Source: Candidatus Zambryskiibacteriota bacterium | GTDB lineage: Bacteria; Patescibacteriota; Minisyncoccia; Phycocordibacterales; DATDWN01 | DNA length: 38,153 bases | Assembly (NCBI GenBank): GCA_026394815.1 | Contig: JAPLZX010000012.1 | Span: forward strand, 4,196-42,348 | Direction: 5' to 3' | In this document: positions 1 through 38,153 of the stretch, one piece after another | Layout of the letters: each line of letters begins with the position of its first letter | How positions within the stretch are numbered: the first letter of the stretch is position 1 | Notes under the pieces: generated by a model | The model's input: the letters and a program-made list of their open reading frames with translations, nothing else | Told to the model about the DNA's origin: nothing | Database searches by the model: none | Position numbers and translations under genes: made by a program

Positions 1-683
1 TTTGTAGTTAAAACAAACATTTCTTTATGCTTTTTTCTTTTCATTAAATCGCGACCAGCAAGCATATTAAACATTTGGTCATTGCCACCAATTTGTAAAT
101 CAACATCCATTGTCACAGCATCATATGCCTGAAAAACAGGATAAAGAAATTCATGAACATAAATCTCTCGACCAGTTTTAATTCTTTCTTGAAACATATC
201 CCTTGTAAGTAAATTTGAAACTGTAAAGTGGGAGGCTAATTCCAACAAATCTTCTGGAGTAAGTTTGTTTGTCCATTTTTCATTATGAACAAAGCGAACA
301 TTTGATCTTTTTAAATCCAAAATTTTGCCAATCTGCTTTTTGTATCCCTTTGAGTTATTTAGAACTTGTTGATGAGTGAGAGGTTTTCTGGTTGTTTGTT
401 TGTCTGTTGGATCTCCAATTTGTGCCGTAAAATCACCAATTAAAACAATGACTTCGTGACCAAGGTCCTGAAATTTTCTTAATTTAAGAAGCTGTACCAA
501 ATGACCTAGATGTAGAGTACTCCCTGTAGGGTCAATTCCATAATAAAGTCTGATTTTTTTACCAGACATTAAAACTGTTTTGAGTGTGGATTTGTCAGGA
601 TATACTCTTTCCACTCCGCGACTCAAAAGTTCCTCTATTTTAGCTTCATCAGTTATTATTTTTTCCCTTTTAAATCCAAACAT
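1..683 (-). CDS. tyrS: Tyrosyl-tRNA synthetase (N-terminal part; runs off the left window edge)
   Basis: Manual reverse-strand translation from ATG at 683: MFGFKREKIITDEAKIEELLSRGVERVYPDKSTLKTVLMSGKKIRLYYGIDPTGSTLHLGHLVQLLKLRKFQDLGHEVIVLIGDFTAQIGDPTDK...; class I aaRS HIGH-type motif (HLGH) and TyrRS core. Confidence 0.93.
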   Translation of the reverse strand, partial: MFGFKREKIITDEAKIEELLSRGVERVYPDKSTLKTVLMSGKKIRLYYGIDPTGSTLHLGHLVQLLKLRKFQDLGHEVIVLIGDFTAQIGDPTDKQTTRKPLTHQQVLNNSKGYKKQIGKILDLKRSNVRFVHNEKWTNKLTPEDLLELASHFTVSNLLTRDMFQERIKTGREIYVHEFLYPVFQAYDAVTMDVDLQIGGNDQMFNMLAGRDLMKRKKHKEMFVLTT

Positions 684-720
684 ACTATCACTTTACCATA
701 AATATGATAAAATACGAGCA

Positions 721-2889
721 ATGCGAAAAAATTTCTTTAAAAAACACGAATTGCGCAATATCTTTATTTTTTTGTTTTCTTGTGGGATATTATTCGCAGG
801 TATTATGCTTATATGGGTTTCCACATTCCAAATACCAACCCTTGAAACCATAGAAGCAAGAAAAATAAGTCAATCCACAAAAATTTACGACAGTACGGAC
901 AAAATTCTTCTTTTTGACGTTTATCAAAACACCCAACGAACAGTTGTCCCTTTTGATGAAATTTCTAAATACATAAAAGATGCTACTTTATCTATTGAGG
1001 ATAAGGACTTTTACACACACCACGGCATAAAACCATTATCTATACTTCGCGCAATTATTGTAAACACAACCTCTCTAAGTTACAGCCAAGGAGGCTCAAC
1101 AATCACCCAACAGGTTGTAAAAAATTCCATTTTGACCGGAGACAAAACCCCAACAAGAAAACTAAAGGAGCTCGTTTTGGCTTTAAAGTTGGAACAAATG
1201 CTTTCGAAAGACAGAATTTTTGATATGTATTTGAACGAAATTTCTTATGGAGGCAGTTTGTATGGGGTAGAAGAAGCAAGTCAGGCTTTTTTTGGGAAAA
1301 AATCATCCGATGTGACAATAGCTGAAGCTGAAGCAGCTTATTTAGCCTCATTACCACAAGCACCATCTTATTATTCTCCCTATGGGACACATAAAGACAA
1401 ATTGGATGAGAGAAAAAATGTTGTTTTGAGAGAAATGCTTCGTGATGGGAAAATAAGTGATGTGGAATATCAAAATGCATTAACAGAAAAAGTGAACTTC
1501 CTTCCAAAATCCGACAAGGGTATAAAGGCTCCTCATTTCGTAATGTTTGTAAAGGATTATTTAGAAAACAAATATGGTATTGATGTAATAGAACAAGGAG
1601 GTTTAAAAGTAACCACAACTCTTAATTATGACTTACAAACCAAAGCTGAGGCCATTGCAAAACAATATGCTGAAATAAATGAGAAAAGTTTCAATGGCAC
1701 AAATGATGCTTTTGTGGCCATAGATCCAAAAACCGGAGCTATTTTAACCATGGTTGGCTCTCGTGATTATTTTGATACAAAAATAGATGGGAATTTTAAT
1801 GTTACAACAGCACATAGACAACCAGGATCTGCTTTTAAACCCTTTGTATATGCTGAAGCTTTTATAAAAGGATATACCCCAGATACTGTTTTGTTTGATT
1901 TGCCTACACAATTTTCTGTAAAATGTCCGTTGGATAATTTTACCACTACCCTAGATGGTGTTTGTTATGCTCCAGTAAACTATGATGATAAGTTTCGTGG
2001 GCCATTAACTTTACGTGAAGCGTTGGCTCAATCAATAAACGTTCCGTCAGTTAAAACTTTGTATTTGGCTGGGATAAAAGAAACCATAGACCTTGCTACG
2101 AGTATGGGTATTAAAAGTTTAGGTGACGCAAATATTTATGGATTAACTCTCGTTCTTGGGGGTGGTGAGGTGTCTCTTTTGGATATGGCATCTGCTTATG
2201 GTGTTTTTGCAACCGAGGGAATGGAAACCCCATATACTAGTATATTAAAAGTGGAAGATAAAAACGGAAAAGTTTTAGAAGAAATAAAGCCAGAATTAAA
2301 TCGGGTATTAGATGCTGAGGTTGCCAGAAAAATATCTGATATATTGTCCGACAACGTAGCACGAACTCCTTTATATGGAGCAGATTCTGTTATTTACTTT
2401 GGGGACCGTGAGGTGGCAGTAAAAACAGGAACAACAAATAATTATAAAGATGCGTGGATTCTAGGATACACACCTAGTGTTGTGGTGGGAACTTGGGCAG
2501 GAAATAATGACAATACACCAATGGCAAAAAAGGTGTCTGGGCTTATTGTTGCCCCGATGTGGAGAGTTTTTATGGATGAGGTTTTAAAAACTGTTCCCGT
2601 TGAAACTTTTATAAAACCAATGAAGGAGGACTCCTATGACCTAAAACCTGTTTTGCGAGGTAAATGGCAGGGAGGAATATCAAATATCACACAAAACACC
2701 ACGATTGACCCTAATATCCCATATAATACCCTACAAGAGGTTCTTTCTGGTGGTGTTCACTCTATTTTGTATTGGGTAAACAAAGACGATCCTCGGGGAA
2801 TAGAGCCAGTGATTCCCTATCTTGACCCTCAATTTGAAAGATGGGAATATTCAATTAGACTTTGGGCTCTGAGTCAAGGGTTACAATAA
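721..2889 (+). CDS. Penicillin-binding protein 1A family (GT51 transglycosylase plus transpeptidase)
   Basis: ORF 580..2889; start more likely ATG at 721 (MRKNFFKKHELRN, TM segment). GT51 motifs (EDKDFYTHHGI, GGSTITQQVVKN) and transpeptidase motifs (QPGSAFKPF, KTGTTNNYKDAW). Confidence 0.93.
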   Translation: MRKNFFKKHELRNIFIFLFSCGILFAGIMLIWVSTFQIPTLETIEARKISQSTKIYDSTDKILLFDVYQNTQRTVVPFDEISKYIKDATLSIEDKDFYTHHGIKPLSILRAIIVNTTSLSYSQGGSTITQQVVKNSILTGDKTPTRKLKELVLALKLEQMLSKDRIFDMYLNEISYGGSLYGVEEASQAFFGKKSSDVTIAEAEAAYLASLPQAPSYYSPYGTHKDKLDERKNVVLREMLRDGKISDVEYQNALTEKVNFLPKSDKGIKAPHFVMFVKDYLENKYGIDVIEQGGLKVTTTLNYDLQTKAEAIAKQYAEINEKSFNGTNDAFVAIDPKTGAILTMVGSRDYFDTKIDGNFNVTTAHRQPGSAFKPFVYAEAFIKGYTPDTVLFDLPTQFSVKCPLDNFTTTLDGVCYAPVNYDDKFRGPLTLREALAQSINVPSVKTLYLAGIKETIDLATSMGIKSLGDANIYGLTLVLGGGEVSLLDMASAYGVFATEGMETPYTSILKVEDKNGKVLEEIKPELNRVLDAEVARKISDILSDNVARTPLYGADSVIYFGDREVAVKTGTTNNYKDAWILGYTPSVVVGTWAGNNDNTPMAKKVSGLIVAPMWRVFMDEVLKTVPVETFIKPMKEDSYDLKPVLRGKWQGGISNITQNTTIDPNIPYNTLQEVLSGGVHSILYWVNKDDPRGIEPVIPYLDPQFERWEYSIRLWALSQGLQ

Positions 2890-2892
2890 AAA

Positions 2893-3150
2893 CTATCTAA
2901 TATCAACTATTTTTAAGTTTGGTATGGATTGGATAATTTCTTCCAATATTTTGTTTTTATATATAAATATTTTGTTTAAAATTGCGGGAGATGTTTTTAA
3001 ATAAATAATATAGTTTTTTATTTCAATTTCTTTTGGAGAAATTTTTATTTGTGTGTATTTTTCTATAATATCAAGGATTTGTTTTTTATAAATTTCAACA
3101 GATTGTATGTTTTTGGAAAATTTTTCTAAAAACAAGGAGATGTTGAACAT
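2893..3150 (-). CDS. Small DUF721/DciA-like protein encoded directly downstream of dnaN
   Basis: 85 aa, 1 nt from dnaN; C-terminal pattern NYIIYLKTSPAILNKIFIYKNKILEEI...LKIVDIR resembles the DUF721/DciA core; position in the dnaA-dnaN cluster. Confidence 0.4.
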   Translation of the reverse strand: MFNISLFLEKFSKNIQSVEIYKKQILDIIEKYTQIKISPKEIEIKNYIIYLKTSPAILNKIFIYKNKILEEIIQSIPNLKIVDIR

Positions 3151-3151
3151 A

Positions 3152-4252
3152 TTACTTATTCATTGGCATTACCAAATACAAAAAACTTTTATCCCCTACT
3201 CCTCGAACTATCATGGGTTTGTTTGTGTCAGAAAAAGAAAGCGATACACTATCCGAATCAATGGATTGAAAACAATCAATTATATATTTGTAATTAAAAC
3301 TAATGGAAAGCTCCTCCCCTTTTATAACAGCATCAATGTTGTTTATGTTTTCTCCAACATCCATGTTTTTTGTTGTAATTTCAAAAATCTTTTCTTTGGG
3401 GTGTATATGAAAAGTCACTTGACTAAATTTGTCTGAAAAAATATTTGAGATACGTAAACTACTTATCAAATCTTGTTTTAAAACAACAACTTCTGTTTTT
3501 GTGTCTTTTGGAATAATTTGTTTGTAGTCGGGGAAAACACCATCTATTACTCGTGAGGTTATATAAAGGTCGTTATAGGAAAAGGCTATTTGGTTTTCAT
3601 TAAGACAAACCTCAACATCTTCTTTTATGTCTTCCAGAGTTCTTATTATTTCCCCAGTATTTTTAAAAGGAATTAATATTTGATTAAACTCTTTGTGTTT
3701 TTTTACTCCTATTTTTTTTTCAGACAATCTAAAAGAGTCTGTGGCAACAAAAACAACCCCTTCTTCTTCTGAGGATAAAAATATACTAGACAACACAGGT
3801 CTTATTGTTGAAACAGACGAACTATACATTACAGATTTAAACCCTTTTATTAATCCCGGAACATTAAATGTAAAGGTTTTTTCTTTTGAGACTTTTGGTA
3901 TGTTTGGAAAATCATCAGTAGGAAAAGTTTTGATTGTAGAACAATTATGTTTTGTTGATACTTTTAAATTATCGTTAACAACTTCCAAAGTTATGTTTTT
4001 ATCGTTTGTTATGTTTAAAATAAAATTATATAAAACAGCCCCTGATACTGCCACTTTTCCTGGTTTTATTACTTTTACAGGAAGTGTAATTTCAATACCA
4101 AGATCTAAATTAGTTGCTTTTATGGTTAAAACTGAATCGTGTGCTTCTAATAAAATGCAACTTAAAATAGGAAGTGTAATGTTTTTACCTGTTATTCTTT
4201 CTGCTTTTGAGATAGCGTAGGAAAGCTTTTCTTTTATACATTCTATATTCAT
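3152..4252 (-). CDS. dnaN: DNA polymerase III sliding clamp (beta subunit)
   Basis: 366 aa; beta-clamp features (ITLPILSCILLEA, FPTDDFPNIP, ATDSFRLSEK, VIDGVFPDYKQIIP, C-terminal YLVMPM). Confidence 0.95.
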   Translation of the reverse strand: MNIECIKEKLSYAISKAERITGKNITLPILSCILLEAHDSVLTIKATNLDLGIEITLPVKVIKPGKVAVSGAVLYNFILNITNDKNITLEVVNDNLKVSTKHNCSTIKTFPTDDFPNIPKVSKEKTFTFNVPGLIKGFKSVMYSSSVSTIRPVLSSIFLSSEEEGVVFVATDSFRLSEKKIGVKKHKEFNQILIPFKNTGEIIRTLEDIKEDVEVCLNENQIAFSYNDLYITSRVIDGVFPDYKQIIPKDTKTEVVVLKQDLISSLRISNIFSDKFSQVTFHIHPKEKIFEITTKNMDVGENINNIDAVIKGEELSISFNYKYIIDCFQSIDSDSVSLSFSDTNKPMIVRGVGDKSFLYLVMPMNK

Positions 4253-4471
4253 AGTATTAATTTTATCTTTTTAATGAATTTATTACTATTAAGGGTGATT
4301 ATTTTGGTTTTATTTCACAAAACCCTTATTTTAAGTCGTTTTTTATTGATTTTGTTTGTGTATAAGTGTGGTAAACCTGTGTATAATTTTGTTTGATTTT
4401 TTAATTAACCCACCAAAACACAACTTATTCATACCTTTTAAATGCTTTATCTACATACTATACACAATCTT
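4253..4471. promoter_or_regulatory. Candidate oriC / DnaA-binding region between dnaA and dnaN
   Basis: Two perfect DnaA boxes (TGTGTATAA = TTATACACA reverse) at 4357-4365 and 4378-4386, 21 bp apart; near-boxes CTATACACA (4458-4466) and TTTTACACA (4470-4478); very AT-rich. Confidence 0.5.
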
Positions 4472-5812
4472 TTACACAAAGATAGACCTCAATTGGTTGA
4501 TTTCTTGTACCAACATTTCGTCCAACTTGATATCGTTTTTTATTTTTTCACAGGAATGCATAACTGTGGTATGGTCTCTCCCTCCAAGTTTTTCCCCTAT
4601 TGCCGGATAGGATATATTAAAATCCTCACGAAGAATATACATTATTATTTGTCTTGGTTTTATAACTTCCTTTTTGCGTGTTTTAGCATAAATTAAATGT
4701 TCTTCTATATTGTAAAACTCAGCAACCGTTTTTATTACTTCTTTTGTTGATACAAGTTTTTTGGGCCCCACATTATTTTTTACAAGGTTTTTTACCTCAA
4801 CAAGTGACAATTCACGGTTTTTTAGTTGTGTTTGACAGGAAATGGAATTAATAATACCTTCAAGCTCTCTAATGTTTCCCACAACAGAATAAGCCAAATA
4901 ATCAATAATTTCTTTGGTTAGTGGGTATAGGCAAGAAGTAGATTTTGTTCTAATGATGGCCGCTCGGGATTCGTTGTCTGGAGCTGGGATATCAACAATC
5001 ATTCCCGCACTAAAACGAGATTTAAGTCTATCCTCTAAATCTTGAATTAACCCCGGATGTTTATCCGAAGAAAAAATAATTTGTTTGTTATTGTCGTATA
5101 AATGATTAAAAAGATGAAAAACCTCTTCCTGCATCTTCATTTTTCCTGAAAAAAACTGGATATCATCCATAATAAGAACATCATATTTTCTATATTTTTC
5201 CTTAAAAAAATTCGGTTTATTAAGTTGAAGAGCATTAATATATTCTTGGCCAAATTTTTCTGAGGTGGTGTAAAAAACCTTTTTATTACTACTGTTTTTT
5301 ATATAATTTCCGATCGCCTGAATAAGATGTGTCTTTCCGTGACCAGTTCCACCATAAATAAAAAGAGGATTATAGACAATACCAGGTTTTTTAATGACAG
5401 CTTGACTTGCTGCGTGTGCAAATTCATTAAAAGGGCCAACAACAAAAGATTCGAAAGTATAACGTGGATTAAGATTATCTTCTTTGTTTATATAAATATC
5501 CGCTATAGGTAACTCCTTATTAACTTGGGGTGTTTTTTCAACAACCAATTTTTCTTTAGGATTTTCTTTTGAAATAATATAATGAAGAGATTGAACGTTG
5601 GGAGAAAGAGTGCGTAGTGCTTTGAGAATTGTGTTGTGAAACTTACTTCCTAACCAATCTTGGACAAAAGTGTTTGGAACACCGAGATATACCGCTCCCT
5701 CCTCTTGTTTCATTATAGAAGTATCTTTAAACCATGTGTTGAAATTTGGTTTAGAAAGATTTAACTCCATTTCAACCAAAACACTATCCCAAAGTTTTTT
5801 ATTGTCCATCAT
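4472..5812 (-). CDS. dnaA: Chromosomal replication initiator protein DnaA
   Basis: 446 aa; Walker A GGTGHGKTH, Walker B DVLIMDDIQF, DnaA signature GGRDHTTVMHSCEKI. Confidence 0.97.
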   Translation of the reverse strand: MMDNKKLWDSVLVEMELNLSKPNFNTWFKDTSIMKQEEGAVYLGVPNTFVQDWLGSKFHNTILKALRTLSPNVQSLHYIISKENPKEKLVVEKTPQVNKELPIADIYINKEDNLNPRYTFESFVVGPFNEFAHAASQAVIKKPGIVYNPLFIYGGTGHGKTHLIQAIGNYIKNSSNKKVFYTTSEKFGQEYINALQLNKPNFFKEKYRKYDVLIMDDIQFFSGKMKMQEEVFHLFNHLYDNNKQIIFSSDKHPGLIQDLEDRLKSRFSAGMIVDIPAPDNESRAAIIRTKSTSCLYPLTKEIIDYLAYSVVGNIRELEGIINSISCQTQLKNRELSLVEVKNLVKNNVGPKKLVSTKEVIKTVAEFYNIEEHLIYAKTRKKEVIKPRQIIMYILREDFNISYPAIGEKLGGRDHTTVMHSCEKIKNDIKLDEMLVQEINQLRSIFV

Positions 5813-5927
5813 GTTTCTATTATATAGAGAATAAGAAATTAAAATACTTGTTAAAAAACCAGTAATATGTTAATAATATGTGTACAAACTGTGGAGAGTG
5901 TAACCTTCCCTGGTTTCTTATAAAATA

Positions 5928-6065
5928 ATGTCACAAACATACCAACCTAAAAAAAGAAAACGAGCAAAAACCCATGGGTTTTTAGTGCGTAATAAATCAA
6001 AAACAGGCAGGAATACCATTTTGAGACGAAGACGAAAAGGTAGAGCAAAACTGAGTACAGTTTAA
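5928..6065 (+). CDS. rpmH: 50S ribosomal protein L34 (below the ORF-track length cutoff)
   Basis: Manual translation [45 protein letters not shown]; canonical L34, between dnaA and rnpA. Confidence 0.95.
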
Positions 6066-6133
6066 AATCCAAAACCCAAATTTCCAATGTTAAAATCAAA
6101 ATCCAATTTTTTGGGAATTTGGATTTAACTATT

Positions 6134-6481
6134 ATGTTGCCAAAAAAGAGGAGAATACAAAGGAAAGATTTTCCACTCATTCTTTCAAAAAACAAGAGAT
6201 ACAACTCCCCTAACTTATTGTTGCATGTAACACCCATAAATTCTAACAAAACAAAAGAAAGTAGATTTTCTTTTTCTGTATCAAAAAAAGTTTGTCCAAA
6301 AGCAACAGACAGGAATAAATATAGAAGACAAGGATACTCTGTTATTTCTAAAAATTTAAACCGAATTAAACCTGAATATTATTGTTTTTTCTCTTTCAAA
6401 AAAACATCCAAACCAATCATTTTTTCTGCCCTAGAGAAAGAAATTTTGGAGTTACTTTCTTCCTCTCTTGTGCTAATATAA
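6134..6481 (+). CDS. rnpA: Ribonuclease P protein component
   Basis: MLPKKRRIQRKDFPLIL...FSFSVSKKVCPKATDRNKYRRQGYSVI; RnpA-type KKVxxxAxxRNxxRR motif; rpmH-rnpA-yidC order. Confidence 0.88.
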   Translation: MLPKKRRIQRKDFPLILSKNKRYNSPNLLLHVTPINSNKTKESRFSFSVSKKVCPKATDRNKYRRQGYSVISKNLNRIKPEYYCFFSFKKTSKPIIFSALEKEILELLSSSLVLI

Positions 6482-6485
6482 CCAA

Positions 6486-7217
6486 ATGGCTTATTTATAT
6501 AACACAATCATCTTCCAACCTTTTTACAATGGTTTTATTTTTCTGATGAAAACATTTCCTTTTTTTGATGCGGGGATGATTGTTATTATTTTTACAATTA
6601 TTATAAAAATAATAATTCTTCCCCTCTCAATCAAAGCATCAAAAGCCCAAATAGAAATGAAAAGCACAGAGAAGGATCTACAACTAATAAAAGAGAAATA
6701 CAAAAACGATAAAAATGAGCAATCAAAAAAAACAATGGAATATTATAAAGAACGAGGAATTAATCCTTTTGCTAGTATTTTTATCCTTCTGATTCAATTT
6801 CCTATTCTTATTGGTCTGTACCAGGTTTTCATAAAATCTGGACTACCAAAAATAAATGAAGTACTTTTATACCCATTTTTTTCTACATTTATATCAATAA
6901 TTCCCAACATGATGTTTCTTGGTCTTATAAACATATCTGAAAAAAGCATAGTTTTAGCTCTTATTGCAGGAATTACAACGTATTTTCAAATAAGCCATGC
7001 TTCTAATTCTCAAACACAAACCAGTACTGGCACACAAGGAGATATCGCCAAAGCCATGTCTATACAAATGAAATATTTTTTCCCGATACTTATGACTTTT
7101 ATTGCTTACACCATATCATCAGCTATTGCCATATACTTTATCACAAGTAATCTTTTTGCTATTGGACAAGAGATATATATAAGGAAGAAATACCATAAAG
7201 ATATAACGGTAGTGTAA
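6486..7217 (+). CDS. yidC: YidC/Oxa1 family membrane insertase
   Basis: 243 aa multi-TM; MIVIIFTIIIKIIILPLSIKASKAQIEMK and FASIFILLIQFPILIGLYQVF typical of YidC; position after rnpA. Confidence 0.92.
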   Translation: MAYLYNTIIFQPFYNGFIFLMKTFPFFDAGMIVIIFTIIIKIIILPLSIKASKAQIEMKSTEKDLQLIKEKYKNDKNEQSKKTMEYYKERGINPFASIFILLIQFPILIGLYQVFIKSGLPKINEVLLYPFFSTFISIIPNMMFLGLINISEKSIVLALIAGITTYFQISHASNSQTQTSTGTQGDIAKAMSIQMKYFFPILMTFIAYTISSAIAIYFITSNLFAIGQEIYIRKKYHKDITVV

Positions 7218-7241
7218 ATATTGTTGAGTTAACAAGATTTT

Positions 7242-8462
7242 TTATTTTGTCAGATCTAAACTCCACAAAGAATTGTCAATTTTGTTTATAAAAACAAGAT
7301 ACTGTTCATTTTCAGACAACATAGGTTTTATAACATCAATTTGTTCATTGCTTTCATTAACCAAACTTTCCACAACACTGGAAGTGTTATTTTTTATATT
7401 GTATTTCCAAATATCGTCAGTGAAAGAAACAAACCCTCTATACCACAAAGTTAAACTATCTCTATCAATAAATTCTTGCGGAACAGCACAATAAATAATG
7501 TTTCTATCTTTTTTACTCCACACACATTTTTCTGGAAAAGTAGTTGGTGTAGTGCTTATGGATGATTTATTTTTTATATCAAACACAAACATTTGGGGAG
7601 CACCTCCCTGGTCTAAGAAAAGTATTTGTGTGGCTAAATCATTTACCAAGACGGAAAGTCCAAAAACATTACCAAGTATTCTTCTAATCTGCCCATTTCC
7701 TGTGTCTACAAAAAACAAAAACCCTTCGGTGTTTTGATCTGGTTTAGTTGTTAAAGCAACAGTTTTTGCATTGACGTATTGGGACAGGAGTTCTCTGATA
7801 GGATAATTCCATATCTGGGTTCTTCTACTACCATCAAAATTAGAAATATATCCAACCGAAGAATCTATTTTTTGTTCCAAAGAAAAAACACTACTTCCAA
7901 AAACAGACATTTCATTCAGGTTTTCAGGGAATTTTACCGCAGACACAAGATTTTCGGTGGTTGTAGAAATCCCTTTGATTAAAAGTCCATAGGTATCTAT
8001 TGTTTGATTGTCATCCTTCAAATACCTGGCAATAAGAGAATTATTTTTATTACCCCAGATAGCATCATAAACCATTGGTATGGTGGTGTTTGAGATACGA
8101 TTTTGGTTTGGTGAAAATAGCTCTGTTTCATAAATATGTCCTGTGGCTTTTTCTATATAACGAACAACCGTTCCCGCTTTAAAATCTAAAACTCCAGCTC
8201 CAGCCACTGGTTCGGCAGATATTTTACGCAGTTTCAATGCGTAGTTTGATATTTCTGGCGGTGTTGGTTCTATAATAGGCTCTCCTGTTACAGGTATTTC
8301 TGCGACAGTATTTCCTCCAAAAGGAAAAAAGTTTTTAAATATACTATTTCCTCCACCAGACGTATCTGCACTGTTTTGGATAATAAAATAATAACCAATC
8401 AAACTGACCAAAAAAAAGCCAAGGACCACAGATATTATGATAATTAAAAGTTTTTTTGACAT
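7242..8462 (-). CDS. Membrane-anchored protein with a probable beta-propeller/TolB-like extracytoplasmic region; last gene of the T4SS-like locus
   Basis: Start at 8462 (MSKKLLIIIISVVLGFFLVSLIGYYF N-terminal TM); repeated blade-like segments such as MLSENEQYLVFINKIDNSLWSLDL. Start is 1 nt from the upstream stop. Confidence 0.55.
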   Translation of the reverse strand: MSKKLLIIIISVVLGFFLVSLIGYYFIIQNSADTSGGGNSIFKNFFPFGGNTVAEIPVTGEPIIEPTPPEISNYALKLRKISAEPVAGAGVLDFKAGTVVRYIEKATGHIYETELFSPNQNRISNTTIPMVYDAIWGNKNNSLIARYLKDDNQTIDTYGLLIKGISTTTENLVSAVKFPENLNEMSVFGSSVFSLEQKIDSSVGYISNFDGSRRTQIWNYPIRELLSQYVNAKTVALTTKPDQNTEGFLFFVDTGNGQIRRILGNVFGLSVLVNDLATQILFLDQGGAPQMFVFDIKNKSSISTTPTTFPEKCVWSKKDRNIIYCAVPQEFIDRDSLTLWYRGFVSFTDDIWKYNIKNNTSSVVESLVNESNEQIDVIKPMLSENEQYLVFINKIDNSLWSLDLTK

Positions 8463-8463
8463 A

Positions 8464-9303
8464 TTATTGAATATGAAAATGAGATCCAGTTGCATAAGGT
8501 ATAACCCTTACAATTAACGGACGTACCCCAGATTTTATGAGAGCATCCATTTCTACTTGAGTTTGTACTTCCCAAAAAGCAGATAAACCAACGCTTGCTG
8601 CTGATTGAGCGACTGAGTTTATATTACTAGCACTTTTGTTTGTTATGGTTGCATCGACACATGTTCCATTTGCATGACATGTATCTTGGTGTGTTGTTGT
8701 TGGTGGATATCCTTCAGTAACTGCCCATGTAATACCACTTCCTCTGAGACGCTCGTTTAATAAAACAAATTTAGCTAAGGAGGATTGTGATAGAGATTTA
8801 CCTACAGCACTTCCTTGTGTTGGAATACCCAAAGAACTTAATGTTTTACAATCTGGACATCCACCAACTACTACTGTTGGTATTGTCGGTATATTTGGTC
8901 TTGGTAGGCTTAAATTAAAATCAAGAATTTGTGGGTTTATTGTGTAAAGAATTACCCAGGCACCTATAACCAAAAGCAGTCCGTATATAGCATTTTCAAT
9001 ATATTCCCTACCCTGTGCTTTTCCAGATAAAGCGTCTGACGTTGCATAAAGAACACCACCATAGGTAATCACGAGAAAAGCCAAAACAGCAGCCACCGCT
9101 ATAGCTATGTTAAATGCAGCAGGAAGATATGTCCCCAGGTTAGTTGTAGCTCCATTTTCCCCAATTCCTGGTAAAGGAGCAAGAACCGTATAATCGTTAT
9201 TTGGTTGAGTGGGTGTTCCTTGTGCATAGGTTGTGGAAAAAACAGAAAACATTATTCCCATCATTACAGCCATTATGCTTATTTTAATATTTACATTTCT
9301 CAT
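8464..9303 (-). CDS. VirB2/TrbC-like pilin with C-terminal M15-type (LAS) metallopeptidase-like domain
   Basis: Signal peptide, then two TM segments with a Gly-rich loop (AFNIAIAVAAVLAFLVITYGGVLYATSDALSGKAQGREYIENAIYGLLLVIGAWVILYTINPQILDF). C-terminus: GITWAVTEGYPPTTTHQDTCHANGTCVDATI...GSHFHIQ. Confidence 0.7.
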   Translation of the reverse strand: MRNVNIKISIMAVMMGIMFSVFSTTYAQGTPTQPNNDYTVLAPLPGIGENGATTNLGTYLPAAFNIAIAVAAVLAFLVITYGGVLYATSDALSGKAQGREYIENAIYGLLLVIGAWVILYTINPQILDFNLSLPRPNIPTIPTVVVGGCPDCKTLSSLGIPTQGSAVGKSLSQSSLAKFVLLNERLRGSGITWAVTEGYPPTTTHQDTCHANGTCVDATITNKSASNINSVAQSAASVGLSAFWEVQTQVEMDALIKSGVRPLIVRVIPYATGSHFHIQ

Positions 9304-9308
9304 TTGTT

Positions 9309-10304
9309 TTATTCCCCAAACATTAAATTAAAATTACTTGATGCATATTGTAATATTTTCTTTGTGTTTTCAATTGAAAGTGAAATGTTTGATGTGCCAG
9401 AGGTTCCTTCGTTTTGTCTGAAGACCTGGGTTGATTGTTCCGGACTATTATTTACTGGAGAACCATTGATAGACCATTTATAAACCAATTCTCCTGCATT
9501 AGAATTTGTTATTCCAAAAAATAAAGGAATACCAACCACCACTATTTCTTTTGAATTTTTAAGCCCTATGGTGTTATAGAGAGATTTTTGAAATTCTATC
9601 CCATATATAGGATCTTTTCTATAAAAAAGAACAGAAGGCTCTGCTGGAGTTAGGGCTAAAGTAGCGTAACCAGACCCAGAACCATCAGGTGTTGCAACTT
9701 CTACTTCTATATTAATTGGTCTTGAAATTAAAGAGGAAATAAAAGAATAAGTATTTTTACCAAATCCTGAAACACCATCAACTACACTTCCATTCTTTTT
9801 CCAAGTGTAGATTAAATTTTTTGCTCCAATTTCCGTCCCGCTCGCAGATATAATATGAGGCAAAGCGATTATGGTTAATTGGTTTTGATGACTGAAAAGT
9901 GATTTGCCCTTATAAAATGGGGGGACGAAACCAACACTTTCCCAAACCAAATCAATACTAGCTGGTCTTATACTAAAGGTTTTTTCTATCACTTCTCCTT
10001 CTTGAGTTTCTACCACAATATCCAGCGTTGTGACTGTGTTCATTGCTCCAGTGGTGAAACTAAAAGATTTTTCTCCAACACCGGATTTTAAGGTTTTATC
10101 ATTTATTTTCCATGTAATATTTGCTGCATTTATATTTGTTGCATAACTGACAACAGAGACATACACAACCTCATTTGGTCCAGGGGCTTCAGGAATCATC
10201 TCGACATTTATTTCAGTCTGGGGCAAGGAACCAAGTTGTGCGTTTGCAATACCAAAAAATCCTAAAATGCACATAAAAAACAAGATAAAAACAAGTTGTT
10301 TCAT
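9309..10304 (-). CDS. Secreted protein with Ig/PKD-like repeats in the T4SS-like locus
   Basis: Start at 10304 gives signal peptide MKQLVFILFFMCILGFFGIANAQ; beta-rich repeats with ITWKINDK, IYTWKKNGS and VYKWSINGS motifs. Confidence 0.6.
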   Translation of the reverse strand: MKQLVFILFFMCILGFFGIANAQLGSLPQTEINVEMIPEAPGPNEVVYVSVVSYATNINAANITWKINDKTLKSGVGEKSFSFTTGAMNTVTTLDIVVETQEGEVIEKTFSIRPASIDLVWESVGFVPPFYKGKSLFSHQNQLTIIALPHIISASGTEIGAKNLIYTWKKNGSVVDGVSGFGKNTYSFISSLISRPINIEVEVATPDGSGSGYATLALTPAEPSVLFYRKDPIYGIEFQKSLYNTIGLKNSKEIVVVGIPLFFGITNSNAGELVYKWSINGSPVNNSPEQSTQVFRQNEGTSGTSNISLSIENTKKILQYASSNFNLMFGE

Positions 10305-10353
10305 TGGTGTAATTATATCATAATAAATAACCCAAATAGCGTATTTATACACA

Positions 10354-10788
10354 TTATTTCTCTTCTTCATCCACAAAAGGAACATTAGGAATTTGTCCAG
10401 TTTTATTCATGCTTTTTATTTTTCCTCCCACACTCGCTACTCCCTTTGTTAAGGTTGCATGTTTGGATACCAACCCTTTTATTTTTGTGGTACCTATAAG
10501 ATAAACCACAACACCAGTCCATATTGGCAATATATTTATAAAAGGAATCATTTCAACAGCAAAACCTCCAATCATTGAACCGAATCTTTTTGGGGTCATC
10601 ATGTTTATTCCATACATCTTAAACCATAAAAAGAAAGTTAAAAAAATAAAAATACTAATAAAATCGGCCAAAACATTACCAAATATCGGTATCCAACCAA
10701 TAATAGCTTGTGTCCCATCAAGACAAAGTGCAACAAAAATCATTAAAATTGCAACCGTATCTGAAATAGGACTTTTTTCATTTTCCAT
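10354..10788 (-). CDS. Small multi-TM membrane protein in the T4SS-like locus
   Basis: 144 aa, about 3 hydrophobic segments and a charged C-terminus; same strand, tightly spaced next to virB4. Confidence 0.5.
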   Translation of the reverse strand: MENEKSPISDTVAILMIFVALCLDGTQAIIGWIPIFGNVLADFISIFIFLTFFLWFKMYGINMMTPKRFGSMIGGFAVEMIPFINILPIWTGVVVYLIGTTKIKGLVSKHATLTKGVASVGGKIKSMNKTGQIPNVPFVDEEEK

Positions 10789-10800
10789 AACCCTAGTATA

Positions 10801-12612
10801 CTATGAACTTTGTTCCAAATCTTTTTTTGCTGCTTTTATTGCCAAAATCTGAGATGGGTCAGATGTAATTATTTGCTCTTCTGTATAAGAAGCAATAATT
10901 TTTATAGCTACATGTTTTAATCCTGCAAAGAAAATTCCTTCTCCTACATCCGATTCAAGCAATAAATATTTTTCTTCATCTGTTAAATTGAATGTTTGTT
11001 GAAGCTTGTCAACGGATGTTGTGGATTGTTTCAAAAGTATTTGTATTGATGAGTTTGTAATAATAGGTACGCCGTAGGGAGATCTCATAAAATCATCAAC
11101 ATCCTGTGTTATGGTAGCAAGCCCTAAATAATATTTTCGTCCTCTTTTTGCTAAAGATAGTAGAAATGATGCCGTGTCTTCCGATTTCATCATCCACCAA
11201 GCTTCATCTATAATTAAAAGTCGCTTTTTCAATTTCTTTCTAATCATGTTCCAAATATAGTGCATGATTATATACATTGCGATAGGTTTAAGTTCATCTT
11301 CCATATCTCGCAAAGAAAAAACGATAAATCTTTGGTTTATATCCACATTACTAGGTCTATTTATAAATCCAGCCCAAGTACCACGAGTGTATTTTGTAAG
11401 ACGTTGGGCCAGTGAATCTCCCCCTTCCATACCAGAGAGAACTAATTCAAAGTCGGACATAAGAGGGGGTTCAACATTTTCAAAATTTGAATCTGCGGTG
11501 ATATCTTTCAATGCATAGGTTTCTGTAATAGCACGGTCAATAACAGCATCTTCTTCTGGAGTTAGCCCTCCCATCATAATACGAAATAAACCAACAAGAT
11601 TAATAATGTTTGAACGAAGAACAGAGGCAAAAGACTCTCCCTCACCTGGAGTTGGTAGTTCAAATGGGTTTATATGATGTTCAGAGTTAAGTGAAATATT
11701 AAAATATCTTCCTCCTGTTGCTTCAGCCAAATACTCATACTCTTTTTCGGGGTCAATAACAATAACATCCGCATCAAACATTAAAGTACGCAGGATTTCC
11801 AATTTTGTCATAAATGATTTTCCAGAACCAGACTTTGCAAAAACTATTGAGTTGTAGTTTTCCAAAGAAAATCTATCAAATAAAACAAGAGACGAATTAT
11901 GTCTATTAATTCCATAAAGAATTCCTTTGTCTGAAGTTAGGTCAAATGAAACAAAAGGAAAAAGAGAAGATAGTGGTGATGAATTTAGTTTGCTATAAAC
12001 CTGAAGGCCATCTACCCCTAAAGGAATGGTTGTTTTGAAAGCCTGTTCTTGTTGAAATAAGGCGGGTTTTATGTAAACCATTTTTGATTCAAGAATTGAT
12101 TTAATTTCAGACTCTATTTTGTCCAACTCATTACTTGTTTCGGCATATATGGTGACATACAAACCAACATCAAAAAGTTTTTCTTGTGCCTGCTGTAGCT
12201 GATCTCGCAGGTTTTCCAAATCCTGATAGGCGGTATCTAGCATAGGATTTCTAACCAAACCTTTTGCTTCACGAGTATTAATTTGACTTTGAACTTCAGC
12301 CACTTTTTTCTGAAATGTTCTAAGAACTTGAGAGGTTTCTATGGGTAAAACAAAAATAGCTACATCGAAAACTTTATCCAAATTAATAATTGGAGCAAAC
12401 CAATTTTCTCCCAAATATCTAGGATAAGAAATAACAAAGAAGCTACGCAAAACTTTTTCGCCCAAATTAATTTCTTTTGGAGTTATTTTAAGAGCACTTG
12501 GGGCTATGATGTCTTTTAATTCCAACGAATTGGAATCATATATCTCCTGGGGAAGAATAGTAGATATGTTTTGCTCCGGTTTTTTAGGTTTTAGGAAATC
12601 TAATATACTCAT
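10801..12612 (-). CDS. virB4: VirB4/TraC-family T4SS ATPase (ATPase domain)
   Basis: Walker A FAKSGSGKSFMTKLE, DVIVIDPEKEYEYLAEATGGRYFNIS, Walker B KRLLIIDEAWWMM, FLLSLAKRGRKYYLGLATITQDVDDF. Confidence 0.92.
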   Translation of the reverse strand: MSILDFLKPKKPEQNISTILPQEIYDSNSLELKDIIAPSALKITPKEINLGEKVLRSFFVISYPRYLGENWFAPIINLDKVFDVAIFVLPIETSQVLRTFQKKVAEVQSQINTREAKGLVRNPMLDTAYQDLENLRDQLQQAQEKLFDVGLYVTIYAETSNELDKIESEIKSILESKMVYIKPALFQQEQAFKTTIPLGVDGLQVYSKLNSSPLSSLFPFVSFDLTSDKGILYGINRHNSSLVLFDRFSLENYNSIVFAKSGSGKSFMTKLEILRTLMFDADVIVIDPEKEYEYLAEATGGRYFNISLNSEHHINPFELPTPGEGESFASVLRSNIINLVGLFRIMMGGLTPEEDAVIDRAITETYALKDITADSNFENVEPPLMSDFELVLSGMEGGDSLAQRLTKYTRGTWAGFINRPSNVDINQRFIVFSLRDMEDELKPIAMYIIMHYIWNMIRKKLKKRLLIIDEAWWMMKSEDTASFLLSLAKRGRKYYLGLATITQDVDDFMRSPYGVPIITNSSIQILLKQSTTSVDKLQQTFNLTDEEKYLLLESDVGEGIFFAGLKHVAIKIIASYTEEQIITSDPSQILAIKAAKKDLEQSS

Positions 12613-12617
12613 AAAAA

Positions 12618-13256
12618 TTAATTTGGTTTAATTGGTTTTTCTGTGTCTCCAGGATTAAATATTTTATAAAACAATTCTATCACTTCTTCTGTTCCCAACC
12701 TTATAACTCGTATTCCACATCGTGATAAACCTTGTTCAACGACTGAAACCCTTTGTTCCAATTGTGTTCGGTTTTCCTCAAAACTCACTCGTTTATTTTC
12801 TAATTCTTCTGTTGCTGTTTTTTTCTTAAATAATCCTCCCACAACCCCTCCTTTAACATTAATCATTGCTGGGTCATAGGAAACGATAACAAAAAAACTT
12901 TTCGTCATGATATTAGTGGATTCAGTGAATTTTTTAATGAACTCAATGTATTCTCTAGTTTGAATTTTCATCAAATCATTTATTTGTTCTTTATATCTTT
13001 CTTCCAAAAGAGCAATATATGGTCTTATATCAAGTCTTCTTGACTGTATACAAATTTGCACAGTAAAATCTAAAGAATTTAAAAAGTCTTGAAACTGCAT
13101 TATTATAGCGCTACGTTCATCTTCTGATTTAAGAGAAAAGTTCAAAGAAGAAGCCAAAACAACCCCGCGCATTGAGTCATCTTTCAGAATAACGATGCCA
13201 TCACGCACTTCTTTTATTGGGACAAATTCTTGGGTTGCTTTTGAAGATACAGCCAT
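12618..13256 (-). CDS. TraC/VirB4 N-terminal-domain-like protein, separately encoded
   Basis: EFVPIKEVRDGIVILKDDSMRGVVLASSLNFSLKSEDERSAIIMQFQDFLNSLDFTVQICIQSRRLD is typical of the TraC N-terminal region; 5 nt before virB4. Confidence 0.7.
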   Translation of the reverse strand: MAVSSKATQEFVPIKEVRDGIVILKDDSMRGVVLASSLNFSLKSEDERSAIIMQFQDFLNSLDFTVQICIQSRRLDIRPYIALLEERYKEQINDLMKIQTREYIEFIKKFTESTNIMTKSFFVIVSYDPAMINVKGGVVGGLFKKKTATEELENKRVSFEENRTQLEQRVSVVEQGLSRCGIRVIRLGTEEVIELFYKIFNPGDTEKPIKPN

Positions 13257-13326
13257 ATGGATAATTATAACATAAAAAATTTTCTAATCTTATTTTAAAA
13301 ACTTTTAACTTTATTGACTTTATAAA

Positions 13327-13764
13327 CTATTTTGTATTCTTTCCCCCCTCCCCTGTAAGCGGATTCAAATTCTCATTTATATCAAGTGACCATGAAAGTT
13401 CCTTGAGTTTACTATCAGATAAACGGGGTACGTAAATTTGGTTTACTGTCGTATCTGGGGCTGTCGTAGCTATCGCCTTATTCCTTGTTTCCTTCTTCCA
13501 GATATAAAGATTTTGTTTTGTATAATAAACGAAAGCCGATTCCAAAAAATCAATAAATGGCTTGTTGTTTATTTTGTAAAATGCCAATGCTAGAGAAAGA
13601 GGAATAATACCAGCTATTAAAAATATCGATATATATATGGGTAAAAATGTATAAAAAATAAAAGCCATTCCCCCGCCACCAACCAGATAGACAAATTGCT
13701 TTATGGTCAAAGGACCTATAATTTTATCTTCTATTTCTATAAATTGTGGTACTTGATATCTCAT
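13327..13764 (-). CDS. PrgI family protein
   Basis: MRYQVPQFIEIEDKIIGPLTIKQFVYLVGGGGMAFIFYTFLPIYISIFLIAGIIPLSLALAFYKINNKPFIDFL; PrgI-like N-terminus with two TMs, upstream of VirB4. Confidence 0.85.
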   Translation of the reverse strand: MRYQVPQFIEIEDKIIGPLTIKQFVYLVGGGGMAFIFYTFLPIYISIFLIAGIIPLSLALAFYKINNKPFIDFLESAFVYYTKQNLYIWKKETRNKAIATTAPDTTVNQIYVPRLSDSKLKELSWSLDINENLNPLTGEGGKNTK

Positions 13765-13765
13765 T

Positions 13766-14479
13766 TTATTCTAAAGGTTCTCTATATGGGTCAACGGCGT
13801 AATTTTTAACTGGTGGAGGGACTGGTTCTGGTGGTTTTGTTGGTTCGGAAGGGATTAGGGGTTGTGGAATAGGTTTTGGAACAGGCGGAAGATTTTCTAT
13901 TGGTTTTGTTTCAATACTTGATTTACCTTCTCCTTCTATTGGTACTCCTGTGTAACGGGGAACAGAAATTGGTTTTTGTATTAGTTCTTGATTAGGGCTC
14001 ACAGGCTGACGCAGAACATCATGGGCAACTTCCCCTTTTTCTATCATGGGTAAATTATCAGGTTTTATTTCTGGTATTTCTGATATTAAAGGCATCTTAG
14101 TATCACTTGATTTGTTTTCGTTTTTTTGGCTATCTACTTGCACGGGCAAACCACCCGTTTTCTTTTCTTTATTTTGTATGCTTTTAACAGCATATTCAAA
14201 AACCCTTACTTCCAAATCTTCTATTATTTGTTCTGCTAACAATCGCGAAGTTCCTAGTTCTAAAATGAGGGTTTCTAAAAAATCATCCGGGTCTTTAAGT
14301 CCTATCAAAATAAACAAAACATTATTTATTAGAGAGTCTGTTTGTGGCTCACCAAGTGAATATTTTTTTGCAATTTCTTCTGTTCTTTCTTCCCAGACAC
14401 CATCAAAAACTAAATCTTGCACAGATTCTGGTAACCCTTTCATATATTCTGGCATATTTTTTAGTGTTTCTTCATTCAT
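13766..14479 (-). CDS. Cytoplasmic helical-domain protein with proline-rich tail, partner position to PrgI
   Basis: N-terminal helical region (about 120 aa) followed by a Pro/Glu-rich tail (ENLPPVPKPIPQPLIPSEPTKPPEPVPPPVKN); 1 nt from the PrgI gene. Confidence 0.55.
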   Translation of the reverse strand: MNEETLKNMPEYMKGLPESVQDLVFDGVWEERTEEIAKKYSLGEPQTDSLINNVLFILIGLKDPDDFLETLILELGTSRLLAEQIIEDLEVRVFEYAVKSIQNKEKKTGGLPVQVDSQKNENKSSDTKMPLISEIPEIKPDNLPMIEKGEVAHDVLRQPVSPNQELIQKPISVPRYTGVPIEGEGKSSIETKPIENLPPVPKPIPQPLIPSEPTKPPEPVPPPVKNYAVDPYREPLE

Positions 14480-14483
14480 ATTT

Positions 14484-16802
14484 TTATGTTATAGGAGGTG
14501 TTGATGGGAGTGTAGGGGGTGGGGCTGGTGGAGTTTCCTCTTTCTTTTCTTCAGTTAGTTTTTCTTTATCTTCATCTTCTTCCCACTCTTCCCCTTTTTC
14601 CTCAGCTTCCTTTTTCTTCTTTTTATATAATTCTTTAAGCTCTTGATCTGCTGATTTTCCTTTCAAAACCCCCCTGATTTTTCTAGCAATTTCCTGGTTA
14701 TCAGCTTTTGTTGTAATGTATGTTGAACCTCCCGCTCCCCCGATTGTTCCACCAACAATACCCGTTAGTGCTCCTAGCCCCATCCCAGTTCCTACCTTCG
14801 CGATATTTTTAAACCAACGCATTCCTTTCTCGTTTTCAAATGTTTCAGCATACGCACCAACTCGATCTTCGAATATTTTATTTATATCTTCCTCACCGGC
14901 TTTTGAGGCTTTCGATGCTTTCTCGCTAGCTTTCTTAAGGGAGTCGATATTATCTGTCTCAATTTTGGCGAGATTTTGGATATTTGTCATTTCTTCACGG
15001 ATTTTCATTTCTTCTGCTGTCGTTACCGCTACATCTATATTTTTTCTTAATCTCTCTTCCTCATCCCGTAATCTTTTTAATTCATGTTCTGATTTACTAA
15101 GACTGACCTTTGTTTTATTTTCTTCTTCTTCCAATTTATCTTGTCCACGCTCCTTTCTTATTTTTTCAGTAGCAGCATCACTAGGTTTCAATGATTTTGC
15201 AAATTCTGCTTCTTTTTTAGCTTTTGCTTCAAGGTCTTTCTGGAAATTTACGTTCTTTGATTTAGCTCCTTCACCAAATTTAACACCAGTCGCGCTTGAT
15301 ATTGCTCCAAAAGTATCTGTTGATCTGGCATCAAAACTACTGGTTGCGGTTTTTGTCCCAGCCCTTAGAGCTGTTTTAGCAAAAAATCCACCAACTCCAC
15401 CTTTTGAGGCTGCTTCTTTAAGCCCTTCTCTATTTGCTATTATATTTCCAGCTCTGCCAGCAGTATTTCTTCCAAATCTAGCTGCTCCACCCATTACAGC
15501 TCCACCAGCAAAGGTTGTTAATTTACCTGTGGCGGCACTAATATGTTCAGAGCCTTTTTTAGAGGTACTTTTTGCGATTACAAGAGAAGCAATAATAAGA
15601 CCTATTATCACAGTAAAATTAAAAAGAATACTAATACTACCAGTAGCTGCGACAGAAGTGGAAGTGGCTGTTGCCACTCCAGTCGGCGATATAAGATTTC
15701 CCCAATTACCACTACTCGATATAAAACCAGGGCTCGACATGAGAATCAAGATAATGGATGTCATAATCATATAGATAGGGGCAAAAAGTAATTGACTGTT
15801 TAACGAATCCCACCAATCATCGGCATATTTTTTTACGAAAGGTAAAGCCATTCCCATATAAGCAACGGGCGAAAGCATAAGAAGAATAATCAGGGTTATA
15901 TATCTAATAATAAACATACAAGCCACAGCGAAAAATACAAAAGCAACAACAAGAAAAACTACTGACCCAAGAAGTGCTATAACCAATAGATTATTGCCAT
16001 TACCGGAATTTTTTAACATATCATCAAACGATGTGGATGAAAAAAAACTAGACACACCCAACGCTTTCATAAAGGGCATGGATAATCCACTTACCTTGGT
16101 AGTACTAGGTGTTTGGTTAGGGTCACTAATGATAGAATTATAAACACCCAAAGTAACCACATTAGAAGCATCTATAAGCACTTTTGTAAAAAACAAACTA
16201 AAGTTTACAAGCAGAGAAGCTAAAACAATCATACTAACAAATTTTTTGATTTTAGTTAGGTCACTTAATCCTATAATCATTTTTATACCTTCATATACAA
16301 GTAGAAATATAAAAGCGATATTCATTATGTCGCGAATAACTTTCCAGGCAGTATTTATACCAGTCAATTTATCCAGATTTGCCTGCATATTTATAATTGT
16401 GAAACTAAGAACAGAATCTAAAAGAGTTCCAGCGAGCCATAGAATAAGTGCCATAACCCCCATAATTATGAAAGCTATTCTCGTCAAACCATTCATGATA
16501 CATGTATCCCAATTACTAAATAATCCGCAATCATTTTTATCTACAACATCCTGAACTTTTGAAGTATCTGTTGGTGTTGTTGTTTCTCCTACAACAACCC
16601 AATGCACTTGAGACCCCATTGCTATACATTGGTTATAATCAAGTGGAGGATTACCTTGAATTACGTTTTGTGCATTATAACAACCGGTCACGGTCTGTGC
16701 ATTTATTTGACTTACAGGACTAAAAAGTCCAACCAGTACAACTAGTATTAATCCCAACACTAAAATTTTAGTTTTTGATTTATTTATATTTTCTCTAATC
16801 AT
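14484..16802 (-). CDS. VirB6/TrbL-like polytopic membrane protein with long charged coiled-coil tail
   Basis: 772 aa; N-terminal signal, multiple TMs (FIIRYITLIILLMLSPVAYMGMALPFVKKYADDWWDSLNSQLLFAPIYMIMTSIILIL), then a Lys/Glu-rich cytoplasmic region. Confidence 0.75.
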   Translation of the reverse strand: MIRENINKSKTKILVLGLILVVLVGLFSPVSQINAQTVTGCYNAQNVIQGNPPLDYNQCIAMGSQVHWVVVGETTTPTDTSKVQDVVDKNDCGLFSNWDTCIMNGLTRIAFIIMGVMALILWLAGTLLDSVLSFTIINMQANLDKLTGINTAWKVIRDIMNIAFIFLLVYEGIKMIIGLSDLTKIKKFVSMIVLASLLVNFSLFFTKVLIDASNVVTLGVYNSIISDPNQTPSTTKVSGLSMPFMKALGVSSFFSSTSFDDMLKNSGNGNNLLVIALLGSVVFLVVAFVFFAVACMFIIRYITLIILLMLSPVAYMGMALPFVKKYADDWWDSLNSQLLFAPIYMIMTSIILILMSSPGFISSSGNWGNLISPTGVATATSTSVAATGSISILFNFTVIIGLIIASLVIAKSTSKKGSEHISAATGKLTTFAGGAVMGGAARFGRNTAGRAGNIIANREGLKEAASKGGVGGFFAKTALRAGTKTATSSFDARSTDTFGAISSATGVKFGEGAKSKNVNFQKDLEAKAKKEAEFAKSLKPSDAATEKIRKERGQDKLEEEENKTKVSLSKSEHELKRLRDEEERLRKNIDVAVTTAEEMKIREEMTNIQNLAKIETDNIDSLKKASEKASKASKAGEEDINKIFEDRVGAYAETFENEKGMRWFKNIAKVGTGMGLGALTGIVGGTIGGAGGSTYITTKADNQEIARKIRGVLKGKSADQELKELYKKKKKEAEEKGEEWEEDEDKEKLTEEKKEETPPAPPPTLPSTPPIT

Positions 16803-16872
16803 TTCTTGTTTTAATGTTGTCTAATCAAAAATTTAGTACGGGACAGGAATGTAAGGTAAAAACTTTCTCATT

Positions 16873-18872
16873 TTATATCGCAGGTCTGTATTTACTAGGC
16901 GTTAGAGGTAAACACGCAGCTGATCCCCATGTTGGACAGGCTCCATCTTTATCTCCGTCTCTCTCGCACCCACGTAGCACGTCATAAAGATATCCATCAG
17001 GGAAAGCAACGATGTCAGTAGAATAGCCCTGACAATTGGTACCCGTTGTTTTACTCCATATACCAGCATCCACTCATATTTTTGTATAGCTGCTGTGTCA
17101 CCAGGAGCAGGGAGATTATTCTCGGTCCATGTCCAAAGCCCTAGAGAAACAAGTTCAGCTTTGGCTGCAATTACTTCAGCCGTATGATTACCATGTTTAT
17201 AATCACCATCTGGTGGAGGTGTTAAACACTGGCCTCCAGTATCACATGTTACGCGCCATGCATTAGTCCATACAGTAACCATAGGGACTTGGTTAGATAC
17301 CACATGATCTGCAGGACCCACTATATAATTAAGCACCATAGCAATCACATTGTCGTTTGCATACGAAGTATAAGCAGCTTTAACATTTGGAAATCGCGCA
17401 TTTGTTTTACTAACTACATCTTCAACCGCAGCTTGATAATCTACAGGCGGAGGACTTACAACAGGATTCATTTTAGGTATTGCTTCCAACAAAGGAATCA
17501 TAAAATCTATTGCATCCTCTGCTTCTTTTTTTTCAGCAGCAGTAGGTGGTGGTATACATTCATCTCTGGTTGTATCATCCGGATTCAACAAATCATTAAC
17601 CACTTTTACAATTAGAATTACGGGGTCTGCCGAAACACCCAGAGAATTTTTTAAATTATATGTAATTCTATATATGCCAGTGATAGTGGTGTTAACCGTC
17701 CCAGTAGAAGTCACTCTGTTTGAAATATCTCCCTCTCTATAGTCATACCCAAAAGCACCTGGTTTTATAAAAGTTGATTGGGCGCTTTGTGATGCTCCAT
17801 CTTGGCCTTCACCAGGTCTGGTTCTCAAAATTACCAAAGGATTTTTTGATTCCAAAGTTATAAAAGGTTTATTATTACTTGGCACTGTTACTTCTGGAAT
17901 AGGATTATCCTCACCTCTTAGATCACCCTTCAGCCCTATATTACTCATAACCTTACTGAATAATTGTGTTATCAGGGCGGAAGCTATTTCATCAACAGAT
18001 CTAGCTACTTCAAGTTGCCTAAGATCTGTTCCTAAAGCACTATTAAGTTGGGATTCTATAACACTTCCTGGGGTGACGGTTTGTTTGTCTACTTGATCAC
18101 AGTCTGTCGCAGAGCTTCCTGGTGGATAAGACACCAAAATTCCCGCTGCTGCAGCTTTTTCGGCATATGTAGTTCCTTTTTTACATTTTTCATAAGACAA
18201 AAATCCACCACCTTGATTAAGTTCTGTTTTTTGTTGGTTTGTTTTAGAGGCAATTCCTTTTAAAAGCTGACTTTCTGCTGCAAAATATGCGTTATAAGGA
18301 TTGCCGCCATTAGTTTGGGTCATTTCAAACCAGCCATTCCAACCCCCTTGAGTAAAGTCCTGTGTAAAAGCCTCATAATTATCTTTTAAAGTATTCAAAG
18401 TACACACATAGCTGTCTTCCTGAAGATAATTTTTCACCAAAGCAAGTCGTACCTGAACCCTAAATGGACTACACAGTTTGTTTAATTGTGTTTCGGAAAG
18501 AAATTGTGATGCTGTATTATCTGCTACATCAAGAAAAAATTGACTAGGATCTGTAACATATCCCGGATTTCCTTTAAATCCAGAGTTTATCCAATTAACC
18601 GTTTGAGCTGTTAATTTCTTTATTATGGTTTTTAATATAATTCTAGCTGCAGGGTCAATAACGAAGTCCTTTATCTTTTCCGCAGTTGTCATTCCGGCGG
18701 TTATTGCACTCGAGATTCCGCCTGAAGAAGTTGTCACAAGAATAAATGGATCTGTACCTACATCCATAATTCCCATATAAGCATATCCTTTTTCAACTAA
18801 ACCAAAAAACAAAAAAGATACAATAAAAAAAACAATCAGCACTTGTTTTGATATGTTTCTAATTTTATTCAT
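16873..18872 (-). pseudogene. Large secreted T4SS-locus protein with Ig/DUF5011-like domain, interrupted by a frameshift near 17070
   Basis: ORF 16902..18872 has a signal peptide and Ig-like segment (YDYREGDISNRVTSTGTVNTTITGIYRITYNLKNSLGVSADPVILIVKVV). The C-terminus continues better in another frame (DAGIWSKTTGTNCQGYSTDIVAFPDGYLYDVLRGCERDG...SKYRPAI*, ORF 16873..17073); one extra G at 17070-17071 restores the frame. Confidence 0.65.
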
Positions 18873-18956
18873 AAGATTTCAAAAGGTTACAATACCGTAC
18901 TAATTATATATTATTATGTCTTCTAAATACTAGCATTTATTAAAATATATTTAATT

Positions 18957-19799
18957 TCAAAATTTAACACCAAACCTATTTTTATAATAATTATTGATAT
19001 TTTCTATTGCGTTTTGAAAATTGTCAGCATCTTTTAGATATTGGGTTATTGCTACAAGACTTTTAGCAGGGTCTACAAAAGTTTGACTCATTGATTCCAA
19101 GTCCGCAAGACTGTTACTAGATGCATTTAATAGATCTATATGCATAGATACTATTTCTTTTGGCACTTCCATTTGCAAAAGGTCGTCAATGAAGTTTTTA
19201 TTAGAAAGAATGAAATAATCAAGCCCCGCTAATTTATTCGGGTCATCTGCTTTTAGCGCTGCGGAAAATATTGTCAGAGGGTCCCCTTTGCTTTTTATAC
19301 TATTGATTCCATCCAATATGCTTTGATTTAACACCTCACTGTATTTTTTTAAAGTTTCTTTATCTGTTTTTTGGATTACATGAAGGTTTGTCTCCGAATA
19401 AATAACTCTAGCTATTTTTGTATATTCTGGTGATGATAGAACTTCATTAGCGATTTTGGTTGCGTCGTCAGAAGTAACTCCTCCTTCTTGTTTTGCGATT
19501 AATAGATATCGCGAAAATATATCACGAGACATTTGTGCTGTTAGAGTTGTTTCATTAAATGTGGCAGGGTCTTCATTGGTTAAAACAGTTGTAAAACTTT
19601 GATTTGGATTACTGTTGGCCAAGATTTTTTTCCAGTCATTATTGACGTTTTCACTCAGATTTATATAAGGATTTGTGAATACACTATTTGTATTCTGTGT
19701 TGAAGGTGGAATATTTTTAGAATTTTTTTCAGACAAATAAAAAGAAGCAACAATTCCAAAACAGATAATTAATACAGACAAAGTTTTACTGTTTGGCAT
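18957..19799 (-). CDS. Membrane-anchored helical protein, first gene of the T4SS-like block
   Basis: 280 aa with N-terminal TM (KTLSVLIICFGIVASFYLS) and helical extracytoplasmic region; same strand as the locus. Confidence 0.5.
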   Translation of the reverse strand: MPNSKTLSVLIICFGIVASFYLSEKNSKNIPPSTQNTNSVFTNPYINLSENVNNDWKKILANSNPNQSFTTVLTNEDPATFNETTLTAQMSRDIFSRYLLIAKQEGGVTSDDATKIANEVLSSPEYTKIARVIYSETNLHVIQKTDKETLKKYSEVLNQSILDGINSIKSKGDPLTIFSAALKADDPNKLAGLDYFILSNKNFIDDLLQMEVPKEIVSMHIDLLNASSNSLADLESMSQTFVDPAKSLVAITQYLKDADNFQNAIENINNYYKNRFGVKF

Positions 19800-19828
19800 C
19801 CATATATTATATCACACACCCTAGATTT

Positions 19829-21423
19829 TTATAGGTTATATATTGTAGATAACCAATATATACCAAAAAACAAAACTAAAATACCAACAAGGAATGCGAA
19901 ATGGAGTATAAAAATTGGTTTTTCCCTGAATGGTTTTTTTGTAATCAATTTATATCCGACAATGGCTGCTGGGATGGCGATTACAAACAAAGCATAAGAT
20001 GACAGAAATATTGGGGCCAGGAGAAAGGCTAGGGTAAAGCAAAATCCCACAACCCTGTCTCCGTTTTTCTTGAAAATTGTTGGCAAAGTGTACATTCCTT
20101 GGGCGTTAAAATTCCCATTGCTACCAGTATTGGAAACGAATGAATTTGTTTGTCTATGGAAACAAAGAAGAATCCGGCCAGTGCCGCTGCAAGGCAAACG
20201 ATGCTAATCAAAAACGTTGTCAATATGGGAATGCGTTTTAATCGTAGAGGTGATGCGGAATATATATATGATACGGCGAGGCCGACGAGAGCCATGAAAA
20301 ACGGGTAGAAGCCAGCAGACCAAGAACCGAGTAGAGCCAGGGCCAGGTATATATACCCAATTTGGTGCATTTCTTCTGAGGTTATAGTTTTTTGAATGAT
20401 TGGCCTATTAGAATTTGAAATTTCATCTATTTGAACATCAGCAATATCGTTTACGTGGACAGAATACATCCATACGCCAAGCCAAGAAATTAGTAAACAG
20501 ATCATGCCCAATACATCTACCCAGGAAAAAACCCCTTCTCTTTCTGTTATATAGGCAAAGCCAACAGTAAGAATGAATGAGGACATATAGTAAAAAATCC
20601 TTTCTGGTCGAGTGTTTTTTATAACCGCTTTAAATTTTTGTGGACTAGTTTTCCAGAAAAATATCGTTGCAAGTATAAACGACAAAATGAAAAGAATTTG
20701 AGACATCAATTTGTCAAAACCTATCTGTAAGAATCTAATTAGGGGTACGGACTGGGCCGTTTCGTGTAGGGTGTTGTGGTATATGTTTGATTTTGTTACT
20801 AAATCGTTTACATAATACAAAACACTGGATGGTGTGGAATTTGGTGTGTTTAAATGTGTAAAAGTGTAGAGCAGGCTTGGTATTGTGCCGACAATAAACA
20901 TGAAGACGTACAATGTGAGTAGGGTTAAAATTACTGGTAAAATCTTTTTTCTCTTTAGCCAGATGTAAAAACCAACGGCAAGAAGAAGAATTGTGTAAGC
21001 AATTCTCATGCCGTATGTGGCTCCGTGCATAATTTGTGGGTCAAAAAATTTGAAAAAATCTAGAACCAGGGCACCATGAGTGTCATATATGTATGACATT
21101 ATGTATCCTTTGCCTCGGCTAAAAATAATATCAAAAATTGGCGCAAACCAGACTATAGGGAGAAGAAAAAGAATTATTTTGCTTACATTTGTGTAATTTT
21201 TAGTGAAATACCCCGCTACACAAATTATTAACAAGATTATTGTCAGGAAAAATAACCCAATATGCACCAATGCGTAAGCGTCGGATTGAATAATACCCGA
21301 GGGTGTCGGGCTGGAAAGAACTTCAAAAAAATAACGAACAAATATAATTCCGACAAAACCAACTATCCACTGACTTATGGAAATCGGTTGTTCTTCTATT
21401 TTTTTTATAAACCCCTCCATCAT
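19829..21423 (-). pseudogene. UbiA-family prenyltransferase-like membrane protein, disrupted (ORFs 20029..21444 and 19829..20197)
   Basis: First UbiA Asp motif present (NDIADVQIDEISNSNRPI); frame changes at about 20098-20110, where the second Asp motif is expected; downstream frame continues AQGMYTLPTIFKKNGDRVVGFCFTLAF. Confidence 0.7.
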
Positions 21424-22205
21424 GTTTTTTGTATTATATCGCAAAGTTTAATCCATGTCTCAATCGTTAGGTCTTCTGCTCGGTATTTTTGATCTAGTCC
21501 ACATTTTTCAAAAACCGATAATAACACTTCTTTTTTAAATAATAGCGACAGATTTGGCAGAAGCTGTTTTCGTTTGTGGGCAAATCCAGCGTGCAAAATA
21601 CTAAAAAATATTTTCTCATCAATTCCTTCCAGCTTATCTTTTGATATATTTTCGATGCAAAGCACGGCCGAATCCACATTTGGTTGAGGATTGAATGCCC
21701 CTCGCCCAACAGTTCTCGCTATCCTTGGTTTGCCATATACCTTTACTGAAAGTGATAACAAACTTTCTTTCCCGTCTCTTGCCACGATTCTTTCCGCCAC
21801 TTCTTTTTGAACTAAGAGAGTCATAGATTCTGGTTGTTTGTTGGTTTCTAAAAACATTCGAATTATTTGGCCTGTAATATAATAAGGAATGTTAGCAACT
21901 ACTTTATAATGTTTTGGTAAAATTTTTTCCAAATCACAATTCAAAATATCTGCGTGAATGAGATTTAATTGTCTAAGAGAAATCTCCCTCGCAAATTTTT
22001 CTTGTAATACCGGAATAAGTCTATCGTCTTTTTCTATAGCAATAACATGAGCACCTGTTTCAAGAAGTGCTGAAGTTAAAATTCCCTCACCCGGACCTAT
22101 TTCTATTACAAAATCCTCTCCTATTACTTTTCCAGCAGAAACAATATCAGAAATTATTTTTTGAGATTTTAAAAAATGTTGGCCAAGAGATTTTTTAGTT
22201 TTCAC
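21420..22205 (-). CDS. rsmA: 16S rRNA (adenine1518/1519-N6)-dimethyltransferase
   Basis: MKTKKSLGQHFLKSQKIISDIV, VIEIGPGEGILTSALLE, VVANIPYYITGQIIRMFLE; KsgA/RsmA motifs. Confidence 0.95.
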   Translation of the reverse strand: MKTKKSLGQHFLKSQKIISDIVSAGKVIGEDFVIEIGPGEGILTSALLETGAHVIAIEKDDRLIPVLQEKFAREISLRQLNLIHADILNCDLEKILPKHYKVVANIPYYITGQIIRMFLETNKQPESMTLLVQKEVAERIVARDGKESLLSLSVKVYGKPRIARTVGRGAFNPQPNVDSAVLCIENISKDKLEGIDEKIFFSILHAGFAHKRKQLLPNLSLLFKKEVLLSVFEKCGLDQKYRAEDLTIETWIKLCDIIQKT

Positions 22206-22216
22206 AATATTATTAT

Positions 22217-24153
22217 TTAAAAATCTATACTAAACAGCGGTTCTTTATATGATTTCCCAAAGAATGATTCTTTTTCAATATATTTTTCTGGGATATCATC
22301 CAAAAATTGACTCGGAGAATTTATTTCTCTTGCCCCAAATATAGTACGAGTTTCTGCGTGTGTCAAAAAAAGTTTTTTTCCTGCACGGGTAAGACCGACA
22401 TAAAACAATCTTCTCTCCTCCTCTTTATCTTCTCCAACTCTTTTTCCCTCATACATTTTTTTGTGAGGGAAAAGGTTTGCTTCAAGACCAGAAATAAACA
22501 CGTAATCAAATTCAAGGCCTTTAGATGAATGTACTGTCATAAGTTTTACTCCTTTTCTTTCTTCATCCAGGGAATCTTGGTCAGAGGCTAGTGCCGCATC
22601 CGTTAAAAACTTTTCAATACCTTCTTCGGCCGGGGAAATATCATATTTTGTCGCTAGTGAAACAAGCTCCATAATATTTTCTAATCTTTCTGTGTCTTCA
22701 TCTGTTCTTGTTTTATACATATTTTCCATACCAGAAGTTTTAATAAGATATTTAATTGCTTCGCTTGGTTTTTGTGAAATCAAAACATTTTTAAAATCAG
22801 AAAGCATCTTTCTAAAATTATTTATTTTTATTTTTGTATTTTCTGGCAATTCGTTTTCATGTCCAGAAATAATTTTTTGCACAGTTGTTTTTCCTATTCC
22901 TCTTGATGGTATGTTTATGATTCGCATGAAGTCACTCATGTTCTCTGAATTAAGAGATGTTTTTATGAAACTGATAACATCTTTTATCTCTCTTCTCTCA
23001 AAAAATTTTGTGCCAAGCATTTGATATGGAACACCGTGGGACAGAAAAGCATCTTCTAATACACGCGATTGAAAATTTGCTCTATACAACACAGCAATAT
23101 TTTCATCTTTTATTCCATTCGAAATTAATTCCTTTGATTTCATAGCAATGAAGTGAGCTTCATCTATTTCACTTCGTCCTTTAAATAGGCTAATTTTTTC
23201 TCCCTCAATATTTTCTGTAAATAATTTTTTTGGAATACGAAAATTATTTTTTTTGATAATTTCATTTGCCACAGCTAATATATTTTTAGTTGAACGATAA
23301 TTTTGCTCCAGAAAAAAAGTTTTTACTTCAGGATAAGTTTTTTCAAAATGCAACATATTTTTTATTTCTGCGCCTCGCCAACTATAGATGTTTTGGTCGG
23401 TGTCCCCTACCACACAAATATTTCTATATTTTTTTGCAAGTAACTCAACAAGAGCATTTTGAACTTTGTTTGTATCTTGATATTCATCTACATGAATATA
23501 TAAAAAATGATTTTGATATTTTTCTAACACATCAGAATATTTTTTTAAAAGTTTTAATGTTTTGAGTAATAGGTCATCAAAATCCAGGGCCTGTTCGCGG
23601 TTTAAAGTTTCTTCATATTTTAACCAAACTTTTTTAGTCAATCCTGAGGTATAATCGAAACTTTCTTTTTCTATATATTCTTTTAAATCTACCCCTCTAC
23701 CTTTTTCAGTTGATATTATGTGTTGAATTTTTTCCAAGTGTTCCTTCGGGTCTATTCCTAGTGAAACAATGGCGTTCTTCAACGCTTTTTTTGAATCTGC
23801 TTTATCAAAAATATTAAAATGTCGTGGAAGTTTCAAAAGATCAGCATTTTCTTTTATGATATATACGCCAAGTGAATGAAAAGTGCTAACAAAAGGCGTT
23901 TTCCCATAGGCTAGGCCTATGGGATTTTCCTTGAGTAGATCCATCACTCTTTCTCGCATTTCTTTTGCTGCTTTATTGGTGAAGTAATGGCTAGGATTCT
24001 TTCGGGTGATATGCCGTTTAGAATAAGATGAAGAATTCTATGGGTTAATGTTTTTGTTTTTCCGGCCCCAGCTCCTGCCACAATAAGAACTGGCCCTTTA
24101 GTGGCAAGAACTGCTTTTTTTTGTTCCTCATTCAGAGATTCTAAATAGTGCAT
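22217..24153 (-). pseudogene. UvrD/PcrA-type superfamily I DNA helicase, frameshifted near 23982
   Basis: ORF 23944..24153 carries Walker A (VLIVAGAGAGKTKTLTHRI); ORF 22217..23959 has the rest (DEYQDTN, EQNYRSTKNIL, MTVHSSKGLEFDYVF). Adding one T in the sense strand gives ITFTNKAAKEMRERVMDLL. Confidence 0.9.
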
Positions 24154-24177
24154 TGGGTGATTATAACACGGGTATTA

Positions 24178-24849
24178 TTAGGTAATTGAATGAATTAGAA
24201 CAATAATATTTAAAGCAGAAGCAAGAATAATATGAACCACTACTGCAGGAAGAAAAGATTTTGTTTTTAAAGAAAGATAACTCAATGATAATCCAACAAA
24301 AAAGGCAAAAAGTATTTCTTCACCTGGTTTTGCTATATGGAATAAAGCAAAAAGCAAACCGGTTATCCAAAAAGTATGAAATCTTAGTTTATCCCAAAGA
24401 CCAAAAAATAATACTCCCCTGAAAAGAAATTCTTCAGAAAAGAAATAAAAACAACTGGCTAGTATTTCCAAGAAAAAAATCCAATTAAAATTGTGTTTAA
24501 TAAGATAAAATTGTTGAAAATTTTCTTTACTGGCTAAAAAAAAGACAACGGGTAAAAAAATTACTAGAATAATAGCACTAAGTTTTACGGTTTCCAGTAA
24601 GTTTTTAGGAATGAGTAATCCAAAATCACTCAATGGCTTTTTGAGGACAAATTTTATTATGACTGCCGGGATAACAAACATTATAAAAAAGGCACTTAAC
24701 GCGATGGCTATTGAAAATGCTGTACTATCTTGCAAAAACCACCCCTTTCTCATCAAAATAAAAGCCGGCCAAGAATTAAAAAAAACCAAAATAGAAGAAA
24801 AAAATATTATTAATGTAGGTTTTTTCAATATTTCTTTTAAAAAGGTCAT
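24178..24849 (-). CDS. CPBP family intramembrane metalloprotease
   Basis: FYFFSEEFLFRGVLFFGLWDKL (EExxxR motif), LLFALFHIAKPGEEILFAFFVGLSLSYLSLKTKSFLPAVVVHIILASALN. Confidence 0.88.
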   Translation of the reverse strand: MTFLKEILKKPTLIIFFSSILVFFNSWPAFILMRKGWFLQDSTAFSIAIALSAFFIMFVIPAVIIKFVLKKPLSDFGLLIPKNLLETVKLSAIILVIFLPVVFFLASKENFQQFYLIKHNFNWIFFLEILASCFYFFSEEFLFRGVLFFGLWDKLRFHTFWITGLLFALFHIAKPGEEILFAFFVGLSLSYLSLKTKSFLPAVVVHIILASALNIIVLIHSIT

Positions 24850-24892
24850 TATTTGTTAATTATAGCTTATTTTTATCTGTTAACAACTTCTA

Positions 24893-24920
24893 TTGACCAG
24901 TAAATCATAAGGTATATACT
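24893..24920 (+). promoter_or_regulatory. Candidate sigma70-like promoter for the LysM-M23 peptidase gene
   Basis: TTGACC (24893-24898), 16-nt spacer, TATACT (24915-24920). Confidence 0.45.
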
Positions 24921-25036
24921 TGAAATGTACTGGATTCAAGATTAAAAATATGGTCTAGTAGAGCCACATTTTATTACTGAGAGACAGAATACATTTTAAT
25001 TTTTAGCTTATTATAAGCTCACAACAGGATCCGCAA

Positions 25037-26107
25037 TTGGAGTCAGGTCTTAAAAGCACGGACCAGACATTTATTTCAAAATGTCGTCGCGTGGGATCGG
25101 GCAAATCTGCGGTGAACATAGGTACGTCTTTGATATTAAATATCATTCTCCTGACGTCGCTTTCAACACCACTTCCTGTGCAGGCGGGGGTTATTTCTTT
25201 CTTCTCAAACCTTTTTTCTTCAGTTGAAGCGGAAACGGAAGAAATACAACCAAATTTACAAAATATGGCTTTACTTCAAGCTGCTATATCTCCAAACCAG
25301 AACTCTTTGGGGACAAAAGAAGAAATTACTATTGTTGATGGGACCTCTCTTTTACCAGATACACAAAAACTTGCTGATACAAAAACAATAAACGAGGAAC
25401 AAATTAGTATTTATGTAGTACGTAAAGGAGATACTCTACCAGCCATTGCAAAAATGTTTGGTGTATCGGATAACACCATTAGATGGGGTAACAATATAAG
25501 TGGAAGCACTATTACAGTTGGTCAAACCTTGGTTATCTTGCCTATTTCTGGGGTACAACACGTCGTGAAGTCTGGAGACACACTTCAAAGTATAGCCAAA
25601 CTCCACAAGGGTGACCTTGATGAAATTTTACAGTATAACAATCTAAGTAAGAATTCTAAGTTAGCCATTGGAGATATTATTGTTGTACCAGATGGTGAGG
25701 TTGTTCCTACTTCATCAGGAAGTAGTGGTAATGTCAGAACAAGCCCAGCTTATCCCGTATATGAAGGTTATTATATGAGACCAATTATTGGTGGTATAAA
25801 AACACAAGGCATTCACGGGTATAATGGTGTTGATTTAGCATCATCCTATGGAACAAATATTTTAGCTTCGGCCGAAGGAGACGTGCTTATTTCTAGAAAT
25901 TCTGGTTGGAATGGTGGGTATGGTTCTTATATTGTTATCAAACATCCAAATGGGACACAAACATTATATGCACATATGAGTGCAACTTTAGTTGGGGCAG
26001 GAACTCATGTGGAACAAGGGCAAGTTATCGGGAAAATGGGTTCCACAGGTAAGTCTACTGGGAGTCATGTGCATTTTGAGATTAGAGGCGCTAAAAATCC
26101 CTTCTAA
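25037..26107 (+). CDS. LysM-containing M23 (LytM-type) murein endopeptidase
   Basis: Two LysM motifs (YVVRKGDTLPAIAKMFGVSDNTIRWGNN, HVVKSGDTLQSIAKLHKGDLDEILQYNN) and M23 motifs (HGYNGVDLASSYGTNILASAEGDV, YAHMS, GSHVHFEIR). TTG start at 25037. Confidence 0.93.
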   Translation: MESGLKSTDQTFISKCRRVGSGKSAVNIGTSLILNIILLTSLSTPLPVQAGVISFFSNLFSSVEAETEEIQPNLQNMALLQAAISPNQNSLGTKEEITIVDGTSLLPDTQKLADTKTINEEQISIYVVRKGDTLPAIAKMFGVSDNTIRWGNNISGSTITVGQTLVILPISGVQHVVKSGDTLQSIAKLHKGDLDEILQYNNLSKNSKLAIGDIIVVPDGEVVPTSSGSSGNVRTSPAYPVYEGYYMRPIIGGIKTQGIHGYNGVDLASSYGTNILASAEGDVLISRNSGWNGGYGSYIVIKHPNGTQTLYAHMSATLVGAGTHVEQGQVIGKMGSTGKSTGSHVHFEIRGAKNPF

Positions 26108-26113
26108 TAAATT

Positions 26114-26134
26114 AAAATCTCGACGAGATTTTTT
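26114..26134. terminator. Bidirectional intrinsic terminator between convergent genes
   Basis: AAAATCTC-GAC-GAGATTTT stem-loop plus T-run; A-run on the other side serves the opposite strand. Confidence 0.6.
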
Positions 26135-26138
26135 GAAT

Positions 26139-27716
26139 TTACATCGATTGGTATCTTTTAGGGCGATACTGTAGTGCTTCTAAAATATGATTTTCTGAAA
26201 TATCACCGACTCCTTCCATGTCCGCTATAGTGCGGGCTAATTTTATTATACGATGATAGGAACGGGCGGAGAGGTCCAATTGTTTTGCGGAAGTATTCAA
26301 AACTTCTTTTACTTTGTCGGACAGAATAATATGTTTTACTAAATCTTTTGGAGAAAGTTCGGCGTTTGTTTTTATTTTCAGACCAAGTTTTTTATATCTA
26401 CCTTCTGCAATCTTACGGGCTTTTTCTACACGAGGTTTCATTACATTTGTTCCCTCGTGCATTTCACGAGCATCTGTAAGTTTCTGATGTTCTACTTTTG
26501 ACACTTCCACCCACATATCAATACGGTCAATAATTGGTCCAGATAATTTTCTTTTATATTTTTCTATATTTTGTGCGGAACAAATACATTCCTTTCCTTT
26601 TACTCCGTAATTTCCGCACGGGCAAGGATTCATTGTGGCAATGAGAATAAAATGGGCAGGGTATCTAACACTTCCTTTTGCTCTAGAAACAGTTACCACC
26701 CTATCTTCCAACGGTTGTCTTAAACTTTCCAAAACTTTTTTATCAAATTCAGGAAGTTCATCCAGAAAAAGTACTCCCTTGTGAGCCAATGTTACTTCTC
26801 CTGGTTTTAAATTTGTTCCACCACCAACGAGAGAAACATATGAAGCAGTGTGATGTGGTGAACGAAAAGGTGGGTGCTCTATCAAACCTTCTGACAACAT
26901 TCCACCGATTGAATATATGGAAGTTACTTCAAGCATTTCATCAAAAGAAAGAGATGGAAGTAAATGTGTAAATGCTTTGGCCAACATTGTTTTGCCTGTG
27001 CCGGGAGGTCCATACATTATTATATTGTGCCCACCAGCAGCCGCGATTTCCAATCCCCTTTTTGCTGATTCTTGACCTTTAACATCAGCAAAATCAATAT
27101 CAATTTCTCTAACAACTTTCTTTTTCTTTAATTTTTTGAAAGGTGTGATCTCAACATGTGGAATAAAAATCTTCGTGTCATCACCCTCGTTCATCTTTTT
27201 AGTATTTATATGTTGCAAAACTTCTTTAAGATTACTTGCGCCATAAACTGTAATACCTTCTATATTTATTGCTTCCTCGGCGTTTTCTTTTGGTAAAAAT
27301 ATCTCTTTAAACCCTTCCTTTTTGGCTTTTTGAGCAATTGGTAGAGCCCCTTTTATGGGCCTTAAATCTCCATCAAGAGATAATTCCCCGACAAAAATTC
27401 TTTTTTCTGTATCAGCTTTTATATCTTCACTAGCCATGAGATATGCAATGGCAATTGGTAAATCAAAAAGCGGACCTTCTTTTTTAATATCCGCCGGCGC
27501 AAGTGATACCACGATTTTTTGATTTTTATTTTTTGGAGATTTGAACCCAGAATTTTTTATAGCCGCTCCCACCCTATCTTTTGATTCATCAATTGATTTA
27601 TCGCCGAGACCTACAATAGAAAACGAATGAAGGCCTTTTGACAAATCAACCTCAATATCTATTATTTGTGCACTAAGCAGTGTGGTTTGAGCACTATAAA
27701 TTTTCGAAACAGCCAT
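26139..27716 (-). CDS. YifB/ComM family Mg-chelatase-like AAA ATPase
   Basis: MAVSKIYSAQTTLLSAQIIDIEVDLSKGLHSFSIVGLGDKSIDESKDRV; GPPGTGKTMLAKAFTHLLP; HPPFRSPHHTASYVSLVGGG; NPCPCGNYG. Confidence 0.94.
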   Translation of the reverse strand: MAVSKIYSAQTTLLSAQIIDIEVDLSKGLHSFSIVGLGDKSIDESKDRVGAAIKNSGFKSPKNKNQKIVVSLAPADIKKEGPLFDLPIAIAYLMASEDIKADTEKRIFVGELSLDGDLRPIKGALPIAQKAKKEGFKEIFLPKENAEEAINIEGITVYGASNLKEVLQHINTKKMNEGDDTKIFIPHVEITPFKKLKKKKVVREIDIDFADVKGQESAKRGLEIAAAGGHNIIMYGPPGTGKTMLAKAFTHLLPSLSFDEMLEVTSIYSIGGMLSEGLIEHPPFRSPHHTASYVSLVGGGTNLKPGEVTLAHKGVLFLDELPEFDKKVLESLRQPLEDRVVTVSRAKGSVRYPAHFILIATMNPCPCGNYGVKGKECICSAQNIEKYKRKLSGPIIDRIDMWVEVSKVEHQKLTDAREMHEGTNVMKPRVEKARKIAEGRYKKLGLKIKTNAELSPKDLVKHIILSDKVKEVLNTSAKQLDLSARSYHRIIKLARTIADMEGVGDISENHILEALQYRPKRYQSM

Positions 27717-27742
27717 AATAAAATTATTTTATCACAAATAAT

Positions 27743-29857
27743 TTATTTCTGTTGATCAAACCATTGAGGAGCAATATCTTTTATTGAAAGTTTTAATCGC
27801 CCGCGTTCATCAATTTCTTTTATGACTACAGGCACGATATCGCCAACTTTCATAACTTCATCAACTGACTGAAGTCTTCGTGGAACAATTTCGGAAATGT
27901 GAACTAATCCTTCGGTGTTACTATTTGCAAGACGGACAAACGCGCCGAACTCGGCGATTTTTACAACTTCCGCGCGTGACTTGTCCCCTACTAGAAATTC
28001 GTGGGTCATATCCTCAATAATTTTTTTGGCTTTTTCGCACGTGTCGCCTTTGCCGGTTATGAATACTGTGCCGTCATCATCAATATCAATTGCATCAACA
28101 CCAGTTTTTTCTTTTATTTCTTTTATGGTCTTACCTCCTGTTCCAATTACCAATCCTATTTGATCTGGTTTCACTTTTATTGAAACAATATGTGGTGCAT
28201 ATTCCGAAATCTTCTCGCGAGGAACAGCAATTTCATCTGTCATGACTTTCAAAATCTGAAGTCTGGCCATTTTTGCTTTTTCAAAAGCTTCTTTCAAAAT
28301 ATTTAACGGAATTCCGGCAACTTTAACATCCATCTGAACGGCTGTAACCCCCACTTCCGTCCCAGCTACCTTGAAATCCATATCTCCGTGATGGTCTTCG
28401 GGGCCCTGAATATCTGTCAAAACCACATAATTTTTTTCGTCTTTCATCATTAGTCCAGAAGCAATTCCGGCCACAGGTCGTTTGATTGGAACACCACCAT
28501 CCATTAAAGCCAAGGCTCCGGCACAGACAGAAGCCATTGATGTTGAGCCATTTGAAGCCATTGATTCAGCTACTAGACGAATTGTGTAAGGAAAAACTTC
28601 TTTGTTTGGCAAAACTGGTATAAGAGCTTTTTCGGCAAGGGCGCCGTGTCCTGTCATTCGGCGATTTGCTCCTCCCATTCTCCCTACCTCACCTACAGAA
28701 TATGGTGGGAAGTTGTAATGAAGCATAAATCTTTTTTCACCTTCTTGGGTTTCCATAGTATCTATAAGTTGTGCATCTCCCGGCGCGCCAAGAGTTAAAA
28801 CTGATAAAACATGAGTTCCTCCTCTATAGAACAATCCAGAGCCATGTAATATTTTTGAAATACCACCAACTTTAGCAAAAAGTTTTCTAAGCTCATCCAT
28901 TTTTCGTCCGTCAGGTCTTTTTTTATTTTCTATAATTTCGTGATGAATAGTTTTATCTATTTGCTCTTGAATATAATCCATAGCTAAAATTTTTTCCTTG
29001 TCATCCACTTCCGCTTCGCTGAGTTTCTTTTTCCATTCCTCTATTAAAAATACCAAACCCTCTTTACTATTTTCACAAAATAACTTTTCCAAAAAGTGAG
29101 GTCTTATATTTTTTTCAAACAAATCAAAAGTTTCTTTTTTCAATTCCGGTTTCTCAATTTTCTTTTTTTCTTTACCCAATTCTTTAAATATTTTTTCTTG
29201 GAATTTTTGAATTTTTTGGATTTCTGTTTTAGCAATTTCCATTGCTTTCATTATTTCTTCCTCTACCACTTCGTTACCACCAATCTCAATCATATTCACT
29301 TTATCATCCTTACCACAAACCAAAAGATCCAAATCATATTTATCTGTATTTCTGATTTCATACACAGGATTTATAATCATATCGCCATTTATTTTTCCAA
29401 TACGGACAGCTGAAGTCGGCCCATTCCATGGTATATGTGAAGTTCCTAAAGCAATAGAACCAGCCAAAACAGCCAAAATATCCGGGTCATCCTCACCGAT
29501 CGAAAGAACAGTGATGACCACCTGCACCTCATTTCTTATCCAATTATCAAAAAATGGTCTTATTGTGCGGTCAACCAAGCGACCAGACAAAATTGCCTCG
29601 TCTGTTGGACGACCTTCTCTTTTTTGGAAACGACTACCTAAAATTTTTCCTGTGGCGTAGAATTTTTCTTCAAAATCAACGGTTAATGGAAAGAAATCAA
29701 TTCCTTCTCTTGCCTCTCTTGCCATAACGGCAGTAGCCAAAACAACAGTATCTCCATATTGAACAAGACACGAACCATGTGCCTGATCCACCATATCGTT
29801 AAATTCTACATTCAACTCTTTCCCCCCGAATTCTGTCGTGAAAGTTTTTTTGTTCAT
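27743..29857 (-). CDS. pnp: Polyribonucleotide nucleotidyltransferase (PNPase)
   Basis: Two RNase PH-like domains (RPTDEAILSGRLVDRTIRPFF; TMETQEGEKRFMLHYNFPPYSVGEVG), KH (IGLVIGTGGKTIKEIKEKTG) and S1 (AEFGAFVRLANSNTEGLVHISEI). Start shown at MNKKTF; MVNIIG at 29875 is possible. Confidence 0.96.
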   Translation of the reverse strand: MNKKTFTTEFGGKELNVEFNDMVDQAHGSCLVQYGDTVVLATAVMAREAREGIDFFPLTVDFEEKFYATGKILGSRFQKREGRPTDEAILSGRLVDRTIRPFFDNWIRNEVQVVITVLSIGEDDPDILAVLAGSIALGTSHIPWNGPTSAVRIGKINGDMIINPVYEIRNTDKYDLDLLVCGKDDKVNMIEIGGNEVVEEEIMKAMEIAKTEIQKIQKFQEKIFKELGKEKKKIEKPELKKETFDLFEKNIRPHFLEKLFCENSKEGLVFLIEEWKKKLSEAEVDDKEKILAMDYIQEQIDKTIHHEIIENKKRPDGRKMDELRKLFAKVGGISKILHGSGLFYRGGTHVLSVLTLGAPGDAQLIDTMETQEGEKRFMLHYNFPPYSVGEVGRMGGANRRMTGHGALAEKALIPVLPNKEVFPYTIRLVAESMASNGSTSMASVCAGALALMDGGVPIKRPVAGIASGLMMKDEKNYVVLTDIQGPEDHHGDMDFKVAGTEVGVTAVQMDVKVAGIPLNILKEAFEKAKMARLQILKVMTDEIAVPREKISEYAPHIVSIKVKPDQIGLVIGTGGKTIKEIKEKTGVDAIDIDDDGTVFITGKGDTCEKAKKIIEDMTHEFLVGDKSRAEVVKIAEFGAFVRLANSNTEGLVHISEIVPRRLQSVDEVMKVGDIVPVVIKEIDERGRLKLSIKDIAPQWFDQQK

Positions 29858-29867
29858 CCCAATAATA

Positions 29868-30230
29868 TTAACCATTCATATGTTCCTTGTCTGTTTTAGC
29901 CGAAGGATTTGCCTCCAATCTATCCAATTCAATTGGTTTACCACAAACTTCACATAAACCGTATTTTCCATCCTCTATTTTTTTTATTGCATTTTTTACA
30001 TTATTCAGTTGAATTTCAAGCTCGTTCAGTTCCGCTTTGTTATTCTCGAATTGTTCAAGATCATCCGCCACATCAAACTCATCTGCATTGTCTTCATCCA
30101 AATCAGTTCCTACAGCTTCCCAATCACCCTTTTGGTCCGGGTTTTTTCTACCAATAGAAGCGAGCTCTGTTTCCAAAACCCCGGCTTCTTTTAAAAGCAA
30201 ATCTTTAAAATGTTGTGCATCTAGTGTCAT
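29868..30230 (-). CDS. TraR/DksA-like protein with incomplete zinc finger
   Basis: Helical N-terminus plus KIEDGKYGLCEVCGKPIELDRLEANPSAKTDKEHMNG; only the first CxxC is present. Confidence 0.8.
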   Translation of the reverse strand: MTLDAQHFKDLLLKEAGVLETELASIGRKNPDQKGDWEAVGTDLDEDNADEFDVADDLEQFENNKAELNELEIQLNNVKNAIKKIEDGKYGLCEVCGKPIELDRLEANPSAKTDKEHMNG

Positions 30231-30272
30231 ATAGACTGTATTGTAGCAGAAAATATAAGCTATGCAATCAGC

Positions 30273-31154
30273 CTATCGAATTTGCTTACTGACATTATAT
30301 TTACCGATAATTGCATTAAAGATATTTTCATTTGTTGTAATGACAAGAGTGTTTTTGTCTATAAATGAGTAGAGTAATATTGTTTTTTTATTATTATCCT
30401 GCAAAATACGAAGATCTTTATTTCGCAAAACCTCATCCTTAAATTCCATTGTTGTTGAACCTGTGTTTTGAGAAATCGAAAACAATTTTCCAAAATCAGA
30501 AACCATATCCTTTTCCCATTTGAGCATACCGCTGAAACTTGAAGCAAAATCACTTGTAGTTAAAATAAGAAAGGGTTCATTGGTATCAAACGAATATACA
30601 CCCAACATATATTCACCATCAAAAGATCTTACAAGAGATGATGGCATTTGAGGGGCAATAAGCGATAGAATATTCTCGACATTAATTGGTGTGCTTGAGG
30701 CGTTTACTGTGTTTAGATATAGAACAGAATTTACTGGGAGAGTAAATGATTTTTTCTCTGCCAGGATATCTGTTATTAATTTTTCTCTGGTGGAATTAGT
30801 TATGGGTATTATTTTTTCCTCCAAAAAACCTATCAAAGTTTTTGTTTGTTGTTGAATTATAACCTGATCTTTAGATCTTATGTAAAACACTGCGCTGATA
30901 GTGATAACTCCAAGGATTAACATTATACTACCAACAAGTATAAAAAATTTATTTCTAGCACCAGAATCTTTTGGTGTTCCAATATTTAACAAACCATCCT
31001 GGTTTCTATTTTGTTCAGCAACCAAAATGGAAGAAGCTGAATAATTATTTTTTAAAACAGCTTCTTCCACATCTCCCTGATATGTGCGGAGCGATTTTAT
31101 CGGAAGAGGTGTTTTTTCTTCTGATTTTTGTTCTGTTTCTTTTTCGGGTTCCAT
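30273..31154 (-). CDS. Single-TM membrane protein of unknown function
   Basis: 293 aa; cytoplasmic N-terminus, TM NKFFILVGSIMLILGVITISAVFYI, extracytoplasmic domain. Confidence 0.6.
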   Translation of the reverse strand: MEPEKETEQKSEEKTPLPIKSLRTYQGDVEEAVLKNNYSASSILVAEQNRNQDGLLNIGTPKDSGARNKFFILVGSIMLILGVITISAVFYIRSKDQVIIQQQTKTLIGFLEEKIIPITNSTREKLITDILAEKKSFTLPVNSVLYLNTVNASSTPINVENILSLIAPQMPSSLVRSFDGEYMLGVYSFDTNEPFLILTTSDFASSFSGMLKWEKDMVSDFGKLFSISQNTGSTTMEFKDEVLRNKDLRILQDNNKKTILLYSFIDKNTLVITTNENIFNAIIGKYNVSKQIR

Positions 31155-31204
31155 TTGTAATAGTGTAACAAAATTTTAGCAAATTAAAAAATTTTATAAC
31201 GAAA

Positions 31205-31392
31205 ACAGCCGGCTCCCGAATCGAGGCCGACTTTGGTGACCGAAGTCACAGAAACAAAAGAACTCATTCTGTCGGGAGGTGCAGTATTCCGCACCTCCCT
31301 TCAGAACGCCCCATTTGGACCTTTCCCCCTTCTGGGACTCTATCCGCTTGCAACCGTCGGCCTACCAAACCTTACTCCGTCGAGCCGGCGGC
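31205..31392 (-). ncRNA. Structured small RNA of about 185 nt; 6S-RNA-like candidate
   Basis: Nested long-range helices: 31208-31215 with 31382-31389 (GCCGGCTC/GAGCCGGC) and 31224-31231 with 31356-31363 (AGGCCGAC/GTCGGCCT); 9-bp hairpin 31274-31299; minus-strand GUGAC-UUCG-GUCAC tetraloop hairpin; minus-strand GCAAGCGG...AGUCCC resembles a 6S central-bubble segment; GC-rich against AT-rich surroundings; strong promoter immediately upstream. Confidence 0.6.
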
Positions 31393-31398
31393 ATATAA

Positions 31399-31427
31399 AT
31401 AATATATCTGGCTAATTTGTATGTCAA
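31399..31427 (-). promoter_or_regulatory. Near-consensus sigma70 promoter driving the structured RNA
   Basis: Minus strand TTGACA (31427-31422), 17-nt spacer, TATTAT (31404-31399); predicted start about 31392, at the base of the closing stem. Confidence 0.75.
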
Positions 31428-31489
31428 GCATAAAAAAACAGCAACCTCCCATGGATGTTTTTATTTTTTCCTACCCGCCTTATTTGTAT

Positions 31490-32023
31490 TTAAGTTCGGC
31501 GATTACGTTTATTTCCACTAAAACCAATGAGATATTTGCGTGGATTTTGATCTAAATCTATAAAGTCGTCGCAAGCTTCTATGAGTTTACTGGATGATGA
31601 TTTACCAAATGACATAACTTCCACCTGACAACCTTCATTTTGTAGATACTCAACCAATGGCACAAAGTCTCCATCGCCGGTAACAAGAATAATGGCATCG
31701 AGTTTTGGTGCTAATTTAATAGCATCAACTGCAAGTCCTACATCCCAATCAGCTTTCTTTGCTCCTCCGGAAAATATCTGGAGGTTTTTTGTTTTAGTTT
31801 CAATTCCCATTTTTTCTAACGCATCAAAAAAATTTTTCTCTTCCCCCGACTCTGTTGTAATGACATAAGCTACTGCTCTTGTAAGTGAACGTCCAGCTAG
31901 GCCGTCTTTAACTACTTGGTCGAAATTTACTTTCGCACCATAAATATTTTTTGCACAGTGATATAAATTTTGTGTATCAATAAAAATACCAACGCGCTGA
32001 TTTTTGTGTTTTATGACTGACAT
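31490..32023 (-). CDS. NYN (PIN-like) domain protein, LabA/DUF88 family
   Basis: RVGIFIDTQNLYHCAKNIYGAKVNFDQVV...KADWDVGLAVDAIKLAPKLDAIILVTGDGDFVPLVEYLQNEGCQVEVMSF; conserved NYN acidic motifs. Confidence 0.9.
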   Translation of the reverse strand: MSVIKHKNQRVGIFIDTQNLYHCAKNIYGAKVNFDQVVKDGLAGRSLTRAVAYVITTESGEEKNFFDALEKMGIETKTKNLQIFSGGAKKADWDVGLAVDAIKLAPKLDAIILVTGDGDFVPLVEYLQNEGCQVEVMSFGKSSSSKLIEACDDFIDLDQNPRKYLIGFSGNKRNRRT

Positions 32024-32145
32024 ATAAAAAGGTTAAAATGTAAAAATCAAAAGAAATTTACAATTCAAAATTAAGAATAATAAAATATAAAAATACCTAC
32101 AATAGAATTATAGCAAAAAATAGAAAAACAATCGCTAAAAATCGA

Positions 32146-32412
32146 TTATTTTTTAAGACCAATCTTTTTAATAAGAGAGTTGTATCGTCTAGGGCTCTTT
32201 TTCTCAAGATATTTCATGTGGGTCTTTCGGTTTGCTACCATTTGCAAAAGTCCACGTCTAGAATGGTTGTCTTTGGCGTTTTTCTTTAGATGAACGGCTA
32301 ATTCATCTATTCTTTTGGTTAAAATAGCGATTTGTACTTCGGGAGAGCCGGTATCTGTGTCATGTACCTGAACATCCTTAACAATCTTTGATTTTTTTGT
32401 TTTTGTAAGCAT
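32146..32412 (-). CDS. rpsO: 30S ribosomal protein S15
   Basis: VHDTDTGSPEVQIAILTKRIDELAVHLKKNAKDNHSRRGLLQMVANRKTHMKYLEKKSPRRYNSLIKKIGLKK. Confidence 0.97.
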   Translation of the reverse strand: MLTKTKKSKIVKDVQVHDTDTGSPEVQIAILTKRIDELAVHLKKNAKDNHSRRGLLQMVANRKTHMKYLEKKSPRRYNSLIKKIGLKK

Positions 32413-32460
32413 TGCCTTGATAGGATATCACAAAACCTTGGGATTTGCAAGGTTCTTTAC

Positions 32461-32488
32461 TTGACTTTATTTCTATATATTATATAAT
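32461..32488 (+). promoter_or_regulatory. Candidate sigma70-like promoter for the small GC-rich ORF 32508..32765
   Basis: TTGACT (32461-32466), 16-nt spacer, TATAAT (32483-32488), then AAGGAGGG upstream of ATG 32508. Confidence 0.65.
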
Positions 32489-32507
32489 CAAATAAGGAGG
32501 GTTCAAT

Positions 32508-32765
32508 ATGACCCAAGCATTTAGTCAAGTGTTCGCTTTCATTGTCGTCATTTCCATCCTGCTCGTGGGCGTGGATTTCATGGCAAAAGGTGCCGGTCCC
32601 CGAGTTCATGGGGGCTATCGCAGGGGTTTGAGTCGGTTTGAGCGAGCGATTCGTGAGCGAGTTGTTCGTTTCGCCAACTGGGCCTGGCTCGGGTACCACC
32701 AGTTCATTATCGGAGTCGGTGTCGGCATTATGTTGGCACTATACTTTCTCGGCCGTTTCCCTTGA
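32508..32765 (+). CDS. Small GC-rich ORF, two-TM hairpin membrane protein of unknown function
   Basis: Good Shine-Dalgarno (AAGGAGGG) and promoter; N-terminal TM (VFAFIVVISILLVGVDFM), basic linker (RRGLSRFERAIRERVVRF), C-terminal TM (FIIGVGVGIMLALYFLG). Confidence 0.65.
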   Translation: MTQAFSQVFAFIVVISILLVGVDFMAKGAGPRVHGGYRRGLSRFERAIRERVVRFANWAWLGYHQFIIGVGVGIMLALYFLGRFP

Positions 32766-32790
32766 GGAGGGAGGCGGTCTTTTCGTTACT

Positions 32791-32826
32791 AAATATTTTG
32801 CGACATTATCATGTTGCAAAATATTT
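32791..32826. repeat. Imperfect palindrome 1 upstream of the tyrosine recombinase
   Basis: AAATATTTTGCGACAT-TATC-ATGTTGCAAAATATTT: 16-nt arms, one mismatch. Confidence 0.8.
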
Positions 32827-32832
32827 GGAGAG

Positions 32833-32856
32833 TATTCGACATTTTAATGTTGAATA
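32833..32856. repeat. Imperfect palindrome 2 upstream of the tyrosine recombinase
   Basis: TATTCGACAT-TTTA-ATGTTGAATA: 10-nt arms, one mismatch; same CGACAT-N4-ATGTTG core as palindrome 1, centers 36 bp apart. Confidence 0.75.
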
Positions 32857-32896
32857 ATCTATATTGTGCGACACGGGGGTGTGATATAATTTCCCC

Positions 32897-33811
32897 ATGG
32901 CTTCCTTAAAGCAATTAAAACAACAATTTTTAGAATATATTGAGATAGAAAGGGGGCGTTCTATGAAAACTGTAGAGAATTATGACCACTATCTCAGCCG
33001 TTTTTTAAACTTTTCAAAAAATGATAACCCGACACTTATTACAGATGCATCAGTTCGTGAGTTTCGTCTCTGGTTAAATAGGCAATTGGCGGGAAATAAT
33101 AAAGACAACAACGATACTCTTTCCAAAAAAACACAAAATTATTATCTCATAGCTCTACGAGCCTTTCTTAAATATTTAGCAAGACAGGAAGTAAAATCTC
33201 TTCCTGCGGAACGGATAGAATTAGCCAAAGTTGGAGAAAGGTCACTGGATCTCATTACCCCAACAGAACTTTCTCGCTTACTCAATTCTCCAAAAGGGAC
33301 GGATTTGAAAGATCTTCGAGACAAAGCTATTCTAGAATTATTATTTTCCACAGGACTTCGTGTTTCCGAGTTGTGTTCTCTTAAATCAGACATTAATTTG
33401 CATTCAGACGAATTATCTATTCGTGGTAAAGGTGGAAAAGTACGGGTTGTTTTTATTTCTGATGAGGCCAAGAAGTATGTGAAAGCATATTTATCTGCAC
33501 GTAAAGATATGAGTGATGCACTTTTTGTTCAAATTGGTAGAGAGGTGATCAAAAAAGATGTAAACCCATTAACCAAAAGATCTATTGAAAGAATTGTAAA
33601 ACAACATGCTATAAAATCAGAAATTTCCAAAAAAGTAACTCCCCATATGATGCGTCATCTTTTTGCTACCGATTTGCTTTCCAATGGTGCCGATCTCCGC
33701 TCTGTTCAAGCACTTTTAGGTCATTCAAGTATTGTCACAACCCAGATTTATACTCATATCACAGATAAACACTTGAAAGATATTCATAAAAAATACCACA
33801 ATAAGGGGTAA
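32897..33811 (+). CDS. Tyrosine recombinase, XerC/XerD family
   Basis: 304 aa; N-terminal SAM-like core-binding domain; LLFSTGLRVSELCSLK; PHMMRHLFATDLLSNGADLRSVQALLGHSSIVTTQIYTHI (R, HxxR, H, Y). Confidence 0.95.
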   Translation: MASLKQLKQQFLEYIEIERGRSMKTVENYDHYLSRFLNFSKNDNPTLITDASVREFRLWLNRQLAGNNKDNNDTLSKKTQNYYLIALRAFLKYLARQEVKSLPAERIELAKVGERSLDLITPTELSRLLNSPKGTDLKDLRDKAILELLFSTGLRVSELCSLKSDINLHSDELSIRGKGGKVRVVFISDEAKKYVKAYLSARKDMSDALFVQIGREVIKKDVNPLTKRSIERIVKQHAIKSEISKKVTPHMMRHLFATDLLSNGADLRSVQALLGHSSIVTTQIYTHITDKHLKDIHKKYHNKG

Positions 33812-33905
33812 TTTGTGTTGCAGAGTTTAAGGTTTATATGATATGCTCTAAATCGGATTACAGGCTCTTTCGTTGGTAGAAAACTTGGTAGGAAGGGAGT
33901 TGAGA

Positions 33906-34130
33906 ATGGACCACATCAATCGGAGAAAGCAGTTGAAAAGAAGTGCTGCCAAGTATCTCGGAGTCCCGGTCGACGCACTGGGGTGGGTCAATAGTGAGCT
34001 TCACTTTCTTTCCACCAACACGCCGGTGGCTGGGGTTCCCAAAGTTCCGAAACCTTCCCGACCGGTGCCTGTGATGAGCCAGAGACGTGACTGGCGCGAT
34101 AGATATTCGCCGGGGCGCCGCTACTACTAA
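33906..34130 (+). CDS. Small basic GC-rich ORF of unknown function
   Basis: ATG at 33906 preceded by GGAAGGGAG; MDHINRRKQLKRSAAKYLGVPVDALGWVNSELHFLSTNTPVAGVPKVPKPSRPVPVMSQRRDWRDRYSPGRRYY*; intrinsic terminator directly downstream. Confidence 0.6.
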   Translation: MDHINRRKQLKRSAAKYLGVPVDALGWVNSELHFLSTNTPVAGVPKVPKPSRPVPVMSQRRDWRDRYSPGRRYY

Positions 34131-34160
34131 CTCTCGTCTCTATCAAGAGGCACAGACAAT

Positions 34161-34189
34161 CCCCTGCCGGGTTTCTCGGCAGGGGGTTT
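34161..34189 (+). terminator. Intrinsic terminator after ORF 33906..34130
   Basis: CCCCTGCCG-GGTTTCT-CGGCAGGGG stem-loop (9 bp), followed by GTTT. Confidence 0.6.
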
Positions 34190-34219
34190 CACTATATAAT
34201 ATTGTGTTACAATTTAGAT

Positions 34220-35001
34220 ATGCGAATAATTTCTTGGAATGTAAATGGATTGAGAGCGGTTCATAGAAAGGGACTTTTTATACCTTTTGTTGAAAAATAT
34301 AAACCGGATATTATTTGTTTACAGGAAACCAAGGCCAAAGAGCATCAAAGTGAGGTTGATTTACCAGAGTACGAGGAATATTGGAACTCTGCCGAAAAAG
34401 CAGGATATAGTGGAACGGCTATTTTTAGTAAAGAAAAACCAATTAGTGTTATGCTCGGTTTACCAGAAGATATTTGCCAGAAATTTAAATTATTAGACGA
34501 CAAATATGGCGACCCAAATACAGAAGGACGTGTTATAACGGCTGAAATTCTAAGGAAGATTTGACTCGCCTTCCCCTTCGTCACAAGAAATGGGACCCAG
34601 CATTTTTGGAATATCTAAAAACTCTTAACCTGCCTGCGCAGGCAGGGAAAACCAAACCCGTTATTTTTTGTGGTGATTTAAATGTGGCGCATACTTCTGA
34701 TGATTTAGCAAATCCAAAAGAAAATGAAGGCAAGCATGGTTACACAAAAGAAGAAAGAGAAGGAATAGATAAAATAATTTCTGCCGGATTTATTGACACA
34801 TTTCGTCATTTTACAAAAGGCAATGGTCACTACAGTTGGTGGACACATTGGGCAAACGCTCGTGAGAGAAATGTTGGTTGGCGCATAGACTACTTTTTTG
34901 TCAACAAAGAATTTTTACCAAAAGTAAAAAAATCTGTTATTTTAAATGATATTTTAGGCTCTGACCACTGCCCTATTGAACTTGATATTGAAAGGAATTA
35001 A
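34220..35001 (+). pseudogene. Exodeoxyribonuclease III family protein, disrupted by an apparent internal deletion with frameshift near 34548
   Basis: N-terminal part MRIISWNVNGLRAVHRKG...ICLQETKA...EGRVITAEILRKI*; other-frame continuation SKEDLTRLPLRHKKWDPAFLEYLK...VIFCGDLNVAH...ILGSDHCPIELDI. The expected conserved FYLVNVYTPN segment is missing. Confidence 0.85.
34629..34646. repeat. Perfect 18-bp palindrome inside the xth-like gene
   Basis: CCTGCCTGCGCAGGCAGG is its own reverse complement; encodes LPAQAG in frame. Confidence 0.85.
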
Positions 35002-35298
35002 TTTTACTTCTTAAGTTATCCACTTTTTGTCTTTAAATGTCCTTGACGTGTCTTTTATAAAAATATAAACTTGTATCAGACAAGTAGATTGAATTTCCAA
35101 CCTCTGTTGGATTGAATTTCTACAATTCGTTCTTTTGCAAGATGCATTTTGTTTATTTTAGGGATTCGCTATCCCTCTCTTTGAAGACCATCTGGTTTTC
35201 GTAGGTCTAGCAGTAAACGAACCTACACTATCTACTATTTTTTGAGCTTCGTTATTATAACTAGCTTATCGGATATCTGGATGATTCTTCTCCCCAAA

Positions 35299-35360
35299 CC
35301 GCTCAATCATGAGTGCCTGTGCTTGTCACGGACTCCCATTATTGAGCGGTTTTTTATTTA
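35299..35360 (+). terminator. Long intrinsic terminator hairpin
   Basis: CCGCTCAAT (35299-35307) pairs with ATTGAGCGG (35341-35349), followed by TTTTTT; inner GAGT...ACTC and GTG...CAC pairing extends the stem. Confidence 0.75.
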
Positions 35361-36823
35361 ACCCAGTGTTTCCCGCGTATTTTTCTTATTTCTTCTTCAT
35401 CTACCTCTTCTTTTATTTGTTTTCCTTGTTTTCCAAGGGCCTCTAATTCATTTTCAGGAAGTAAAATAAGCTCTTTTATGTGATTTTCTAGATATTCTTT
35501 TGTATTTTTCTTTGGATCTTCAAGCACTTCTTCCAATAAAGCATGCAAAATAAAACCAATTTTTGGTCCTGGATTTGTTTTAGTAATTTCCATTATTTTT
35601 TTACCATCTATTTTAAGCATTCCAACAGATACTGGATCACGAAGAGCTTCTTCTATCATTGCATGATACTTACGAAGACGATAAGGATCCTCTTTGGGCC
35701 TACCAGTGCCTATACGGTCGCATATGCGCACATTCATTAAATCCCATATATTTGCTTGTCCAACATTTACAATCATCCTACGGACCGCTGAGAGCGTAAT
35801 TTGCTCTGTGTCAGCAAAAAACATATGCCATCTAACCAAAATAACTGCTTTTTCAATAACTTTACTTGGAAATTTTAAATTTGTTAGAATTTTTCTTGCA
35901 GTACGTGCGCCAATAACTTCATGACCATAAAAAGTCCAAGCATCTTGTTCTTTTCCCCACCGACGAGACTCTGGCTTTGAAATATCGTGTAATAGAGCGC
36001 TTAATCGGACTTCTAAAGGATAGTTTTTGTCAGCAGAAAGTTGGACAGAACGAATTAAATGTTCCCAAACATCATAGGAATGGGCTTTGTTTTGCTCTAC
36101 TCCGAAGGTTTTTTCCAATTCAGGGATTACATACTTCAAAATACCTAACTTTTTCATTGCCAGAAGACCATCCATTGGTTTCTCTGACATAATTATTTTT
36201 GTAAATTCATCTCGGATACGCTCTTTAGATATATTTTTCAGGAGATGTGAGTTTTCAGATATTGCCTTTTCTGTGTCTGATTCTATCTCAAATGAAAGTT
36301 CGGTACTCAATCTTATGGCACGCAAAATACGCAAACCATCTTCTGTGAAACGGTCTATCGGCTTCCCTACTGTTCGAATTAGCTTATTTTTTGTATCTTT
36401 TTGCCCATCATATAAATCAATAATTGTTTTTTGTGAAACAGAATAGGCCAGAGAATTTATTGTAAAATCTCGTCTTTTTAAATCATCTTCTATTTTTTGG
36501 CTAAAAATAACACTATCCGGATGTCTGTTGTCAGAATATTCTGATTCTGTACGATATGGCGTAACCTCAACTATTTTCAGAGTTTCATCTTCTGTTTTTT
36601 CATTTACCACCCCAACTGTTCCAAAATCATTTTCATAAAATGTCTTATCAAATAAGGCTATAATTTCATCTGGCTTAGCATTTGTGGTTACATCCCAGTC
36701 TTTTGGTATTTTGTCCAAAATAAGATCTCTTACGCATCCACCCACTAAAAAAGCCTCAAAACCAGCTTTTTCTAGTTTTTCTGTTACATGTGTAACTTCT
36801 TTTGGGATAGAGAATTGCTTCAT
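35354..36823 (-). CDS. CCA-adding enzyme / poly(A) polymerase family nucleotidyltransferase with HD domain
   Basis: GFEAFLVGGCVRDLILDKIPKDWDVTTNAKPDEI; KRRDFTINSLAYS; RFTEDGLRILRAIRLSTELSFEIE; HD region LLHDISKPESRRW. Confidence 0.95.
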   Translation of the reverse strand: MKQFSIPKEVTHVTEKLEKAGFEAFLVGGCVRDLILDKIPKDWDVTTNAKPDEIIALFDKTFYENDFGTVGVVNEKTEDETLKIVEVTPYRTESEYSDNRHPDSVIFSQKIEDDLKRRDFTINSLAYSVSQKTIIDLYDGQKDTKNKLIRTVGKPIDRFTEDGLRILRAIRLSTELSFEIESDTEKAISENSHLLKNISKERIRDEFTKIIMSEKPMDGLLAMKKLGILKYVIPELEKTFGVEQNKAHSYDVWEHLIRSVQLSADKNYPLEVRLSALLHDISKPESRRWGKEQDAWTFYGHEVIGARTARKILTNLKFPSKVIEKAVILVRWHMFFADTEQITLSAVRRMIVNVGQANIWDLMNVRICDRIGTGRPKEDPYRLRKYHAMIEEALRDPVSVGMLKIDGKKIMEITKTNPGPKIGFILHALLEEVLEDPKKNTKEYLENHIKELILLPENELEALGKQGKQIKEEVDEEEIRKIRGKHWVK

Positions 36824-36864
36824 GAAAATATTATAACACTAGCAGATGAGATTTCTTAACGCTG

Positions 36865-36936
36865 TGCACCCGGAGGGACTCGAACCCCCAACAACTGCTT
36901 CGAAGGCAGGCATGATATCCATTTCACTACGGGTGC
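36865..36936 (-). tRNA. tRNA-Arg (anticodon TCG)
   Basis: GCACCCGTAGTGAAATGGATATCATGCCTGCCTTCGAAGCAGTTGTTGGGGGTTCGAGTCCCTCCGGGTGCA; full cloverleaf, anticodon loop CTTCGAA. Confidence 0.93.
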
Positions 36937-36948
36937 ATTGTTTCTCTG

Positions 36949-37019
36949 TGCGGGTACCGGGAATCGAACCCGAATCTCGTCCTTGGCAAGGACGTGTTCT
37001 ACCACTAAACCATACCCGC
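36949..37019 (-). tRNA. tRNA-Gly (anticodon GCC)
   Basis: GCGGGTATGGTTTAGTGGTAGAACACGTCCTTGCCAAGGACGAGATTCGGGTTCGATTCCCGGTACCCGCA; anticodon loop TTGCCAA. Confidence 0.95.
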
Positions 37020-37109
37020 ATCATAAACATTTTATTATCATATACTAAAGCAATAAAAAATAAAAGGGATAAAGCAAACAAAGGATAAATTAACGATTCT
37101 GGTGTAAAT

Positions 37110-37118
37110 TGTGGATAA
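37110..37118 (-). promoter_or_regulatory. Perfect DnaA box
   Basis: TGTGGATAA (reverse complement TTATCCACA). Confidence 0.5.
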
Positions 37119-37266
37119 CTCTGTGTACATGTGTATTAAAGACAGGTCTTTGATTACTGTTAATTTTCGAGGCTTTTGAGTGTCTATTTAAAAAAATGGC
37201 TTATATTATGACTTTTTACAATGAGACATGTCCTCAAAGTGTCTGTTTTTGAGAGAAATAATAAAA

Positions 37267-37282
37267 CGTTTCACGTGAAATG
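37267..37282. promoter_or_regulatory. parS-like site
   Basis: CGTTTCACGTGAAATG against the canonical TGTTTCACGTGAAACA: 13/16 identical with perfect palindromic core TTTCACGTGAAA. Confidence 0.6.
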
Positions 37283-37333
37283 AAAGGATGTGTTATACAT
37301 GAAACAAAACCAGAAATACTGTATAATCTAAGG

Positions 37334-37777
37334 ATGTTTGGGAAAAATGAACAAAAAGAGCCCACTGAAAAACAAAAAATTGGCAAAATGGGGGAGGATT
37401 ATGCTTGTGAATACTTAAAAATGGGTGGTTACAAGATAATTAATAGAAATTATTTAAGAAAATGGGGGGAGTTAGATATTGTGGCCAGAAAGGGGAATAA
37501 GATCCATTTTGTGGAGGTAAAAAGTGTTTCTAGGGACCTGTCTGCGCAGGCAGATATTTTTAATGATAATGTTATTCGTGAAACAAATGATTCTTACAGA
37601 GCAGAGGATAATATGCATCCCTGGAAACTAAAAAGATTAGGGAGGGCAATACAATCGTATCTTTTGGAAAAAGACATTTCAGATGATATTGATTGGCAAT
37701 TTGATGTTATTACTGTTTATATAGATATAAACAAAGGAATATCAAAAGTTTTCATTCTTGATGATGTTATCTTATAG
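37334..37777 (+). CDS. YraN (UPF0102) family endonuclease-like protein
   Basis: KQKIGKMGEDYACEYLKMGGYKIINRNYLRKWGELDIVARKGNKIHFVEVKSVSR...HPWKLKRLGRAIQSYL; start probably MFGKNEQ at 37334. Confidence 0.9.
   Translation: MFGKNEQKEPTEKQKIGKMGEDYACEYLKMGGYKIINRNYLRKWGELDIVARKGNKIHFVEVKSVSRDLSAQADIFNDNVIRETNDSYRAEDNMHPWKLKRLGRAIQSYLLEKDISDDIDWQFDVITVYIDINKGISKVFILDDVIL
37537..37554. repeat. Degenerate second copy of the 18-bp palindrome, inside yraN
   Basis: CCTGTCTGCGCAGGCAGA: 16/18 identical to 34629-34646; encodes DLSAQAD in frame. Confidence 0.75.
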
Positions 37778-37839
37778 TTGAATTTTTGTCATTTTTTGTT
37801 TTTATGTTAGACTGCATAATGTTATATTTCGTAAAGTTT

Positions 37840-37912
37840 CGGGGTGTAGTGTAACGGCTAACATTCCTGATTTGGGATCAGGCGACTCAGGGTTCGAATC
37901 CCTGCACCCCGA
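37840..37912 (+). tRNA. tRNA-Pro (anticodon TGG)
   Basis: CGGGGTGTAGTGTAACGGCTAACATTCCTGATTTGGGATCAGGCGACTCAGGGTTCGAATCCCTGCACCCCGA; anticodon loop TTTGGGA. Confidence 0.95.
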
Positions 37913-37939
37913 CAAGTTAAATATATTGTGACTAAAAAC

Positions 37940-38153
37940 ATGATTAAAACCAAAATAATTAGACAAAGTGTGAACGTAAAAGCTTCGCCGGAAGAAGTAT
38001 ATGATGTGCTTATGGATTCAAAAAAGCACAGCAAGTTGACTGGAGGAGTAGCTAAAATAAGTCCGAAAGTTGGAGGAAAATTTACGGCATACGATTTATA
38101 TATTGATGGAGAAAATTTGGAATTAATTCCTGGTAAAAAAATAGTTCAGTCGT
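37940..38153 (+). CDS. SRPBCC/AHSA1-like domain protein (partial; runs off the right edge)
   Basis: MIKTKIIRQSVNVKASPEEVYDVLMDSKKHSKLTGGVAKISPKVGGKFTAYDLYIDGENLELIPGKKIVQS; AHSA1-like N-terminus. Confidence 0.75.
   Translation, partial: MIKTKIIRQSVNVKASPEEVYDVLMDSKKHSKLTGGVAKISPKVGGKFTAYDLYIDGENLELIPGKKIVQS

Follow-up and report, generated by a model that had tools for sequence, protein, structure and literature searches.

The T4SS operon and its fused pilin gene

The window, that is the whole stretch of 38,153 nucleotides analysed here, carries a type IV secretion system (T4SS) operon on its minus strand. The operon adjoins dnaA and dnaN, a neighbourhood in line with earlier reports of dnaA-proximal T4SS clusters from the phylum (PMC12102498). 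The 5'-most T4SS gene (16902–18872) encodes an Ig-bearing protein with a conserved core (residues ~60–315) and a variable C-terminal tail, which differs greatly in length within the order, from 0 aa up to 669 aa. Further genes encode a polytopic membrane protein in the VirB6 position (14484–16802), which has no Pfam match and was assigned from its position and transmembrane (TM) content, and a PrgI/VirB3-like protein (13327–13764; PF12666, 42.1 bits versus a cut-off of 27). The VirB4 sequence is divided between two neighbouring genes (10801–13256), namely a TrsD-like N-terminal part (12618–13256), for which the matches to NF045975, NF045971 and NF041427 were all below cut-off, and the ATPase part (10801–12612), which matched the NCBIfam model NF045971 (CD1110 family) over cut-off (1.6e-111). 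The ATPase gene has the same start place in most relatives. VirB4 frames of 989 to 1281 aa with large insertions were observed at L274 and L276 (G016, G439) and on contig C3 of G077; the insertions interrupt the match near query residue 265 and look like inteins of the VirB4 ATPase gene. Downstream of virB4, a small multi-TM protein (10354–10788; no Pfam family matched) and a secreted protein with Ig/PKD-like repeats (9309–10385; weak Ig/PKD matches below cut-off) are encoded, the latter upstream of the fused gene. The last gene of the operon (7242–8462), with a likely ATG at 8462 directly past the pilin stop, encodes a protein with one N-terminal TM helix and a propeller-like C-terminal part. 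Other classes have look-alikes of this gene close to virB4 (L278, L282, L293), as noticed by eye. The genome to which the window belongs is 0.65 Mb in size, 96% complete and of Parcubacteria type, with MAGs of Parcubacteria and Zambryskibacteria as nearest named relatives; the bacterium is tiny and probably host-dependent.

The second-to-last gene of the operon, and its virB4-adjacent pilin gene, is an open reading frame (ORF) with an ATG start (8464–9303), the 279 aa product of which is a fusion of a pilin and a LAS-fold domain, as judged from the ORF, the PF18895 match, the predicted fold and the orthologues. A signal peptide is predicted for residues ~1–27 (9223–9303) on the basis of a hydropathy peak at residues 4–26, a helix at residues 2–26 in the AlphaFold model and a ...TTYA/Q site, after the TTYA of which cleavage would occur. 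The VirB2-like pilin domain (residues 53–121; 8941–9147) was recognised by the Pfam model T4SS_pilin (PF18895) over cut-off (27.5 bits versus 26.6). Its two TM helices were placed at residues 56–88 and 92–122 by hydropathy and AlphaFold; a linker then leads to a compact domain at the C-terminus. The VirB2-type pilin half with a signal peptide and two TM helices, as described in the first-pass annotation, is thus borne out, whereas the glycine-rich loop mentioned there is in fact the short TM1–TM2 loop usual for PF18895 pilins, and no long glycine-rich loop is present. The protein is predicted to be exported by Sec, with both the N- and the C-terminus outside; we infer this orientation from basic residues in the loop and from the paired cysteines of the tail.

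The same arrangement recurs in relatives. Within the family a pilin match was found in 16 of 17 genomes; by reading of the ORFs, LAS-type tails (A or B, see below) are present in 14 and a glucosaminidase-like tail in one, and one family genome harbors a further pilin, fused to NlpC/P60. Outside the order, pilins with LAS-B tails are encoded at L325, L327 and L335. A frameshift or misassembly combined with a chance motif is an extremely improbable origin of the fusion, given the LAS-tailed ORFs in 14 of the 17 family genomes and in other orders and classes, and no support for an artefact or chance origin was found.

Fold and predicted metal site of the C-terminal domain

The C-terminal domain (residues ~146–279; 8467–8868), predicted to be extracytoplasmic, was assigned to the LAS fold by AlphaFold, by Foldseek and by comparison within a 15-member family, here termed subfamily LAS-A. 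Modelled alone with 16 homologues in AlphaFold2, it reached a pLDDT of 91.5 and a pTM of 0.85, and the best 49 matches in a Foldseek search of the PDB were all LAS-fold proteins. E-values of the LAS matches ranged from about 2e-3 to 0.1, with TMq mostly between 0.45 and 0.6 overall. Hedgehog N-domains mostly reached 0.5–0.6, MepA 0.53–0.56, LdcB/VanY 0.47–0.51 and Ply500 0.40. No Pfam model recognises the tail of the window protein, and the M15 profiles PF13539 and PF02557 gave no match over cut-off for this protein or the 15 closest tails. Of the M15/LAS-type domain proposed in the first-pass annotation, the LAS fold is therefore retained by model and Foldseek, whereas an M15 assignment finds no counterpart in Pfam. 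No match to the LAS-A tail was obtained among 50,697 phage records.

In the window protein the C-terminal motif reads H210-x2-G213-x3-D217 and is completed by a terminal H275-F276-H277. Conservation was assessed in an alignment of fifteen LAS-A tails with roughly 22–42% identity, in which a TE and a PP motif, H205, G213, D217 (8653–8655) and E245 (8569–8571) are present in all 15 members. H210 (8674–8676), the first residue of the H(x)6D pair, is kept in 13 and replaced by Gln in two, and H275 (8479–8481), the first His of the HF[HS] motif, is kept in 14. The second His of the terminal motif, H277, is kept in only six tails, while nine read HFS. The residue conservation across fifteen homologous tails, together with the LAS fold, argues against a chance motif. 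The H-x2-G-x3-D motif pointed out in the first-pass annotation is accordingly retained, while the terminal HxH proposed as a zinc signature is reduced to its first His. Neither of the two outcomes named in the first-pass annotation as refuting, a structure prediction lacking the LAS fold or motif residues that vary among orthologues, was observed. Since the second His is poorly kept, the ligand of the terminal motif is more likely H275 than H277, and the likely zinc ligands, predicted from sequence conservation, are H210, D217 and H275.

Classic M15 enzymes have an Asp or Glu at position -3 of the last ligand His. In the window protein this position is taken by Thr272, so that no acidic residue is found there, which counts against a reading of the domain as an enzyme. 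A candidate for the catalytic base is E245 in the YEV/WEV motif, which is separated from H275 by an insertion of ~30 aa. In LAS-B, a sister set of 29 tails in which H, D and H are nearly invariant, short-loop members read E-x-x-H with Glu at position -3, and in long-loop members the Glu remains ahead of the insertion; E245 may therefore be the displaced catalytic base of LAS-A. The cysteine pairs of LAS-A tails are kept or lost together (the CxxC is gone in L080, the CxxxxxC in L016); this pattern is suggestive of disulfides and of an extracytoplasmic tail.

The M15 profile matched LAS-B weakly (6.6e-4) and exceeded its cut-off solely in the tails L098 and L135; a weak sequence match (HH_signal) was likewise present in LAS-B relatives. 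In a profile-profile comparison of LAS-A with LAS-B the H..G..D motif was aligned, with a non-significant E-value of 0.36, and a common origin of both tail types is suggested by structure alone. A sequence search of the PDB with the LAS-B profile gave FliE as sole match, which was rejected as chance. Two LAS-B-like tails (L090:4327–5145 and L255:11887–12837) seem to be without the His/Asp site and are possible pseudo-enzymes. In a secreted protein (L328:955–2598), a LAS-B domain precedes a segment resembling a phage-type lysozyme, for which Pfam gave no confirmation.

The LAS domain could also be a non-catalytic, Hedgehog-like binding module by which the pilin adheres to the wall or to another ligand. 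Such a pseudo-enzyme would agree with the Hedgehog N-domains, rather than known wall enzymes, being the nearest folds, with the missing acidic residue at -3, with the Gln replacing a ligand His in two homologues and with HFS in place of HFH in nine of 15. We consider it unlikely, since almost every member retains H, D, E and H at an identity of only ~30% and since classical hydrolases otherwise occupy the same gene position.

Tails of virB4-linked pilins in related genomes

A search for related loci with the single fusion protein gave no match; with alignment A1, 79 named Parcubacterial loci were obtained. Within the order, the fusion profile matched 177 of 197 genomes, in many of them across the pilin half only. 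For a census of tails, virB4 loci were drawn evenly from the order's genomes to avoid bias (53 loci). A same-strand pilin gene is located near virB4 in 49 of them, 48 times downstream and within ~4 kb. Tails of at least 100 aa were found at 28 of these 49 loci and no long tail at 21, so that the predicted activity is not universal. A recognisable wall-hydrolase tail is present in 17 of the 28 long-tailed pilins: LAS-B (eight), LAS-A (two), SLT-like (two), M15/VanY (two), NlpC/P60 (one), glucosaminidase-like (one, under cut-off) and M23 (one, just under cut-off). The remaining long tails are coiled coils, Cys-rich or without an assigned type. By eye, some tails look like a beta-helix (L133, L225) or like GH75 (L090, L093, L112, L234), without confirmation by Pfam where enzyme-like tails were scanned one by one, two have the look of calcium repeats (dockerin-like; L134 and L268, 15766–17337), and many long coiled coils are present among the tails.

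Enzyme-type Pfam domains in pilin tails are nearly all wall-active. Among the homologous tails, E-values of 4.4e-15 (SLT), 7.7e-13 (M15_4), 1.1e-9 (SLT_3), 9e-8 (NlpC/P60), 1.1e-6 (3D), 1.2e-6 (VanY) and 3.6e-6 (M23, just under cut-off) were obtained, and a pilin-Amidase_2 fusion was found in another class (L282; 2.1e-15). Fusion to this one pilin domain has thus occurred repeatedly for unrelated enzyme folds, the sole common substrate of which is peptidoglycan. We regard this repeated joining of wall hydrolases, as read from the gene sequences, as the strongest evidence for the putative function.

The tail classes are exchanged rapidly. In a tree built from 50 VirB4 rows, at least 26 changes of tail class are required, compared to 27.6 with shuffled labels, and the classes are no more clustered than shuffled ones; with one genome sampled per family, fast turnover is expected to appear random. 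The nearest VirB4 relative of the window (L274, 85% identical) carries a glucosaminidase-type tail in place of LAS. This turnover favours, without proving it, an outward action, in which a wall-cutting enzyme on the T4SS pilin would face the wall of the host cell that the epibiont grows on, and the tails would be swapped with changes of the host; the bacterium's own wall chemistry is unlikely to have changed so often. Against such an action it has to be considered that some relatives are reported as parasites of methanogens, which are without murein (PMC10936435), and that rapid turnover could equally be neutral shuffling among functionally equivalent enzymes. We regard outward action as possible, with the balance somewhat against it.

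Not only the tail but also its carrier varies. In other lineages a separate enzyme with a single-TM anchor is encoded directly after virB4, namely in L278 (LAS-B) and in L293 (NlpC/P60-like), and in L235 the pilin is without a tail while an SLT domain is found on the homologue of the Ig-bearing protein (16902–18872), which suggests that the latter protein is a second carrier of swappable domains. In these arrangements the wall-cutting module thus keeps to the T4SS while its carrier changes, and the putatively catalytic tail is, as far as the gene comparison goes, a swappable module across the order.

These carriers bear on the role of the pilin half. Five plain T4SS pilins are encoded in a separate array of the same genome, away from virB4 (G000 contig C12, 43253–45123; L317–L321). 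The fused pilin is therefore one of several, and a specialised or anchoring role is more probable for it than that of main pilus subunit. The pilin-like half might even serve as a membrane anchor alone and never be assembled into a pilus, as the separate array and the single-TM-anchored enzymes of L278 and L293 would allow; on the other hand, the pilin domain is conserved including its G...TINP end, and it is kept without a long tail at 21 of 49 loci, which points to a role of its own. We rate a pure anchor at only slightly below an even chance.

Proposed function and relation to known systems

The fusion is probably the VirB1-equivalent, wall-cutting component of a Patescibacterial T4SS, to which a VirB2-like pilin domain is joined in a single chain. 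According to this proposal, the two TM helices would, after export by Sec, hold the protein next to the VirB4/VirB6/PrgI complex in the membrane and leave its C-terminus on the outer side. Docking to the T4SS would fall to the pilin-type domain, and the LAS-fold peptidase-like domain, predicted to bind zinc, would cut or trim peptidoglycan so that the channel or pilus could cross the wall. The action would be like that of TraG, PrgK or VirB1, but with attachment through the pilin half, which would have a specialised or anchoring role. The locus and the predicted topology fit the VirB1 type, with a gene in the T4SS locus and a predicted extracytoplasmic domain of putative wall-cutting activity. 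Across the whole of the 96%-complete genome, families SLT, NlpC/P60 and CHAP gave no match, in searches that controls showed to work, and Pfam detected no SLT or CHAP domain in the fusion protein. Contrary to a T4SS role of the fusion, a LysM-M23 protein encoded outside the operon (25037–26107) could serve the T4SS instead. The idea of merged VirB1-like and VirB2-like roles, put forward in the first-pass annotation for a predicted activity, has become stronger, because homologues carry SLT, NlpC/P60, M23, VanY, amidase and glucosaminidase tails and because the genome of the window is without VirB1-type enzymes. More tentatively, and with less confidence than for outward action as such, the virB4-linked pilin may, throughout the order and in some genomes beyond it, carry interchangeable enzymes which would open the host wall and be exchanged with the host, in which case tail type might indicate the type of host wall.

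The role of the T4SS in Patescibacteria has been called completely unknown (PMC11665869). In a 2025 survey, VirB2-like pilins were found in 1,948 assemblies, and since most VirB2 genomes were without VirB1, pilus biogenesis was inferred to be VirB1-independent (PMC12102498). Pilin-hydrolase fusions are not mentioned in the text of this survey (PMC12102498) or in the passages found of a T4SS review of December 2025 (PMC12857230), and in the survey and those passages plain pilins and pilin arrays alone are described. No description of the fusion was found in the other searchable literature, namely main texts of papers outside subscription journals. The consecutive Pfam numbers of T4SS_pilin (PF18895) and SLT_3 (PF18896) indicate that the Pfam curators may have met a pilin-SLT_3 combination; no paper stating so was found. 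The component types of this T4SS are known; their combination, a pilin linked to virB4 whose wall-hydrolase tails are exchanged, is apparently new. A VirB1-like activity appears to be hidden within the pilin gene itself, across many enzyme classes. The set of components inferred for the T4SS is altered by this, in that a wall-cutting part thought absent is now pointed to, and it provides a concrete enzyme to assay as well as a testable tie of tail type to host wall.

VirB2/TrbC-like pilins (PF18895; NCBIfam NF045849, Mbov_0395 family) likewise have a signal peptide and two TM helices and are likewise encoded in a cluster with VirB4, PrgI and a protein in the VirB6 position. Normally they stop after TM2 (100–150 aa), whereas the window protein adds an enzyme-type domain of 130 aa. 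The VirB1-type hydrolases TraG of pIP501, PrgK of pCF10 and VirB1 of A. tumefaciens are also encoded in T4SS loci and have an enzyme-type domain outside the membrane; those of Gram-positives are membrane-anchored like the fusion (PMC12857230). The fusion differs from them in being LAS peptidase-like instead of SLT, CHAP or LytM and in its pilin-domain anchor, and it has no homology to VirB1. With the LAS/M15/M74 metallopeptidases (LdcB/VanY, 4jid; MepA, 1u10; Ply500, 2vo9) it shares the fold, the H(x)6D motif and the terminal ligand His, but not a Pfam M15 match or the acidic residue at -3, and the insertion between E245 and H275 sets it apart. The N-terminal domain of Hedgehog, the best structural match, acts in animal signalling, and the kinship is structural only. 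The T4SS of Southlakia epibionticum is of the same kind and follows the same neighbourhood logic (PMC10633639, PMC12102498). Among Patescibacteria, Tn-seq has been applied to this organism alone, and it showed both the T4SS and the pilin array to be essential (PMC10633639). Its peptidase and lysozyme genes after virB4 are separate from the pilin, whereas in the window enzyme-type domain and pilin are fused.
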